Origin: Candidatus Gastranaerophilales bacterium
Lineage (GTDB): Bacteria > Cyanobacteriota > Vampirovibrionia > Gastranaerophilales > Gastranaerophilaceae
DNA: 64,000 nt
Assembly: GCA_944324435.1 (NCBI GenBank)
Contig: CALUWH010000007.1
Coordinates: forward strand, 1 to 64,000
Direction of reading: 5' to 3'
Shown here: positions 1 to 64,000 of the stretch, one piece after another
How positions within the stretch are numbered: position 1 is the first letter of the stretch
Layout of the letters: every line of letters begins with the position of its first letter
The notes under the pieces: generated by a model
The model's input: only the letters and a program-made list of their open reading frames with translations
The model's database searches: none
What the model was told of the DNA's origin: nothing
Program-made: the position numbers and the translations under genes

Positions 1-6
1 ACTTCG

Positions 7-220
7 CCTCAACTTCTCAACTACTCAACTTATCAACCCTTTATAACTTCTTCTAAACTTATAAACTCCTCAACTCCTAAACCAAAAACTACTATTCAAC
101 CCTTCAACTATTCCACTTATCAACCCTTTATAACTTCTTCTAAACTTCTAAACCTCTCAACCTCTAAACCAAAAACTACTATTCAACCCTTCAACCTTTC
201 AACTCTTCAACCCTTCTAAA
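7..220. repeat. G-free minisatellite (octamer and 87-bp repeats)
   Basis: The plus strand has no G between positions 6 and 221, a run of 214 bases. It is built from degenerate octamers of the form YTCAACYY. Four lie in tandem at 8-39 and four more at 182-213. A longer unit repeats with an 87-bp period: the segment starting at 31 recurs at 118, and the segment starting at 78 recurs at 165, giving about two copies. No open reading frame of note lies here. It ends about 20 bases before the tuf -35 box. Function unknown; it could be a variable-number repeat or a transcribed structural element. Confidence 0.85.
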
Positions 221-242
221 GCTCTTTTTTATTTTAGATAGA

Positions 243-270
243 TTGACAATTATTCTTTAGAGACTAAAAT
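243..270 (+). promoter_or_regulatory. tuf promoter
   Basis: A consensus -35 TTGACA (243-248) is followed after 16 bp by TAAAAT (265-270). A second possible -10, TATAAT, lies at 286-291 but lacks a good -35. The ribosome binding site AAGGAG is at 324-329, ten bases before the ATG. Confidence 0.7.
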
Positions 271-338
271 TAATATATAACTTAGTATAATATTATAAGT
301 TGACGTAGTATATTTAATCAAAGAAGGAGATTAATCTC

Positions 339-1547
339 ATGGCACGTGAAAAGTATGAACGCACGAAACCGCACGTTAACATTGGTACTATTGGCCACGT
401 TGACCACGGTAAAACAACATTAACAGCAGCTATTACAGGTGTTATGGCTGCAGCCGGAAAAGCTCAAGCAAAGAAATTTGATGAAATCGATGCAGCTCCG
501 GAAGAAAAAGCAAGAGGTATAACCATCTCTACAGCTCACGTAGAATACGAAACAGATGCTAGGCACTACGCACACGTAGACTGCCCCGGCCACGCTGACT
601 ATGTAAAAAACATGATTACCGGTGCAGCTCAGATGGACGGTGCTATCCTCGTAGTAGCAGCTACTGACGGTGCAATGCCTCAAACTCGTGAACACATCCT
701 GCTCGCTAGACAGGTTGGTGTTCCTAACTTGGTTGTATTCTTGAACAAATGCGACATGGTTGATGACCCTGAATTGTTAGAACTCGTTGAAATGGAAGTA
801 AGAGAACTTCTTTCTTCTTATGAATTCGACGGTGACAACATTCCTTTCATCCACGGTTCTGCATTGAAAGCTTTGGAAGCTGTTCAAGCTAATCCAAACA
901 TCCAACGCGGTGAAGACAAATGGGTTGACAAAATTTGGGAATTGATGGATGCAGTAGATACTTACTTCCCAACTCCTGAACGTGATTTGGACAAACCTTT
1001 CTTGATGCCGGTTGAAGACGTATTCTCTATCACTGGTCGTGGTACTGTTGCGACAGGTAGAGTAGAACGTGGTATTGTTAAAGTTGGTGACGAAGTTGAA
1101 TTAGTTGGTCTTGGCGAAACTAAGAAAACAACTGTTACCGGTGTTGAAATGTTTAGAAAATCTCTTGACCAAGGTCAAGCTGGTGACAACATTGGTGCTT
1201 TGTTAAGAGGTATTGATAAGACTGAAATCCAACGTGGTCAAGTTCTTGCAAAACCTGGTTCAATTCACCCACATACTAAATTTACAGCTAACGTTTACGT
1301 TCTGACTAAAGAAGAAGGCGGACGTCACACTCCTTTCTTCCCGGGTTACAGACCTCAATTCTATATCAGAACAACTGACGTTACCGGTTCTATCAAATTT
1401 GACGGCGAAATGGTAATGCCTGGTGATAACGTAGTTATGGAAGTTGAACTTATCGCTCCTGTAGCTATCGAAGAAGGTATGAGATTCGCTATCCGTGAAG
1501 GCGGTAGAACAGTTGGTGCCGGTGTTGTTGACAAAATTATTGAATAA
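339..1547 (+). CDS. tuf: Elongation factor Tu
   Basis: EF-Tu is the GTPase that delivers aminoacyl-tRNA to the ribosomal A site. The 402-residue length is normal for the family. The G-domain motifs are visible: P-loop GHVDHGKT at residues 19-26, DCPGH at 81-85 and NKCD at 136-139, followed by the two beta-barrel domains. The start is set by AAGGAG ten bases upstream. The gene stands alone, with its own promoter and a perfect terminator, so it is not visibly co-transcribed with fusA or ribosomal protein genes in this window. Identification is essentially certain. Confidence 0.99.
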
Positions 1548-1574
1548 TTTTTGTTAATAACATAATGAACTCTT

Positions 1575-1607
1575 GGAAAGGAAGCTATGTGCTTCCTTTC
1601 CTTTTTT
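1575..1607 (+). terminator. Intrinsic terminator of tuf
   Basis: A perfect 11-bp stem (GGAAAGGAAGC, 1575-1585, pairing with 1591-1601) encloses a 5-base loop and is followed by six T residues (1602-1607). It lies 27 bases after the tuf stop codon. Confidence 0.95.
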
Positions 1608-1755
1608 ATGATAATAAATAATTTTGTTCGGTATTTGTGATATAAGTCTTCTTATAGCTTTTAGGAATATTTACGCAGACGTATTCTGTTCTCTTTTTTA
1701 GTCCGCATAAACCAATGATTGAGTCATGCTTAAAGAAATTCTTGATAAATTGCAT
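1606..1755 (-). CDS. Small hypothetical protein (49 aa)
   Basis: A 49-codon reading frame runs from ATG at 1755 down to a TAA at 1608-1606, facing tuf. The initiator is preceded on the minus strand by AAAGGA about eight bases away, a good ribosome binding site. The product is basic (starts MQFIKNFFKH, contains GLCGLKKRTEYVC) with two cysteines and no obvious signal peptide. Its stop codon sits inside the T-tract of the tuf terminator. I do not recognise a family. It may be a real small protein or a fortuitous frame; the binding site is the main support. Confidence 0.4.
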   Translation of the reverse strand: MQFIKNFFKHDSIIGLCGLKKRTEYVCVNIPKSYKKTYITNTEQNYLLS

Positions 1756-1776
1756 ATTTAAATCCTTTCTATGTTG

Positions 1777-1785
1777 TGATATAAT
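1777..1785 (+). promoter_or_regulatory. Extended -10 promoter for the DUF1858 gene
   Basis: TGATATAAT matches the extended -10 consensus TGnTATAAT. No good -35 lies 17 bp upstream. It would start transcription near 1792, about 50 bases before the ATG at 1841. Confidence 0.55.
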
Positions 1786-1840
1786 GTCAATAATCTTTTT
1801 AAGAAAGATTGTGTATAAGTCAAGGTAAAGGAGTTTTTAA

Positions 1841-2041
1841 ATGGCAAAAGTAACAAAAGATATGGGCATTTTGGATATTGTTCAACAGCATCCTGAATCA
1901 ATTGCCGTATTCCAAAAATATGGCATGGGGTGTATCGGATGTGCTGCGGCAAGGTTTGAGAATCTTGAGGCAGGCGCTAAGGTTCACGGGTTTAATCCTG
2001 ATGAAATGGTGGATGAAATTAATTCAATAATCAGCGAGTAA
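1841..2041 (+). CDS. DUF1858-domain protein
   Basis: This 66-residue protein matches the DUF1858 pattern, a small helical domain related to the N-terminus of ScdA/RIC-type and hybrid-cluster-associated proteins. The hallmark is the GMGCIGC stretch with cysteines 31 and 34, followed by FENLEAGAKVHG. The conserved cysteine pair suggests a redox or metal-linked role, but no substrate is known from the sequence. A ribosome binding site (AAAGGAG) precedes the ATG. It lies 7 bases before the NfeD gene and is probably co-transcribed with it. Confidence 0.8.
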   Translation: MAKVTKDMGILDIVQQHPESIAVFQKYGMGCIGCAAARFENLEAGAKVHGFNPDEMVDEINSIISE

Positions 2042-2048
2042 CCGGACT

Positions 2049-2468
2049 ATGTGGCAAATTTTATCAATAATAGGTATTGCATTCGTTATATTGGAAATCT
2101 TTACGCCAAGCATGTTTTTCCTGAATTTTGCGTTGGCGGCCTTTATTACGGCATTAGTTTCCATATATGTTGCTAATATTTTTGCACTGGTATTAATATT
2201 TTTTATACTATCATTCCTGTCTTTTGCTTTTTTGAGACCAATTTTGATAAAGAGAAAGCACCATTTTACAGAGACAGGGATTTCCGGTAAGTATATCGGC
2301 AAAACTGCACAGGCAGCAGAAGAAATTTCTGAAAAAAGCGGCGTTATTACAATATACGGCGAACGCTGGGATGCCAGAAGCGAGGATAAATCCGTAATTC
2401 CGGCAGGAGCTGAGGTAAAAATCGTAAGAAATGACAGTTTAGTTATGTATGTTATAAAATCAGAATAA
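2049..2468 (+). CDS. NfeD-like membrane protein
   Basis: A 139-residue protein of the short NfeD type. Hydrophobic segments occupy roughly residues 3-60, followed by a soluble OB-fold-like region (about 80-139) containing GKTAQA and the WDARSED stretch typical of the family. Short NfeD proteins are known to pair with SPFH/stomatin-like proteins in membrane microdomain organisation, and here the SPFH gene follows after 15 bases. No strong Shine-Dalgarno is seen, so translation may be coupled to the upstream gene. Confidence 0.85.
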   Translation: MWQILSIIGIAFVILEIFTPSMFFLNFALAAFITALVSIYVANIFALVLIFFILSFLSFAFLRPILIKRKHHFTETGISGKYIGKTAQAAEEISEKSGVITIYGERWDARSEDKSVIPAGAEVKIVRNDSLVMYVIKSE

Positions 2469-2483
2469 CAAGAAGGGAGTTTT

Positions 2484-3458
2484 ATGGTTGTATTATCAAT
2501 TTTTTTAATTGCACTTGCACTGATTGTGGTAGTGAAAGGTGTTATTATCGTTCAACAGGCAGAAGTTGTTATTGTTGAAAGATTAGGGAAATTCGACAGA
2601 ATGCTTGAATCAGGATTTAATTTTATCATCCCTGTTATTGAGGCTCCGAGAGCTATCGATTGGAAGATTACACAAAAAGGTTTTGACGGTTCAACTTATT
2701 CTATAATTCAAAAACGTACAAAAATCGATTTGAGAGAAGCTGTTTATGATTTTCCGAGACAAAATGTTATTACAAAGGATAATGTTTCAATAAGTATTAA
2801 TGCTCTTTTATACTTCCAAATTATTGATCCTAAATCTGCAGTTTATGAGATTCAAAACTTACCGGATGCTATTGAAAAACTTACTCAGACAAACCTAAGG
2901 AACCTTGTCGGTCAGCTTGATTTGGACGAAAGTTTGGTTTCCAGAGACAAAATTAACCACGAATTAAGGGCGATATTGGATGATGCAACTAATAAATGGG
3001 GGGTAAAGGTTAACAGAGTTGAGCTTCAAGACATTATCCCACCATCTGATATTCAATCTGCAATGGAAAAACAGATGAAAGCTGAACGTGACAGACGTGC
3101 TGCAATTTTGGAGGCAGAAGGTTTAAAGAAATCTGCCGTACTCAAAGCAGAAGGCGAAAAAGAGGCTGCTATTAATAGGGCAGAGGGTGAAAAACAGGCT
3201 AATATCCTAAGAGCAGAAGGTATTGCTCAGGCAAGAATTCTTGAGGCAGATGGTGAAAAGGAGGCTATTCAAAGAATTATCAATGCGCTTGCTGACAAGG
3301 GGCAGCCTGATAAGTACCTTATTGCGATGAAGTATTTAGAAACTATGAAGGATATTACAAGTGGTAAGGACAATAAAATTGTTTACATGCCTTATGAAGC
3401 GACCGGAATATTGAGTTCTGTCGACGGTATTAAACAAATGTTTGGAGATAAGAAGTAA
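2484..3458 (+). CDS. SPFH/stomatin-like (QmcA/paraslipin family) protein
   Basis: A 324-residue membrane-anchored SPFH protein. An N-terminal hydrophobic helix (about residues 2-22) is followed by the prohibitin-like domain, with the typical ERLGKFDRMLESG and TKDNVSISINALLYFQI stretches. A helical region rich in AEGEK repeats (about residues 205-265) should form the oligomerising coiled coil. Family members build ring-shaped assemblies on the inner membrane and influence membrane protein turnover. The strict linkage to the NfeD gene supports the call. The start is preceded by AAGGGAG. Confidence 0.93.
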   Translation: MVVLSIFLIALALIVVVKGVIIVQQAEVVIVERLGKFDRMLESGFNFIIPVIEAPRAIDWKITQKGFDGSTYSIIQKRTKIDLREAVYDFPRQNVITKDNVSISINALLYFQIIDPKSAVYEIQNLPDAIEKLTQTNLRNLVGQLDLDESLVSRDKINHELRAILDDATNKWGVKVNRVELQDIIPPSDIQSAMEKQMKAERDRRAAILEAEGLKKSAVLKAEGEKEAAINRAEGEKQANILRAEGIAQARILEADGEKEAIQRIINALADKGQPDKYLIAMKYLETMKDITSGKDNKIVYMPYEATGILSSVDGIKQMFGDKK

Positions 3459-3485
3459 ATTAAGCTAAAGTAGAAAGGATTTAAT

Positions 3486-3839
3486 ATGAAGAAAGTATTA
3501 TTATCATTATTAGCAGTTATGACAGTTACAACACTTGCGTATGCTTATAATTATGACAAGACTATTCCGGTGAAGGGCGGAACTCTTGCTGACGGAAAAC
3601 TTCAGGCAGATATGCTTTTTCCGGTTTATGCTTACGGGCTGAGAATTGCAGCTCCTGATTGCAAAGACTTCTCTATCTCTGACACTAAGGTTACCAAGCC
3701 TAAAAAAGATGGTGTTTGGGAAGAGATGTGGACAGTTAAGGCTTGCACAAGAACAGCTAATATTCCTATAAAATTCACTACAACAGAAAGCGGAACTGAT
3801 TATGCAATCGACCCGATGGGCGTAAAAGTTGCGAAGTAA
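3486..3839 (+). CDS. Secreted hypothetical protein (117 aa)
   Basis: The protein starts with a clear Sec signal peptide (MKKVLLSLLAVMTVTTLAYA) with a probable cleavage site after Ala20. The mature part of about 97 residues contains two cysteines (in APDCKD and VKACTRT) that could form a disulfide. No family is recognised. A good ribosome binding site (AAAGGA) precedes the ATG. It follows the SPFH gene by 27 bases and may belong to the same transcript. Confidence 0.7.
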   Translation: MKKVLLSLLAVMTVTTLAYAYNYDKTIPVKGGTLADGKLQADMLFPVYAYGLRIAAPDCKDFSISDTKVTKPKKDGVWEEMWTVKACTRTANIPIKFTTTESGTDYAIDPMGVKVAK

Positions 3840-3851
3840 GGCGCTTTCAAA

Positions 3852-4181
3852 ATGAAAATACCGGCTTCAAAAGATGTTCAAATAATAAATAAAATTTCCC
3901 AATTGCGCACTGAACTTATGTACAGTGCTGCAATGGGAAATTATAAAGGGTTTAAAAAAGCTAATATTGAATATGCAAAAATGGCTGTGGACAATTTTGA
4001 GCTGGCAAAACAGGCGAAAAGCCCAAACATCAAAGCTCCGCTTTTTTCTAAAGTTGGGATGCGAATGGCTAAAGTATGGTTTTTGAATCTTTTTAGAATT
4101 AAATCTCCTGAGGAGAAGCAATTAAAAACTTTAGCTAAACAAGAGAGATTAAAACAAGAAGCGAGGCAGTTTGTAGGATAA
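3852..4181 (+). CDS. Hypothetical protein (109 aa)
   Basis: A basic, helical 109-residue protein with no signal peptide and no recognised domain. It contains KIPASKDVQ near the N-terminus and a Lys/Leu-rich C-terminus. Its stop overlaps the start of the next gene in TAATG, so the two are probably translationally coupled. The link to the phosphohexomutase is the only functional hint. Confidence 0.6.
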   Translation: MKIPASKDVQIINKISQLRTELMYSAAMGNYKGFKKANIEYAKMAVDNFELAKQAKSPNIKAPLFSKVGMRMAKVWFLNLFRIKSPEEKQLKTLAKQERLKQEARQFVG

Positions 4182-5554
4182 TGAGTATCAGTTTTGGAAC
4201 AGACGGTTGGAGAGCGGTTTTAGATAAGGATTTCACCAGGGGAAATGTCGAGCGAGTTACGTTGGCTATCGCAAAGTATGTTGCTGACAATTTCGGGTTT
4301 ACTAAGCCTTTACTTGTCGGTTATGACCCGAGAAGGATGGCTGATGAGCTTTCCGGGTATTGTGCTGAAATTCTTACAAAAAAAGGGTTTGATGTATATT
4401 ATTCAGAACGAGTCGTTCCGACGCCTGTTTTGGCATACAATGCAAAGATTAAAGATGCTTGCGCTATAATGTTTACAGCCTCCCACAATCCGCCGGAGTA
4501 TTTGGGGATGAAATTTATTCCGGACTACGCAGGGCCTGCTACATCAGAGATTACGGACGAGATCGTAGGGAATTTAGATAAACCTTTTGAGACATCAGGC
4601 AGGCAGGGCAGCTTTATTCGGACGGATTTTGCGCCCGAATATTATGAACATCTCAAAAAGCTTATTGATTATGAATCTATAAAAAAAATTAAAACAAATA
4701 TTATTTTTGACGGGCTGTATTCAGCTTCCATCGGGTATTTTGACGAGATATTGAAAAGTAACGATATTCCGTTTGAGAGTTTGAACATGTTTCGGGATAC
4801 AAACTTTGGCGGAGGAATGCCCGATCCTAAGCCCAAGTATTTAAACGATTTGATTGAGGCTGTTAAAGCCAAGCCAAATTCTATCGGACTTGCAAATGAC
4901 GGTGATGCTGACAGATTCGGGGTCATAAATGAAGACGGCGAGTATGTTTCTCCAAATGAGATTATTGCAATTTTGCTTAAACATCTTATTCAAAAGGGCT
5001 TAAAGGGTGCTGTGGTTAAGACTGTAGGCTCAAGTCTTTTGATAGATGTTGTTGCAAAGAAACTCGGAGTTGAAGTTATAGAAACTGCGGTCGGGTTTAA
5101 GCATGTCGGCGATGCTATGCGCAAAAACAAAGTCATAATCGGCGGAGAAGAGTCGGGAGGATTGAGTATTCAAGGACATCTTCCGGAAAAGGACGGACTT
5201 CTTGCAAACCTTCTGGTACTTGAAGCTATGGCAAAATCCGGCAAGGCTTTGAAAGATTTACAAAAAGCCCTGTATGAATTTGCAGGAGACAGGTTTTACA
5301 CTGACAGAATTGATTTGAAGCTGGAGGATAAATCTCAAATTCAAGAGATTTTAGAAAAAGCAAAACATTATAAAACGATTGGTCAATACAAAGTTTCATC
5401 AATAGATACAAAGGACGGCGTTAAGCTTATGCTCGATGAAAAAACGAAAATCTTAGTACGTCCGAGCGGAACGGAACCTCTTTTGAGAATTTATTTTGAA
5501 AGTGACAATATTGATAAAATTGAAGAGCTAAAAACATCGATAAAGCTTATTTAA
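4181..5554 (+). CDS. Phosphoglucomutase/phosphomannomutase family protein
   Basis: An alpha-D-phosphohexomutase of 457 residues that would interconvert hexose 1- and 6-phosphates for sugar-nucleotide synthesis. The family landmarks are present in order: FGTDGWRA at the N-terminus, the phosphoserine loop TASHNPP with Ser101, the Mg-binding loop DGDADRFG at 240-247, the sugar-binding GGEESGG, and the phosphate-binding RPSGTEP at 427-433. The exact substrate (glucose, mannose or glucosamine phosphate) cannot be decided from these motifs. It resembles the form annotated simply as phosphoglucomutase/phosphomannomutase in Cyanobacteria. Confidence 0.95.
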   Translation: MSISFGTDGWRAVLDKDFTRGNVERVTLAIAKYVADNFGFTKPLLVGYDPRRMADELSGYCAEILTKKGFDVYYSERVVPTPVLAYNAKIKDACAIMFTASHNPPEYLGMKFIPDYAGPATSEITDEIVGNLDKPFETSGRQGSFIRTDFAPEYYEHLKKLIDYESIKKIKTNIIFDGLYSASIGYFDEILKSNDIPFESLNMFRDTNFGGGMPDPKPKYLNDLIEAVKAKPNSIGLANDGDADRFGVINEDGEYVSPNEIIAILLKHLIQKGLKGAVVKTVGSSLLIDVVAKKLGVEVIETAVGFKHVGDAMRKNKVIIGGEESGGLSIQGHLPEKDGLLANLLVLEAMAKSGKALKDLQKALYEFAGDRFYTDRIDLKLEDKSQIQEILEKAKHYKTIGQYKVSSIDTKDGVKLMLDEKTKILVRPSGTEPLLRIYFESDNIDKIEELKTSIKLI

Positions 5555-5572
5555 TATTTGTGCACCTTGCTA

Positions 5573-5600
5573 TTTACATTTTTACTCTTCATGGTAGAAT
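5573..5600 (+). promoter_or_regulatory. Promoter of the 5620 leader
   Basis: TTTACA (5573-5578) and TAGAAT (5595-5600) are separated by 16 bp. The -10 is extended by TG at 5592-5593. The predicted start near 5607 lies just before the leader ORF's ribosome binding site. Confidence 0.65.
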
Positions 5601-5619
5601 TGTACAAAAGGATAAGATA

Positions 5620-5694
5620 ATGACATTTATGACAGCAAGACATCATCATACTCATATAGACCCGGAAGGGCCCGGAGTTTTGCTGCTTCTCTAA
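5620..5694 (+). CDS. Leader mini-ORF rich in His and Leu (24 aa)
   Basis: A 24-codon frame starts at ATG 5620, preceded at a suitable distance by AAAAGGAT (5606-5613). An internal in-frame ATG lies at 5629. The peptide contains RHHHTH followed by IDPEGPG and ends VLLLL-stop. The clustered His and Leu codons recall amino-acid-responsive attenuator leaders, or a ribosome-arrest peptide. Its second half is embedded in a strong RNA stem-loop. The gene downstream is not a biosynthetic gene I recognise, which is odd for a classical attenuator. Confidence 0.5.
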   Translation: MTFMTARHHHTHIDPEGPGVLLLL

Positions 5695-5723
5695 AAACTC
5701 CTTTACCCATCGGCTCTTTCGGG
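5661..5723 (+). promoter_or_regulatory. Nested RNA stem-loop in the leader
   Basis: An outer 12-bp stem pairs 5661-5672 with 5712-5723, including two G-U wobbles. Inside it an 8-bp stem pairs GGAGTTTT (5674-5681) with AAAACTCC (5694-5701), with a 12-base loop. The Leu codons and stop codon of the leader ORF lie in the inner arm and loop. There is no T-tract after either stem, so it is not a standard intrinsic terminator. It ends 46 bases before the next start codon. Confidence 0.6.
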
Positions 5724-5769
5724 ATATCAGTCAAGAGATAAAGAGTACGATATATAAAGGAGAATTTAA

Positions 5770-6978
5770 ATGTCACTAGTTAATATAATATCAGCAATCG
5801 GTAATAATTCCAGCATCTACCCTCTGATTGTAAGAGATTGTGGAATTGAGATTCCGTCTAAAGTTGCAATGACCTATAATCAGAATCTCAAGGAATCAAA
5901 ACAGATGGCATATAATGCGACACGAGAGCGTCTTATAGATGAATACGGAACATCAGTAATCTGGCTTGGCGGAATCCCTGCTATTGACAGCCTTTGTAAT
6001 TTGGGCATCAAAAAGCTCGGGTATAACCCAAAAGTCAATCCAAACCTCTTAAAGGAGAGCGGTAAACAGGGATTGAAATATAATATGGAAAAATTTAAAT
6101 CTCTTGCTCCGGAGGAAGTCAAGGAGATGGAGAGGGTTCTGAAAAACAAATCAACTTACCAGAAACTCCTTGCAGGTAGGTTCATCTTGTCTACGGCAAT
6201 ACCTGTAGCATTAATGGGGTATTTTCTTCCCAAATTCAATTTTGCACTCACGGATAAAATCAGAAAAAAACAGGAAAATATGAAGCCTGTCATTAAAGCT
6301 GCGATTGAAAACAAGCAAAATATTTCTTTTAAGGGAATTTCTGCGACACTTGCGAACATGTCTACCGTAAACAAAATGGCTATTACAGATGGTGGACTCA
6401 CCGTTGGCCGAGTGGGGACTGCAAGGAATAAGTTTGAAAAAATGGAGATGGGATTCAAAATGGCGATGATGATGTTTTTGAACTTCGTATTTCCGATTTG
6501 GCTGGCAAAAGGTTTAGATTCATTATCAGGGAAACTTTTTAACACAAATGTTAATCTCGACCCAAACTTATTGAATAACAAATCTTTTATTGCGGAGATT
6601 AAGAATAACGCGATGGAATTGCCTAAAGATAATATTATAGAATTTTTAGACACTAAGCCTGATAGCACATTTTCAAAACTAAGTGAAAAGTATTGCGGAG
6701 TTAAGTATTTGAAAAACAGAATAAGAGATCCGAGAGAATTTGTAGACGAAAAGAAAATCAAAGCTTTTCAATCCGAGATTGAAAAATTCGCAAAACAGGC
6801 AATAGAAAGCGGCAATGTTGATAAGTTTGCAAATAAAGCTCTAAAAGTAAAATCAGCAAATATCCTTGCAAATGTAGGAATAAGCAGTTTTCTTCTTGCT
6901 GCAGCTCTTCCAAAATTGACATTTATTCTCCGTAAAAAAGTTACGGGCTCAGATGCAGAGCCGGGTTTGATAAAATAA
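5770..6978 (+). CDS. Hypothetical membrane protein (402 aa)
   Basis: No family recognised. Three hydrophobic segments are visible at about residues 138-154, 231-247 and 365-387, separated by basic, helical stretches, so it is probably an integral membrane protein. An ISFKG motif occurs at residues 185-189, similar to a short motif seen in other unknown proteins of this window. The start is well supported by AAAGGAG seven bases upstream. It is the first of three consecutive unknown genes and lies behind a structured leader with its own promoter. Confidence 0.75.
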   Translation: MSLVNIISAIGNNSSIYPLIVRDCGIEIPSKVAMTYNQNLKESKQMAYNATRERLIDEYGTSVIWLGGIPAIDSLCNLGIKKLGYNPKVNPNLLKESGKQGLKYNMEKFKSLAPEEVKEMERVLKNKSTYQKLLAGRFILSTAIPVALMGYFLPKFNFALTDKIRKKQENMKPVIKAAIENKQNISFKGISATLANMSTVNKMAITDGGLTVGRVGTARNKFEKMEMGFKMAMMMFLNFVFPIWLAKGLDSLSGKLFNTNVNLDPNLLNNKSFIAEIKNNAMELPKDNIIEFLDTKPDSTFSKLSEKYCGVKYLKNRIRDPREFVDEKKIKAFQSEIEKFAKQAIESGNVDKFANKALKVKSANILANVGISSFLLAAALPKLTFILRKKVTGSDAEPGLIK

Positions 6979-7048
6979 TTTACAAATGTTCATAAAAAAC
7001 GCAATTTTTTCAAGCAAGCAAACTTTATAAATATATCGGGGAATAATT

Positions 7049-8725
7049 ATGGGAATATTATCAGAGTTAAGAAATTTCGCCTGCGAAGTTTTAGGAATTG
7101 ATATGGGAATTCCTAAACCACGCAAAAGCGAAGATATATCTAAAGAGGCTGTCATACAGTGTCAGAATGTTGAGCAGCCCGGTGATAAGCTGGAAATTAA
7201 TCAGCAGGAAACAAGACCAAACGGGATTGTACAAAACTTAATGGCGCTAAAAGATACTATAGAATTAAAATGTACAAAATATGGATTTGATGGGACAGAT
7301 TTATTAAAAAATGGGCTTCTCGGAAAAATAACCGGACTTTCGGACGAAATGCTGAATCAGCTTTCAGACGGAGACAAACAAAAGCTTTTAGGATGTATTG
7401 ATTTAATTCTTTCAAAATTTCAAAATTATCGCAACAATGGAGAAATAAGCGAGGATGCAAATATAAATGAGTTAATTACGGAGAACGTAAAAGTTTACTA
7501 CGGTGCATTAAAAAGCGGTGTGTTTGAGGATCTGCAGGAGTATGAAGAGGCAAAAGGCGATGTTAATGCCGAACTCGGTGCAGAGTTTAAAACAATGGAC
7601 AGAGTCTCCCAAAGAGCTGTTTTAACCGGAGTGCGGCAAAAAGATGAAGCAACCTTGAAGCAAGAACTTCAAGAAGTGCAAAATCTGCCGGAAGAAGAAC
7701 GTACAGAGGCGGAGCAGAAAATACGGACACGACATCAGCACATCCAGCGTGGAAGATTTATGGATATTGTTAATGTTAATTCTTCCGAAACGGCCTTGGA
7801 ATCATTGATTATGTTGTGTTCCAATGATCTTGAAAACGGAACAGCCACAATTCTTGCAACACGTTGCAGCGCTGAAGAAAGGGTCAGAACTGCAGACTTA
7901 GCAGATTATACATTTTTTAAAGCATTAGCAGAAAATTATGACAGTGTTGGTGATACTTTATCCCAAGAAGTTATTGAACGATACACTGCCTTAATAATGA
8001 GTGCAAAATCTTCAGAAGCAGCAGCACTTTATCAGGAAGAGGTTAAACAAGACTTTAAGAACTATGAGGAAAAAATTAAAAGAGGAGAAGAGGTCCCTAA
8101 ACATTTAAAAGCTCTTTATGAAGGAAGTAAAAAAGGGATTGAACAAATTTCAACAGAATTAAAAAGAGAAATTCATCAGGAATTGAAAACAGAAGAAAGC
8201 GTGATAATACAAAATTCAAAACGTCAGGAGGCTTTGGAAGAATTTTCTGAAACAGTGATTCTTCCGGGAAATAACTATGCAGTAAATGAGAATCCTTCTT
8301 CGGCAGAACGTGAGGGAGAAGATGTAAAACGGCTTCTTGAGAATAACTATGTTGAAAAAACAAACCGAGGGGCACCCACAAAATCAAAAACTGTAACAAG
8401 TCCGATAGCAATTGCACGTGTTATTAAGCAGGAAGGGCTGCAAGAAGCTATAAAGCAATATGACACAGGAAATATTATCGAAACAATTCTCGAAGACGGA
8501 AATTTGAGACATTTACGTACCAGACTTGTGACGATTATAAAATCTGCGGATGTAAATTCATTGAGGAAAATTACCGACACCTGCTCTGACAGTGCTTTTA
8601 TCTTTATATGCAGCATTGTAAATCCGGACGATGTAGAAACCCTCAGAGAAAGCCGTGGACATTTATGTTATACTGCAAGAAAAGAAATTGAGGCTATAGA
8701 AAGTAAAGACTATGCAAGTATTTAA
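7049..8725 (+). CDS. Hypothetical large helical protein (558 aa)
   Basis: No family recognised. The protein has no signal peptide or membrane segment and is rich in Glu, Lys and Leu, suggesting a mostly helical, soluble product. Acidic heptad-like stretches (about residues 175-240 and 330-400) could form coiled coils. The middle contains several SSE(T/A)ALE and SSEAAALY-like helical pieces. GGGGAA precedes the ATG. It follows the membrane protein gene by 70 bases, and its end overlaps the next gene by 14 bases, so the products probably act together. Confidence 0.75.
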   Translation: MGILSELRNFACEVLGIDMGIPKPRKSEDISKEAVIQCQNVEQPGDKLEINQQETRPNGIVQNLMALKDTIELKCTKYGFDGTDLLKNGLLGKITGLSDEMLNQLSDGDKQKLLGCIDLILSKFQNYRNNGEISEDANINELITENVKVYYGALKSGVFEDLQEYEEAKGDVNAELGAEFKTMDRVSQRAVLTGVRQKDEATLKQELQEVQNLPEEERTEAEQKIRTRHQHIQRGRFMDIVNVNSSETALESLIMLCSNDLENGTATILATRCSAEERVRTADLADYTFFKALAENYDSVGDTLSQEVIERYTALIMSAKSSEAAALYQEEVKQDFKNYEEKIKRGEEVPKHLKALYEGSKKGIEQISTELKREIHQELKTEESVIIQNSKRQEALEEFSETVILPGNNYAVNENPSSAEREGEDVKRLLENNYVEKTNRGAPTKSKTVTSPIAIARVIKQEGLQEAIKQYDTGNIIETILEDGNLRHLRTRLVTIIKSADVNSLRKITDTCSDSAFIFICSIVNPDDVETLRESRGHLCYTARKEIEAIESKDYASI

Positions 8726-9407
8726 AAGTTTATTATACAAAATCTTGAGTATGCAGGAAAAATACCTGCGCTACCGTCTTTCAAAGACCATAGGCGTAAA
8801 AAATGTTTCTAAAAAAAAGAGACATTATTCGGACGGGTGTCTGCTTGATTTGAGCACGCTTGCAGAAAGTGAAAAACAAAAGCTTGAAGAAGAACTTACC
8901 ACAATTCTTACTGAAGCCGATTTTGAACCGGAAAAACTTTTAGAATACATTCAATCACACGGTACAAAAGTATGCAGAATAGATAATGCTTCCTCAATCC
9001 TTAACCCTATAGGTGAAAACGAAGGACTCATATATCCTGCCAAAGGAAGTAAGGCTCTCTATCTTTCGCTTGCGCTAAATAAAACATTTTCTCTTAAAAC
9101 AGATGAAATTTTTGTGTTATCAAACGGAGAGATTAATAAATACTATTTTATCTACCATTTTTATAACTGGTTTGCGTTCAAACATAATATTGCCGGCATG
9201 GATACGGAATCTCAAGAACTTTTGAAAAAATATCTTTTTGAAACTTCTGATACAAGCCGGCTGCAGCTTGCAGAGATTTATAAGCTTAAAGATGCAATCC
9301 GTCAGGACAAAGCGTCTATTGAATTTGTAATAAAGCTCTGCAGAAACTATGAAGGAGCAAAGCAAGCCCTAACCAAGTTAAAAGATGAAGGCGGAGCAAA
9401 TCTTTAG
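8712..9407 (+). CDS. Hypothetical protein (231 aa)
   Basis: No family recognised. The N-terminus is basic (RYRLSKTIG, SKKKRH) and the rest is a mixed, probably globular domain, with conserved-looking aromatic residues around YYFIYHFYNWF. The start overlaps the end of the preceding 558-residue gene by 14 bases. The Shine-Dalgarno is weak (AAAG), which fits translational coupling; an alternative start is the Met at residue 14. Its 3' end overlaps the stop of the opposing gene by 4 bases. Confidence 0.65.
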   Translation: MQVFKSLLYKILSMQEKYLRYRLSKTIGVKNVSKKKRHYSDGCLLDLSTLAESEKQKLEEELTTILTEADFEPEKLLEYIQSHGTKVCRIDNASSILNPIGENEGLIYPAKGSKALYLSLALNKTFSLKTDEIFVLSNGEINKYYFIYHFYNWFAFKHNIAGMDTESQELLKKYLFETSDTSRLQLAEIYKLKDAIRQDKASIEFVIKLCRNYEGAKQALTKLKDEGGANL

Positions 9408-9790
9408 GCAATATAATCCAAAATCGCCCCTCCGATTTCCTCGTTAGGGTCAAACCCACAGTCTTGAGGAGGATGAATTGAGTTTTTGATAAGCATTGAA
9501 ACTAATGGCCCAAATGCATCAGGGACTTTTGTCTTGCGGTATATTCCTGCAAGAAAGGTCTGAATATAAGGAGACTGCGTATTATTATACTTTGATAATA
9601 CAGGATACAATTTATCCACACCTTTTTCTCCTTTATCAAGCATTAAATTAAGCGCGTACAAATCTTCAATAACCTCTTCTTCAGACTTAGGATTCTCAAG
9701 CGAAGTCTTTATTGCGACTAAATCATTTTTGAGTCCTGTTTCATCAAAAACACAATAATTTCTGTATTGATTCGGATACGATACACTCAT
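9404..9790 (-). CDS. Hypothetical helical protein (128 aa)
   Basis: No family recognised. The sequence has short amphipathic helices (YALNLMLDKGEKGVDKLY, YIQTFLAGIYRK) reminiscent of HEAT or armadillo-type repeats, but the match is weak. It is the last gene of a tightly packed minus-strand run. It starts one base after the prepilin peptidase stop and lacks its own ribosome binding site, so translation is probably coupled. Its stop overlaps the stop of the plus-strand gene at 8712-9407. Confidence 0.6.
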   Translation of the reverse strand: MSVSYPNQYRNYCVFDETGLKNDLVAIKTSLENPKSEEEVIEDLYALNLMLDKGEKGVDKLYPVLSKYNNTQSPYIQTFLAGIYRKTKVPDAFGPLVSMLIKNSIHPPQDCGFDPNEEIGGAILDYIA

Positions 9791-9791
9791 A

Positions 9792-10700
9792 CTAAAAGTT
9801 TATATGAAAAAAGATAAAATATAAAGCTCCTGCTGTAAGTGCCGGTACATAAGGAAGGTAACTGCGATTCTCAGACTTATTAATCCCTTTTATTATAGAA
9901 ATTGCAAGCGCAATCCCCAAGCAGGCTAAAAGCGCTAAAGAGTAATAATTCTGCGCTACAGTCTTAAAGACAAGTATTGATAATATGAAAAGAACTGATA
10001 AAATGCAAGTCATCTTGTTGTTATTCTTATATTGGTTATACAAAAAAACAGGGATTATAAAAATCATCGAAGCCGCAAGCCCGTATAAAAGAACAATCCC
10101 GATATTCTGTATCCCGAACATAGCCCCGAGAGCGCCGGCAACATAAGTATCAGCCTCTCCCATCGCCCTTGATTTTATAAACAAATATCCGCTTCTCGCA
10201 ACGAGCTCCATTATTAAAACACCTGCCAAAAGTCCCAAAACCGAATATAAAACTCCGGACAAGCCGTTGTTTATAAAATTCCATAAAATACCGCCAACCC
10301 CCAGTGCTATTGCAATATTACAATCAACAAGTCGGGCTTTTATATCGGTCACTGTCATTATAATAAAACCTGAAAAGAAAAATATCATAAACAAAGTATT
10401 CCAGCTTATACCAAATTTCAAAAAGGCAGCCGCAAATGCAAACATCGTGGTTAACTCGATTATCGGGTACTGAATACTTATTTTATCTTTGCAAAAATAA
10501 CACTTTCCTCTCAGTAAAATGTATGATAATACCGGAATATTGTGCCAAAAATAAAGTCTTTGTCCGCATTTCGGGCACTTTGACGCCGGAAATACAATGC
10601 TTTCATTACTCAAAGAGCGTAGTATGACAACATTATAAAAGCTTCCAAGACATAAACCTATTATGCAAATCCAAAAAAGAATATAATGAAACCAGTCCAT
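9792..10700 (-). CDS. pilD: Type IV prepilin peptidase (PilD family)
   Basis: An integral membrane aspartic protease that cleaves and N-methylates type IV pilins and related pseudopilins. Two CxxC pairs (Cys42/45 and Cys67/70) mark the N-terminal cytoplasmic domain. The likely catalytic aspartates are Asp119 (TDIKARLVD) and Asp184 in the AMGEAD motif, a variant of the usual GxGD. Multiple membrane segments cover the remaining sequence. It directly abuts the sigma-factor gene with no gap, suggesting co-expression. The pilin substrates are not in this window. Confidence 0.92.
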   Translation of the reverse strand: MDWFHYILFWICIIGLCLGSFYNVVILRSLSNESIVFPASKCPKCGQRLYFWHNIPVLSYILLRGKCYFCKDKISIQYPIIELTTMFAFAAAFLKFGISWNTLFMIFFFSGFIIMTVTDIKARLVDCNIAIALGVGGILWNFINNGLSGVLYSVLGLLAGVLIMELVARSGYLFIKSRAMGEADTYVAGALGAMFGIQNIGIVLLYGLAASMIFIIPVFLYNQYKNNNKMTCILSVLFILSILVFKTVAQNYYSLALLACLGIALAISIIKGINKSENRSYLPYVPALTAGALYFIFFHINF

Positions 10701-11552
10701 TTAAACTCCCAAAGCATTGTCCTCAGAAGTTTTAGCAGCTATCCTGCCGGATTCTTTTTCTGAAAACTTGCCTTCCATAATCATCTTATATAAAATACTG
10801 AAGGCTTTCTTTAACCTTCTGGAGGTCTGCATCGGTGTCATATTGAAGTGCTCTGCAATTTCCTTCTGACTCATGTCCTTATAATAATACAGTTCAACAA
10901 GTTCTCTGTATTTTTCCGGTAATTTTCCAATAACATCCCTTAGTATAATTCGGGCATCTTCAAGCTCTCGTGTTTCTTCATAATTATTATCAGACAGCAT
11001 CTCTTCGTAGCTTAGACTATCAGTGTCTGTACTGTATAAATCCTCCAGCGACAGAGTGGAACGTCGTCTATCCGCTTGCAAAGCAAAATCAACTGCACTG
11101 GAAGAAATTTTTAACACTCCAGCTACATCATCGCTTGTCAGTTCATTCAATTCTTCCGGCGTAAGAGTTCTCGTAAAACTGTTTATACGATATACAAGCT
11201 CTTGAATATGTCTTGGAACTCTTATTGTATTAAGTTTATCTCGCAGATAATGCTTCATTTCACCAATAATAAGATAGCCTGCATATATTCTAAAATTATC
11301 ATTAATGTCTTTTGAATAACTGTCAATAGCTTTTAAAAGCCCGATGGCACCTGCTTGAACAAGATCCTCAACAGGGTCATAAGAACGTCTTGCAATTGTC
11401 CTTGCAATACGTTTTATAACCGGAATCATATTAGTTACAATCAGTGCCTTTGCTTTTGTACGTTGATATTTATCCTGAGAAGAGTGATATTCTTCCAGCC
11501 ATCCGGATATTAACTCGTATGTACTTTTATCTATACTCGGTCTTCTAGGCAA
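10701..11552 (-). CDS. Group-3 sigma-70 family RNA polymerase sigma factor
   Basis: An alternative sigma factor of the SigF/SigB/WhiG-like type. Region 2 is seen in DLVQAGAIGLLKAID and the following IGEMKHYLRDK...IRVPRHIQEL. Region 3 is short. Region 4 is LPEKYRELVELYYYKDMSQKEIAEHFNMT (helix-turn-helix). The frame is open up to a TTG at 11603, but I prefer the TTG at 11552 because GGAG lies eight bases before it and an extended -10 lies just upstream at 11581-11589. This gives 283 residues. Placement directly before pilD suggests a role in pilus or surface-gene expression, by analogy with cyanobacterial SigF; this is inference. Confidence 0.88.
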   Translation of the reverse strand: MPRRPSIDKSTYELISGWLEEYHSSQDKYQRTKAKALIVTNMIPVIKRIARTIARRSYDPVEDLVQAGAIGLLKAIDSYSKDINDNFRIYAGYLIIGEMKHYLRDKLNTIRVPRHIQELVYRINSFTRTLTPEELNELTSDDVAGVLKISSSAVDFALQADRRRSTLSLEDLYSTDTDSLSYEEMLSDNNYEETRELEDARIILRDVIGKLPEKYRELVELYYYKDMSQKEIAEHFNMTPMQTSRRLKKAFSILYKMIMEGKFSEKESGRIAAKTSEDNALGV

Positions 11553-11580
11553 AATACAAGCTCCAATTCGGTACAATCTT

Positions 11581-11589
11581 ATAATAGCA
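11581..11589 (-). promoter_or_regulatory. Extended -10 upstream of the sigma gene
   Basis: On the minus strand the sequence is TGCTATTAT, an extended -10. It would start transcription about 20 bases before the preferred TTG start at 11552 and would let the sigma factor be expressed apart from the upstream aminotransferase and permease genes. Confidence 0.45.
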
Positions 11590-11603
11590 CGACTGATTAT
11601 CAA

Positions 11604-12335
11604 TTACAAATAAAAGACAAGATTAATCAAGAAATCTGCTATAAGCATGTAGACTGTTGACAGCACCGCCGCTCTTGTAGTGGACTCTCCCACATCTTTT
11701 GCGCCGCCTTTTGTTTCGTATCCTTGTGTCGCGCAAACAAGCGCAATAAGGATTCCAAAAACAACCCCTTTAAAAAGGCTTATGTAAATATCTCTAGCGC
11801 TCAGCCAAAGCCATACGGAGTTAATATATCTTGCAGGATGCAGGTGAATTGTAGCATTTGAAACCAACAGCCCTCCAAGAATCCCTACCAATTCCGCGAT
11901 TAAAACAACCATCGGAACAGTTATTGCGGCAGCAAGAATTCTGGGTGAAAAATAATACCCGACAGGATCAACTTTGAGGGTTTTTATTGCATCAACCTGA
12001 GACGTAACCTGCATATTGGCGATTTCCGCAGAAATAGCAGTCCCAGCTCTTGCGCCGATTGCAAGCGCAACAAAACCCGGTGCAATTTCTCTTATCATTA
12101 CAATCGCAATAGAGCCGCCTACGTAAGCTTCTGCACCTGACATCAAAAACTGTTTAGATACCTGTATTGCAATAACCGCTGCCGAAACAAACGCAATTAC
12201 GAGTGATATAATCAAAGAATCATAACTTATAGCGGCAGCCTGCGCTATTACATGAGAAACCCGGGAGCGTCCTGTAACCAAATACAGGATGGACTTCCAC
12301 AGATTTTCCATACATTTTCCAAAAAAACTAATCAT
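11604..12335 (-). CDS. mlaE: MlaE-family ABC transporter permease
   Basis: The permease of a phospholipid (Mla-type) ABC transporter in the inner membrane, 243 residues with about five to six hydrophobic segments. The conserved core EIAPGFVALAIGARAGTAISAEIANMQVTSQVDAI is diagnostic. The partner ATPase (MlaF) and substrate-binding protein (MlaD) are not adjacent, so the transporter must be completed by genes elsewhere. The start overlaps the end of the aminotransferase gene by 8 bases. Direction of lipid transport cannot be inferred. Confidence 0.9.
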   Translation of the reverse strand: MISFFGKCMENLWKSILYLVTGRSRVSHVIAQAAAISYDSLIISLVIAFVSAAVIAIQVSKQFLMSGAEAYVGGSIAIVMIREIAPGFVALAIGARAGTAISAEIANMQVTSQVDAIKTLKVDPVGYYFSPRILAAAITVPMVVLIAELVGILGGLLVSNATIHLHPARYINSVWLWLSARDIYISLFKGVVFGILIALVCATQGYETKGGAKDVGESTTRAAVLSTVYMLIADFLINLVFYL

Positions 12336-13242
12336 ATACAGGTGTACACCAATGCTTGTATTTGTCTACTTTTCCTCTAACCACATCGTAGTAGAGCTTT
12401 GAAATCTGCCTTGTAATCTCTCCCATCTTACCATCCCCGACAGGTCTGTGGTCTATGCTTTCTACCGGAACAATCTGCGCTCCTGTTCCGCAGCAGAAAA
12501 CTTCATCTGCAATATAAAGCTCTGTTCTGTCTATTGCCCTTTCACGAACAGGAATCCCCAGTTCACGCGCAAGTTCAATTACCGTGTTTCTGGTAACACC
12601 TACCAGAATATCATCAGTAGTGTTTGAAGTTACGAGAACACCGTTTATTACAAGAAAAATATTCATAGCAGATCCTTCCGCAACCTGACCGCAATCAGAA
12701 AGAACAACCGCATCATCAAACCCGGCTTCGTGCGCGTCAGTCTTTATCAAAGCGGCGTTTGCATAAGCTCCGCTTACTTTTGCCCTTGGAGGAATCGCGT
12801 TATCTGATGTCCTCCTCCAGCTCGAAACACAAAGCTTCAAACCTTTTTCCGCCTCAAAATAGTTACCGAAAGGTGTTGTAAAGATTAAGAACGAATCCTC
12901 ATTATCCGTTAAAGTCGGCCCGACCTTGAAAGAAGATTTGTACAATGTAGGGCGGATATAAACATCTGTCTTGTATTCATTTTTCTTGAGAAGTTCTTTT
13001 GTAATATTGCAATACTCTTCAATAGAATAGGGGCTTTTCATCCACATGACCTTTGCGCTTCTCAAAAGTCTTTCGTAATGTTCTTTTACTCTAAAAGCAT
13101 ACATCTGCTCTTCATCGGGATTATAGTACGCGCGAATCCCTTCAAAAACGGAGGTTCCATAAAGAAAAGCATGAGTTCTTATTGGAATAGATGCTCTCGA
13201 GGCATCAACATATTCCCCATTCATAAATACGTATTCTGTCAT
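12328..13242 (-). CDS. ilvE: Branched-chain amino acid aminotransferase (class IV)
   Basis: A PLP enzyme that transfers the amino group between glutamate and branched-chain 2-oxo acids, 304 residues as for the IlvE type. Fold-type IV motifs are visible: HAFLYGTSVFEGIRAY near residues 24-39, catalytic Lys155 in PRAKVSG, EGSAMNIF, and GTGAQIVPVESID near the C-terminus. The ribosome binding site AGGAGA precedes the ATG. It heads a five-gene minus-strand run. A second, divergent aminotransferase of the same class lies only 0.8 kb away. Confidence 0.93.
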   Translation of the reverse strand: MTEYVFMNGEYVDASRASIPIRTHAFLYGTSVFEGIRAYYNPDEEQMYAFRVKEHYERLLRSAKVMWMKSPYSIEEYCNITKELLKKNEYKTDVYIRPTLYKSSFKVGPTLTDNEDSFLIFTTPFGNYFEAEKGLKLCVSSWRRTSDNAIPPRAKVSGAYANAALIKTDAHEAGFDDAVVLSDCGQVAEGSAMNIFLVINGVLVTSNTTDDILVGVTRNTVIELARELGIPVRERAIDRTELYIADEVFCCGTGAQIVPVESIDHRPVGDGKMGEITRQISKLYYDVVRGKVDKYKHWCTPVYD

Positions 13243-13376
13243 AATCTTCTCCTATTAAATCTATTATACACTAATAAAATCCCGGAGTAAGAATATTATG
13301 TAAACTTATGTTAAATTAAAAGGCAATTTTATAGCACTTCATGTTTTTATTTAAATATACAGTGTGGAGGTAATCT

Positions 13377-14042
13377 ATGTTTGAAGTTCAAAACGGTATC
13401 GCAAAAATTGACGGTTCAAAAGGCAAGTATGACGGCAAAGTTTCAAATCCTTCAGTTAAATACGGCAGGAATGCAGTAGAGAATTACTTTACATACCTTG
13501 AACAGCCGATTGTTGCAGACCCGATGAATGCAGCCCCAATTCTTGATTTTGGTTTAAGTCCGGATGCAGCAAAAAATAATGCGGATAAATTAGAAAAGTT
13601 TTTGAAAGAAAATGACGAATATTTAAAAGCCTTGCCTCCACTTGAATTTGAATACAGATACATGCCAACAGGTAACGTAGATAAAATGGCTCTTCTTGGA
13701 GCCGCTTATGAAGAAATGGGCAAAGTAAAAGAATTGGACGTAAAAGAATTAGACTCAAAATTTGCACCTGATACAACCTTTACCTCTGAACCCCTTGATA
13801 TAAACAAAGACGGCAAAGTTGATATTGCAGAATACTCTTCAAGCATTCTTGCAGCTGATATGTTAAGCAAATCCGATACTCCTGACTCGGCAAACATTGA
13901 CGGGACAATTAACAGAAAGGGATTTAATGCGGTTTTGGCGTACACACAAAAAAGCAACGCAGCTGCAGCAGCCGCGTTGTACTCAAAGATTTATAACAAT
14001 TATAATTTAGGCGAAGCTAAAAAAGAATTTAAGGCTGAATAA
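13377..14042 (+). CDS. EF-hand hypothetical protein (221 aa)
   Basis: A protein with one clear calcium-binding EF-hand loop (DINKDGKVDIAE, residues 141-152) and a second, degenerate loop-like stretch (DSANIDGTINRK) about 25 residues later. No signal peptide is present. The C-terminus is alanine-rich and ends in a short Tyr/Asn-rich tail. Proteins of this composition recur in gut Melainabacteria as I recall them, but no function is known. A strong ribosome binding site (GGAGGT) supports the start. The 3' end overlaps the opposing aminotransferase gene by 14 bases. Confidence 0.75.
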   Translation: MFEVQNGIAKIDGSKGKYDGKVSNPSVKYGRNAVENYFTYLEQPIVADPMNAAPILDFGLSPDAAKNNADKLEKFLKENDEYLKALPPLEFEYRYMPTGNVDKMALLGAAYEEMGKVKELDVKELDSKFAPDTTFTSEPLDINKDGKVDIAEYSSSILAADMLSKSDTPDSANIDGTINRKGFNAVLAYTQKSNAAAAAALYSKIYNNYNLGEAKKEFKAE

Positions 14043-15054
14043 CCTTAATCCATCCTTCAGGAGCTTCAATCGTACCCATCTGAATTCCTGTCAGAGTGTC
14101 ATAAAGTTTTTTAGTGACCTCACCCATTTTTTCCATACCAGATGGGAATAAAATTTCTTTTCCATGGTCAACGACTTTGCCAACAGGAGACAGAACTGCC
14201 GCTGTTCCGCATAATGCGCATTCTGCAAAGTCTTTAACCTCATCAAATCGGACTTCGCGCTCTTCTGCTTTTAAGCCCAAATAATGTTCTGCAACGTACA
14301 TCAATGAACGTCTTGTAATTGAAGGCAGAATTGTATTTGATTTTGGAGTTACAACAGTATTATCTTTTGTAACAAAGATAATATTAGCTCCGCCGGTTTC
14401 TTCAACCTTAGTTCTTGTTGCAGAATCCAGATACATATTTTCATTGTACCCCTGTTTGTGAGCGTCAACAATTGCATGTAAACTCATAGCATAATTAAGC
14501 CCTGCCTTTACATGCCCCGTACCATGCGGTGCAGCTCTGTCAAAATCAGGCACTCTTAGAGTAATCGGTTTGGCGCCTCCCTTAAAATACGGCCCTACAG
14601 GAGATGTAAACACTCTAAACTGATACTCGTTTGCAGGTTTAACCCCCATTATCGGGTCTGAACCAAACATGTACGGTCTTATATAAAGCGTCGCGCCTGA
14701 TCCATAAGGAGGAACATAATCAATATTTTTTTGAACCGTTTTAACTACGGCGTCAACAAACTTATCCTCCGGATATACAGCCATCTCTAAGCGTCTGCAA
14801 GTATCTGCCATTCGTTTTGCGTTCAAATCAGGTCTAAAACATACAACATTACCATCAACTGTCCTATATGCTTTAAGCCCCTCAAAGCAAGTTTGTGCAT
14901 ATTGAAGAACGCATGCGCATTCATTTATGACAATATTTTCATCCGTCGTTAATGTACCTTCATCCCATTTTCCGTCTTTGAAATTCGATACAAAACGATA
15001 ATCCGTTTTCATATAGCCAAATCCCAGATTTGCCCAATCAATGTTCTTTTCCAT
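14029..15054 (-). CDS. ilvE: Branched-chain amino acid aminotransferase, second type
   Basis: A 341-residue class-IV aminotransferase of the longer form common in Firmicutes and eukaryotes (BCAT type II). It carries AQTCFEGLKAYR, RPYMFGSDPIMGV, and catalytic Lys183 in GHVKAGLNYA, followed by EETGGANIIFV and CGTAAVLSPVG. It probably acts in leucine, isoleucine and valine metabolism. GGAGGAACG precedes the start codon. It is divergent in length and motif spelling from the nearby 304-residue enzyme, so the two may have opposite roles (synthesis and breakdown) or different substrates. Confidence 0.93.
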   Translation of the reverse strand: MEKNIDWANLGFGYMKTDYRFVSNFKDGKWDEGTLTTDENIVINECACVLQYAQTCFEGLKAYRTVDGNVVCFRPDLNAKRMADTCRRLEMAVYPEDKFVDAVVKTVQKNIDYVPPYGSGATLYIRPYMFGSDPIMGVKPANEYQFRVFTSPVGPYFKGGAKPITLRVPDFDRAAPHGTGHVKAGLNYAMSLHAIVDAHKQGYNENMYLDSATRTKVEETGGANIIFVTKDNTVVTPKSNTILPSITRRSLMYVAEHYLGLKAEEREVRFDEVKDFAECALCGTAAVLSPVGKVVDHGKEILFPSGMEKMGEVTKKLYDTLTGIQMGTIEAPEGWIKVIQP

Positions 15055-15153
15055 ACTCGTTCCTCCAACAATAATACAAATATTATATAATAAAAACGAT
15101 TCATAAAAACTTACAAAAACGCAAAAAAAATATTTAGAATCATTAGTATTTAT

Positions 15154-15789
15154 ATGGAAAGCAAGATAATCAACTTAACACGAAAATCACTGCCGCAGCT
15201 CTCTCCTTACTCAAGAGTTAACAGGGAATCCATAAACAATATGCCTGAAATGGTATTATCTAGAAAAATGCTTAGCGGTGATAAAAGCATTCTTCACGTT
15301 GATATGAACCATTGTACTGCAGTAAGAATTAGCGAAAAAGGTATAAATACCATTTATACCGACGCTCTGAACGGATGTAACTCTGTCGGAATTATAGCAA
15401 AAGCGCTTGATAATAAACCTGTTACGGTCTTATCTCACTATGTACCTACAAATGTTGACGGACAGACCAGAGCTATAGAAATACAACTTAATCGCTATGA
15501 CTCTTATTTGGATAAAAGTTTTACACCCAAACTCTTTTTCAACATTCGCGGCTGGAATTCCTCCGGAAAATTGGAAGCTGTTCCAAATCCTATTGTTGAA
15601 AAAGTAAAAAATATACTGAAAAAATTCTTTCCTCAGGGGATTGAAACAACAATCATACCATACCTTACAAAAATACGTCCTGCATTTTTTTCCTCTGCTA
15701 ACATATTTCAATTTGATCCTGCAGATTTAAGCAAAGTAAAAATAACATTCGTTGGCGAAAAAGAAAAGTTTCTTGATTTGAAGATATAA
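15154..15789 (+). CDS. Hypothetical protein (211 aa)
   Basis: No family recognised. The protein is mixed alpha/beta in appearance, without a signal peptide or membrane segment. Features include LSRKMLSGDKSILHVDMNHCTAV near residues 30-52 and a C-terminal half with FFNIRGWNSSGKLEAV. No Shine-Dalgarno is seen upstream of the ATG; a TAGTAT at 15144-15149 could act as a -10 only five bases away, but there is no -35. The stop directly abuts the stop of the opposing yjbQ gene. Confidence 0.6.
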   Translation: MESKIINLTRKSLPQLSPYSRVNRESINNMPEMVLSRKMLSGDKSILHVDMNHCTAVRISEKGINTIYTDALNGCNSVGIIAKALDNKPVTVLSHYVPTNVDGQTRAIEIQLNRYDSYLDKSFTPKLFFNIRGWNSSGKLEAVPNPIVEKVKNILKKFFPQGIETTIIPYLTKIRPAFFSSANIFQFDPADLSKVKITFVGEKEKFLDLKI

Positions 15790-16206
15790 CTAATAAATTA
15801 TTTGAACTGTAATATTTCTGGAGCGGGATTTGTTATCAAAATCCAGAAGAACAACCTGCTGCCATGTTCCGAGATTTAACAAGCCGTCTTTTAATGCAAT
15901 ATTAACAGAGCTTCCGACAAGAGCCGCACGAACATGGGCATATCCGTTTCCGTCATGCCAGATTTCGTCGTGATGGTATTCCATGCCGGTAGGGGCCATT
16001 CTCTCCAGTGCCTCTTTTAAGTCCTGTATCAAGCCCGATTCATATTCTATTGTAGTTACAGCCGAAGTGCTTCCCTGAACAGATACGCATACTAATGCGT
16101 CTTTTAGAGCGTGCTGATAAACACAATTTTGAACATGTTTTGTAATATCAATTATGTCGTTGTTTCCCAAAGTATTAATTACAAAATTTTCATTGATTAT
16201 CGGCAT
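15790..16206 (-). CDS. YjbQ/UPF0047 family protein
   Basis: A 138-residue protein of the YjbQ/UPF0047 family, a beta-rich trimeric fold. The landmarks GSTSAVTTIEYE, HDEIWHDGNGYAHVRAALVGSS, and GTWQQVVLLDFDNKSRSR are all present. Some members have weak thiamine phosphate synthase activity, but the physiological role is unsettled. It is the last gene of the punA-rqcP-yjbQ run, ten bases after the S4-domain gene. Confidence 0.93.
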   Translation of the reverse strand: MPIINENFVINTLGNNDIIDITKHVQNCVYQHALKDALVCVSVQGSTSAVTTIEYESGLIQDLKEALERMAPTGMEYHHDEIWHDGNGYAHVRAALVGSSVNIALKDGLLNLGTWQQVVLLDFDNKSRSRNITVQIIY

Positions 16207-16216
16207 ATCTTAACCT

Positions 16217-16462
16217 CTATTCTATTACCCTGTATAAAGAAGGTGCCTCTTGTACACTGACGTTTCCTGACGGTACAATAAGAACTTCAACTTTCTCAAC
16301 CCTGTTTGAGTATTCGATTTCTATAATATCTCCTACTTTAAGCGGCTTTGCAGGCTTAGCAGGAGTGCCGTTAACAAGAATCCTGCCCATTTCAGAAACC
16401 GTATTGGCAACTGTTCTGCGTTTGATTAGACGTGATACTTTTAGAAATTTATCGAGCCTCAT
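16217..16462 (-). CDS. rqcP: S4-domain RNA-binding protein (RqcP/YabO-like)
   Basis: An 81-residue S4 protein starting MRLDKFLKVSRLIKRRT, very like RqcP (YabO), which binds 50S-peptidyl-tRNA complexes and helps RqcH add alanine tails during ribosome-associated quality control. The S4 fold spans about residues 1-50, followed by a short beta region with GDIIEIEY. RqcH is not in the window. It overlaps the purine nucleoside phosphorylase stop by four bases (ATGA), a coupled arrangement. An HslR-type heat-shock S4 protein is the alternative. Confidence 0.85.
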   Translation of the reverse strand: MRLDKFLKVSRLIKRRTVANTVSEMGRILVNGTPAKPAKPLKVGDIIEIEYSNRVEKVEVLIVPSGNVSVQEAPSLYRVIE

Positions 16463-17262
16463 ATTCTTTTTATAACCTCTTTGACAAGCGACTTAAATTT
16501 AACCTTTGCATCATCTGCAGCTTTAATAACATCTGCATGTGAAAGCCCTACCGTGCTTACTCCTGCTGCTGAATTACAAATACAGCTTAGACCAATAACT
16601 TTCATTCCTGCCCAAGATGCAACTATTGCCTCAGGAACCGTTGACATTCCGACTGCATCGGCGCCGATTGTTCTTGCCATTCGAACCTCTGCCGGTGTTT
16701 CATAAGACGGGCCCGTAAGTGCCATATACACACCCTTTTGGAGTTCTATACCCAAGTCCTCACCGGCCTTTTGTACCAGCGAGACATATTCGGGTGTATA
16801 AACTTCGCTCATATCAGGGAAGCGTTCGCCCATTGTATCATCATTTAAACCTATTAACGGATTTACTCCCATAAAATTTATATGGTCAGTAATTATCATC
16901 AAGTCAGACGGTTTAAAATCAGCGTTAACTCCTCCGGCTGCGTTTGTTACAATAAGAGTTTCAACCCCGAGCTTTTTCATAACCTTTATTGGGAAAACAA
17001 CTTTCTGTATAGAATGCCCTTCGTAAAAATGGAATCTTCCCTGCATCATAACAACCTTTTTGTTGTTAATTTCTGCAAAAACAAGTCTTCCTTTGTGTCC
17101 TGAAACTGTCGATGCCTCAAAGCCCGGAATTTCAGAATAAGAAAGCGCCTGCTGACAGTATTCATCAGCTAATTCACCTAAGCCTGAGCCTAAAATTATC
17201 CCGATTTCAGGCTTAAAATTGTTTGTACACTTATTTATATATTCAACCGCACTATTAAGCAT
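16459..17262 (-). CDS. punA: Purine nucleoside phosphorylase
   Basis: Cleaves purine nucleosides with phosphate to give the free base and ribose 1-phosphate. The trimeric-class motifs are visible: GSGLGELA at residues 25-32, SGHKGRLVFAE, MQGRFHFYEGH, TNAAGGVN and DHINFMGVNPL, GPSYETPAEVRM, and MSTVPEAIVA. The length of 267 is normal. The start has GGAGA upstream. It leads the punA-rqcP-yjbQ operon. Confidence 0.96.
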   Translation of the reverse strand: MLNSAVEYINKCTNNFKPEIGIILGSGLGELADEYCQQALSYSEIPGFEASTVSGHKGRLVFAEINNKKVVMMQGRFHFYEGHSIQKVVFPIKVMKKLGVETLIVTNAAGGVNADFKPSDLMIITDHINFMGVNPLIGLNDDTMGERFPDMSEVYTPEYVSLVQKAGEDLGIELQKGVYMALTGPSYETPAEVRMARTIGADAVGMSTVPEAIVASWAGMKVIGLSCICNSAAGVSTVGLSHADVIKAADDAKVKFKSLVKEVIKRI

Positions 17263-17342
17263 TATATAAATCTCCTACTCCTTTGGGTATTTTATAACAA
17301 ACACGCCTCAGATACAGTAATAATTATATAATATTTACAAAA

Positions 17343-18212
17343 CTATACAGCGTGGTATGAACCGATTACATAAAACATTTTTGCAATCGGCATTATTTCT
17401 TTAAAAGCGTCTTCAATTTTTGTATCCAGAATATGTCCTTCAAAATCTATATAGAATACATATTCTCCAAGCTCTTTTTTAGAAGGTCTTGAATCTATGT
17501 AGGACATATTAATATCGTGGTTTTCAAGTATTGTTAAAATTTTATTCAAAGCTCCTGCCTTGTTTTCGGTAGAAAACGTAATACTTGTTTTATCGTGTCC
17601 TGTCTGGGGTGAGAGGAATTTCCCGAGCAGAATAAACCTTGTTTTATTGTTCGCCTCGTCATTTATTGTGGTCTCGATTATCGGAACATTGTACATCTTG
17701 GCGCAATCTATACTTCCGATAGCTGCAACAGATTTATCCTCTTCTGTCAGTGAACGTATTGCAGCCGATGTAGAAAGAGTTGCCTCTTCTATAAGAGAGT
17801 CCGGGAAATTATCATGAATATACTTTTTGCACTGCGCCAAAGCCTGAGGGTGGGAGCGAATAACCTTTATTTCAGATTTTTTATCGGCATATCCGATAAG
17901 AGCGTGTTCTATATCCATAGTAGTTTCAGCAAGAATTTTATATCCTTCTTTTTTCAAAGAAGCCAGATTGTCTAATGTCTCTCTGACAATACCCTCTATT
18001 GAATTTTCTATCGGAATTACAGCGGCTATATCCTCGGAGTTCTCGTCTTTTAGAGCCTTAATAACGCCTGATATAGATTTCAAATTTGTGCTTACGCAAT
18101 TTAAGCCAAAGGCTTCTATGAATTTATTCTTTGCAAAATCACTGTATGAGCCTTTAGGCCCTAAAAACAATAATTTCCTTATTCTTGATGTATCTAAAAT
18201 TTCCAAATCCAT
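17343..18212 (-). CDS. pheA: Prephenate dehydratase
   Basis: Converts prephenate to phenylpyruvate in phenylalanine synthesis. The catalytic PDT domain (about residues 14-195) starts with FLGPKGSYSDFA and includes PIENSIEGIVRETLDNL and the essential Thr191-Arg192-Phe193. A C-terminal ACT domain (about 205-285) with SYIDSRPSKKELGEYVFYID would bind phenylalanine for feedback inhibition. No chorismate mutase domain is fused. It follows the TPR gene by five bases. Confidence 0.96.
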   Translation of the reverse strand: MDLEILDTSRIRKLLFLGPKGSYSDFAKNKFIEAFGLNCVSTNLKSISGVIKALKDENSEDIAAVIPIENSIEGIVRETLDNLASLKKEGYKILAETTMDIEHALIGYADKKSEIKVIRSHPQALAQCKKYIHDNFPDSLIEEATLSTSAAIRSLTEEDKSVAAIGSIDCAKMYNVPIIETTINDEANNKTRFILLGKFLSPQTGHDKTSITFSTENKAGALNKILTILENHDINMSYIDSRPSKKELGEYVFYIDFEGHILDTKIEDAFKEIMPIAKMFYVIGSYHAV

Positions 18213-18217
18213 ATTCT

Positions 18218-18943
18218 CTAATTCCTATCAGATGAAAAATCTCTTTGTAAAACATTGTTAATACGTGTTGTTGCCTTATCAATATCACCGGTTTTATAAT
18301 AAAGTCTTGCAAGCAAAACTTCTCTGGAAGAAGACGGGCTGAGGTTATAAGCTTTTTGAGCATAAGATAAGGCAGAGCCGTATCTTTTTACAATAGCATA
18401 AACATTTGCGATTTCTTCGTAGCATCTTGCCTGAATATTTGTATCAGTAGATGAAGATAGAATTTTTTTGTACTCTTCAAGAGCTTTAACATATTGTTTC
18501 TGATCTTTATATTTTTTTGCACTCGCAAACGAAAGTTCCGTTTGCTCCTCAGGCGTTAATATTGTTTGAGAAGCTTGCTCCGGCGCAATAGGTTCACCGG
18601 AATCTGATAGAGGCTCCAGGGCTTCCGTAGGCTCAGGCATTTTTTGCGGCGTCTTAATTTTTGTCACTGGTTCGTCTAATTCCGGTGCCTCGTCTTGGAC
18701 ATTTAGAGTAACGTTCAGCCCTTCATCTTTGGGACTTTGCTCAACTTGCTCTTCCGAATTATCTTGAACCTGCTTACGAGGCTTATTTATCTCATCAATA
18801 TCCGCATGCTTAACCATACTTTTATTTGATTCAGAATCAGGAAGATATTCAAATGCTTTGGCTACCACGATAAAAAAGACAACGCAAATTACAACCAGTA
18901 AAATTAAAAACTTTTTGGAATTAGAATAAATCTCTTTGTTCAT
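18218..18943 (-). CDS. Membrane-anchored TPR protein
   Basis: A 241-residue protein with one N-terminal membrane helix (about residues 10-30), a Pro/Glu-rich low-complexity linker (about 40-125) and a C-terminal set of tetratricopeptide helices (AKKYKDQKQYVKALEEYKK, IANVYAIVKRYGSALSYAQKAYNL). The orientation suggests the TPR part is periplasmic. TPR domains bind proteins; the partner is unknown. GGAGGT precedes the ATG. Confidence 0.8.
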   Translation of the reverse strand: MNKEIYSNSKKFLILLVVICVVFFIVVAKAFEYLPDSESNKSMVKHADIDEINKPRKQVQDNSEEQVEQSPKDEGLNVTLNVQDEAPELDEPVTKIKTPQKMPEPTEALEPLSDSGEPIAPEQASQTILTPEEQTELSFASAKKYKDQKQYVKALEEYKKILSSSTDTNIQARCYEEIANVYAIVKRYGSALSYAQKAYNLSPSSSREVLLARLYYKTGDIDKATTRINNVLQRDFSSDRN

Positions 18944-19708
18944 TTATTTTTCAACCTCCTGATTCTTTTTACTATTTAATTCTACACCAAAAGCAAACAT
19001 TGCAAAATCATATTTAACCGGATCCTCAGGGCAGAATTCTTTTAATTTGTTTGTAAGCTCAAGCACGGCTTTAAAATCATTACTTTTTCTGGTAAGCAGC
19101 CCCATATTTCTTGACACTCGTCCGACATGAACGTCAAGAGGAATCAACAAGTCTTTAGGCTCCATAAACTTCCAAATACCCAAATCCACAACAGAACGTC
19201 TTACCATCCATCTTAGAAACATGTTCATACGCTTCATTGCGCCGCCGTTCTGCGGATTTGGAATCATGTGGTAAAACCCTTGGCCTGCGAATTTTGGGGC
19301 TAGTGAATAAAAATAATCTACAACCGTCTGCAAAAAATTATCCTGAGAAAAACCGTAAGCAAAAAGCTCCTCCAGCCCTTTTGCTTCTTTATATAATTTA
19401 TTAAGAATCTCAAACACAGGGATAATATCACTGTCCTTAGAAAAGCGGTATTCAAAGCCTTTGAGATTAGAAAAGTCACCATTCTTAACATAGTTTGTAA
19501 TATCATTATCAGCTTTCAGAAATAATTCATCAAGTTTTTTGATAAACATTTTTCTGTTTCCGTAAGCGAATAATGATGCAATAAACCCACCAAGTTCCGC
19601 ATCTTCTTTTTTCTTAAATCTATGAATAAATTGAACAGGGTCATCCTTAATAAAGTCTTCTGTCTCGTATTTTTGAGCCAAACGATCTAATTCTTCTTTT
19701 GTAATCAT
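18944..19708 (-). CDS. TIGR02757 family protein
   Basis: A 254-residue protein matching the uncharacterised TIGR02757 family, recognised by FIASLFAYGNRKMFIKKLDEL, FYHMIPNPQNGGAMKRMNMFLRWMVR and LIPLDVHVGRVSRNMGLL. The helical layout with a late DVHVGR motif recalls the helix-hairpin-helix DNA glycosylase fold, but the biochemical role is unproven. It overlaps the tadA stop by four bases (ATGA). Confidence 0.85.
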   Translation of the reverse strand: MITKEELDRLAQKYETEDFIKDDPVQFIHRFKKKEDAELGGFIASLFAYGNRKMFIKKLDELFLKADNDITNYVKNGDFSNLKGFEYRFSKDSDIIPVFEILNKLYKEAKGLEELFAYGFSQDNFLQTVVDYFYSLAPKFAGQGFYHMIPNPQNGGAMKRMNMFLRWMVRRSVVDLGIWKFMEPKDLLIPLDVHVGRVSRNMGLLTRKSNDFKAVLELTNKLKEFCPEDPVKYDFAMFAFGVELNSKKNQEVEK

Positions 19709-20121
19709 CTTAAAGCCTTAAAAAACTCTTCTAATATTTTATTACACTTATCTTCCTGTATTCCACCATACACTTTAATTTTTGAATTTGCAAGTTTTTG
19801 TAACTGCAGCACTGATTCTAAGGCGCCGTACTGGGTATTATATGCCCCAAAATAAACAGCACTGATTCCGGATTGAATAATTGCCCACGCACACATCGGG
19901 CAAGGCTCAAGCGTAACATACATTTCACACCCGTTAAGCCGTGAAGTTTTCAATTTATCCTGCGCCTGTTTTATTGCGAGAATCTCTGCATGCGCTGTTA
20001 TATCATTATTGGCCTCTCTTAGGTTGGAAGCAGATGCAACAATCTTACCATCTTTTTTTATAACACACCCCACGGGTACGTCAATCTTACATTTTAATGC
20101 CTGCTCAATTGCGTTTTGCAT
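19705..20121 (-). CDS. tadA: tRNA adenosine(34) deaminase
   Basis: Deaminates A34 of tRNA-Arg to inosine. The frame is open to 20181, but the ATG at 20121 has AGAGGT just upstream and gives a normal 138-residue protein, so it is preferred. Zinc-site residues are His44, Cys74 and Cys77, and the proton shuttle is Glu46 (THAE-type motif TAHAE and PCPMC). A broader nucleoside deaminase such as guanine deaminase is possible, but the C-terminus (YNTQYGALES) fits the TadA group. Confidence 0.9.
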   Translation of the reverse strand: MQNAIEQALKCKIDVPVGCVIKKDGKIVASASNLREANNDITAHAEILAIKQAQDKLKTSRLNGCEMYVTLEPCPMCAWAIIQSGISAVYFGAYNTQYGALESVLQLQKLANSKIKVYGGIQEDKCNKILEEFFKALR

Positions 20122-20273
20122 AAAAACCTCTAAATTGTGTAGTCGACGATTTACACATACAGCGTCAGATACATTGTACATTGGTGTTAATTATAGTTCA
20201 AGAAGTAAATATATTGAGCCGATAGGTTAGAGTATAAGGTTATAAAAATTGCAGAGCATGAATGAAGCAGGCT

Positions 20274-22301
20274 TTATTCTGAAAGTGCGTGAATAACTTG
20301 TTCATCACTAACACCTTTGTAATTTATTTTTGCTGAGGTTATAGGCTGTCTGTAATCATATTTGTTAATTGATCTGGATTCAACAATAACAGACGGCGGA
20401 AGAATCGACCATTTATATAAAGCTGTAGACATCCTCCTAAAAAATTTGTCAATCCAATTCGTTTTTTGTTCAGTTGATATCGAATTATGCTTTTCGTACA
20501 CGAATTTCGTCTTGATTAAATCCTGATACCCTTCGTTGTTATTTTCTATCCGCCAAATTATTTCATCAAGAAATTCGTAAGGCATAAGAGCATCCTCCGC
20601 AATCAAAGGCTTTCCTGTCTTAGGGTCAATTGCGAGTTCTGCACCGGGTTTTTTCAGAATAATAGCCTCAGGTATAGCATTTTTAACTTCTCTGTTTGCG
20701 TTCAACCAGCGCGCAAAGGCAAACAGCTTTGTTTTAGGAACATCCGCAATCGGGGCAAACCCTCCTGACATATCTCCGTTAATCGTTGCATACCCCATAT
20801 AAAGTTCTGATTTATCAGAGGTTGCAATCGGAATACAGGATGCAAATTCATTACTTATTCCCCACAAAAACATCGCTCTTGAACGCGCTTGAATATTGTC
20901 CGGCGTAAAGGGATAAATGTTATCGGGCCTGTCAATAAACTTACCGGAGCGGCTGTCCCAATATTTCTTCCACTTTGTCTCAACAGCTTCAAACAATTTA
21001 TCCAAGCATTCTGTTGTTGTATCTACCATAGGTTTAATTGAGGCTTCCGTAAAATTAATCCCCAGATTATGCGCAAGCTCCTCTGCGTCAGAGCGGCTTT
21101 CTTGACTCGTAATCTTTGAGGGCATGGAAATTCCAAAAACATTTTCTTTTCCTATTGCATCTGCAAGAAGTACCGCGCAAACTGTTGAATCTAAGCCTCC
21201 GGAAAGACCCAGCACGGCGCGTTTAAATCCGCATTTTCTAAAATAGTCTCTTATTCCTTGAATAATCGTTTTATATGTACGCTCCAAGTCGGATTCGTAT
21301 TCAAGTGTAAATACCTTTTGTTCGGTAAGTGATTTATCAAGCCCCTTTGTAAGAGGATAAATCTTTCCGATATTTTTTGAAGGATTTACAATAAGAAATT
21401 GTTCTTCAAAAGACTTTGCTCTTGCAATAAGCTCTCCTTGAGAGTTAAAAACTCTGCTTGAGCCGTCAAAAGAGCTGTTATCAATAGCCCCGACCTGGTT
21501 TACATATACTATCGGAGTTTTATATTTGTTTGCAATAAAGGAAAGCATATTATGTTTAAGCTGCTCTTTTTTTGCTCTGGTAGGAGATGCCGAACAATTG
21601 ATAAAGATTTCAGGCCTTTCTTGTGCAAGCTCTTCTATGGGATCTTTTTCATAAAGATGTTTATCAAAAAATTCTTTGTTATTCCAGCAGTCCTCACATA
21701 TTGAAATGCCGTATTTTCCAAAGAGTTTTGAGCCGGCTTTGACAGACTCCTTATCAAATTTACCGAGTGTTTCTGCAGGCTGCACTCCAACCACGGGGGA
21801 GGGTTCTATATATCTGTAATCATTAAACTCAGAATAGTTTGGAAGAAGTGATTTCCTAACTATACCGTTGATTTTTCCGTCTTTTAAAATCGCCACCGAA
21901 TTATAATACTTTTTACCTTCCGCATCTTTTTTTCTGGGTTCAACAAACCCGACCAGCGCGGTTGTTCCTACAGTAATCTTGGCAAGCCCTTTAAGCCATT
22001 TAACGTTTTCCTCAACAATTACCGGATGTCTGTCAATCGTGTCTTCTATAGGGTACCCCATTAGAGCAAGCTCTGGGAAAATAACCATATCCAGCCCTAT
22101 TTTGCAGGCATATTTTATATATTTTGCAATCTTTTTGGCGTTGTATTCAATATTCCCTGCAATCGGATTAATTTGCGCCATCCCGATAAATCCGCCGCCT
22201 GCAACGATTTTTTTTATTCCTTCTACAATATTTTGCGGAACATCTTCTCCGTGCGAAAAACGTTTATCCGCTATTTCCGAAAGGGTATACAAATTATCCA
22301 T
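20274..22301 (-). CDS. nadE: Glutamine-dependent NAD+ synthetase
   Basis: A two-domain NAD+ synthetase of 675 residues that converts deamido-NAD to NAD using ammonia from glutamine. The N-terminal nitrilase-like glutaminase (about residues 35-310) has FPELALMGYP, the Lys region, and the nucleophile in GISICEDCWN. The C-terminal synthetase has the ATP pyrophosphatase loop SGGLDS at residues 367-372 and SDKSELYMGY. It starts two bases after the cca stop, with GGAGAAAG inside the end of cca. Confidence 0.96.
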   Translation of the reverse strand: MDNLYTLSEIADKRFSHGEDVPQNIVEGIKKIVAGGGFIGMAQINPIAGNIEYNAKKIAKYIKYACKIGLDMVIFPELALMGYPIEDTIDRHPVIVEENVKWLKGLAKITVGTTALVGFVEPRKKDAEGKKYYNSVAILKDGKINGIVRKSLLPNYSEFNDYRYIEPSPVVGVQPAETLGKFDKESVKAGSKLFGKYGISICEDCWNNKEFFDKHLYEKDPIEELAQERPEIFINCSASPTRAKKEQLKHNMLSFIANKYKTPIVYVNQVGAIDNSSFDGSSRVFNSQGELIARAKSFEEQFLIVNPSKNIGKIYPLTKGLDKSLTEQKVFTLEYESDLERTYKTIIQGIRDYFRKCGFKRAVLGLSGGLDSTVCAVLLADAIGKENVFGISMPSKITSQESRSDAEELAHNLGINFTEASIKPMVDTTTECLDKLFEAVETKWKKYWDSRSGKFIDRPDNIYPFTPDNIQARSRAMFLWGISNEFASCIPIATSDKSELYMGYATINGDMSGGFAPIADVPKTKLFAFARWLNANREVKNAIPEAIILKKPGAELAIDPKTGKPLIAEDALMPYEFLDEIIWRIENNNEGYQDLIKTKFVYEKHNSISTEQKTNWIDKFFRRMSTALYKWSILPPSVIVESRSINKYDYRQPITSAKINYKGVSDEQVIHALSE

Positions 22302-22303
22302 AA

Positions 22304-23683
22304 TTATAGTCTTTCTCCAATGTTTGCTTTATTTTTTATAAAAACTTCCGCTTCTTCAATATTGGTAACATCTCCATTCAGCTGCGCTTCTTTGAGCGCT
22401 TCTATTATTTTCCCCAACTGTGGAGTTGGTTTTAACCCTGTTAACTCCATAATTTCTTTTCCGTCAAGAAGTTTGGGAAGTGGTTTTAAAGTATCTTTTT
22501 TCTCCAGATAGAATTTCAACAGCCTGTCAAGTCCGCGCATGTTGTTTTCAATCATCTCTTCGGTTACGTCAACCCCACGCGCAGAAAGCCGGTCTGCTTT
22601 GGCAAGAATTATATTATCGATTACATTATCTTCCATTTTTCTAATGTATCTCATCATAATCTTGTCGTTCAAATCCGGAGCAGCTATTACATTTGAAGGG
22701 TAAATATGATTTTTTATCATACATGTAATATATTCTATTTGTTTTTTAGAGAATTTCATTTTTTTTAGGAATGGAATTGCAAGCTCTGCTCCGATATCAG
22801 CGTGCTTAATAAACCTGTGCCGGCCGTTTTCTTCAATAGTCCAGCAGGAGAATTTACCTATATCGTGCATAAATCCTGCAAGCTTTAAGTGATTTATTCT
22901 TGGAAAACCTCCGAAATCTACCTTTTGAAGATGTTCTTTTACTTCACCCGTCAGATTTTCATACTGAATTTCTATTTGTCTGACCGTTTCAATTACATGG
23001 TGAAGTAAATCAAGGTGATGGTGTGTATTTGGCGGAACCTGCTTCATTTCTTTTACAAAAGGAAATAATGCTTCAAGTATTCCAAACTCGTTCATTTTAA
23101 GAAGGGTTTCAGCCGCATATTTTCCGCCGAAGAGTTTCATAAGCTCATAGTTAATTCTCTCCGGAGCAGGTTTGAGGATTAAATGTGCGTATTTGCTTAT
23201 TGCGCTTTCAAGCTCTTCTGTCATTCTAAAACCTGTTGTCGAGAAAAATCTGAATCCGCGCAGAAGCCTCAAAGGGTCATCTTCAAAGTTTTTGTCGCTT
23301 ATATGACGCAGAACTTTGTTTTCCAAATCATTAATGCCGCCTGTTGTATCTATAAATTTATCGTTTTTCAAATCATAAGCTATTGCATTAATTGAGAAGT
23401 CGCGTCTTTTCAAATCTTCTTCAATTGTGCTTCCTTCTATTTCCGAAATATCAAGAAAATTAGTCTTGTCAGGCAAAACTACCCTGAATATTTTGTTTAC
23501 CGAATCAAGAGTTATAAAAGTTCCGCCAAACTTATCTGCAATTTTATGTGCAAACTCCTCCGCTCCGCTTATTGCAATATCTCTGTCTACGCTTGTTTTT
23601 CCCGTAAGAAAATCCCGGATGATTCCGCCGACCAGATACCCTTCATTAATTTCTTTTAAGATAAAATCATCCCTGATATTCAT
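22304..23683 (-). CDS. cca: CCA tRNA nucleotidyltransferase with HD domain
   Basis: A class II nucleotidyltransferase of the poly(A) polymerase/CCA-adding family, 459 residues. The head domain has LVGGIIRD (residues 17-24) and the metal aspartates Asp33 and Asp35, followed by RRDFSINAIAYDL and LRGFRFFSTTGF. An HD domain begins at His273-Asp274 (FMHDIGKFS). Whether it adds the whole CCA end or only part cannot be told here. It overlaps rsmE by 17 bases. Confidence 0.92.
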   Translation of the reverse strand: MNIRDDFILKEINEGYLVGGIIRDFLTGKTSVDRDIAISGAEEFAHKIADKFGGTFITLDSVNKIFRVVLPDKTNFLDISEIEGSTIEEDLKRRDFSINAIAYDLKNDKFIDTTGGINDLENKVLRHISDKNFEDDPLRLLRGFRFFSTTGFRMTEELESAISKYAHLILKPAPERINYELMKLFGGKYAAETLLKMNEFGILEALFPFVKEMKQVPPNTHHHLDLLHHVIETVRQIEIQYENLTGEVKEHLQKVDFGGFPRINHLKLAGFMHDIGKFSCWTIEENGRHRFIKHADIGAELAIPFLKKMKFSKKQIEYITCMIKNHIYPSNVIAAPDLNDKIMMRYIRKMEDNVIDNIILAKADRLSARGVDVTEEMIENNMRGLDRLLKFYLEKKDTLKPLPKLLDGKEIMELTGLKPTPQLGKIIEALKEAQLNGDVTNIEEAEVFIKNKANIGERL

Positions 23684-24386
23684 AGATAATATCTCCTAAA
23701 GCAACTATTACGGCCGTTTCTGCCTTGAGTATCAAATCTCCTAGCGTAATCAGCGGTAATCCTTTTTCTTTAAAATAATCAAATTCCCTCTGTGAAAATC
23801 CGCCTTCCGGGCCGATGATTACAAGGACTTTTTCTCCCTTGTGTATAGGGTTTTCTTTGAGGTAAGCTTTGAGGCTTTTCTCGGTTGAGCGTTCTGCAAA
23901 AACTATAATCTTATCAAAGTCCTGTTTTAAAACATCCTCAATAGTTGTTAAGTTATAACATATCGGGATTTTCGCCCTTTCGCATTGCTTGGAAGCCTCA
24001 TACATAACTCGCTGCCATTTTGGCTGTTTATCAACTTTTAATGCGCAGTTGTCTGTTTTAACAGGATAAACCGCTCTTATTCCAAGTTCTGTGGCTTTTT
24101 CCATTATAGTAAGCTGCGCATCGCTTCTCAAAGGGCTTTGTGCCAGATATAAATCAAATTCCAGGTCTCTTTTGGAAGGGTAGCTGTTTTTAATCTCACA
24201 TACTATTTCTTTAGAATTGATATTTTCAATAACTGTTTCATACTGTATCTGTTTTTCGTCAATTAACAGTAGCTTTTCTCCTGCTCTTACGCGCAGCGAA
24301 CGTGCAATATGGCGGTAGTTTTCCTCGTCGGATATTATAATCTTATTATTGTTAATATTTTTTGAATCTACAAAGAAGTGCGGCAT
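23667..24386 (-). CDS. rsmE: 16S rRNA (uracil-1498-N3)-methyltransferase
   Basis: A SPOUT-fold methyltransferase of 239 residues that methylates U1498 of 16S rRNA. The N-terminal PUA-like part (HIARSLRVRAGEKLLL) is followed by the SPOUT domain with KATELGIRAVYPV, SKQCERAKIP and the knotted cofactor loop VIIGPEGGFSQREFDYF, ending LGDLILKAETAVIVAL. It overlaps both neighbours (19 and 17 bases) in the MATE-rsmE-cca-nadE run. Confidence 0.95.
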   Translation of the reverse strand: MPHFFVDSKNINNNKIIISDEENYRHIARSLRVRAGEKLLLIDEKQIQYETVIENINSKEIVCEIKNSYPSKRDLEFDLYLAQSPLRSDAQLTIMEKATELGIRAVYPVKTDNCALKVDKQPKWQRVMYEASKQCERAKIPICYNLTTIEDVLKQDFDKIIVFAERSTEKSLKAYLKENPIHKGEKVLVIIGPEGGFSQREFDYFKEKGLPLITLGDLILKAETAVIVALGDIIYEYQG

Positions 24387-25696
24387 GATACCTCTCTATA
24401 CTCACCTGTAAATTTTTTGAAAAGACTTACTGACATTATTGTACATAATATTATAGCTGAAATACCGAGACTGTACCAGAAACCAAGCAGATTTAGCTTA
24501 AAATGGAATGCAAATACGCACCCGAGAGGTATTGATACCAGCCAGTATGCAATAAAATTAGAAATCATAACAATTCCTGTTTGTTTAATTCCTTTAAAAA
24601 TCCCTGCTAATGCAACCTGCAGACCGTCAAATATTTGGAAGAAGCAGAGTACATAAACAACCGGAATACTTACGTTGATTAATTCCGGATCTCGTGTGAA
24701 TAATTTTAGAAGGCTTACAGGAAAAGTCCCGACAACAATAGCTGAACAGGTCATGAATGCAACACAAAGTGCGATACCTGTATAAGCATAAGTTTTTAAT
24801 GATTTATAGTATTTGGCTCCGTTTGCAAATCCTACCTTAACAGCAGTTGCATTAGATATTGCAAGCGGAACCATAAAAGATACGCTTGTCATTGTGCAGA
24901 CAATGTTTTGAGCAGCGGCATAGATGCCCGAAATCCTTCCCATAATAATAGTTATTGCATTAAATCCGATAAATTCAATCATAACCGCAAGCGAGGAAGG
25001 TACACCTACTCTTATTAAATCCCTGTAGTAATTCTTATCCTTATGATGTTTTATCCGAACTTTTTTAAAACAATAGAAAAACAGTACAAATCCCATAATA
25101 TATCTTGTAATTAAACTTGCAATTGCAAGCCCTGCAGCTCCCATTTCGGGAATCGGCCCGAAGCCGAAGCAAAAAATTATGTTCAGAAATAAATTAACAA
25201 AAATACAGATTACTGTTAAAATATTGGGAAATACAACAATTTCAAAAGCCTGTAAAAACTCCTTTGTCATTGTATGCAAATACGCTCCGAAAGTAGAAAA
25301 TGCTGTTATCCAGAAATAGGCCTTAATCATAGGGACAAGTTTTGCTTCGAATCCGAATTTATCAATCAAAGGTATAAAAAGTGCAATAACAATTGACATA
25401 ATAATAGATAGAGCAGAAGCAAACTTGAGAGATGGGTAGAAATATTTTTCGGCTTCTTTTCCGGCACCTCTGTAGTTGGAAAGAATCGGAGAAATGCTGC
25501 CTAAGATTCCTATTCCGAATATCATAATACAATTAATTATAGCAGTTGCGATGCTGACAGCCGCAAGTGTATCAGTAGAGTGCCTGCCTGCTACAATGAC
25601 ATCGCCGACACCTATCAGGATAAAGCCCAGATTTCCCAATATTATAGGGCCTGCGATATTAGTAATATCTTTTATATAAAAACTTCTGACTAGCAT
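24368..25696 (-). CDS. MATE family efflux transporter
   Basis: A polytopic membrane protein of 442 residues with about twelve hydrophobic segments arranged as two similar halves. The pattern fits the MATE multidrug/Na(H) antiporter family (IILGNLGFILIGVGDVIVAGRHSTDTLAAVSIA at the start). Substrates are unknown. It is the first gene of the run through nadE. No obvious Shine-Dalgarno is seen at the ATG. Confidence 0.88.
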   Translation of the reverse strand: MLVRSFYIKDITNIAGPIILGNLGFILIGVGDVIVAGRHSTDTLAAVSIATAIINCIMIFGIGILGSISPILSNYRGAGKEAEKYFYPSLKFASALSIIMSIVIALFIPLIDKFGFEAKLVPMIKAYFWITAFSTFGAYLHTMTKEFLQAFEIVVFPNILTVICIFVNLFLNIIFCFGFGPIPEMGAAGLAIASLITRYIMGFVLFFYCFKKVRIKHHKDKNYYRDLIRVGVPSSLAVMIEFIGFNAITIIMGRISGIYAAAQNIVCTMTSVSFMVPLAISNATAVKVGFANGAKYYKSLKTYAYTGIALCVAFMTCSAIVVGTFPVSLLKLFTRDPELINVSIPVVYVLCFFQIFDGLQVALAGIFKGIKQTGIVMISNFIAYWLVSIPLGCVFAFHFKLNLLGFWYSLGISAIILCTIMSVSLFKKFTGEYREVSCRTSL

Positions 25697-25926
25697 ATAA
25701 AATATTGTACTATAAAAGTAAGCTTAAATTTTACAGTGACTGAAATAGTTATATAGAGAATGTTACATACTATATACCTATTCTTTTTACCCCCATATTA
25801 TTGTAAATTGTTGTAAATTTTTATGTAGTTTTGTAACAATATGCTTGATTTTACTAAAGTTTTCCGAAAATAAGCCGTAAACACTAATATCGGAAGTTTA
25901 AATTGTTGATTAGGAGCTTTATTATC
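25697..25926. other. Intergenic region between divergent genes
   Basis: This 230-base stretch between the MATE gene and the secreted HExxH-protein gene is very AT-rich. It must hold both divergent promoters, but no -35/-10 pair stands out. A short near-repeat (TTGTAAATTGTTGTAAATTT near 25801-25820) and TTGTAACAA near 25834 are the only visible structure. Confidence 0.4.
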
Positions 25927-26484
25927 GTGAAAAAAGTAGTATTAGTATTTTTTGCATTCTTATTTTTTACCCTGAATCAGGCATTTGCGTACAGAGCATC
26001 AGATTTTTCAAGCGACACTAAGATTATTTCTGCAATCAATCTGCTTGAACAATCCGGAGAGGTTGATGTTTTAAGAAACCTCCAGCGGCACGCAATGAGA
26101 GTTAAGTTTGATGACTTAACGATGGTTTACAATGGAAGTAAGGCTTTTGCGGTAAGCACATACAATAATTATGGAACAAGGGTTATATTGATTAACTCAA
26201 AATATAAAAACGCTCCTGTAGAACAGATTGCCTGCTTAATTGCCCACGAAAGCTGTCATACAGGCTACAGCGCCGATTTGGAAGAAGAGACAATCGCTAC
26301 CCAAAAGGAAGCCGCCTGCTGGACAAGATTGAAAGTTTCATCAAAGACTTATCCTGATTCCAGACTAACAAAACGACTGGATAAGCTGAGTGAAATGTAC
26401 CTTGCATCAGACAGCAATAATAACCTGGTACAGCAAAAGATTGCAAGCAACGGTTTTTACAGGAATCAATTAGGCTTAAATTAA
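25927..26484 (+). CDS. Secreted protein with HExxH motif
   Basis: The frame is open from 25903, but GTG at 25927 is preferred, with AGGAG at 25912-25916. This gives 185 residues and a textbook signal peptide (cleavage near Ala21). The mature protein contains HESCH at residues 107-111, the zinc-binding signature of metallopeptidases. An Asp at 117 and glutamates at 119-121 and 128 are possible third ligands. The motif lies in a helix-like segment (QIACLIAHESCH), as expected for a true zincin. The family is not recognised, so peptidase activity is a prediction. Confidence 0.75.
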   Translation: MKKVVLVFFAFLFFTLNQAFAYRASDFSSDTKIISAINLLEQSGEVDVLRNLQRHAMRVKFDDLTMVYNGSKAFAVSTYNNYGTRVILINSKYKNAPVEQIACLIAHESCHTGYSADLEEETIATQKEAACWTRLKVSSKTYPDSRLTKRLDKLSEMYLASDSNNNLVQQKIASNGFYRNQLGLN

Positions 26485-26507
26485 AACGTTAATACTTACC
26501 CATAATG

Positions 26508-26534
26508 CCGCTCCACTTAGACAGAGCGGTTTTT
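26508..26534 (+). terminator. Terminator after the HExxH protein
   Basis: A 6-bp GC-rich stem (CCGCTC 26508-26513 with GAGCGG 26524-26529) with a 10-base loop is followed by TTTTTATT. It lies 23 bases after the stop codon. Confidence 0.75.
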
Positions 26535-26554
26535 ATTACCCTAATAAAAGCAAA

Positions 26555-26578
26555 AGCGATAATCGTATAATTATCGCT
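26555..26578 (-). terminator. Terminator of the 26650 gene
   Basis: A 9-bp inverted repeat (AGCGATAAT 26555-26563 with 26570-26578) is followed on the minus strand by TTTGCTTTTATTA. It lies 70 bases beyond the stop of the minus-strand gene. Confidence 0.6.
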
Positions 26579-26649
26579 AAATTATGTGTGTGTATTATAT
26601 ATTATAGATTTATATTTTTGGCTTGTGTGTATCTTAATAGTGTGTTTAA

Positions 26650-26925
26650 TTATGCTATTGCATGAAACTGTTTACTTCCGTTAGTCTGAGTTTGTTCATT
26701 TTCTTTTATCATGCTGAATGTTCTGTACAATTTGTAACCGAGTGATTTAAACGGGTTAGTGTTTACAGTATCAGCATTTTTTGCAAACTCTTGGTTTTGT
26801 TGAAATTTAACAGAAGCATTTGGATCTCTGAGCATCAAAATTGCGTTTTGAGATTCAGCGCCTTTTGATATGACATTTTCTTTAAAGTTGATATTTGAAA
26901 AATTGTTGATTTTATTAATAAGCAT
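26650..26925 (-). CDS. Hypothetical protein (91 aa)
   Basis: No family recognised. The preferred ATG at 26925 follows a near-perfect AGAGGTGAT ribosome binding site, and an in-frame GTG nine bases upstream lies within that site. The N-terminus includes NINFKE, loosely similar to the SFxG motif of other unknown proteins here. No signal peptide or membrane segment. The sequence is polar, with a Gln/Asn-rich C-terminus. A terminator follows. It is an isolated single gene. Confidence 0.65.
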   Translation of the reverse strand: MLINKINNFSNINFKENVISKGAESQNAILMLRDPNASVKFQQNQEFAKNADTVNTNPFKSLGYKLYRTFSMIKENEQTQTNGSKQFHAIA

Positions 26926-26934
26926 TTTTATCAC

Positions 26935-27163
26935 CTCTGTGAACTTTCTGTTATTAAGTGTTTTTGTTACACTTCATTTAACAATTTCATTATGCACTAT
27001 AAGAAATAAAAAGTCAAGAGGGTGCTGTACTTATTGTTAAGTTTTGTGAAACCCAATGATATCAATAGATTAAGGATAAAATGTTAAAAGTACACTTAAA
27101 AATAGTACAAATGGATATTATCCTAACGGCTTATTCTTCATGACCCGAAATCATGTCATGCCA
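26935..27163. other. Intergenic region
   Basis: This AT-rich stretch carries the promoter region of the 26650 gene and the 3' flank of the 27164 gene. A 6-bp inverted repeat (CATGAC 27139-27144 with GTCATG 27155-27160) lies just outside the 27164 stop and may be a weak terminator. Nothing else is supported. Confidence 0.4.
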
Positions 27164-27553
27164 TTATTTTAATATCTTTTGTTCGTATTTTTCTGCATTT
27201 ATACGCTTAGACATTAAGTTTATTAAACTCGTTATGCAGTGATAGGATTCCGTTACTTTAACCTTAGGAGCTTTACCTGCCATATATTTTAATTTTTCAA
27301 CGAAGGTTGGTTTTTCTTTTTTTATTGTTATGGAAAGCTGGTAAATGTCTTCTCCTGCCAGATGGTCCATATCCCATATAGAAGCTTTTTTTTGCGATAA
27401 TTTGGGGATAATTGTATAATCACGTTCGGCAAGTTTTTGAATTTCTGCATTATTTTCAAAAGCTTTTTTAAATCTTCTCGGGTAATTTTTGTTCATCTTG
27501 ATAGAACCTTCAAAACTTTGCAAAGAATTGCTATTCATCTGTGATATATTCAT
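27164..27553 (-). CDS. Hypothetical basic protein (129 aa)
   Basis: No family recognised. The protein is basic and probably helical, with SFEG at residues 13-16 near a Ser/Asn-rich N-terminus and no signal peptide. A strong AAGGAG lies upstream of the ATG. It stands alone between a divergent acyl-CoA ligase gene and the 26650 gene. Similar N-terminal motifs occur in other unknown proteins of the window. Confidence 0.65.
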   Translation of the reverse strand: MNISQMNSNSLQSFEGSIKMNKNYPRRFKKAFENNAEIQKLAERDYTIIPKLSQKKASIWDMDHLAGEDIYQLSITIKKEKPTFVEKLKYMAGKAPKVKVTESYHCITSLINLMSKRINAEKYEQKILK

Positions 27554-27662
27554 TCGGGGACTCCTTTTTCGTCTGGTAGTTCTAATTTTAATCCGTAAAA
27601 CCGAAATGTAAATATATAAATGTCAAATTTTATTAAGAATTATGCAACAAAATTTATAGATT

Positions 27663-27671
27663 TGATATAAT
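27663..27671 (+). promoter_or_regulatory. Extended -10 promoter of the acyl-CoA ligase gene
   Basis: TGATATAAT lies 33 bases before the ATG at 27705, with a poor -35 (TGCAAC at 27643-27648). The gene has a strong AGGAGG ribosome binding site. Confidence 0.55.
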
Positions 27672-27704
27672 ACAATCATAGAGGTTAACATCTTAGGAGG
27701 AAGT

Positions 27705-29378
27705 ATGAAAGAACGCACAAGTAATGTATTGTCGCTTCTTGAAGACAAGACAAATATTTACGCACGCAAGATTGCTCTTGGTATGAAAACACAGTTCGGG
27801 TGGCAGGAGCTTACCTATGATGGGCTCGGGCTTATGTCAAGAAGACTTGCAGCGTATTTGATGAACGATTTGGGACTTAAAAGGGGCGAGAAGCTTGCTA
27901 TTCTATCTGAATCCAAACCTGAATACGGTGCGTGCGTTTTTGCTTCAGTAATTTCCGGTTTGATTACCGTTCCTCTTGATATTAAGCTGACTAAATATGA
28001 ATTACAGTCGATATTATCAGACTGCCTGCCATCTGTAATGATGGTTTCTCAAAGCTATATTGATAAAGCGCTTGAGCTTCAAAAGGTTATTCCGTCACTT
28101 AAACATATTATTGTAATGGATGAACACCCTGTGAATTCTGATTTGCAGAGTATTTATACAATTCCTAACAACTATACCTGCAAATGGAGACATCGTTCAA
28201 GAAAATCTACGGTATTTATTATTTACACATCAGGAACGACCGGTTCTCCTAAGGGAGTTGAAACAACTTTTGGGAATATGCTTACGCAGCTGAACGACTT
28301 GAAGGTTGCATTTGACAGTATTTTGCCAAGGGGAGATGTTAGGATTCTGTCTATTCTTCCGATGAATCATTTGTTTGAGATGACCGTAGGGTTTTCGACT
28401 TTCTTGAATCTCGGATTCTCCGTATATTATACGCATAATCTCAAACCTAAAGACATTTTGAACGTTATGAGAGACCAGAAGATTAATTTTATGATAGTTG
28501 TTCCTGCGTTTCTTAAACTCCTAAAAACAGGCTTGGAAGCAGAGATGAAACATACTTCTGAATTCTCTCAAAAGATGTTTCCGATACTTTACCATCTGGC
28601 GAAATTTGTTCCGTTTATCTGGGCAAAAAAGCTTATGTTCAGAAAGATTCACAACTGTTTTGGCGGAGCGTTTAAGGGCTGTATGTCAGGCGGTGCGCCT
28701 CTTGATATTAATGTTGCTAAATTTTTCCAGAGAGTAGGGATTCAGGTGTTCGAAGTTTATGGGCTTACTGAAACCAGCCCGATTGCGACTATCAACATTG
28801 AACGCAACAGAGATTTGCGCTCTGTAGGGAAGCCGCTTCCGAGTTACGAAGCCAAGACTGACCCTGTAACAGGCGAGTTATTGCTCAAAGGTCCTTCTGT
28901 AATGAAAGGATACCATAACCAGCCGGAGCTTACGGCACAGGCTGTTGATGAGGAAGGCTGGTTCCATACAGGAGATATCGCAAGAATCGACGATAAGGGA
29001 AGAGTGTATATAACAGGCAGAATCAAAAACATGATAGTTTTATCAGGCGGAAAGAAGGTTTTCCCTGAAGAGGTTGAATCTGTGCTTGAAAAAAGCGACA
29101 TGTTTGCAGAGGTTTGCGTGTTTGGCGTTTCTCGTGACGGCGGAGCAAAAGATGGGACGGAAGATATTGCGGTCGTTGTTGTTCCGACAGAAGAGCTTAT
29201 ATCAAAACATGACGATGCGACTTTAGACAAACTTATGAAAGACGAGGTTAAGCGCCTTTCTCAGCGTCTTACGCCGTACAAACGACCGATAAATATTACG
29301 GTTCATAAAAACGCGCTTCCAAGAACAAAGAAGGCTACTGTTCAGAGAAACAAAGTAAAAGAATTAATATACAGCTAG
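27705..29378 (+). CDS. AMP-binding acyl-CoA (fatty acid) ligase
   Basis: An adenylate-forming enzyme of 557 residues that would activate a fatty or related carboxylic acid with ATP for transfer to CoA or a carrier protein. Motifs in order are the phosphate loop YTSGTTGSPKG (residues 174-184), EVYGLTETSPI, GWFHTGDIARID, and GRIKNMIVLSGGKKVFPEEVE. The C-terminal lysine region is KNALPRTKKATVQ. It resembles long-chain acyl-CoA synthetases; chain length is not predictable. It is four bases from the udg gene and probably co-transcribed with it. Confidence 0.93.
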   Translation: MKERTSNVLSLLEDKTNIYARKIALGMKTQFGWQELTYDGLGLMSRRLAAYLMNDLGLKRGEKLAILSESKPEYGACVFASVISGLITVPLDIKLTKYELQSILSDCLPSVMMVSQSYIDKALELQKVIPSLKHIIVMDEHPVNSDLQSIYTIPNNYTCKWRHRSRKSTVFIIYTSGTTGSPKGVETTFGNMLTQLNDLKVAFDSILPRGDVRILSILPMNHLFEMTVGFSTFLNLGFSVYYTHNLKPKDILNVMRDQKINFMIVVPAFLKLLKTGLEAEMKHTSEFSQKMFPILYHLAKFVPFIWAKKLMFRKIHNCFGGAFKGCMSGGAPLDINVAKFFQRVGIQVFEVYGLTETSPIATINIERNRDLRSVGKPLPSYEAKTDPVTGELLLKGPSVMKGYHNQPELTAQAVDEEGWFHTGDIARIDDKGRVYITGRIKNMIVLSGGKKVFPEEVESVLEKSDMFAEVCVFGVSRDGGAKDGTEDIAVVVVPTEELISKHDDATLDKLMKDEVKRLSQRLTPYKRPINITVHKNALPRTKKATVQRNKVKELIYS

Positions 29379-29382
29379 GCTT

Positions 29383-29967
29383 ATGTACGAAGAATTAAAA
29401 GCGGTTCGCGAAAAATGCCTCTCTTGTAAAAAGTGTGGTCTTGCTGAGAGCAGGCATAACATAGTTTTTGATGACGGGATTCCGAATCCAAAGCTTATGC
29501 TTATCGGAGAAGCTCCAGGATTTTATGAAGACAAGGAGGGCAAACCTTTTGTCGGGAAAGCCGGCCAGCTTTTGGATAAGATTTTTGCATCCGTCGGGTT
29601 AAGCAGGGATAAGGATGTTTATATCTGCAATACAATCAAGTGTCGTCCGCCGGAGAACAGAAATCCGCTTCCGGAAGAAAAAGAGGCTTGCTGGGAATAT
29701 CTAAAAGCACAGATTGATATTATCAGACCAAAGATGATTTTGTTGTGCGGAAACGTTGCAGTTCAGTCTATCCTCGGCAGCGTGGGCGGAATTACAAGAA
29801 TCAGAGGCAAATGGTTTGAGGGCGGAGAAAACGTCCACGGCGCAAAGCTTATGCCGATTTTTCATCCGTCGTATCTTTTGAGAAACGACTCCAGAGAAAA
29901 AGGCAGCCCCAAATGGCTTATGTGGCAAGATATTCAGGAAATTAGAAGAGAATACGATAAGCTTTAA
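29383..29967 (+). CDS. Uracil-DNA glycosylase, type IV (iron-sulfur)
   Basis: Removes uracil from DNA, initiating base-excision repair. The 194-residue protein has the family-4 signature: Cys pairs around residues 12-18, GEAPGFYEDKEGKPFVGKAGQLL, TIKCRPPENRNP, and the catalytic HPSYLLRN. Four cysteines (two near the N-terminus, one in IKCRPP, one in KEACWEY) should hold a 4Fe-4S cluster. Its 3' end overlaps the opposing nuoN stop by four bases. Confidence 0.95.
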   Translation: MYEELKAVREKCLSCKKCGLAESRHNIVFDDGIPNPKLMLIGEAPGFYEDKEGKPFVGKAGQLLDKIFASVGLSRDKDVYICNTIKCRPPENRNPLPEEKEACWEYLKAQIDIIRPKMILLCGNVAVQSILGSVGGITRIRGKWFEGGENVHGAKLMPIFHPSYLLRNDSREKGSPKWLMWQDIQEIRREYDKL

Positions 29968-31397
29968 ATATTATAAGCAATGAACCTGCAAAGTTCTATT
30001 ACCCTTTCCGGATACAAGCCGAGAACAAGAGTTGCAATTGCCGTAAGATACAGGACAAATTTCTGCGAGAACACAGGATTCAGAAGTTTTACTTCCGTAT
30101 TCTTGTCATACTCTCCAAATAGCGGAAGAAGAACTTTGAGATAATAATAAAGCGCAACAACCGTAAGGATTAAAAGTGCAAGCAGGAACGGAACAAATAT
30201 TAATCCCGAATTAGCAATCGCCGTAAACAGATAAATTTTTGCGACAAATCCGGAGGTAATCGGGATTCCTGCAAGTCCGATTATTGAAAATGCATAAGCG
30301 CCTGTCAAACCGTGGTTCTTGTGGAAAAATCCTTTAAACGAATTTACGTCCATAGAATTTTTATCACCATAGATATTTAAAAACGCGAACACTGCAATAT
30401 TCATCAAGACGTAGCATATCAGATAAAAAATCACTGTTGAAAGGTTGTATACAGACACAAGACTTGCTGCGAGAAGAACATAGGAGGAGTTGGCGGAGGC
30501 AGAGCAGGCAAATATCACTTTAACATTATTTTCGCGAATAGCATAAGTATTTGCCCACAGCGCCGTTACAAGGCTCAAAATCACGAGCACAAAAGTTAAT
30601 TCAAAGCTGCTTCCGAGCGGGAATACCAGAAGTCTGCAGAGAATTCCGAACATCGCAAGCTTGGGAATTGTGGATAAAAATGCGAGTACAGATGTTTCGC
30701 ACCCTTTATAAACATCTATTATCCAGTTTGCAAACGGAAATACCGCAAGTTTGGCAAGAAGCCCGGCTGCAATCAGAATTGATGCGATTGAATACATCAG
30801 AGAAGTTTCTTGAGTTGCTGTTATTTCATAAATCTCTGACAGGTTTAAAGAGCCTGTGATTCCATACAGATAGGAAACTCCGAACAGAAAAACTCCGGTG
30901 GCGATTGCCGAGGTTAAAAGATACTTAAAACTGGCTTCTTTTGAATAATATCCTTTTGATGCCGCTATTAAAAAGTATGTTGAAAAGCTCAAAAGCTCAA
31001 TTGAAACAAACAGGGTTATAAAATCATTGGCAGACACTATGTTCATAGCGCCAAAAACCGCGCTCAAAAGAATTGCCTGGAACGTATACGCGTTTCTTTT
31101 TCTGCTTCTGATAAGACTTCTGCTCAAAAGTGCGGTAAAAAATCCGCAGAGAAGTATTATAAAATCAAAAAGAAGCGTATAGCTGTCCGACATAATAGAG
31201 TTTTTAAACCCGAAATACTGCGGCTCTGTTTGTACTGTTGACAAAAGAACCACACTTAAAGAGATTCCGATAATTGATATGAGCCTTGAAAATTTATAGA
31301 ATCTTGGCGATAAAATCATTGAAAGAACAAGCTGGATGAGAATAAACACTCCAAGCGCCATTTGCGGTAACAGTATATTAAAAATATCATTGAGCAT
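29964..31397 (-). CDS. nuoN: Complex I subunit N
   Basis: An antiporter-like proton-pumping membrane subunit of complex I, 477 residues with about fourteen hydrophobic segments. Typical NuoN landmarks include the FVSIELLSFSTYFLIA region and AVFPFANWIIDVYKG. It is the last gene of the operon and starts directly after the nuoM stop. Confidence 0.95.
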   Translation of the reverse strand: MLNDIFNILLPQMALGVFILIQLVLSMILSPRFYKFSRLISIIGISLSVVLLSTVQTEPQYFGFKNSIMSDSYTLLFDFIILLCGFFTALLSRSLIRSRKRNAYTFQAILLSAVFGAMNIVSANDFITLFVSIELLSFSTYFLIAASKGYYSKEASFKYLLTSAIATGVFLFGVSYLYGITGSLNLSEIYEITATQETSLMYSIASILIAAGLLAKLAVFPFANWIIDVYKGCETSVLAFLSTIPKLAMFGILCRLLVFPLGSSFELTFVLVILSLVTALWANTYAIRENNVKVIFACSASANSSYVLLAASLVSVYNLSTVIFYLICYVLMNIAVFAFLNIYGDKNSMDVNSFKGFFHKNHGLTGAYAFSIIGLAGIPITSGFVAKIYLFTAIANSGLIFVPFLLALLILTVVALYYYLKVLLPLFGEYDKNTEVKLLNPVFSQKFVLYLTAIATLVLGLYPERVIELCRFIAYNI

Positions 31398-32873
31398 CTA
31401 CATACCTCCTGCCAAACTCAAAAGAGCATCCGGGAAGATTCCGAATATAATCAACCCTGCGCTGACTGCCGCAAGTATCAAAAATTCATGGATAGAAATA
31501 TCGTTTACCTTCTCAAACTCGGGTTTTATTTCTCCATAGAATCCGCAGTGCAGGAATTTCAGCATATAAGCGGAACTTAATATAAGGAGCGGAAGCGCAA
31601 ATATTGCAGAGAATTTTATAACCTCAGAAAGTTCTGAATTTAGAGCGCCCAGCATCGTCAAAATTTCACTTACAAACGGCGCAAACATCGGGATTCCGAT
31701 TGACGCGAGTACAATCAACACTCCAAACCCGAACAGACGCGGCATAACAGAAGCGATTCCTCCGATTGAATTTATATCCCTTGTTTTACATCTCAAATAA
31801 ACAATACCTGCTGTCATAAAAAGACCGCAAGTTACAAGGGCGTGTGCAACCATGTGGAACACAGATGCTGTAAGTGCAAGCTTATTAAACGCGCAAAGCC
31901 CGAGGAGAATCAAGCCCATATTTGAAATACTTGAATACGCAACGATTCTTTTTATATCCGTCTGCGCGTACGCAATAAACGCCGTATAGATTATATTAAT
32001 CAGCGCAAACACCGCAAGTACAGGTGCAATTGTCGTAAAAGAATCCGGCATGGTCTGATAATTAAACCTGAATATCCCATACGCGCCTGTCTTGAGCAGG
32101 ATTCCCGCAAGAATCATACTGACAGGTGTCGGCGCGTTTGTATGCGCATCCGGAAGCCAAGTATGAAGAGGCACTATAGGAAGTTTAACCGCAAAACCTA
32201 TAATCAAACATACAGCTATCAAATTCTGGATTCCGACAGGAATCGATGAATCTATTATGTCAGAAAAAGTAGCAGAAAGGATTCCGTTTGAAATGTAGTT
32301 GTAATAGTGAAGAAGCAGGATTCCGAGAAGCATTACCATACTTCCCAAAAACGTAAATAACACAAACTTCATCGCAGAAGCCTTTGCGTTTTCATTGTCG
32401 CCGAAAGCGATTAAGAAATACGCAGGAACCATTTCCAACTCCCAGAACAGGAAGAACAGAAACATGTCTCCTGCCGTAAAAATTCCGAGAATTGCAGACA
32501 TCAAAAGCAAAAGCATTGAATAGTAAAATTTGTGATTTTTTCTTATATTAAGTTTGCTTGCAATTGAGGCAAGAAGAAAAACAAAAGATGTCAAAACCGT
32601 AAGTATCATTGAGATTGCATCAATTTTGAAAACGAATTTTACCCCCAGAGACTGAATCCAATCCAACCCGAAAAAGTGAATCTCGCTTACATAAGGATTT
32701 GCAGGGTCAAAGCAGGCGAGCATGAGAATTGCGTAAAGAAAATGGAATACGCAAACACCTTTTACGAATCTCCTTATTACAATTTCGTTTCGCGTAAACA
32801 GAGGCGACATAATAAGAAGCGAGATTACAAGCGGCATAAATATTAAAAACGGTATTGATAAAAACATCTCCAT
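31398..32873 (-). CDS. nuoM: Complex I subunit M
   Basis: An antiporter-like membrane subunit of 491 residues with about fourteen hydrophobic segments. Landmarks are the WELEMVPAYFLIAFGD helix and VPLHTWLPDAHTNAPTPVSMILAGILLKTGAYG, the most conserved stretch of this family. It should drive proton translocation along with NuoL and NuoN. Confidence 0.96.
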   Translation of the reverse strand: MEMFLSIPFLIFMPLVISLLIMSPLFTRNEIVIRRFVKGVCVFHFLYAILMLACFDPANPYVSEIHFFGLDWIQSLGVKFVFKIDAISMILTVLTSFVFLLASIASKLNIRKNHKFYYSMLLLLMSAILGIFTAGDMFLFFLFWELEMVPAYFLIAFGDNENAKASAMKFVLFTFLGSMVMLLGILLLHYYNYISNGILSATFSDIIDSSIPVGIQNLIAVCLIIGFAVKLPIVPLHTWLPDAHTNAPTPVSMILAGILLKTGAYGIFRFNYQTMPDSFTTIAPVLAVFALINIIYTAFIAYAQTDIKRIVAYSSISNMGLILLGLCAFNKLALTASVFHMVAHALVTCGLFMTAGIVYLRCKTRDINSIGGIASVMPRLFGFGVLIVLASIGIPMFAPFVSEILTMLGALNSELSEVIKFSAIFALPLLILSSAYMLKFLHCGFYGEIKPEFEKVNDISIHEFLILAAVSAGLIIFGIFPDALLSLAGGM

Positions 32874-32888
32874 ATTTTATTCCCTTCC

Positions 32889-34724
32889 CTACTTAAATTG
32901 AATTAATATAAAAGTGTATCCTATTATTACCAGACTTAAAATCAGAGTGATAATAATAAACGCATAGGCATTATAGCTCTGTACATTCTTGCTCTGGAGT
33001 TTCATATCCGCAGCCGAGAATTTTTTACATAAAGCCGTAACCGCTCTTACAGAGCCGTCCATAACATATTTTTCGATTAATCCGCTGAACTTTACGCCCA
33101 TTGAAGCTGTGAAAACAAGCGGTTTATAATTTGCAAGGATTTTTGTATCAATAAAATTACAAACTCCTGCAACTTTTCCATAAACAAATGGAATAATTCT
33201 ATAAGAAAAATCCTGAACAAGTTTTGGCGGAGCCGTAAATCTTGTAAGCAGATTTTGAGTATACAAAATATACACAACAATCCACGCAGTAAGCGCAAGC
33301 CAGAATGGCTCCGCTATTTGATATGTTAAATGACGCCTTATTATAAAATAAAATACTATATTTAATATTAAAAGCACACCTGCAGGAATATATTTTGAAT
33401 ACTCAAACGATTTTTCTATCTCCCTATCCTTTATCATAACAATCGGAAGCCTTGTGATATAAAAAGCCGTGAGAAAAGAATTTATGCAGAAAAGTATTGC
33501 AAAAATCTTATTGCCTTCCACTGCCGTGTACAAAAATTCTTTTGCGCATACTCCCGAAAAAATCAGCCCTGCAAGGCTTAAAGCCCCGATTACAAAGGTT
33601 GCAAGAGTAATATAATTGATATTTTCTCCCTCTTTTGGAAGGCAGATGAATAACATTGATTTAATAAATGCGTGTGCAATCAGAAAAACAAGCGCGGCTT
33701 TTATATTCAAAACCCCGAGCGCAAGAAACATCAAGCCCAAGTTTGCAGAAGTTGAATACGCAAGAACTTTTTTGGGATGAGTTTCAACGCATGCGTATAT
33801 TGAACATAGGATTGCACTCACAAGCCCTATCACACATATCATTATCAAAAGCGGTTTTTCAAGCATAAACATCGGCAAAAGTCTTGTTACAAGATAAACT
33901 CCTGCCGCAACCATCGTCGCCGAATGCAAAAGCGCACTTACAGGAAGCTTTGCCTCCATCGCGTCCTGCAGCCAAATATGGAAAGGAAATTGCGCCGATT
34001 TCACTGCCGCACCGATTAAGAACAGGGCGCAGATTATATAAAACTGCGGTGTTGAAGTGTACGCATAAAGAAGCGTTGAGATTACGTTCATATCTTCAAA
34101 CCCGAGTGTCGTAAAAGACAAATTCCCTGCATAATTGTACATAAAATAAGATGTAAGAATTATTGCACCTACAAGCGCCGTATCGCCGATTCTGTTAACA
34201 ATAAAGACACGCCTTGATGCAGCAGATTTCTGCTCCTTTTTATAGTCAAATCCGATAAGAAGGTAAGATACAACCCCGACAAGCTCCCAGAAAGCGTACA
34301 TTTGAAACATATTCTGGCTGAACAAAAGCCCTGCCATAGAAAAGTTAAACAAGTTCAAGAGCGCAAAAAATCTATACTCTTTTTCCTCATTTTTCATGTA
34401 AGAAATACTGAACGCCTGCACGCAAAAACTTACCAGAAACAGCACAAGCGCAAAAATAAGCGAAGTTTTGTCAATATGCAGCCCGAATGAAAGTACAAAA
34501 TCATTGATTTTAATAAACGGAAAGCTCTGTTCAATTATTCCGTCAGTCTTAAGCAGACTTACCGAGCAGAGCAGGATTCCCAAAAAAGATGAAAGAAGGG
34601 TTAATACATGAATCAGTCTTTTATTAACATATACGGAAAAGAATCTTCCGCACATGATGATTAAGAAAATCCACAAAGGCAGTAATAATATTAAATATAT
34701 ATTATCTAAGATTAAATCTGTCAT
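32889..34724 (-). CDS. nuoL: Complex I subunit L
   Basis: The largest antiporter-like subunit, 611 residues. Conserved parts include FWELVGVVSYLLIGFDYKK, VNRIGDTALVGA, and FPFHIWLQDAMEAKLPVSALLHSATMVAAGVYL. The C-terminal region should contain the long lateral helix that bridges the pumping subunits. It lies 15 bases upstream of nuoM in the operon. Confidence 0.95.
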   Translation of the reverse strand: MTDLILDNIYLILLLPLWIFLIIMCGRFFSVYVNKRLIHVLTLLSSFLGILLCSVSLLKTDGIIEQSFPFIKINDFVLSFGLHIDKTSLIFALVLFLVSFCVQAFSISYMKNEEKEYRFFALLNLFNFSMAGLLFSQNMFQMYAFWELVGVVSYLLIGFDYKKEQKSAASRRVFIVNRIGDTALVGAIILTSYFMYNYAGNLSFTTLGFEDMNVISTLLYAYTSTPQFYIICALFLIGAAVKSAQFPFHIWLQDAMEAKLPVSALLHSATMVAAGVYLVTRLLPMFMLEKPLLIMICVIGLVSAILCSIYACVETHPKKVLAYSTSANLGLMFLALGVLNIKAALVFLIAHAFIKSMLFICLPKEGENINYITLATFVIGALSLAGLIFSGVCAKEFLYTAVEGNKIFAILFCINSFLTAFYITRLPIVMIKDREIEKSFEYSKYIPAGVLLILNIVFYFIIRRHLTYQIAEPFWLALTAWIVVYILYTQNLLTRFTAPPKLVQDFSYRIIPFVYGKVAGVCNFIDTKILANYKPLVFTASMGVKFSGLIEKYVMDGSVRAVTALCKKFSAADMKLQSKNVQSYNAYAFIIITLILSLVIIGYTFILIQFK

Positions 34725-34733
34725 TTTTATTCC

Positions 34734-35036
34734 TTATAATTCGCTGTACTTTTCAATATTGTCACTCTTCTTTTTCTGATACATCAGGTAGAAAATATAA
34801 AGCGCAACCGCAAGCTCCACTGCCCCCAATCCGACGTAGAAAAGCCCCATAATATATCCGCCGAAAAGGTTGTTATCACAAAACGCTGCAAAAGTTATAA
34901 AATTTATGTTTACCCCTGTCAGCATAAACTCAATCGCAATCAACACTTTGATAACGTTTTTTGCACATACGGAGCCCAAAAGCCCGATAACAAACAACAC
35001 TAACCCGAGGAATAAATAATGAAACATTCCGACCAT
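34734..35036 (-). CDS. nuoK: Complex I subunit K
   Basis: A 100-residue subunit with three membrane helices. The frame is open further upstream, but the ATG at 35036 lies one base past the nuoJ stop and has GAGGGGGGT inside nuoJ as its binding site. The conserved glutamate-containing helix IEFMLTGVNINF and the helix AVELAVALYIFYLMY are diagnostic. Confidence 0.93.
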   Translation of the reverse strand: MVGMFHYLFLGLVLFVIGLLGSVCAKNVIKVLIAIEFMLTGVNINFITFAAFCDNNLFGGYIMGLFYVGLGAVELAVALYIFYLMYQKKKSDNIEKYSEL

Positions 35037-35037
35037 T

Positions 35038-35559
35038 TTATACCCCCCTCTTGTTGTTATTAAACATCGTAAGTCCTGCAATAACAATCGTAAGCAGCAA
35101 AGACACAAGTTCAAACGCCCATACATAGTTAATAAACAAGCCTTTTGCAAACGCAGATATCGTATCAAACGTGTTCACCTGCGCAAGTTCCTGAATATTA
35201 AACGTTCCGGGTATAACCGCAATTGATATCATAACAAGATAAAGAAACGCAAGGACAAACACCCCTCCGCAAATCATTGTTATATAAGGAAGCGTAAACC
35301 CCTTTCCGCTTTCTTTAGTTTTGCCGTTCGTAAACATTATTGAAACTCCGATAATTACAGGAACCGCAAGTCCGTAAATTGCAGCCTGAATTATCGCATT
35401 ATACTCAGAGCCGAGAACATAGAATAACAAAGCCGCATCAAAAAATACCATAACCGCTGCAAGCAGAGAATATATGACATTTTTCAAAAACATTGAAAGA
35501 AGAGCAAACAAAATAAGTATAAATGCCGCTATATAAAATATTACAGGATTGCTAATCAT
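35038..35559 (-). CDS. nuoJ: Complex I subunit J
   Basis: A 173-residue subunit with five hydrophobic segments. The frame is open to 35616, but the ATG at 35559 is preferred because a near-perfect AAAGGAGGTG lies just upstream, within the end of nuoI. The stretch AAIYGLAVPVIIGVSIMF fits the characteristic third helix of NuoJ. It overlaps the nuoI stop by eight bases. Confidence 0.93.
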   Translation of the reverse strand: MISNPVIFYIAAFILILFALLSMFLKNVIYSLLAAVMVFFDAALLFYVLGSEYNAIIQAAIYGLAVPVIIGVSIMFTNGKTKESGKGFTLPYITMICGGVFVLAFLYLVMISIAVIPGTFNIQELAQVNTFDTISAFAKGLFINYVWAFELVSLLLTIVIAGLTMFNNNKRGV

Positions 35560-35938
35560 CCGCACCTCCTTTATATTTAAGAACCAAATCCTCCGGATTC
35601 TCAACGCCAAGCTCATAATCTTTTGTCATTTTTATTGCTTTTACAGGACAATAGTAAGCACAGTTTCCGCAAAAAATACACTTTTTTAAATCAAATCTGT
35701 ATGAAATAACTTTACCGTCCTCATTTTTTTCAAACTCTATTGCGCCCGACGGACAAACCCTTTTGCACACTCCGCACCCGATACATCCGCTGACTTCCGG
35801 CTTTCCGCGAAACGCGTCATTCAACTCTCGTCTTTTTTCAGGATACTCTAACGTTACAGGTCTTCTGAACAAATGCTTGAAAACCGTCATTAAACCTTCA
35901 AAGAGAGCCTTAATACTGCTTATGGGATTCAAAATCAT
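35552..35938 (-). CDS. nuoI: Complex I iron-sulfur subunit I
   Basis: The two-cluster ferredoxin-like subunit that carries electrons towards NuoB. Two CxxCxxCxxxCP motifs are intact: Cys52/55/58/62 and Cys87/90/93/97. At 128 residues it is shorter than most NuoI/NdhI proteins (about 160-200), though similar to the compact subunits of ferredoxin- or F420-type enzymes. An amphipathic N-terminal helix could sit at the membrane. Its ATG overlaps the nuoH stop by one base. Confidence 0.95.
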   Translation of the reverse strand: MILNPISSIKALFEGLMTVFKHLFRRPVTLEYPEKRRELNDAFRGKPEVSGCIGCGVCKRVCPSGAIEFEKNEDGKVISYRFDLKKCIFCGNCAYYCPVKAIKMTKDYELGVENPEDLVLKYKGGADD

Positions 35939-37035
35939 TACGCAAGCCCTCCCAGAATAAATTTATAAATAACAACAATAAACAGATTGATTATTGATAA
36001 CGGCAGAAGAACAACCCACGAGAATTTCAGCAAATCAAACGCGGCAAGTCTCGGCAAAGTCGCCCTTATCCAGATTATTACAAAAATCAGTAAAGAAGCC
36101 TTGAAAAATAACCAGCCTGCCTGTTCAAAATAAAGTAAAACCGAAGCAAACGGGGTTTCTCCAAAAAGGATATTACTCAAATATTTTCCGAAAGGAGACA
36201 AGTATCCTCCGAAAAATAATATTGCCATAAACATTGAATTTGCAAACAGCATGGCATACTCGCTCAAATAAAATAATGCAAATCTCATGCCGGAGTATTC
36301 CGTATTATATCCGCACACAAGCTCGCTCTCCGCTTCCGGCAAATCAAACGGACAGCGGTTTAATTCGGCGAGTATGCTTATAAACATGATTATAAATCCC
36401 AAAATACACGGAAAAACAAACCATCCAAACATTCCCCACTTTGAGAACTGAGCCATCGTGATTCCTGTCATGTTCATGGATGATGCAAGAACCACAACCG
36501 ACAAAAGCACAAACGTTATCGGAAGTTCATAGCTCAAAACCTGAGATATACTTCTTGCAGCCCCGAAAAGCGAATACTTATTAGAGCTTGCCCATCCTGC
36601 AAGGAATACGCTCAATATAGGAAATGCCGCAAGTATAAGGTACAAAATTACATTTGTCTGCGTATTCATAAACGTAAATTCCGCGCTGTAAGGAATTATC
36701 CCGACAGCTGCCATAACCGGAATAAACACAAGAATCGGCGCAAGATTAAATAAGAACCTGTCAACCCGGGCTGGTGTAATATTTTCTTTGCAAAGAAGCT
36801 TGAAAGCATCCGCAAGAGTTTGCAAAAGCCCCCAGTACCCGACCCTGTTCGGCCCCTTTCTCTGGGTAAAAAATCCCAAAAGTTTCCGCTCCGCAAGCAC
36901 CAGCGCTAAGATTACCACAAGCAGCGCCCCAAAGATTATACAAAAAGGAATCACGTAAAAAGTTATGTCTCCAAAAAGTTTTGGAATCCCATGCTTTTGC
37001 AAAAATTCTATGTATAAAAAGTAAAGATAATTCAT
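35938..37035 (-). CDS. nuoH: Complex I subunit H
   Basis: The membrane subunit that forms part of the quinone chamber, 365 residues with about eight hydrophobic segments. Landmarks are GPNRVGYWGLLQTLADAFKLL and the acidic loop FDLPEAESELVCGYNTEYSGMRFALFYLSEY. It begins exactly where nuoD ends (one-base overlap). Confidence 0.97.
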   Translation of the reverse strand: MNYLYFLYIEFLQKHGIPKLFGDITFYVIPFCIIFGALLVVILALVLAERKLLGFFTQRKGPNRVGYWGLLQTLADAFKLLCKENITPARVDRFLFNLAPILVFIPVMAAVGIIPYSAEFTFMNTQTNVILYLILAAFPILSVFLAGWASSNKYSLFGAARSISQVLSYELPITFVLLSVVVLASSMNMTGITMAQFSKWGMFGWFVFPCILGFIIMFISILAELNRCPFDLPEAESELVCGYNTEYSGMRFALFYLSEYAMLFANSMFMAILFFGGYLSPFGKYLSNILFGETPFASVLLYFEQAGWLFFKASLLIFVIIWIRATLPRLAAFDLLKFSWVVLLPLSIINLFIVVIYKFILGGLA

Positions 37036-38123
37036 TACTTATCCACCTCCGGCAGAATTATATCCAGAGAGCCCGCAATCGCAATCGCATCATTAAGATA
37101 CTCGCCCTTCAAGAGCTCTCTTAGCAGGTTAACCGAATAATAAGACCCTGTCCGCCATTTGAGCCTATAAGGCTTATCCTCGCCTGTTGATTTAACATAA
37201 CAGCATGCAAGCCCCCTTGGCGCTTCAATCTCCTGAATATAATCACCCTCAGGCAGTTTGAGATTAAGCGGATTTATTAATTTCTGCTCCAACTTTCCGG
37301 CCTCTTTTAGATAAACAAGCGCCTGATGAATAATATTCATGCTCTCTTTAATCTCTAAAACCCTTGCCTTATACCTTGTCCAGGAATCCTTGCCGTCCAT
37401 AACAACCGCCCTGAAATCAAAGCCTTTGTATAGTGGATCATTATGTCTGTAATCATAATCCACACCACTTGCTCTCAGATTAACTCCGGTAATTGCGTAA
37501 TTAAGCGCTGTTTCAGCTTCCAAAATTCCTTTACCCCTCGTTCGCATAAGAAAAATAGGATTTTCCGTGATAATTTTTTCGTAATCATCAAGTTTTTCCG
37601 GCAGAATTGATAAAATCTCCTCGACATCTTCAAGATACTCAATATCCTTTCTTACTCCGCCAAAAACAAAGTAATTGTACATCATTCTCTGTCCGGTGAG
37701 TTTTTCAAAGTATCTCAAAATCTTCTCACGTTCACGGAACGCGTAGAAAAACGGAGACACTGCTCCCAAATCCATCAAAAATGCGCCAATCCAAAGGAGG
37801 TGAGAAGAGATTCTGTTGAGTTCAAGCAGCATCACCCTTATTGCACGAACCTTGTCCGGAAGCTCAACTTCAAGCGCGTTTTCTACAACACCGCAAAGAA
37901 GTTCGGAATAGAAAAATCCGGCAAGATAATCGATTCTGTCAACAAGCGGAAGATACTGAATATATGACATTTTTTCAGCCATCTTTTCCATTCCCCTGTG
38001 CAAGTACCCGACATCCGGCTCGCAAGAGAGAATCTTTTCTCCGTCAAGTTCTAACAGAAGCCTCAAAACCCCATGCGTTGAAGGATGCTGCGGCCCCAGA
38101 TTTAACCTAAGACTGCTTGTCAT
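37035..38123 (-). CDS. nuoD: Complex I subunit D
   Basis: The 362-residue peripheral-arm subunit that shapes the quinone site. The N-terminus has LGPQHPSTHGVLRLLLELDGE and GYLHRGMEKMAE. The NiFe-type CxxC cysteines of related hydrogenase subunits are absent, confirming a true complex I rather than a hydrogenase. nuoC and nuoD are separate genes. It overlaps the end of nuoC by 17 bases. Confidence 0.97.
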   Translation of the reverse strand: MTSSLRLNLGPQHPSTHGVLRLLLELDGEKILSCEPDVGYLHRGMEKMAEKMSYIQYLPLVDRIDYLAGFFYSELLCGVVENALEVELPDKVRAIRVMLLELNRISSHLLWIGAFLMDLGAVSPFFYAFREREKILRYFEKLTGQRMMYNYFVFGGVRKDIEYLEDVEEILSILPEKLDDYEKIITENPIFLMRTRGKGILEAETALNYAITGVNLRASGVDYDYRHNDPLYKGFDFRAVVMDGKDSWTRYKARVLEIKESMNIIHQALVYLKEAGKLEQKLINPLNLKLPEGDYIQEIEAPRGLACCYVKSTGEDKPYRLKWRTGSYYSVNLLRELLKGEYLNDAIAIAGSLDIILPEVDK

Positions 38124-38538
38124 TCCACTCCAATCTCTTATCGTCTTCTTTATAATCTTTTCTCAAAGGATGACCTTCCCAATCCTCCGGCATGTAAAGA
38201 CGTTTCAGGTTCTCATTGCCGATAAATTTTATCCCGAAAAGGTCATAAATCTCATTCTCGTCAGCCTCTGCAGATTTGAATATTCCTGTAACACTTTCTA
38301 TTTCGTCTTTGACAGTAATTGATATAAACAAATCTTCCTCATCATCAACAGAATACAGATGATAAGTAAGCTCAACTCCCTCATCTCCTTTGTCCGTTGC
38401 GATAATCTCCTTTAACATATCATAAGGATATTCTTTTAATACAAACTCAATCACCCCGAGCAGATTAGATTGAATAACAATCTTATTCCCTACAAGCTCG
38501 CAGCCATGAAATATTCTCTCAAATTCATTCCAGTTCAT
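38107..38538 (-). CDS. nuoC: Complex I subunit C
   Basis: A 143-residue soluble peripheral-arm subunit. The frame is open to 38604, but ATG 38538 is preferred; it has GGAGGCAGGGG upstream inside the nuoB end and gives a standard-length protein starting [10 protein letters not shown]. The family motif [36 protein letters not shown] is present in the second half. Confidence 0.94.
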
Positions 38539-39118
38539 TAGCCCCTGCCTCCGTTTGTAAAATGTTAACCCCAAGTTGAGTAATACGAATATCTTCGTCG
38601 ACAAGGAGACCGCATTCCTCTTTTAATTTTATTTTGTGCGAATTTACAAAATCTTTTCTTGTTAAAACAGATTCTTTTTTAATCTTTCCCTGCAGCTTCC
38701 TTATGGCATCAAGCAGCGCCTCCGGCCTTGGCGGACACATAGGAAGATAAATATCCACCGGAATAATTTTATCAATCCCTCGTATAACAGAATACGAAGT
38801 CTCTGCAAACATTCCTCCTCCGCATGTGCATGCTCCCATTGCAATCACGTATTTAGGCTCCGGCATCTGCTGATAGAGCCGCAAAAGGATCGGCGCCATT
38901 TTGTGCGTAATTGTTCCTGCACAGATTAACAAATCCGCCTGCCTCGGAGAGCCTCTGAAAACTTCCGAGCCAAAACGTGCAATATCATTATCCGATGCAA
39001 CTGTCTGCATCATCTCAATTCCGCAGCATGAAGTAGCAAACGTCAGTGGCCACAGAGAATTTGCTCTGCTCCAGTTTATAATATAATCAATTGAAGATAT
39101 TATTATATTCACAGCCAC
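38525..39118 (-). CDS. nuoB: Complex I iron-sulfur subunit B
   Basis: The subunit that binds the terminal cluster N2 next to quinone, 197 residues. The ligands are Cys31, Cys32, Cys97 and Cys128 in TSCCGIE, GACTCGG and MCPPRPE. The conserved [11 protein letters not shown] and [16 protein letters not shown] stretches are intact. It has a C-terminal extension of about 40 residues beyond the core. It overlaps nuoA by ten bases. Confidence 0.97.
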
Positions 39119-39462
39119 CTCAACATTTTCTTATTGATTGCAAAAAACAATCCGAACAACAGAAGCGCAACAAAAATAAACGCCTCTATTATTGCAAACA
39201 AGCCCAACCCATTTACGAACACCGCAAACGGGTATAAGAATATTGTCTCAATATCAAATATTAAAAACATTACCGCATAATTGAAAAATCTTATATCAAA
39301 CAGCATTCCACTGTCAGAAGCAGGGGTCAGACCGCACTCGTAAGTAGTTTCTTTAACCGCGCATTTTTGTCTATACTGGCAGATAAAACCAGCAACAACT
39401 ATTAATACTGCAAAAACAGCGGCAAGTATTATAAATACTGATAGACAAACAAGTTCCTTCAC
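39109..39462 (-). CDS. nuoA: Complex I subunit A
   Basis: A 117-residue membrane subunit with three helices, first gene of the operon. Diagnostic pieces are [37 protein letters not shown]. The initiator is GTG at 39462, with AGAGGG upstream. The divergent 80-base gap to the TPR gene should hold the operon promoter; TAGAAT or TATAAA on the minus strand are possible -10 boxes. Confidence 0.95.
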
Positions 39463-39501
39463 GCGGTAAACCCTCTTTTTATATTCTACTAAAAAATTTC
39501 C

Positions 39502-39510
39502 TGATATAAT
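39502..39510 (+). promoter_or_regulatory. Extended -10 promoter of the 39543 TPR gene
   Basis: TGATATAAT lies 32 bases before the ATG at 39543. The predicted leader of about 26 bases has only a weak AAGA in place of a Shine-Dalgarno. The divergent nuo promoter must share this short gap. Confidence 0.55.
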
Positions 39511-39542
39511 AGATATTATTATGTAATATTAAGATAATTTAT

Positions 39543-40199
39543 ATGGGACAACTGATTAGGATTTTTTTGTTAATTTTATTGATAGGCGGGGCATCGCTGC
39601 CTTCATTTTCTGCAGTACAAGGGAATATTCAGTATCAGATTCCGATTGATTACACCAAATTGAATGAAGCAGAGATTTTAGAAAGAGCAGAGTTCTTCTA
39701 CGGAATGGCGCTCAAATCAAGCAACGGAAATGTTAATGAAGAAATGACCGCGGCTCTTAATCTCTATACAATTCTTTGCAAAAAATGTCCGGATAATGTT
39801 ATGTACCCGACAAGACTTGGAATCCTCTATGACCTTTGCGGCATGGATAAGTATGCCAAAGGATGTTTTTATAAAGCAATGGGAATTAAAAAGTCCAGAC
39901 CTGAGCCTTATTTCTACCTCGGAGAATTTTTCTACAAACGCAGACAGTTCAAAGACGCTCTTAATATGTACAAACGCGCTTACAAAAACGGGTATTCAGG
40001 AAACTATGAGACTTTGTATAAAATAGGCGCTATTTACGAAAAATTCGGCGACACAGAGGCTGCTTTAAGATATTTTAAAAAGGCTGCGGAAATAAGTCCG
40101 AACAGTGAACTTGATAATAAAATTATCCGCGTTGAAAATGCGGATAAAAGCAATCGGGAATACTATTCGGATACAAGAATTCGGCTTATTGAACGGTAG
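39543..40199 (+). CDS. Secreted TPR protein (218 aa)
   Basis: The N-terminus is a signal peptide (LIRIFLLILLIGGASLPSFSA, about residues 4-24). The rest contains three to four tetratricopeptide repeats, such as MYPTRLGILYDLCGMDKYAKGCFYKAMGI and TLYKIGAIYEKFGDTEAALRYFKKAAEI. It is probably a periplasmic or outer-membrane-associated adaptor. The gene sits upstream of the AsmA-like gene on the same strand but has its own promoter. Confidence 0.8.
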   Translation: MGQLIRIFLLILLIGGASLPSFSAVQGNIQYQIPIDYTKLNEAEILERAEFFYGMALKSSNGNVNEEMTAALNLYTILCKKCPDNVMYPTRLGILYDLCGMDKYAKGCFYKAMGIKKSRPEPYFYLGEFFYKRRQFKDALNMYKRAYKNGYSGNYETLYKIGAIYEKFGDTEAALRYFKKAAEISPNSELDNKIIRVENADKSNREYYSDTRIRLIER

Positions 40200-40255
40200 C
40201 GATACGGGTAAAACTATGTATAAAATTTTTTGTTTGTCTTCTTATTTATTTCTTA

Positions 40256-40264
40256 TGCTATAAT
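40256..40264 (+). promoter_or_regulatory. Extended -10 for a leaderless AsmA-like mRNA
   Basis: TGCTATAAT ends six bases before the ATG at 40271. Since transcription normally starts about seven bases after the -10, the mRNA should begin at or beside the ATG. A -35-like TTGTCT lies at 40234-40239 (19-bp spacer). No Shine-Dalgarno is present. Confidence 0.6.
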
Positions 40265-40270
40265 TTTCTT

Positions 40271-43060
40271 ATGAAGAGCTTAACAAAAAAAATATTAGTC
40301 GGAAGTGTAATTACCATATTTTTACTTTGCTCTGCAGGTGTTGCGTCATATATGTGGCTTTTGCCGTCTCTGGTATCAAGTTCGTGGTTTCAGGGACAAG
40401 TCGAAAAATCTGTTCAAAAATATCTTGATGCGGATTTGGATTTGGAGGGCGCACAACTCGCAACAGGCTGGAGACCGGAGCTCGGGTTTAAGCTTGACAA
40501 ATTGTCTCTGAAAAAAGAGGATAAAGAACTTCTTAATCTCTCAGGAATTGATACGGAAGTTTCGTTTAAAGATATTTTTCAAAAAAGACTTATTATAAAC
40601 AGAGTTCTTGCAGAAAATGTGTATGTGGATTCTGCAGGAATTATTGAACTGCTTCCAAAGACGGAAGAGAAAAAAGAACAAAAACCGTCTGATTTTACTA
40701 TTGATATTTTTTCTGCTCTTCTAGGCGTTAAAAAATGTCTGATAACTTATGACAATTCTGATATTGCAATAAAATTTGATGCACATAATCTGGTTCTTGA
40801 CAGAACTAAGGCTAAAAAATACCTGCATTTTGACTTTAATTTTGAAATGGCAAAGGGGCAGGATAAAATTGTTATTTCTGCAGACGATCAAAACAGAATT
40901 TATATGGGCGGAGGAGAACTGCATGTTGACAGCTTCCCGATTGAGGTTGATAAATCAAAAATCGTTATTGACGCGTTTGCATCCAGAAAAACAGGCATGG
41001 AGATAAATATTTCTTCTAAGAACTTCAAGGCAAGAGATATTTATAACATGCTGACATCAAATATCATTATTCCTAACGGCAAAGAGCTTCTTGCCCCGAT
41101 TGTGGATGTCAACGGAAGTGTGGATTTTAATCTTCACCTTGCAAAAAACAGTATCAGAGGGGATGTAAACGTAAATGAATCCGAGTTTAAAGTTAAAGAT
41201 TTGCTGAATATGCCTGTTAAGATTACACAGGGTATTGTTGAGATTGGGAATACTACGGTAACTCTCAAGGATTTTAAAGGTTATTATAATAATAAAAAAG
41301 AAAACAGTATTGTTATGTCAGGTGATGTTAAGGATTACTGGAAAACTTGCGACACAACAGTCGTTTCTGATATTTTTGTAAATAATGACTTCTTTAAAAA
41401 CTATGTGTCAAAGCTTCTTGGTGCTCCAATCGGGCTTGTTGGCGATGCAGGTTCAAGGCTTACTTTAACCTCCAAGAACGGGTCTTGTGATCTTATATGG
41501 TACTTTTTGTTAAACGAAGGAGAAGGGTTTGAGCTCGGTGATCAGTCTATGGTGCTCAAAAATTACAAAACTCTTTTTAAAGTCGATTTAAGTGTTGTAA
41601 AAAATATTCTTAAAATTAATACGATTGATTATTATATAACAGATAAGCTTCAAAAAGACATGACACCGGTTCTTGCTATCAAGGGAAATCTTGATATGGC
41701 GGATAATATGAAGCTTCTGGATATTAACCTTAATATTCCGCGTCCGCTTCCGAGTGAATTTTTGAACTTCCTTGCCTGCCAGAAGATTTTCAGAAAAGGT
41801 ACAATATCAGGTGATTTAAGTATTGATAATACAGGCGAGTTCCCGAAAATGGATGGTGTAATCTCGTTTGATAAAGTTTTTGTACCTGCTCAGAGATTGT
41901 TTATCAAGTCTGCAAAAATCGGAGCTAAAGGCGATAAATTAGGCGCTATAGCAAGCGGCAGATATAAAAGGTCTAAATATGACTTTAACGGATATATTGT
42001 TAACGATTTAAGACTTCCGATAGTGGTTAAGAGTGTTAATTTAACCGTTGATGATATTGATTTGGAAAAAATGCTTGCGGCAAACAATTCCAATACTCAT
42101 AACACTGAACCTGCTAAGCAGGCGCTTGAAGAAACTAACAGTCAGGCAACAGAAGAAATCACAGAGGAAACACTTGCAAGCAGCGAAAGCGTTCCTACAT
42201 TTACAAAAGGATTGATTATTGTTGAAAAATGTATGCTTCATCTTGGCAAAGGTAAATATAAGCAGGTTGATTTCGGCAACCTGCACGCTAATCTGACGCT
42301 CGATAAGGATGGAGTTTTGAAGGTTCAGTCTAACAAATTTGATATAGCGGAAGGGATTTCAACCCTTAAGGTTAATGCTGATTTAATTAAGAAAAAATAT
42401 TACTTAAGATTGGGTGTAAAAGATGTTAATTCTGATGTTATGGCAGGAGCAGTTCTTGGGCTTCCAAGAGAAATTTCAGGTAAAGCAAGCGGCCTGATTG
42501 AGATTAACGCTGATGAGAGCCTTAAACTTAACGGTATAATCAGATTCTTGATTCAGAACGGAACGATTGAAAAAGTCGGATATGTTGAATATATCTTGAA
42601 AGTTGCATCATTGTTCAGAAATCCTCTTGCAATGATAACACCTGCAACGTTCGGAGATTTGGTAACTATTCCGGACGGAAGTTTTGACAGTATTTCAGGA
42701 GATTTGATTCTGAAAGATAATGTGATTGAACTTATCAAAATTAAATCCAGAGCGTCTATGTTGAGTTCGTTCATTGTCGGAAGGTATGAGCTTGAAACCG
42801 GTGATGCTACTTTAAGAATTTATACTAAAATGTCAAATAAGGGCGAAGGTTTTGCAGGATTTTTAAGAGGACTTTCTCTCAACAGTCTTGCTAACAGGAT
42901 TACGGCAAGTGGAAGAAATGACAGTAATTATTACGCATCTGAACTTGCGCAGCTGCCGTCAATTGACGCGGATGAAAAAGACTGTCAGGTGTTCTTGACT
43001 AAAGTTGACGGGGATGTTATTAATTTTAACTTCTTATCTTCGCTTAAAAGGATTAAATAA
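40271..43060 (+). CDS. AsmA-like (YhdP/DUF3971-type) protein, 929 aa
   Basis: A large protein with a single N-terminal membrane helix (about residues 7-30) and a long beta-rich periplasmic region. AsmA-like proteins are bridge-like lipid transporters between inner and outer membranes in Gram-negative bacteria. The N-terminal signature (KSVQKYLDADLDLEGAQLATGW) and the C-terminal module (FGDLVTIPDGSFDSISGDLILKDN) fit the family. A Thr/Glu-rich low-complexity insert lies near residues 615-645. The ATG has no ribosome binding site and sits at the predicted transcription start, so the mRNA may be leaderless. Confidence 0.85.
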   Translation: MKSLTKKILVGSVITIFLLCSAGVASYMWLLPSLVSSSWFQGQVEKSVQKYLDADLDLEGAQLATGWRPELGFKLDKLSLKKEDKELLNLSGIDTEVSFKDIFQKRLIINRVLAENVYVDSAGIIELLPKTEEKKEQKPSDFTIDIFSALLGVKKCLITYDNSDIAIKFDAHNLVLDRTKAKKYLHFDFNFEMAKGQDKIVISADDQNRIYMGGGELHVDSFPIEVDKSKIVIDAFASRKTGMEINISSKNFKARDIYNMLTSNIIIPNGKELLAPIVDVNGSVDFNLHLAKNSIRGDVNVNESEFKVKDLLNMPVKITQGIVEIGNTTVTLKDFKGYYNNKKENSIVMSGDVKDYWKTCDTTVVSDIFVNNDFFKNYVSKLLGAPIGLVGDAGSRLTLTSKNGSCDLIWYFLLNEGEGFELGDQSMVLKNYKTLFKVDLSVVKNILKINTIDYYITDKLQKDMTPVLAIKGNLDMADNMKLLDINLNIPRPLPSEFLNFLACQKIFRKGTISGDLSIDNTGEFPKMDGVISFDKVFVPAQRLFIKSAKIGAKGDKLGAIASGRYKRSKYDFNGYIVNDLRLPIVVKSVNLTVDDIDLEKMLAANNSNTHNTEPAKQALEETNSQATEEITEETLASSESVPTFTKGLIIVEKCMLHLGKGKYKQVDFGNLHANLTLDKDGVLKVQSNKFDIAEGISTLKVNADLIKKKYYLRLGVKDVNSDVMAGAVLGLPREISGKASGLIEINADESLKLNGIIRFLIQNGTIEKVGYVEYILKVASLFRNPLAMITPATFGDLVTIPDGSFDSISGDLILKDNVIELIKIKSRASMLSSFIVGRYELETGDATLRIYTKMSNKGEGFAGFLRGLSLNSLANRITASGRNDSNYYASELAQLPSIDADEKDCQVFLTKVDGDVINFNFLSSLKRIK

Positions 43061-43068
43061 TAAAGTGT

Positions 43069-43830
43069 ATGCTAAGCAATTATTTTAAGGTAAAAACAAC
43101 GTCAAAGATTTTTGATGAATATATTTGTTCACTGCTTGATGAACTTAAAGGTAAGCGTATCATTTTATACGGAATGGGTGAGGGTTTTGTTGAGCTGAAT
43201 AAAAAATATCGTTTTAGCGAATATTGGAACGTGACAGCAGTCACAGATTTAAGATTTGAAAAAGAACAAACCTTCGAAGGAATGAGAGCAATACCACCAC
43301 AAAGTATTGCCGGAGAAGAATTTGATATTATAGTAATAACAAATGAGTCAAGCGGTAGAATTATAAATTATATTAATAATGTTTTTAAAATAGATAAAGA
43401 ATTTAAAACATTATTTTGTCAGGAAACTGCGAATGAAATACAAAATATTGAACATCTTGAGAAGTTTGGATTTCCAAAATATTTGGAAAAAATGAAAAAG
43501 AGACTTAAAAATAAAAAAATTGTAATATATGATGCCGGAGAGTTTTTTAAAGTGATAAAAGGCTATTACAATCTGGACGGATTAAATATTATCGCGATTT
43601 CGGATAAAAGATTCGCGCAGAGTAATGAAAAAGAATTTCTGGGGTACCAAGCAGTTGAGCCTGATAAAATAAAATATTTAAAGCCGGATTACGTTATCGT
43701 TGCAACAAAAATATTTAGAAGCATCATAGAAGATTTACGCCATAGCCAGCTTAAAGGGACAAAAATAAGGGTTGAACCTATTTTGAAAAGGAGTCTGTGG
43801 AAAATTCTTGGTGAAATCTGGTCGTTATAA
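43069..43830 (+). CDS. Unknown protein with two Rossmann-like halves (253 aa)
   Basis: No specific family recognised. Two similar modules are visible. The first begins KRIILYGMGEGF (from residue 29) and the second KKIVIYDAGEFF (from residue 149). Each continues with a beta strand ending in VTDLRF or ISDKRF, then FEGMRAIPP or FLGYQAVEP, then DIIVIT or DYVIVAT. This looks like an internal duplication of a small nucleotide-binding fold, of the kind fused to sugar or capsule enzymes. Key glycines are kept only in the first half. It follows the AsmA-like gene by eight bases. The codons look more AT-rich than neighbours. Confidence 0.6.
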   Translation: MLSNYFKVKTTSKIFDEYICSLLDELKGKRIILYGMGEGFVELNKKYRFSEYWNVTAVTDLRFEKEQTFEGMRAIPPQSIAGEEFDIIVITNESSGRIINYINNVFKIDKEFKTLFCQETANEIQNIEHLEKFGFPKYLEKMKKRLKNKKIVIYDAGEFFKVIKGYYNLDGLNIIAISDKRFAQSNEKEFLGYQAVEPDKIKYLKPDYVIVATKIFRSIIEDLRHSQLKGTKIRVEPILKRSLWKILGEIWSL

Positions 43831-43837
43831 TTTCTAT

Positions 43838-44365
43838 TTAATAATCCGACTGTTCATAGTCGTCTTCGTCTTGAAGCGATGACAAATCCGAATCATATTT
43901 TGAATCAAAGTCCTCCGGCAGGTACTCATTGTCCGGCCAGATTGTTTCCTCGTCAAATCTGCAGGCACTTAAGTTTTCTGCAGATGAAAGGTCTGAATTA
44001 GTTAAATCAGCACCCTGAAATATTGCACCTGCAAGATCCGCATCAGAAAAATTGCAGTAATCAATCTTTGAGTAGCTGAAATCTGTACCATTTAACACTG
44101 ATTCATTAAAAGATGATTCAACAACATTTGCTCGAGTAAAGTCAACAGAAGTTAAGTCACAGCCGTCAAATTTAATTTCAGAAAGGTGCGCATCCGCAAA
44201 TGATGAAGAAGTCAGATCTACGTTTATAAATTCTGCCTGTTCAATATTTGAGTTTGAAAAATCAGTTTCACTCAAATCAATCCCACCTTTAGCATTCTTA
44301 ACTTCATTATTGAATGCCTCTGTATTTGTCAGTAATAGGTTTATTAATTCGTCTTTTGATAACAT
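43838..44365 (-). CDS. Pentapeptide-repeat protein
   Basis: A 175-residue protein with about 15 to 20 pentapeptide units of the A(D/N)LXX type (for example DFSNS, DLTSS, DFTRA, DFSYS, DLAGA) covering roughly residues 28-135. These form a right-handed quadrilateral beta helix. The C-terminus is acidic (Asp/Glu/Ser-rich). No signal peptide. It is the last gene of the signalling operon, 14 bases after the second response regulator. The fold often mediates protein interaction or DNA mimicry; its role here is unknown. Confidence 0.88.
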   Translation of the reverse strand: MLSKDELINLLLTNTEAFNNEVKNAKGGIDLSETDFSNSNIEQAEFINVDLTSSSFADAHLSEIKFDGCDLTSVDFTRANVVESSFNESVLNGTDFSYSKIDYCNFSDADLAGAIFQGADLTNSDLSSAENLSACRFDEETIWPDNEYLPEDFDSKYDSDLSSLQDEDDYEQSDY

Positions 44366-44379
44366 TTTATACCTTTCTT

Positions 44380-45006
44380 TTATTTTATTAAGTTAACTTG
44401 CATTGCAAGCAGAACTGCCTGAGTTCTGTTCGTGACTTTCAGCTTTTTGAATATACTGTTTAAATGTGTTTTTACCGTAACATCTCTTACGCATAATTTG
44501 TCTGCAATTTCCTGATTGCTTGCGCCTTTTGCGACAAGAGCCAACACTTCTTTTTCCTTTGGCGTAAGGGCATCAATATTAACATCTTTATTAAGAGTTT
44601 TTTCTCCTTTAGGCGCTGCCTCCTGCTGCCATTTACACCGTCTTAATACAGCTTCAATTCGTGCTAACAGGTTTGGTAATATGAACGGTTTAACTATATA
44701 ATCATCGGCGCCGATCTTGAGTCCTGAAACGACTTTCTGGTCTTCGCTGACTGCCGTAATCATAATAACCGGAATATATTTTAAATCCTTGTTACTCCGA
44801 ATAGCCTTTAATGTGTCCCATCCGTCCATATTAGGCATCATGACATCCAGCAATATTAAATCAAACGCTTCTTTTTTTTCTGTTAAGATTTTCAGCGCCT
44901 CAAGTCCGTCTTCTGCAACCGTAACGTCATAGCCGTACATTGGCAAGGCATCTTTTAAATATTTAGGATTATCATCTACAACCAGTATAGAGGCTATTCC
45001 GCCCAT
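44380..45006 (-). CDS. Response regulator, NarL/LuxR type (second)
   Basis: A 208-residue response regulator. The receiver domain (about residues 1-125) has the acidic pocket Asp11/Asp12, the phosphorylatable Asp54 in LLDVMMP and Lys in VKPF. The C-terminal LuxR helix-turn-helix (LTPKEKEVLALVAKGASNQEIADKL and VTVKTHLNSIFKKLKV) binds DNA. No partner histidine kinase lies nearby. It lies three bases after the first response regulator. Confidence 0.95.
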   Translation of the reverse strand: MGGIASILVVDDNPKYLKDALPMYGYDVTVAEDGLEALKILTEKKEAFDLILLDVMMPNMDGWDTLKAIRSNKDLKYIPVIMITAVSEDQKVVSGLKIGADDYIVKPFILPNLLARIEAVLRRCKWQQEAAPKGEKTLNKDVNIDALTPKEKEVLALVAKGASNQEIADKLCVRDVTVKTHLNSIFKKLKVTNRTQAVLLAMQVNLIK

Positions 45007-45009
45007 AAT

Positions 45010-45657
45010 TTACACCAATCTTTCTTTTAACGCTTTTAGCGCTGCTTGTAGTCTATCATCTACTTCAAGTTTTTGCAAGATACTTGCAACATGAGCTTTT
45101 GTTGTATTAATACTTACAAATAGCTCATTTGCAATTTCAATATTGCTGCAACCCTCTGTAATAAGCTTTAGAATCTGCTTTTCTCTTGAGGTTAAGCCAT
45201 AATCTTTTTCAGGTTTTTGAACCTCTTTGTTATCAGATTTAGTTGCTGCCTCAAGTACAATATGCGCAATGGCAGGATCAAACCAGGCCGCACCGTCAAG
45301 CACCGATTGAACAACCTGTATAAGGTTTTTAGGGTTAATTTCTTTTGAGCAGTATGCATTTGCACCGGCTTTAAGGCTGCTCAAGACCTCACTCTCATCG
45401 TTATGAGAAGTCAAAATAACTATTTTAATATCCTTGTTAAAGGACTTAATCTTTTTGCAGGCATCAATTCCGTTCATTCCAGGGAGCCCCAAATCCATAA
45501 TTATGAGATTTATTTCGTTTTCATTTACAATGCTTAATCCTTTTTCTGCGGATTCGGCTTCATAAATTGTGCCGACAAAATCACAAGCCTCAAAGGCTGT
45601 TTTTAATCCAAATCGTGTAAGTTCATGATCTTCTACTATTAAAATATTACTCTTCAT
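45010..45657 (-). CDS. Response regulator, NarL/LuxR type (first)
   Basis: A 215-residue response regulator with phosphoacceptor Asp55 (IIMDLGLPGMNG) and Lys in YCSKEI. The DNA-binding domain is LTSREKQILKLITEGCSNIEIANEL with INTTKAHVASILQKLEV. It differs from its neighbour across the receiver, so the pair is not a recent duplication. It overlaps the TPR gene by 11 bases. Confidence 0.95.
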   Translation of the reverse strand: MKSNILIVEDHELTRFGLKTAFEACDFVGTIYEAESAEKGLSIVNENEINLIIMDLGLPGMNGIDACKKIKSFNKDIKIVILTSHNDESEVLSSLKAGANAYCSKEINPKNLIQVVQSVLDGAAWFDPAIAHIVLEAATKSDNKEVQKPEKDYGLTSREKQILKLITEGCSNIEIANELFVSINTTKAHVASILQKLEVDDRLQAALKALKERLV

Positions 45658-47161
45658 AGATACTTTGTCCCGGATGCATATCTGCTGCGTAATCTGAGTT
45701 CAATGTTGAGCATCTTATCAATGATTGATTTGCTAAATCTATATCACCTTTTGCCCTTAAAACCAGACTTAAATAATAATAATATTTAAAGTTATTTACG
45801 TCAATATAATAAGAATTATTTAAATAAGTCGTTGCCATGGTATAATTCCGGTCTCTAATCGCCAAATTAGCTAATCCAAGCCAGATGTCGTTATTTGTAA
45901 TATCAATTGCGGCAACTCTTGGCAAATAATAATCTGCCTTTTGAGGGAACACTTTTAGTGATTCTACAAGCAAATCTTCATCATACTTATACTTTTTAAG
46001 AAGTTTTTCATACATTTTTTTAGACTTCTTGTCTTTTTCCAGAGCAAGATAGGTCTTTGCTATTCCAACAGAAGGCTCTGCATCTTTAGTAAGCCTTTTT
46101 GCTTTTTTATAATATTTTAAAGCATCGTCATACTTACGATTGTCGTAACTTAAATCTGCTAAAGTAATTGCAGCCAAGTAATTATCATTATCTTCCCTGA
46201 AAGCTCGGCCTGCAAATTCCTGCGCCTTTAAAGGCTCATCATTTTCATAATAGATTCGCCCCAGAAGCGAGAATATTAAAGGGCTGTACTGTTTTGCCTG
46301 TAATACAGCTGATTGAAGGACTTTAGTTGCAAGGAGGCTCTTATCCTGCAGGTGATAATAATACGCAAGATGGTAATCCTTCAGTGGTTCGGCCTTGGAG
46401 GTTTTATATAATACATATTCTTCTACAGAACGAACTTTTTTCTGGAAATCTATAGTTACAAAGTTTGTTTTCTTAATCTTTTCCAGAACTTTAAGTGCCT
46501 GCTTTGGTTTATTTAAATCTGCCAAAACTTTTGCTTTTAAGGACAGATAATTGATATTCTTATCGTTTTCGACAATTGCATTATTTATATATTTAAGCGC
46601 CTGCTGCAAATCATTGGATTTGTAAAATCCAAGCGCTATGAGATAGTTTTTATAATCACTTTCTTCTGCCTGAACACTGTTCAGAAGCTCCGATGTGGTT
46701 TCTATTGCCATATTGTTATACATAATATTAGAATAAGCATCCGCAAGATAAATTATATCTTTCTGTTTCAGCATTCCGGAAGGATAATAATAGTTTCTTA
46801 TATCCTGAACATAAGAAGACGTAAAAGCATTATTATCCAGCTTGTTTATTAAAGAATCGGACAAATCAAAAAATCCGCACTCTGCCATCTTCATAGAATA
46901 AACAAGAAAAACATAGTCGTCATGCGCGGCCCTTTTTATCAAATCATTAAAATCATCGTAAGAAGCTTTTACGTTATTTTGTGCAAACCTGTTTTCCGCA
47001 GATGCGTACTTTGCTTTAACAAAGTTATCTTTAATAACCATATCCATATTAGCAACGGTTGTTTCCGCCTTAACCTGCAGAGGTTTCATTCCGGTCTCGC
47101 CTGCCGCAAAAACCGGACTTGAAAGTGCTATTAATGCTAATATAACCAGATATTTACTCAT
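45647..47161 (-). CDS. Secreted TPR-repeat protein (504 aa)
   Basis: The protein has a signal peptide (about residues 1-19) and then many TPR or TPR-like helical pairs across its length (NYLSLKAKVLADLNKPKQALKVLEKI, AITLADLSYDNRKYDDALKYYKKAKRL). It should be periplasmic or surface-linked. Placed between the HD-GYP protein and the response regulators, it could be an input or effector of the signalling operon. It overlaps both neighbours (8 and 11 bases). Confidence 0.82.
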   Translation of the reverse strand: MSKYLVILALIALSSPVFAAGETGMKPLQVKAETTVANMDMVIKDNFVKAKYASAENRFAQNNVKASYDDFNDLIKRAAHDDYVFLVYSMKMAECGFFDLSDSLINKLDNNAFTSSYVQDIRNYYYPSGMLKQKDIIYLADAYSNIMYNNMAIETTSELLNSVQAEESDYKNYLIALGFYKSNDLQQALKYINNAIVENDKNINYLSLKAKVLADLNKPKQALKVLEKIKKTNFVTIDFQKKVRSVEEYVLYKTSKAEPLKDYHLAYYYHLQDKSLLATKVLQSAVLQAKQYSPLIFSLLGRIYYENDEPLKAQEFAGRAFREDNDNYLAAITLADLSYDNRKYDDALKYYKKAKRLTKDAEPSVGIAKTYLALEKDKKSKKMYEKLLKKYKYDEDLLVESLKVFPQKADYYLPRVAAIDITNNDIWLGLANLAIRDRNYTMATTYLNNSYYIDVNNFKYYYYLSLVLRAKGDIDLANQSLIRCSTLNSDYAADMHPGQSIYEE

Positions 47162-48824
47162 GCTCTAAATCTATACCTACGTAATATTTGTTGAAAACTT
47201 CTAACAACTTGTTACTACAATTATTTACTATTGAGTAATATAAATCAAGTAGGTTGTATTTATCTAACGTAATTTTATCATCATCATCAATTGTCATGTG
47301 AGTTTCGGTGACAAATACACCAACGATTTTGCTCAATTTTATTAATAAAAATTTATCAACAACTTTTGGATCAAAATGTGATCCTGAGCCGTTCATTATA
47401 ATCTCAATGACTTTTTCAATCGGCATCTTATCACGATAGTGACGCTTTGATGTTATAGCGTCAAACACGTCCGAGACTGCTAAGATTCTTCCTCCGAAAG
47501 GTATTTCTTCTCCTTTAAGGTGCCTGTAATAACCGGTTCCGTCATATTTTTCGTGGTGTGAACAGGCGATTTCGGTGATTTCATCAAAATCTTTAGAAGT
47601 ATGAATCTTCTCCAATATATGATGCGTAATTTCCACATGCTCCTGAATATGCTTGTACTCTTCAGGCGTAAGCTTGCCTTCTTTTTGCAAAACAGAATCT
47701 CTTATGCCAATTTTTCCTATATCATGAAGAGCCGCGGCTTTTTCAAGCACATACAAATCATGCTTTTCCATCCCAAATTCCTGGGCTATAAGAGTTGCAA
47801 ACATTCTAACCCTGGAAGAATGACCTGCCGTTATTTTATCTCTTGCATCGATTGAAGCCGCAAGAGTGTCTATAAAACTGTCTAAAATAACTTTTTGTTC
47901 CTCTAAGAGTTTTTGCTGTCTTTCAAAGAGTCGTGCATTTTCTAAAGATATACCGGCGCTCGACGCTATTGCTACAAGCAGGTCTTCATCATCCGGAGTA
48001 AAATATTCATCAAATTTGTTAAGAACCTGAAAAACACCTATTATTTCCTGATTATAGTTTTTTATCGGCATACAGAGTATTGTTTTAGTCTTATAGCCTG
48101 TCTGTTTGTCAACATCAGAGTTAAATCTCTTATCATTGTACGCATCTTTTATATTAATAGTTTCGCCGGTTTGTACAACATGCCCTGCGATCCCCCTGTC
48201 TGCAGGAATCCTTAATTCTTTAGTGTCCAGACCTGTCGCGACTTTTGAATAAAGTTCATTGTGCTCTTTGTCATACAGAAAAACCGTGCACCTGTCAGCA
48301 TTAAGAGCGGTTTTTGTCTCTTCTGCTATAGTTTTAATTAAGGAATCAATATTTTTTTCTGCCGCAACCGCCTGTCCAATATTAACAAGAGATATTAACG
48401 GATCCTTTGTTTGCGTACTGTGGCTTCCGTAGTGACTTATGGGCGGACATTTTAACATTGAATTAAGCTTTTCAAAGAAATCTGTCTTTTGATTTTTGAT
48501 AGAAAGTTTTCTAGCTTTATTATAATTAATGGCATACAGGGTTGTATTTTTTTCGCTAAAATTAACAAAGCCCAGTATCATTTCATGAAAAATATGCGTT
48601 ACAGGGTCTTTGGTCTGCTCTGTCAAAAAAGCAGTATCATTCATAAATTGATAAAAATTATCGTAGTCTTTTTTCAGAAAAGCTATTAATGCCATCAGCG
48701 TCAGACAAATTGCTGTATCATCCTGATATATCTCTTTATGTTTAATTATACTTTGTTTAACTTCTTCATACTCGCCATTGAGTATTTCTGACATTGACTC
48801 ATAAATAAAGTTTTCTAAAGTCAT
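47154..48824 (-). CDS. GAF and HD-GYP domain protein
   Basis: A 556-residue cytoplasmic signalling protein. An N-terminal helical region is followed by a GAF domain (about 160-310) and an HD-GYP phosphodiesterase domain with His367-Asp368 (HDIGKIGIRD) and HHEKYDGTGYY at 423-433. The domain hydrolyses cyclic-di-GMP in characterised members. Here the signature GYP is GYY, so activity or specificity may differ. GAGAGAG precedes the ATG, and a minus-strand -10 lies at 48850-48855. It heads the signalling operon. Confidence 0.92.
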   Translation of the reverse strand: MTLENFIYESMSEILNGEYEEVKQSIIKHKEIYQDDTAICLTLMALIAFLKKDYDNFYQFMNDTAFLTEQTKDPVTHIFHEMILGFVNFSEKNTTLYAINYNKARKLSIKNQKTDFFEKLNSMLKCPPISHYGSHSTQTKDPLISLVNIGQAVAAEKNIDSLIKTIAEETKTALNADRCTVFLYDKEHNELYSKVATGLDTKELRIPADRGIAGHVVQTGETINIKDAYNDKRFNSDVDKQTGYKTKTILCMPIKNYNQEIIGVFQVLNKFDEYFTPDDEDLLVAIASSAGISLENARLFERQQKLLEEQKVILDSFIDTLAASIDARDKITAGHSSRVRMFATLIAQEFGMEKHDLYVLEKAAALHDIGKIGIRDSVLQKEGKLTPEEYKHIQEHVEITHHILEKIHTSKDFDEITEIACSHHEKYDGTGYYRHLKGEEIPFGGRILAVSDVFDAITSKRHYRDKMPIEKVIEIIMNGSGSHFDPKVVDKFLLIKLSKIVGVFVTETHMTIDDDDKITLDKYNLLDLYYSIVNNCSNKLLEVFNKYYVGIDLEHE

Positions 48825-48849
48825 CGAACACTCTCTCTTTTATGTTTGT

Positions 48850-48865
48850 ATTATAATGATATAAT
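48850..48865. promoter_or_regulatory. Overlapping divergent -10 boxes
   Basis: A minus-strand TATAAT occupies 48850-48855 (for the HD-GYP operon) and a plus-strand extended TGATATAAT occupies 48857-48865 (for the glycosyltransferase). The two cores are only four bases apart, so RNA polymerase binding on one side should interfere with the other. Confidence 0.55.
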
Positions 48866-48904
48866 AAAACTTATATTTTGGCAAAGGGGAGGGGTAAAAA
48901 ATAT

Positions 48905-49600
48905 ATGACCAAAATGGATAAAATCTCTATATTAATACCGGTTTATAACGAGAAGGACTCTTTGCCTCAAATCTTAAAACAAATAGAAGAGGTTGATTTC
49001 GGCTTAGAAAAAGAAATTATACTTATTGATGACGGTTCAACTGATGGAACAATAGAACTTTATAAAACAATGCCTTATAAGATTTTATACCACCAGAGAA
49101 ATATGGGAAAAGGGGCCGCTTTAAGAACCGGAATTATGTCTGCAACCGGGGATATAATTATCATTCAGGATGCGGATTTAGAATATAATCCAAAAGATTA
49201 CAAACCCTTAGTACATTTAATTATGACAAATTCTGCCGATGTTGTTTACGGGTCAAGATTAGCTGATACAAGAAACAGTGGAAAATTTTTGCTTTTAAGC
49301 TATATTGCAAATATTACGCTCACTTATATGACAAGGATTCTCTATGGTACATACCTTACAGATATGGAAACCTGTTACAAAGCTTTTAGGGCAGATTTAA
49401 TCAAAGGAATAACAATAAAATCAAACCGTTTTGACTTTGAACCTGAAATTACCGCCAAAATATTAAAGAAAAAGAGTACACGTTTTATGGAAGTCCCAAT
49501 CTCTTATAATGCAAGAAAAACGAAGGAGGGCAAAAAAATAACCTGGAAAGATGGTGTCCAGGCTATTTTTGCGCTTATTAAATACCGTTTTAGTGATTAG
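48905..49600 (+). CDS. Glycosyltransferase family 2
   Basis: A GT-A fold enzyme, 231 residues from the preferred ATG at 48905, which has AGGGGAGGGG upstream (the frame is open from a TTG at 48878). Motifs are [39 protein letters not shown], and the metal-binding DADLEYNP. It resembles dolichyl-phosphate mannosyltransferase-like and undecaprenyl-phosphate glycosyltransferases. Its 3' end overlaps glmU by 11 bases. Confidence 0.93.
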
Positions 49601-50873
49601 TATTGCTTTTAACCCAGTTTTCTACAATCCTTAAAGGAGCTCTTGTTATTGCAAGTGCCCATGCCGGGATATTTTTAGTTATAACGCTTAACGCACCTAC
49701 GTTTGCCCCCTCTTCAATTGTTACCGGAGCAACGAGCACAGAGTTTGACCCGATTTTTACATTGTCTTTAATAATTGTTTTACTCTTTTCTTTTGTGAGT
49801 GGGTTATAATTTGCAGTAATCGTACCTGCCCCGATATTTACCCCTGAGCCGATTTCACTGTCTCCTAAGTATGTCAGATGGCAAGCATTTGTATGGGATT
49901 TTATAGTCGTCTTTTTAACCTCAACAAAGTTTCCTATTTTTACATTATCTTCTAATACAACATCACCTCTCAGGTGCGCAAATGGGCCGATTTTGCAATT
50001 CCTGCCTATTTTATTTTTTCCGTTTATATAGCAGGAGGGATAAATTACCGTATCGCTTTCGATTACCGTATCCGGGCTTATCCAGGTTGTCGCAGGGTCA
50101 ATGATTGTAACTCCGTTTTCAAGGTGTTTGTTTATTATCCTTTTATTCATTAATTTCGCGGCCTCCGCAAGATTTGCTTTAGAATTTATTCCGAAGATTT
50201 CTTCATTATTTTTTATTGTATAAGAATTTACGGAGAACTTTTTAGAGTTTGCCCACTTTACAATATCTGTCAGGTAATATTCTCCCTGAGCGTTATTATT
50301 CTGAAGCTCGGAAAACGCCTGTCGTATTTTTCCCCAATTAAGACAGTATATACCTGCATTAACCTCATTAACAAGTTTTTCTTCTTCAGTAGCATCTTTT
50401 TCCTCGACAATAGAATTCAGCGTACCGTCATAATTCTTTATAATTCTGCCGTAATTTGCAGGATTTTCCATAATAGCGCTCATGACGGTTAAGTCAGAAT
50501 TTTTTGATTTGTGAAAAACAATAAAGTCTTTCAATGTTTCAGCTGTTATAAGAGGAGTATCTCCGCAAAGAATAATAACCTCTCCTTCGTAGTCTCTAAG
50601 TTCAGCTCTTGCCATACTCACAGCGTGCCCTGTTCCCAGCTGCGGCATTTGAAGTATACAGGTTGAATTTCTGCAATTTTTGTTTATGTACTCTTCAACC
50701 TGCCTTGCTTGATGACCCACTATAATATAGTTCTCGTCAATAAGTCCGGTATTGTTTACGGCCTCTATAACATATTCAACAAGCGATTTATCAAAAATTG
50801 TATGTAACACTTTCGGTGTATCGGATTTCATCCTTGTACCTTTTCCTGCGGCTAAGATTATAGATTTAAGCAT
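49590..50873 (-). CDS. glmU: Bifunctional GlmU (UDP-GlcNAc synthesis)
   Basis: Acetylates glucosamine 1-phosphate and transfers uridylate to make UDP-N-acetylglucosamine, precursor of peptidoglycan and lipid A. The N-terminal uridylyltransferase has [18 protein letters not shown]. The C-terminal left-handed beta helix has [20 protein letters not shown] and [14 protein letters not shown]. At 427 residues it is somewhat shorter than E. coli GlmU (456), but both active regions appear intact. Confidence 0.96.
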
Positions 50874-50927
50874 TGTGTATCCTCCGTCTTTATTAATTTA
50901 GCATAAGAGGGATTTGAAGCCAAATAT

Positions 50928-50956
50928 TTGCTAATTTTAACGTTTTTACATATAAT
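50928..50956 (+). promoter_or_regulatory. Promoter for a leaderless TPR mRNA
   Basis: TTGCTA (50928-50933) and a perfect TATAAT (50951-50956) are separated by the ideal 17 bp. The -10 ends six bases before the ATG at 50963, so the transcript should start at the start codon. No Shine-Dalgarno is visible. Confidence 0.7.
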
Positions 50957-50962
50957 TTTAGT

Positions 50963-51541
50963 ATGAAAAAAACATTGATTGCAACATTGTTTATAGCGCT
51001 AAATTTAAGTTGTTTTGCCATAACGCCGGAGGAGCTGTCGCAGCAGGCAACGGCATTTTACAGTGATAACAATTTCAACAAAACAATGGAGCTTTTGCTT
51101 CAAATTAATGAAAATGACAGAACTGCACAGGATTGGCTGTTGTTGGGAAACCTTTTGGATGACAAAGGTGAAAGAGACAATGCAATTTTTATGTACCAGA
51201 AGGCAATTAATGTTGATAAAAAGTTCTACAAGGCCTACTATAATCTTGCAAACAACTATGCTGATAACGGTCAATATAATATGGCTGTCTCAAATTATAA
51301 GAAGGCTGCTTCTTTAAATAAAGAAAATCCTTTTGTTTTTTATAATCTGGCATGCACATATATTAAGCTCGGCGAGTTAAACAAGGCAAAGTCAAACCTT
51401 AATAAAGCTATTATGTTAAAATCCGATGTACCGGAGTTTCACTATAACCTTGCTTATGTGTATAAACAACTCAATAAAGACAAACTTGCGCAGACATATC
51501 TTGATAATTTTAACAAACTGACAGAACAGGCTAGTCTTTAA
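50963..51541 (+). CDS. Secreted TPR protein (192 aa)
   Basis: A signal peptide (about residues 1-19, ending CFA) is followed by four tetratricopeptide repeats (DNAIFMYQKAINVDKKFYKAYYNLANNYADNG, and AVSNYKKAASLNKENPFVFYNLA among them). Likely periplasmic. The ATG coincides with the predicted transcription start, implying a leaderless mRNA. The 3' end overlaps the YkgJ-type gene by 11 bases. Confidence 0.82.
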   Translation: MKKTLIATLFIALNLSCFAITPEELSQQATAFYSDNNFNKTMELLLQINENDRTAQDWLLLGNLLDDKGERDNAIFMYQKAINVDKKFYKAYYNLANNYADNGQYNMAVSNYKKAASLNKENPFVFYNLACTYIKLGELNKAKSNLNKAIMLKSDVPEFHYNLAYVYKQLNKDKLAQTYLDNFNKLTEQASL

Positions 51542-52100
51542 ACTCTTCTTCCAGCCATTCAATAAGAGGTTTGTCATCACCGAAGAAAATATCAAATTCT
51601 TTTTCAAACTTAGGGCTTATAAGAAATTTTCGTGTAATGTTAAATGCAGCCGGTTCACATCCGTCAATTGTCTTTCCGATAATTATCTTCTGCTCCTTGT
51701 CATGCACCTCTGCATAATTAAGTCCCAGCTCTACACAAAACGGGATTCTTTTTTTATCCTTATCGTCATAGGAAATAAGACCGAATGTTCTGCAAATAAC
51801 CGCTCTTGCAGGGTAAACGGTACACCTGTTGTCAACCAAAAACGGACATTCGTACATTTTTTCTCTGGATTTTTCAAGCAAAGAGGCTATATTTTCATTT
51901 ACTTTGTCTTTTATGGAATCTTCCAGCTCATTGTAATAAAACATTAAATTAATGTATTCAAGCTCGGACATGGGGTACTCGCCTTCTTTGCAGCAATAAG
52001 CACAACCCTCTTTGCATTTTATAAAAGGCTTTTGCGAGTCAAACATCTTAGCAAGCTTCTTGTCCAGAAACTCTAAATATTCTCTAAATCTTGTTATCAC
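51531..52100 (-). CDS. YkgJ-type cysteine cluster protein
   Basis: A 189-residue protein with the YkgJ/CxxCxxCC-type arrangement: the N-terminal CKEGCAYCCKEGE block and the later CPFLVDNRCTVYPARAVICRTFG block. These cysteines probably hold a zinc ion or an iron-sulfur cluster. Function of the family is unknown. It overlaps the yihY stop by four bases and ends a three-gene minus-strand run. Confidence 0.88.
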   Translation of the reverse strand: MITRFREYLEFLDKKLAKMFDSQKPFIKCKEGCAYCCKEGEYPMSELEYINLMFYYNELEDSIKDKVNENIASLLEKSREKMYECPFLVDNRCTVYPARAVICRTFGLISYDDKDKKRIPFCVELGLNYAEVHDKEQKIIIGKTIDGCEPAAFNITRKFLISPKFEKEFDIFFGDDKPLIEWLEEEFKD

Positions 52101-52981
52101 AAGGCATGCCCTTTTCTTTTGGATTTGATAGATTCACAACGCTCCAGTTTATTATAGAGCTGAGAGTTAATCTCACCACCGATAAGAATCAATATAGATG
52201 TATAATACAGCCAAACCATTAATACTGCAAACCCTCCGATGGTACCGTATACAAAATTGTACGTATGAAGGTTGTTGATATATACCGAAAAACCCCACGA
52301 GCCTAACAGCCAAGAAACACAGAAAAAGAGCGTCCCCGGAAGCGCACTTCTGCGCCTTAATTTCTCCTTTCCGCCTAAATCCGGTAAAATGTAGTAATGG
52401 AGATATGCCATTAAGTATAAAGCAATAAATGCAATAGGCCAGCGGATTAAAAGCATTATGTTCCCAAGATGATCAGCAAGACCGATATATGTAACCAAAA
52501 ACTTAATAATAACTTTTCCAAAAATAATTAAATTAATACTGAGAAACAAGACAAGAGCATTTACAAAAACCATTACTAAGGAAAGAAGTCTTGTATATAA
52601 AAACGAGCGTGTTTCTTCGACTTTGTACGCTCTGTTCAGGCCTTTTAATACAATCGCAAGAGCATTTGTTGAAAGAATTACCGTTATGCAGAATCCTATT
52701 GTTGCAACAAGTCCGCCTTTAGTGAAAAACCAAACCTCATTCAGAACGGTTTCTATCAAATTCAATACGTCATTTGGAATAATTTGCTGGAGAAATACGA
52801 AAACAGGATTCATAAACGAATGCTTCCCCAGCCATCCAAAAAGTGCAGTAAGAAAAAGCATAAAAGGGAAAATACCTATAACAAGCATAAAGCCCATCTC
52901 TGCTGCCATGCCGAAAAAATCATTTTCTACAACGGACTTGATGATATTTCTGAGTGTTCTAAATTTAAATCTTATTTTCAC
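52097..52981 (-). CDS. YihY/BrkB family inner membrane protein
   Basis: A 294-residue integral membrane protein of the YihY/virulence-factor BrkB family with about six hydrophobic segments. The N-terminal AAEMGFMLVIGIFPFMLFL and the C-terminal YGTIGGFAVLMVWLYYTSILILIGGEIN stretches are diagnostic. Once annotated as ribonuclease BN by mistake; its role is unsettled. It overlaps the DHH gene by four bases. Confidence 0.93.
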   Translation of the reverse strand: MKIRFKFRTLRNIIKSVVENDFFGMAAEMGFMLVIGIFPFMLFLTALFGWLGKHSFMNPVFVFLQQIIPNDVLNLIETVLNEVWFFTKGGLVATIGFCITVILSTNALAIVLKGLNRAYKVEETRSFLYTRLLSLVMVFVNALVLFLSINLIIFGKVIIKFLVTYIGLADHLGNIMLLIRWPIAFIALYLMAYLHYYILPDLGGKEKLRRRSALPGTLFFCVSWLLGSWGFSVYINNLHTYNFVYGTIGGFAVLMVWLYYTSILILIGGEINSQLYNKLERCESIKSKRKGHAL

Positions 52982-53925
52982 AGCTTAATCTCTTTTAACA
53001 GTTTTTTTGCGGAATCCTCAATGTTTGCTTTAATAGTGCATCCGGCAGCAAAGGTATGTCCGCCGCCACCAAATTTAGAACAGATTTTTGCAACATCAAC
53101 CCCCTTGCTTCTCATAGAAATTTTGGTGAGTCTGGTATCAACTTCCTTTAACACAAAGGAGACTTCCGTAGACTCGATTGCTCTTAATGTTTCTGCAATA
53201 CCGTCAGTATAATCATCTCCTGCAGAGAATTTTTCCAAATCTTTTTTATAAACCGTTGTATATGCAATTTTATTATCTTCAAGAAACACTGACTTATTAA
53301 CGCAGTAATTCTGAAACATTACGAAGTTTTTAGTCTTTGTCTCATAACACTGTTTGTATATATAATTCGGATTTGCCCCGGCCTCGACCAAATCTGCCGC
53401 CGCCCTGAAAACATTGGCCGAAGTATTTTCAAACCTAAAATTTCCCGTATCTGTCATTATTGCCGTATATAAGCATATAGCAGAATCTTTATCAATTGTC
53501 CAGTTATTCTGTTTAAAATAATTGTACAAAACTTCCCCACAAGAGCTTGCTTCAGGCTCAATTAATTGATAATCGCCAAATCCGGGATTTGTTTTGTGAT
53601 GGTCGATATTTATTGTACATTTTGCCTTATCAAAGAATATTTTTGAATCCATAACCCTGTCTATTGCCGCAACATCCAGGGTTATTACTAAATCATACAC
53701 AAGAGATTTGTCATAATATCTCTGCGCTAAATCAATATTTGGCAAAAATTTGTAATTAAAAGGGATATTTGATACGACGTTCATATCCGCTTTTTTCTTA
53801 AACCTGTGATAAATCATACTGTACATAGCGCACATAGACCCCAATGTATCTCCGTCAGGGTTCATGTGTGATAACAGCAGTATCTTTCCGGAAGATTTTA
53901 TGATATCATCTAAGTTACAACTCAT
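52978..53925 (-). CDS. DHH-family phosphoesterase (NrnA-like)
   Basis: A bifunctional oligoribonuclease/pAp-phosphatase-like protein of 315 residues. The DHH domain has SHMNPDGDTLGS with His20, Asp24 and Asp26, then the DHHKTN signature near residues 109-114. The C-terminal DHHA1 part ends with GGGGHTFAAGC. Likely activity is degradation of tiny RNAs or of pAp. It leads the DHH-yihY-ykgJ run. Confidence 0.93.
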   Translation of the reverse strand: MSCNLDDIIKSSGKILLLSHMNPDGDTLGSMCAMYSMIYHRFKKKADMNVVSNIPFNYKFLPNIDLAQRYYDKSLVYDLVITLDVAAIDRVMDSKIFFDKAKCTINIDHHKTNPGFGDYQLIEPEASSCGEVLYNYFKQNNWTIDKDSAICLYTAIMTDTGNFRFENTSANVFRAAADLVEAGANPNYIYKQCYETKTKNFVMFQNYCVNKSVFLEDNKIAYTTVYKKDLEKFSAGDDYTDGIAETLRAIESTEVSFVLKEVDTRLTKISMRSKGVDVAKICSKFGGGGHTFAAGCTIKANIEDSAKKLLKEIKL

Positions 53926-53956
53926 ATTAAAATATTACCATAAAGATAGGGATTTA

Positions 53957-54286
53957 ATGAAGAAAGTTCTTTATACAGATTTTGAAGGGGTAGATTCAGT
54001 AATAAGTTCTATGATGGATAATCCGCAGTTGAAAAAAGCAATTACACGGACAAATCTGTACAGCTTCTGGGATAAAATTGTACCTTCAAAATTCAAAAAA
54101 CGTTCAAAACCGTATTCAATGACCTTCGGCGGAATTATGGTAATCGCGTGTGAAAACCATATTGTGGCTCAGGAATTGTCTTTATATAAAGTTGTCCTCC
54201 TTAAGAAATTTGAGCCGTATCTAAAAAGCCTCAAAATGCGTATTACGGATTTAAAGTTTGACCCTAAAAAGTGGACTACAGACTAA
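53957..54286 (+). CDS. DUF721/DciA-like protein
   Basis: A 109-residue protein matching the DUF721 layout: an N-terminal basic helix, then SFWDKIVPSKFKKRSKPYSMTFGGIMVIACENHIVAQELSLY and a closing KMRITDLKFDP. In several bacteria DUF721 proteins (DciA) load the replicative helicase. The frame opens at 53864, but ATG 53957 with TAGGGAT just before it is preferred. It is divergent from the DHH gene with a 31-base gap. Similarity is by pattern, so the helicase link is tentative. Confidence 0.7.
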   Translation: MKKVLYTDFEGVDSVISSMMDNPQLKKAITRTNLYSFWDKIVPSKFKKRSKPYSMTFGGIMVIACENHIVAQELSLYKVVLLKKFEPYLKSLKMRITDLKFDPKKWTTD

Positions 54287-54316
54287 ATCCGTATTTCAAA
54301 ATAGTTATATTGATTT

Positions 54317-55348
54317 TTAGTCATATTTGTTAATAATGATGACATCATCTAAATTAACATTGTCTACAGGTAAGTTGTCAATAGTCATTTTTACAAACGT
54401 GTTCCCATTCTCATCTTTATAGGAAAAAACATTTCCTTTTGAGGGTTTTGTTTCAGCCTGAACATCAACGTCTTTCTCGCTTGTAAGTTTGCCTGCATTT
54501 TCTACATCTGTTTTATTTGTTTCCGGTGATAAATTTTCATTTGCTGCGTCATCTCTTTGAGTTTTGTCCTGTGCAAAATCTTTGGGGCCGGGAAATCTCC
54601 ACGCCTCCTTCTCTTTTATTTTTTTGTCAACGGTATTTGATAAAACCTTATAATAATTCTCATCCTCTTTACAATCTTGTGTTGTCTGCAAAGACTCAAC
54701 GAGTATTTGCGGATTATTCTCAATACTTTCTCCAAAATTTAAGATTAATTTTCTGCACTCCTCCGCATCCAATTCTTGAATTGCCAGAGTTAAGTCAAAT
54801 GCTTTTGGGTAGTTATTAAACAACTCTGCATTTTTCATTAATAGAACGCAATCTTTGTAATCAAACCTGTTTTCACCATCTTTATCCTTTGTTTTGAGGA
54901 CTTTTTTAAAAACTTCCGGAAAATTTTCTATTTCCTCTCCTGCATCGTAAAAGAGGGAGACAGAGTCTTCTGCGCCAAATCTGAATGTGTTATCATCATT
55001 TTTTGCGTCTATTATTCTTCTAAAAGCGGTAGGATGCATATCAATATTATCAAAATGTCTGCCTATTACATATTTCTCTTCTTCGGAAAATCTTTTCAGA
55101 TGAAAATTCGCTCTGTTATGTCCTAATTTTTTGTTTTCATTTTCATAAAATTCATTAACGATAGCAGAAGGAGTTTTAACCTCGTTTTGAGCTAACATAA
55201 ACAGGGCACCGGCAGAAAGAGTTCCGCCAAGCTCTAAACCCCTTTTTATCAGTTTTTGTTTCTGACCTTGAAAGCTGATATCTTTTTTTGTAATTTGTCT
55301 TTGATTAGCATTATGTACAGGATTTACACTTATCTTAGTTATTTGCAT
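54317..55348 (-). CDS. Hypothetical protein with about 37-residue repeats (343 aa)
   Basis: No family recognised. ISFQG lies at residues 24-28, then a hydrophobic segment (LELGGTLSAGALFML, about 37-51) that may be a membrane anchor. A repeat of about 37 residues follows, with units starting HPTAF, FPEVF, YPKAF and NPQIL, each carrying a polar Asp/Lys-rich loop (KNDDNTFRF, KDKDGENRF). The C-terminal third is polar and low complexity. The preferred ATG (55348) has AAAGG upstream; an alternative ATG lies six bases earlier. Confidence 0.7.
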   Translation of the reverse strand: MQITKISVNPVHNANQRQITKKDISFQGQKQKLIKRGLELGGTLSAGALFMLAQNEVKTPSAIVNEFYENENKKLGHNRANFHLKRFSEEEKYVIGRHFDNIDMHPTAFRRIIDAKNDDNTFRFGAEDSVSLFYDAGEEIENFPEVFKKVLKTKDKDGENRFDYKDCVLLMKNAELFNNYPKAFDLTLAIQELDAEECRKLILNFGESIENNPQILVESLQTTQDCKEDENYYKVLSNTVDKKIKEKEAWRFPGPKDFAQDKTQRDDAANENLSPETNKTDVENAGKLTSEKDVDVQAETKPSKGNVFSYKDENGNTFVKMTIDNLPVDNVNLDDVIIINKYD

Positions 55349-55470
55349 TACCATCTACCTTTCTTTTGTATATTTATTTAAACCTCAAAATAATATATTT
55401 TGCTAGTCCGATTTACAAAATTTAACAACATTGGTTTAACAGCCTGTATAATCCTATTTTTTCATATTTA

Positions 55471-55479
55471 TGTTATTAT
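55471..55479 (+). promoter_or_regulatory. Extended -10 promoter of secA
   Basis: TGTTATTAT matches an extended -10. The predicted start near 55486 gives a short leader that carries GGAGAGG (55491-55497) before the ATG at 55504. Confidence 0.5.
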
Positions 55480-55503
55480 ATTTATTAATTGGAGAGGATT
55501 ATT

Positions 55504-58146
55504 ATGATAAATTTTTTATTAAAACTTTTAGGCGACGCTAATGAAAAGAAGATAAAAAAAATAATGGGCATTATTGACCATATAAACGCTTTGGAACCTG
55601 AATTTGAAAAACTGACGGACGAACAGCTCAGAGCCAAGACTGACGAATTTAAAGAAATTCTGTCCAAACGTCCGACTTCGGATAATGAAAAAGCTGATAG
55701 GATTTTGGAAAAAGAAGCTTTAGACAAAATTCTTCCTGAAGCCTTTGCAACTGTTCGTGAGGCAGGTAAAAGAGTTCTTAACATGCGCCATTTTGATGTA
55801 CAGCTTATCGGAGCATATTTTCTTCATAACGGTCATATTGCGGAGATGAGAACCGGTGAAGGTAAAACTCTTGTAGCAACGCTTGCGGCTTACTTAAATG
55901 CCCTGACGGGGAAAGGTGTTCACGTTGTAACCGTTAACGATTATCTTGCAAAACGTGACAGCGAATGGATGGGGCAGATTTATAAATTTTTAGGCCTAAG
56001 CGTCGGCGTTATTCTCTCCAATCAGCACGATGCAGACGAGTTTAACCGCAAACGTGCCGCCTATGCCTGCGATATTACGTACGGCACAAACAACGAGTTC
56101 GGGTTTGATTATCTTAGAGATAATATGGCGGCATCTAAAGAAATGCTCGTTCAAAGACCTTTTAACTACGCAATTATCGATGAAGTTGACAGTATTTTGA
56201 TTGATGAAGCCCGAACCCCTCTTATCATAAGCGGACGCGTTGAAAAATCCGCTGATACTTATACATTGATGGCAAAAGTTGCTCCTCAGCTGGAGAAAAA
56301 TAAGGATTATGAGGTTGACGAAAAGAATAAAAACGTAATCCTTACAGAAGATGGTATTGATAGAGCACAAGAAATTATAGGATGTAAGGATTTATTTGAT
56401 ATTAACAACCAGTACGCACACGATTTATTAAATGCTCTCAAGGCAAAAGAATTGTTTATCAAAGACACGGACTATGTTATAAAAGACGGCGAAATAGTTA
56501 TAGTTGACGAATTTACCGGACGCTTAATGCCTGGAAGGCGTTGGTCAGACGGTCTGCATCAGGCAATTGAAGCGAAGGAAGGGGTTGAAATCCAAGACGA
56601 GACACAGACTCTTGCAAGTATTACTTTTCAGAACCTGTTTAGACTATATCCAAAACTGTCAGGCATGACCGGTACTGCTATGACGGAAGAAGCAGAATTC
56701 GGAAAAATATATAACCTTGAAGTCACGGTTATTCCAACCAATAAACCTGATATAAGGATTAATTATCCGGATGTTATATATAAAACTGAAAAGGCTAAAT
56801 ATAACGCTGTTGTTAATGATATTATTGAGCAGCACAAACTTGGACGTCCGGTGCTGGTAGGTACTGTAAGTATCGAAAAATCAGAATACATATCTTCTCT
56901 TTTAAAGCAAAAGGGTATAAAACATAATGTGTTGAATGCAAAGCAGCACGAAAGAGAAGCTTATATTATTGCACAAGCCGGACGTGTAGGAGCTGTTACA
57001 ATAGCAACAAATATGGCAGGCCGCGGAACAGATATTCTATTGGGCGGTAATGCAGAATTTCTCGCAAAAGAGGCGCTGGATAAAAACGGAGTAACACCTG
57101 ACAGTGCAAACTATGAAGAAATAAAAAATGAAGCTCTTAAAGATGCCCGGGAAATTACAGAAAAAGAACACGCAAAAGTTGTAGAACTCGGAGGACTTCA
57201 CGTTATCGGAACAGAAAGACATGAGTCCAGAAGAATTGATAACCAGCTTAGAGGCCGTGCCGCAAGACAGGGTGATCCGGGCTCTACCAGGTTTTTCCTT
57301 TCACTCGAAGACAATTTAATGAGAATATTCGGCGGCGATAAAATTACAGGTTTGATGAATATGCTTAACGTTGAAGATGATATGGCTATTGAATCTGGGC
57401 TTATTACAAAGCAAATTCAGTCGGCCCAGAAAAAAGTCGAAACATATCACTTTGATATTCGTAAAAATGTGCTTCAGTATGATGATGTTATGAATATTCA
57501 GAGAGAAAAATTCTACGCTCAGAGAAAGAAAGTCCTTGAAGGAAAAGATTTAAGATCTGATATTGAATATATGATAGACAGAGAAATTGACAGGCTTCTA
57601 AAAAGCTATATCACGCCGGAGATGAATCCGGAGGAATATGTACCTCAAGATTTGGAAACTCTTGTAAAAGAGCTGCATTCAACAATTCCGCAGCTTTCAT
57701 ATATCTCTGTTGATGATATTAAAAATTATAGATTCTCCAGAATTTATGATTCTCTGAAAGATGCTGCACAGAATGCATACAAAGAACACGAAAAAGAGAT
57801 TATCGGTTTTTATAACACAATCTCCGAACAGTACGATCCATCATTTGAAAAACAGGAAGTTTTCTCTGAAAATAATATAATGCGCTCACTTGAGAGAGAT
57901 ATTCTCTTGCGTGTTGTAGACAATCAATGGATAGATCATCTTCATAACATTGATATGTTGAAAGACGGTATCGGTCTCAGAGCTTACGGTCAAAAAGATC
58001 CGCTTATTGAGTATAAAAAAGAGGCTTATGATTTATTTAATAAGATGATGTACGAGATCCAGAGCAATACTGTAAGATATCTGTTTAGAGCAAAATTCGG
58101 GATTCAATTTGTTTCGGATGAGGGTGTAGAAGAAATTTCACAATAG
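55504..58146 (+). CDS. secA: Preprotein translocase ATPase SecA
   Basis: The motor that pushes proteins through SecYEG, 880 residues from the ATG at 55504 (GGAGAGG upstream; a TTG at 55489 is in frame). The Walker A loop is GEGKT at residues 118-122, with [19 protein letters not shown] (Walker B region) and [18 protein letters not shown]. The protein ends soon after the helical scaffold at VEEISQ, and lacks the cysteine-rich zinc-binding tail found in many SecAs, which contacts SecB and the ribosome. Confidence 0.98.
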
Positions 58147-58151
58147 CGAGA

Positions 58152-58192
58152 AAAAGTTTAGGCGCTGTCTATAAGACAGCGCCTAAACTTTT
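58152..58192. terminator. Bidirectional terminator between secA and pnp
   Basis: A 19-bp perfect inverted repeat (58152-58170 with 58174-58192) around a 3-base loop. The arms begin with AAAA and end with TTTT, so it can terminate both the plus-strand secA transcript and the convergent pnp transcript. Confidence 0.92.
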
Positions 58193-58204
58193 ATCTTGTA
58201 AGTT

Positions 58205-60346
58205 TTATGCGTTTAATTTTGCTTTATCCTCTTCGGTAACACCTTTAATTGTCAGGTTAATTCTGCCCTTGTCATCAATTTTTATAACCTTAACAATAAC
58301 TTCATCACCGATATTTACATGCGGCTCAATCGTTTCTATTCTTTCCTGACAGATTTGAGATATGTGAACCATACCGTCTTTTCCGCCGCCGAGCTCTACA
58401 AAGGCTCCAATAGGGATAATTCGTACAACTTTACCTTTTATAACCATACCGACTTCCGGCTTGAATGTTAAGTCTTTAATCATTTTCTTAGCAATAGCCG
58501 CGCCTTCTTGGTCATTTGAGGTTATTGTAACAACACCGCTGTCCTGAATATCAATTTCAGCACCGGATGCGTCAATAATAGCTCTAATCTGTTTTCCACC
58601 AGGTCCGATAACAGTTCCGATATCTTCAACAGGAATTGTCATTGTTGTTATGCTTGGCGCAAACGGAGACAGATGATCTGCCGGTTTAGAAATAACTTTT
58701 CTCATTTCTCCAAGAATATGAAGTCGGCCTTCTTTTGCTTGAGCCAAAGCTCTTCTTAAAGTCTCATTTGCGATACCTTTAGCCTTCATATCCATTTGAA
58801 GAGCTGTAATTCCGTCATCATTACCTGTAACTTTAAAGTCCATATCACCTAAAAAGTCTTCAATACCTTGGATATCGGTTAATACAACCGGTTCTCTGCC
58901 CGGTTCCGTTATCATACCCATTGCAACGCCGCCTATCATACATTTAACAGGAACACCTGCGTTCATCAAAGCCATAGAAGAACCGCAAGTAGAACCCATT
59001 GATGTAGAACCGTTTGATTCAAGTACATCGGAAGTAACTCGAATAGTGTAGCCAAACTCTTCTTGTGAAGGCAGTGCCGGAACATTTGCTCTTTCTGCAA
59101 GGTTTCCGTGTCCCACTTCACGTCTTCCCGGTCCTCTCAAAGGCTTAACTTCGCCAACTGAAAAACCCGGGAAAATATATTTGTGCATATATGTTTTTTC
59201 GGTTTCAGGATCAACTCCGTCAAGTTCCTGTTTCATGCCAGGGCCTGCCAGAGTTGCAACCGAAAGAATCTGAGTTTGTCCTCTTGTAAACACCGCAGAA
59301 CCGTGAGCTCTTGGAATTACACCAACTTCACACCAGATAGGACGAACTTCATTCGGTTTTCTGCCGTCAGCTCTTACACCTTCATCAAGAATCATGGCAC
59401 GCATAATTTTCTTTTCTGCTGCCTTGAACTCTTCTGCAACAAAGTCAATACCTGTTTCTTCAATGATTTGATGAATGTAATGGTCTTCAGGAAGAGCTTC
59501 AACCTTTTCTTTAACCAATTTTTTAGCTTCTTCCAATTTTTCCTGTCTATAAGTTCTGTCAAAGTTGTGATAAGCATCAAAAATCATATCGTGAGCAACT
59601 TCGTCAATAATATTTTTAAGCTCCGTTGTGTCATAAGGATTAACAAATTCTTCCTTAACAACTCCGCAAGCTTTTGCGAATTCAACCTGAGCATCGCATT
59701 GTTTTCTGATTTCACCTTGAGCAAACTCAACAGCTTCCATAATATCGTCTTCTGTAACAAATTTACATCCTGCCTCTACCATGATTACACTGTCATGAGT
59801 TCCGGCTACAACGATGTCCAAATCAGATTTATCTGCCTGTTGATGAGTCGGGTTAGCAATAAGCTGTCCATCAAGTTTTGAGACCCTTACAGCACCGATA
59901 GGGCCTTCAAAAGGGGCTCCTGAAAGCATCAACGCGCAAGATGCCCCGAGCATCGCCAAAGTATCAGGCTGGTTTTGCTGATCGTAACTGAATAACTGAG
60001 CTACAATTTGAATATCATTTCTATATCCTTTTGGGAAAAGTGGTCTTATAGGTCTGTCAATCAAACGTGATATAAGAATAGCCTTGTCGCTTGCCTTGCC
60101 TTCTGTACGGTTGTAACCGCCCGGGATACGTCCTATTGCAGACATTCTTTCTTCGTAATCAATAAGCAGGGGGAAGAAGTCAATTCCGACTCTTGGCTCC
60201 TTGCTTACAACGCAGTGTACAAAAAGCATTGTATCGCCGCAGCGAACAGTAACACTGCCGTTTGTTGATTGAGCATACTTGCCGGTTTCTACCGTAACCG
60301 TTTTTCCGCCAATCTCAAGTTGAAAACTTTTTGTTTCAGGTATCAT
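58205..60346 (-). CDS. pnp: Polyribonucleotide nucleotidyltransferase (PNPase)
   Basis: A 3'-to-5' phosphorolytic exoribonuclease of 713 residues, normal length. The order is RNase PH-like domain 1, helical linker, RNase PH-like domain 2 (GSSMALMNAGVPVKCMIGGVAMG), KH domain (VIGPGGKQIRAIIDASGA) and S1 domain (GKVVRIIPIGAFVELGGGKDGMVHISQI). AAGGAA precedes the ATG. A short hairpin sits just upstream in the leader. Confidence 0.98.
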   Translation of the reverse strand: MIPETKSFQLEIGGKTVTVETGKYAQSTNGSVTVRCGDTMLFVHCVVSKEPRVGIDFFPLLIDYEERMSAIGRIPGGYNRTEGKASDKAILISRLIDRPIRPLFPKGYRNDIQIVAQLFSYDQQNQPDTLAMLGASCALMLSGAPFEGPIGAVRVSKLDGQLIANPTHQQADKSDLDIVVAGTHDSVIMVEAGCKFVTEDDIMEAVEFAQGEIRKQCDAQVEFAKACGVVKEEFVNPYDTTELKNIIDEVAHDMIFDAYHNFDRTYRQEKLEEAKKLVKEKVEALPEDHYIHQIIEETGIDFVAEEFKAAEKKIMRAMILDEGVRADGRKPNEVRPIWCEVGVIPRAHGSAVFTRGQTQILSVATLAGPGMKQELDGVDPETEKTYMHKYIFPGFSVGEVKPLRGPGRREVGHGNLAERANVPALPSQEEFGYTIRVTSDVLESNGSTSMGSTCGSSMALMNAGVPVKCMIGGVAMGMITEPGREPVVLTDIQGIEDFLGDMDFKVTGNDDGITALQMDMKAKGIANETLRRALAQAKEGRLHILGEMRKVISKPADHLSPFAPSITTMTIPVEDIGTVIGPGGKQIRAIIDASGAEIDIQDSGVVTITSNDQEGAAIAKKMIKDLTFKPEVGMVIKGKVVRIIPIGAFVELGGGKDGMVHISQICQERIETIEPHVNIGDEVIVKVIKIDDKGRINLTIKGVTEEDKAKLNA

Positions 60347-60360
60347 TTTTCCTTCTTTCT

Positions 60361-60379
60361 CCGGCTACTCGAAAGCCGG
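60361..60379 (-). promoter_or_regulatory. Hairpin in the pnp leader
   Basis: CCGGCT (60361-60366) pairs with AGCCGG (60374-60379) around a 7-base loop, 15 bases before the pnp ATG and just upstream of its ribosome binding site. In E. coli the pnp leader hairpin mediates autoregulation with RNase III; a similar role here is inference. Confidence 0.4.
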
Positions 60380-60437
60380 ATGCTTCCATTTATAATACTA
60401 CATTTTATTCCATTTTGATTATAATATAAAAAATATA

Positions 60438-60478
60438 AATACGCAAAAACTCCCTTAATTAGGGAGTTTTTGCGTATT
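60438..60478 (-). terminator. Terminator of the EF-hand protein gene
   Basis: An 18-bp inverted repeat (60438-60455 with 60461-60478) around a 5-base loop, 16 bases past the stop of the minus-strand gene, followed on that strand by a T-rich run. Confidence 0.88.
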
Positions 60479-60493
60479 AGATGAAATTTTGTC

Positions 60494-62398
60494 TTATGCG
60501 ATCAGTTCTTCTTGCTCTTTTGTGGTCGTTTCTTTTCCAGCGTTAGTTTCGCCGTTTACCCAGGCAGCATAGTTTGTTGAGAAATTCTCAGTAAATGCAC
60601 TGACAATCTCTTGCGGATTTACAGTAACCTGATAGAAGTATCTTCCCGGAGTAATGCCTGTATTTATAGCAAGATTTTTTGCATTTTCAAAAGTCGTGCT
60701 AAATGTATTCATATCAAAATCTATACTGTTTGCGGAGCACATTGCATAAGATTTGCTTAATAATTGAGATCTTAATCTCTCAAGCATGTTACTAATCTGA
60801 TTTTGTACTCTTGGCCCATAGTTTGAAACAGAATATTCGCTGTTATTTTTCATTGATTCTACAAATTTGGAGCTCTGTCTGTCACTTGCCATCACTTCGT
60901 AATCAATGTCTTGCAAATCCATATCCTTATTAGAACTGTTCATATCGTCAACAGCTTTTGCAATATTTTCATTAAATACTACAAGGAATGTATCTACCAT
61001 TGACTTAATGTCTACATTAGATTGTACATTATGCCACCACCAGTTGTCTCCGGTCGTTGTTATTATACCGCTGTTTAAGGTATCACTTATTGACTGGTTG
61101 TATACATTTTCAAAGATAGTTTCCAAACCGTCAAAACCAATACCTTTTTCTGTCACCATAGAATTAAATGCAGTAAGAACCTGATTTTTAATATTATCGG
61201 CCTGTAAAAGTTTTGTTGCTTTGTTGTAAACTTCGTTTTGTGCTTTTTCTACACCGCCATACCAGGAATAAGAACGAGCCGAAATCTGACCGTTATTCCT
61301 ATATCCTCTGATGTAGTCGCAGTTAATACTATCAAGATCTATCTTATAATCTGCTCCTGTAATACCGGTTGAATTTGTTGTTTCAGGTGCAGCTGAGGCA
61401 ACTGATTCAAGGCCTGGTGCAGCTTCTGCTGCCGGCATATTTTTTACTGCTGTTTTCAGCGCTTCTGTGCTAAGAGAATTAAAGACTGTTTCCATTGCAG
61501 CATTTAATTCCTGTGCATCAGTAAAGTTTGCTAAAGCGGTTGTGATTGCACCTTCAGATGTTATTGTTGTATCACCGAGTGTTATGTACATGCCATTTTC
61601 AAGCGCACTTGTTAAAAATTCTTTTGCGGCTTCCTTGAGTGTTACAAGCTCGTCGGAATCAATATAAATTCCTAACGAATCCGCAACTTCTCTATAGCCG
61701 GAAACGGAATCTGCTAATCTTTCCGAATCAGATTTGTTCATATAATCTTGCAAATAGCGTGTCAAATCTGTTTGTAAATTAGCTCCTGTATAATTCTGCA
61801 TATAAACATCCGCAGCAGCTTCTAATCTTTTCCCGAGAGTTTGAATTTCGGAATTCTTGTATGAAGGAAGTTCCGTACCATCCTCTTGAACAATTCTTTC
61901 TGCTGCAATTTCGTTTATTATATCGTCAAGAACCTGTGACTTAATGCTTGAAGTATCGTTTTTTAGAACCTCCTGCTTTATCTCTTCGTATTTTGCAGGC
62001 AAGGAGGTCTTAAAGTCTTCTGCCATACTTGAAACTTCGCCGACATAAGTGAGTGCATATCCGTTAATATAGTCTTTTAAGTATTCTGTTACCTCCGGTA
62101 AATACTGAGATTTGCTGCCCGAAAAGTCTGTACTTATTGTGCTTTTCATTTCATTTACGGCATCCTGCATAAGGAGTTTTTGCTCATAGATTTCAAATTC
62201 TTCTTCCGAAAGGGTTTTATCACCGTCTTTGTCTATAGAGGATAGTTCAACGCTGTCCAACTCAACTTCTTTAAGCAGTGCATCATACTCTTCCTGAGTA
62301 ACTTTTCCGTCTTTATCTTTGTCAAAGTCCTCAAAAGTTAATTTTTGCCCGTTTACCGTTAAACTTCCAAACTGGTTGATACCCTGAAATCCGCTCAT
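60494..62398 (-). CDS. EF-hand hypothetical protein (634 aa)
   Basis: A large protein with two calcium-binding EF-hand loops near the N-terminus: DKDKDGKVTQEE at residues 26-37 and a slightly degenerate DKDGDKTLSEEE at 56-67 (Lys at the usual Gly position). The remaining 560 residues are polar and mostly helical, with no signal peptide, membrane segment or recognised domain. A GFQG motif lies at residues 3-6. AGGAGA precedes the ATG. It stands alone between pnp and lptB, with its own terminator. Confidence 0.78.
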   Translation of the reverse strand: MSGFQGINQFGSLTVNGQKLTFEDFDKDKDGKVTQEEYDALLKEVELDSVELSSIDKDGDKTLSEEEFEIYEQKLLMQDAVNEMKSTISTDFSGSKSQYLPEVTEYLKDYINGYALTYVGEVSSMAEDFKTSLPAKYEEIKQEVLKNDTSSIKSQVLDDIINEIAAERIVQEDGTELPSYKNSEIQTLGKRLEAAADVYMQNYTGANLQTDLTRYLQDYMNKSDSERLADSVSGYREVADSLGIYIDSDELVTLKEAAKEFLTSALENGMYITLGDTTITSEGAITTALANFTDAQELNAAMETVFNSLSTEALKTAVKNMPAAEAAPGLESVASAAPETTNSTGITGADYKIDLDSINCDYIRGYRNNGQISARSYSWYGGVEKAQNEVYNKATKLLQADNIKNQVLTAFNSMVTEKGIGFDGLETIFENVYNQSISDTLNSGIITTTGDNWWWHNVQSNVDIKSMVDTFLVVFNENIAKAVDDMNSSNKDMDLQDIDYEVMASDRQSSKFVESMKNNSEYSVSNYGPRVQNQISNMLERLRSQLLSKSYAMCSANSIDFDMNTFSTTFENAKNLAINTGITPGRYFYQVTVNPQEIVSAFTENFSTNYAAWVNGETNAGKETTTKEQEELIA

Positions 62399-62554
62399 TT
62401 TTTTCTCCTAATTAATTGTATTTTTAATAATATATACGGCATATTTATATAAAACTTTAGGGATAAGAGAAGATTTGTTACAAAAATTTACAATCTGTCT
62501 CAGGTATATTAAGACGTATTTTTGTAGTATTATACAAAAAAACGGGGAGCTCAG

Positions 62555-63280
62555 ATGAGAATAGAAGCAAAAAATCTGGTTAAAATATACGGTGACAGAA
62601 GTGTTGTAAATGATGTATCCTTCTTTATGGATAAAGGTGAGGTCGTTTGTCTTCTGGGGCCGAATGGAGCCGGGAAAACCACAACATTTTATATGATTGT
62701 AGGCTTAGTTAAGCCCAATACGGGAAGTGTTTTTATAGACGATAAAGATATTACAACCTGGCCTATGAACTTGAGGGCAAAGGAAGGTATCGGGTATTTA
62801 CCACAAGAGAACTCGATTTTCAGGAAACTGACTGTAGAAGATAATATTAAACTTGTGTTGGAAATGAATGACAAGCTGACGGTTGATGAGAAAAAACAGA
62901 AACTGGAAGAGCTTTTGACGGAATTTGGTGTAATGAAACTGAGAAAATCTCCGGCAGTTGCGCTTTCCGGCGGTGAAAGACGACGTGTAGAAATTGCAAG
63001 AGCGCTTGCTGCAAGTCCTGATTTTATGCTTCTGGACGAACCGTTTGCCGGTATTGACCCTATTGCAATCGGCGAGATTAAGGATAATATCAGAAAAATT
63101 TCCGAAGAAAAAGGGCTTGGAGTATTGATTACGGACCACAACCCTAAGGCTACGCTTTCGATTACAGACAGAGCGTATGTAATTTTTGACGGTAAAATTA
63201 AAATTCAAGGAAAAAGTGTTGATGTTGCAAATGATCCTGTTGCTAAAGAATTTTATTTAGGAAAGGATTTCAAACTGTAG
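62555..63280 (+). CDS. lptB: LPS export ABC ATPase LptB
   Basis: The ATPase that powers lipopolysaccharide extraction from the inner membrane, 241 residues. Walker A GPNGAGKTT spans residues 35-43, then GYLPQENSIFRKLTVEDN, the signature LSGGERRRVEIARAL, Walker B FMLLDEPFAGIDP and ITDHNPKATLSITDR. GGGGAGC precedes the ATG. One base separates it from the downstream permease gene, consistent with a joint complex. Confidence 0.95.
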   Translation: MRIEAKNLVKIYGDRSVVNDVSFFMDKGEVVCLLGPNGAGKTTTFYMIVGLVKPNTGSVFIDDKDITTWPMNLRAKEGIGYLPQENSIFRKLTVEDNIKLVLEMNDKLTVDEKKQKLEELLTEFGVMKLRKSPAVALSGGERRRVEIARALAASPDFMLLDEPFAGIDPIAIGEIKDNIRKISEEKGLGVLITDHNPKATLSITDRAYVIFDGKIKIQGKSVDVANDPVAKEFYLGKDFKL

Positions 63281-63281
63281 A

Positions 63282-64000
63282 ATGAAGAAACTTTTTACGG
63301 TATATGACAGGTATATTTTTACTCAGGTTTTGATTACGACAATTGTTGCAATATTGTTGTTTACAATTGTTTGGATAGCGCCGGAGATGCTTCTGAATAC
63401 AATAAAGAAAATTCTTGCGCATGAATATACTGTAAAAACAGGCGTTCTTGTTCTTGTGTATGAGCTTCCGAAAATCTTTGGTAAAGCTTTCCCTGTAGGG
63501 CTTTTGCTGGGTTCTTTGTTTACTTTTGATAAGCTTAGTAAGGATTCGGAGCTTACAATCTTCAGAGCTGTCGGTATGTCCTTTGGAAGGATTTTGGCCC
63601 CTGTTTTTGTGTTGAGCCTTATTGTTACGTATTTATGTTTTGTAACTTATGATAAATGGATTCCGTATTCCTGCCAGAAATTGCAGGAAATAAGAGGCGG
63701 AAGTATGCTTACACAGTATATTTATACTAAGAAGGATGAGAATAATCATCCTGAGCAGGCAGTTATTGTCTCGAGATTTTTCGAAAATGAAATGACGGAT
63801 GTTATTGTATTGAATTTCTCTAAACAGGTGTTTGACGATTTGCATGGACTGGAAAATATTCTCGTGGCAAAAGTCGGACATAAAGGGGTTGATGAAAACG
63901 GTAACTCTAGCTGGGTGCTGAATGATGTAACATCGTATGATATTAATGAAGAAGGTATTTTTAAAAGAATTACCAAAAAAGACAGAGTTGATATTTTGAA
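63282..64000 (+). CDS. LptF/LptG-family permease (partial)
   Basis: A reading frame from ATG 63282 runs off the window end after 239 codons. It starts MKKLFTVYDRYIFTQVLITT and shows the YjgP/YjgQ (LptF/G) layout: a first membrane helix (about residues 15-35), YELPKIFGKAFPVGLLLGSLFTF, SELTIFRAVGMSFGRIL, then a periplasmic beta region. LptF and LptG form the membrane channel driven by LptB. Only the start is visible. Confidence 0.9.
   Translation, partial: MKKLFTVYDRYIFTQVLITTIVAILLFTIVWIAPEMLLNTIKKILAHEYTVKTGVLVLVYELPKIFGKAFPVGLLLGSLFTFDKLSKDSELTIFRAVGMSFGRILAPVFVLSLIVTYLCFVTYDKWIPYSCQKLQEIRGGSMLTQYIYTKKDENNHPEQAVIVSRFFENEMTDVIVLNFSKQVFDDLHGLENILVAKVGHKGVDENGNSSWVLNDVTSYDINEEGIFKRITKKDRVDIL

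Follow-up and report, generated by a model that had tools for sequence, protein, structure and literature searches.

A probable ribosome-mediated histidine attenuator upstream of a His-free membrane-type protein in Gastranaerophilales

Known histidine leaders and the leader at 5573–5769

Histidine T-boxes sense the charging of tRNA-His and are found before Firmicutes His transporters. The leader described here differs from them in that it would sense via a translated ORF, and scans of the window (the whole 64,000-nucleotide stretch analysed) gave no match to the Rfam T-box model. Histidine attenuators are known in Proteobacteria and in a few Firmicutes, where they precede his operons and His transporters (PMC9413887). 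Those of the Firmicutes (the Bacillus cereus group, Peptostreptococcaceae and Erysipelotrichales) encode short peptides with 3–5 His codons directly before the attenuator hairpins, as is the case here, but they stand upstream of the his operon, of the hisZ*YX transporter or of both, whereas the present leader precedes a novel protein in Gastranaerophilales histidine auxotrophs; a variant in which an RBS-sequestering hairpin takes the place of the terminator is noted in the same paper (PMC9413887). The LEU element that precedes actinobacterial leuA (PMC1262725) also combines amino-acid codons in a leader ORF, a sequestered Shine–Dalgarno (SD) sequence and a pseudoknot. However, its Leu codons themselves pair with the SD, whereas a separate anti-SD is found here, and the amino acid, the taxon and the target all differ. 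Compared with the enterobacterial his operon leader (RF00514), which works by transcription attenuation, the leaders of the window's genus appear to use SD sequestration and have no U-tract terminator, possess two extra helices (P4 and X below) and precede a gene that is not a his biosynthesis gene. Rfam searches of the window, both at the gathering score and at E values up to 10, gave nothing relevant, and two leaders from sister genera (L133 and L135) were hit weakly by RF00514 His_leader, in the correct orientation, at 24.8 and 26.1 bits (the gathering score is 49). The literature that was searched contained no description of a leader of this kind in Gastranaerophilales. It is new in its lineage and its target family, in having four competing helices together with a proposed pseudoknot, and in an output that is not the same in all genera.

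We conclude with high confidence that 5573–5769 is a ribosome-mediated histidine attenuator that gates a 402-residue protein gene by SD sequestration. It very probably turns this gene on when histidine runs short, a direction of response that we infer from the ribosome geometry set out below. The genome of the window (1.95 Mb, 50 contigs, 98.9% complete) carries the leader between a phosphoglucomutase-type gene (4181–5554) and the 402-residue protein gene. The features of its 5′ part and the regulated gene are as follows.

5573–5600, + strand: promoter, with TTTACA at 5573–5578, a 16-nt spacer and an extended −10 box TGGTAGAAT at 5592–5600
5606–5612, + strand: ribosome binding site AAAAGGA of the mini-ORF (an AAGGA-type site is present in most relatives)
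5620–5694, + strand: leader mini-ORF of 24 codons, MTFMTARHHHTHIDPEGPGVLLLL followed by a stop, predicted as an ORF with a ribosome binding site
5641–5655, + strand: regulatory His codons CAT CAT CAT (ACT) CAT, the only part of the peptide that is conserved; the last of them lies about 6 nt ahead of helix P1
5770–6978, + strand: regulated gene, encoding a helical membrane-type protein of 402 residues without His (family searches, structure model and composition)

The promoter scan gave 10 matches out of 12, with a TG ahead of the −10 box, and the −35/−10 pattern is also seen in relatives. In four leaders of relatives (L014, L019, L034 and L046) the ATG of the mini-ORF lies about 6 nt past the −10 box, so that a leaderless transcript would be read; other leaders have a normal ribosome binding site. 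The sequence and the scans bear out the promoter, ribosome binding site, 24-codon ORF and two nested stems described by a preceding sequence-only reading of this DNA.

The mini-ORF contains at least three His within eight codons in all 78 leaders, which come from 21 genera. In all of these genera its 3–6 His codons stand close together while the rest of the peptide differs, and P1 most often starts 4 nt past the last of them. The spacing of the His codons varies (HHHxH, HHxHHH, HLHHH and HYxHQH), and indels in the His region are multiples of three. The ORF can stop almost directly after the His run (L032, L041 and L051, and also genera g32, g35 and g44); in other genera it often terminates inside P1, for example as MTINLQKHHHNHHINLKRL or MFTPSVKRHHHNHHHCH followed by a stop, and in many of them the stop lies about 17 nt past the start of P1. 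The sequence-only reading had pointed to both His and Leu codons. The His codons are indeed kept (78/78 leaders), but the Leu codons are not: four precede the stop in the window, their number among the last six residues ranges from 0 to 4 between leaders, and the stretch that encodes them, which many relatives lack, coincides with a strand of helix X.

Competing helices and their covariation

The two stems that were noted first (5661–5672 with 5712–5723 and 5674–5681 with 5694–5701, here P1 and P2) pair along their full length, counting G–U pairs. The fold of 5655–5730 has an energy of −28.1 kcal/mol, compared with −17.8 kcal/mol in shuffled sequences (z −3.5, with none of 200 as good). The sequence-only reading missed a competing fold, P3/P4, as well as the likely pseudoknot X. 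The strands are as follows.

5661–5672, + strand: P1 5′ strand, anti-sequestor/antiterminator (covariation and swap test)
5674–5681, + strand: P2 5′ strand, GGAGTTTT (fold and genus swap test)
5688–5692, + strand: X 5′ strand, TCTCT, in the loop of P2, proposed pseudoknot (swap test)
5694–5701, + strand: P2 3′ strand, AAAACTCC, which includes the anti-SD used in P4
5698–5705, + strand: P4 5′ strand, the anti-SD, CTCCTTTA (= CUCCUUUA; whole-leader fold and between-genera swap test)
5709–5719, + strand: P3 5′ strand, ATCGGCTCTTT (= AUCGGCUCUUU; covariation)
5712–5723, + strand: P1 3′ strand, overlapping the P3 5′ strand
5734–5738, + strand: X 3′ strand, AGAGA (swap test and rewritten pairs)
5740–5751, + strand: P3 3′ strand, AAAGAGTACGAT (= AAAGAGUACGAU), with a U-tract after it in many other genera and none in the window
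5755–5762, + strand: P4 3′ strand, the SD of the 402-residue protein gene, TAAAGGAG (= UAAAGGAG; computed SD gating)

When the whole leader is folded, CUCCUUUA is able to exchange P2 for UAAAGGAG, forming P4 over the SD, and AUCGGCUCUUU is able to exchange P1 for AAAGAGUACGAU, forming P3. P1 and P3 share 5712–5719 and are thus mutually exclusive, and P2 likewise competes with P4. Helix X, which bridges the loop of P2 and the strand beyond P1, is pseudoknotted relative to all of the other helices and is likely to be a genuine pseudoknot. With P1 enforced on the window RNA, the SD has a computed probability of being unpaired of 0.94, which falls to 0.002 when P3 is enforced instead, and the direction (open in P1, closed in P3) is the same in all 43 relatives that could be scored. 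The energies of the two states are nearly balanced (−33.0 kcal/mol with P1 and −32.9 kcal/mol with P3), so that secondary-structure energies alone leave the state of the window undecided.

A DNA search of 97 genomes, including that of the window, gave 47 with the leader, every one of them from the window's genus; it is thus present in 46 of the approximately 57 other genomes of this genus, and each of the leaders found in this way precedes an orthologue of the 402-residue protein gene. About ten genomes of the genus, several of them incomplete, have neither gene nor leader; of the genomes without the leader, several complete ones also lack the orthologue. In one relative (L047; G052:C2, around 218590–218970) extra sequence inserted after the P2 region, ahead of the 3′ strand of P1, splits the DNA match, and the strands of P1 and P3 are still there.

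We followed covariation within the genus in 41 aligned relatives. P1 is paired in 98% of cells, and four of its 12 pairs show two-sided changes, for example in L024 (AAUG/CAUU), L045 (CUGAAAG/CUUUCAG) and L053. P3 is paired in 90% of cells and has changed on both sides in four of 11 pairs, despite the nucleotides that it has in common with P1. The covariation scores of both helices lie above those of all 500 shuffles, and pairing collapses when the strands are slid by one column. P1 and P3 both covary in the relatives, and the check that the sequence-only reading had set itself, for compensatory changes and for conservation of the His codons, came out in its favour. In a swap test, in which the 5′ strand from one relative is paired with the 3′ strand of another, we obtained z values of −8.4 for P1, −4.0 for P2, −7.1 for P3 and −4.1 for X (0/5000). 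The pairing of X is preserved with different letters (CCCUG/CAGG, GUUUUU/AAAAAC, GUUCUUU/AAAGAAC and GUCUUUU/AAAAGAC). P4 shows no covariation (z −0.6), which it is unable to do within the genus because the SD is invariant. A further candidate helix, Q, between the His codons and GAGUACGAU, was weak in the swap test (z −2.2) and was dropped.

A covariance model of the leader recovered it in nine of the 50 genera of the order, and reading the 5′ regions of orthologues by eye added 12 genera that the model had missed. Of the other genera of the family whose leaders were read, all 20 have a leader of rewritten sequence and the same architecture, in every case ahead of the orthologue of the 402-residue protein gene. 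In a between-genera swap test with one leader per genus (21 genera, 5000 permutations), P1 (z −9.0), P3 (z −10.9) and P4 (z −4.5) each gave 0/5000, compared with z +0.9 for a control region pair. Across genera there is no conserved sequence core; it is the in-frame His codons and the pairing topology that persist. The most divergent leaders (L129–L131 of g32, Ca. Gastranaerophilus, and L146 of g44) have 5–6 His codons and alternative P1/P3-like pairing in unrelated sequence, and those of g32 show no clear hairpin with a long U-tract.

In many genera (for example g31, g34, g36, g42, g43, g49 and g61) P3 is followed by 5–8 U, a combination that we read as an intrinsic terminator. A terminator scan of the window found no terminator-like site in 5450–5900, and the three leaders from the window's genus that were included in the census of genera have no run of four T after P3. 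Judged from sequence, leaders of this genus would act by SD sequestration alone, and those of some other genera by a terminator plus SD gating. The sequence-only reading had been puzzled that no T-tract follows the stems; the observation holds in the window, and it is explained by the predicted SD-sequestering output, with the terminator found in many sister genera. One attenuator would thus have two outputs between genera, with its RNA sequence rewritten and its pairing logic retained.

Proposed mechanism and rival readings

The mechanism that we propose is as follows. When charged tRNA-His is scarce, the ribosome would wait at the early His codons and leave the P1 strand free. P1 and P2, probably together with X, would then form and tie up strands of P3 and P4, so that the SD stays open and the 402-residue protein is translated (ON). 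When histidine is plentiful, the ribosome would reach the stop codon, breaking P1 and P2 on its way, after which P3 would form and P4 would zip over the SD (OFF); in many sister genera the P3 hairpin with its U-tract would also act as a terminator. If the leading edge of the ribosome is placed some 12 nt downstream of the base that opens the A-site codon, an A site on any of the first three His codons would leave P1 intact, and a ribosome on the stop codon would rest on the strands of P2 and X in the window and on P1 itself in many other genera. From this geometry, a shortage of histidine should favour P1 (ON) and its supply P3/P4 (OFF). It should be noted that a static fold computed for a ribosome resting at the stop codon does not close the SD in the window's genus, because this ribosome covers the anti-SD. 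The OFF state must therefore form after release, P3 first and P4 zipping on afterwards. While the ribosome waits, the order of co-transcriptional folding and the pseudoknot should favour P1, possibly by kinetic trapping.

That the position of the ribosome changes the fold, as in attenuation, had been suggested by the sequence-only reading and is strongly supported by the covarying, mutually exclusive helices and the conserved His codons. The same two elements, a conserved cluster of His codons within a short ORF and a fold dependent on ribosome position, could also fit nascent-peptide arrest of the SecM/TnaC/Erm type, or a His-rich chain that senses metal, instead of tRNA-His charging. We consider this improbable, since the residues other than His are free to vary, no arrest-critical residues are conserved near the C-terminus, and the sequence after the His codons is variable in length and can be absent altogether; the variable spacing of the His codons argues in the same direction, and both the complementarity with hisD and the His-free product (see below) indicate histidine itself. 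Arrest by the peptide, which the sequence-only reading had offered as another option, is accordingly disfavoured: nothing but the His codons is retained, and a stop may come immediately behind them.

A slightly lower probability attaches to a 5′ UTR that works independently of translation, as a riboswitch or a protein-binding element with the mini-ORF being incidental. The structure is strong, conserved and includes a pseudoknot, and RNA alone could gate the SD. However, a ligand pocket would need a conserved core, and across genera there is none, while His codons persist in frame and the indels among them keep to multiples of three; moreover, no Rfam family fits, apart from sub-threshold His_leader and Thr_leader matches. 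As for an attenuator that responds to starvation for Leu, or for His and Leu, as the VLLLL end and its four Leu codons ahead of the stop might suggest in the window, we regard it as hardly credible: the Leu codon count varies, the codons coincide with helix X, and they lie past P1, so that a stall there would not free P1. The histidine attenuator described above remains our preferred reading.

The 402-residue protein and the loss of histidine biosynthesis

For most Gastranaerophilales, assemblies from metagenomes are the sole source of knowledge, and a large share of their genes has no name. The 402-residue protein has no family in Pfam, NCBIfam, PHROGs or the PDB sequences. Its AlphaFold model (pLDDT 81, pTM 0.69) predicts an all-helical protein, and hydrophobic helices occur at about residues 62–80, 132–151, 227–246 and 360–380. 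Foldseek and VIA-align gave only weak long-helix matches, the best with a Z of 7.8 over 101 residues, which is below the level expected by chance for helical bundles, and we therefore give the protein no fold assignment. The named records among its close relatives are almost all genomes from gut or rumen metagenomes, labelled Candidatus Gastranaerophilales or Melainabacteria, and include Ca. Gastranaerophilus phascolarctosicola.

The sequence-only reading had treated the regulated gene and the two that follow (genes 2 and 3, 7049–8725 and 8712–9407) as a three-gene cluster, a grouping whose lack of conservation it had overlooked. Genes 2 and 3 are not found downstream in other genera, and it is the first gene alone that travels with the leader as its conserved target. 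We read 20 neighbourhoods, and in these the regulated gene has genes 2 and 3 behind it only in the window genome and in its closest relative (G027). Gene 2 has a weak PHROG match, to phrog_32180 (E 9e-5), for which no function is assigned there.

A protein needed during shortage of an amino acid is expected to avoid that cognate amino acid. Orthologues of the 402-residue protein contain 16 His in 24,922 residues (0.06%), compared with 1.38% in neighbouring genes; 47 of 59 are free of His, and the depletion of His is by far the largest of any residue. Two paralogues in the same genome contain four and nine His, and the products of genes 2 and 3 contain six and four.

Gut members of this group have been reported to lack histidine production (Di Rienzi et al., 2013; PMC3787301). 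Three his genes were tested in the window genome, which gave no match to HisD, HisB or HisG. In the 264 family genomes compared, the 402-residue protein gene occurs alone in 162 and HisD alone in 57, while four have both and 41 have neither (Fisher p 4e-26, a value that ignores the relatedness of the genomes), and the two alternatives segregate within three genera (g43, g46 and g49). Two controls, IlvC (265/286) and prephenate dehydratase (PDT; 276/286), are near universal, and the HisD pattern is therefore not a general loss of amino-acid pathways. No His leader was found before the his genes of prototrophic relatives (7–14 kb around hisD in 20 genomes), nor in the 300 nt upstream of the paralogues of the 402-residue protein gene in the window genome. 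A second His leader is not indicated in that genome either, where the covariance model gave one match; the CAYCAYCAYNNNCAY pattern occurs six times there, compared with four for a control pattern.

Judging from its regulation, its complementarity with hisD and its avoidance of His, the 402-residue protein is likely to be a histidine-acquisition factor, and import of histidine would be the simplest role for it. Regulation, gene content and amino-acid composition thus jointly suggest a role, in histidine shortage in gut auxotrophs, for a family without a sequence or fold match. We are evenly divided over a wider proposal, namely that the gene is the first member of a new membrane-protein family whose acquisition of histidine, as an importer or an essential part of one, stands in for biosynthesis in most Gastranaerophilaceae, that its product shed nearly all His so as to be made during His starvation, and that the attenuator, which had combined termination with SD sequestration, kept only the latter in the window's genus.

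Six genomes of the window's genus that are 91–99% complete (G006, G017, G025, G033, G042 and G311) contain neither the orthologue and its leader nor HisD. Both the orthologue and HisD occur only in G150, G229, G261 and G317. The HisD of G229 matches the Pfam profile at 5e-181, compared with about 1e-155 or weaker for all others, which suggests a separately acquired copy.
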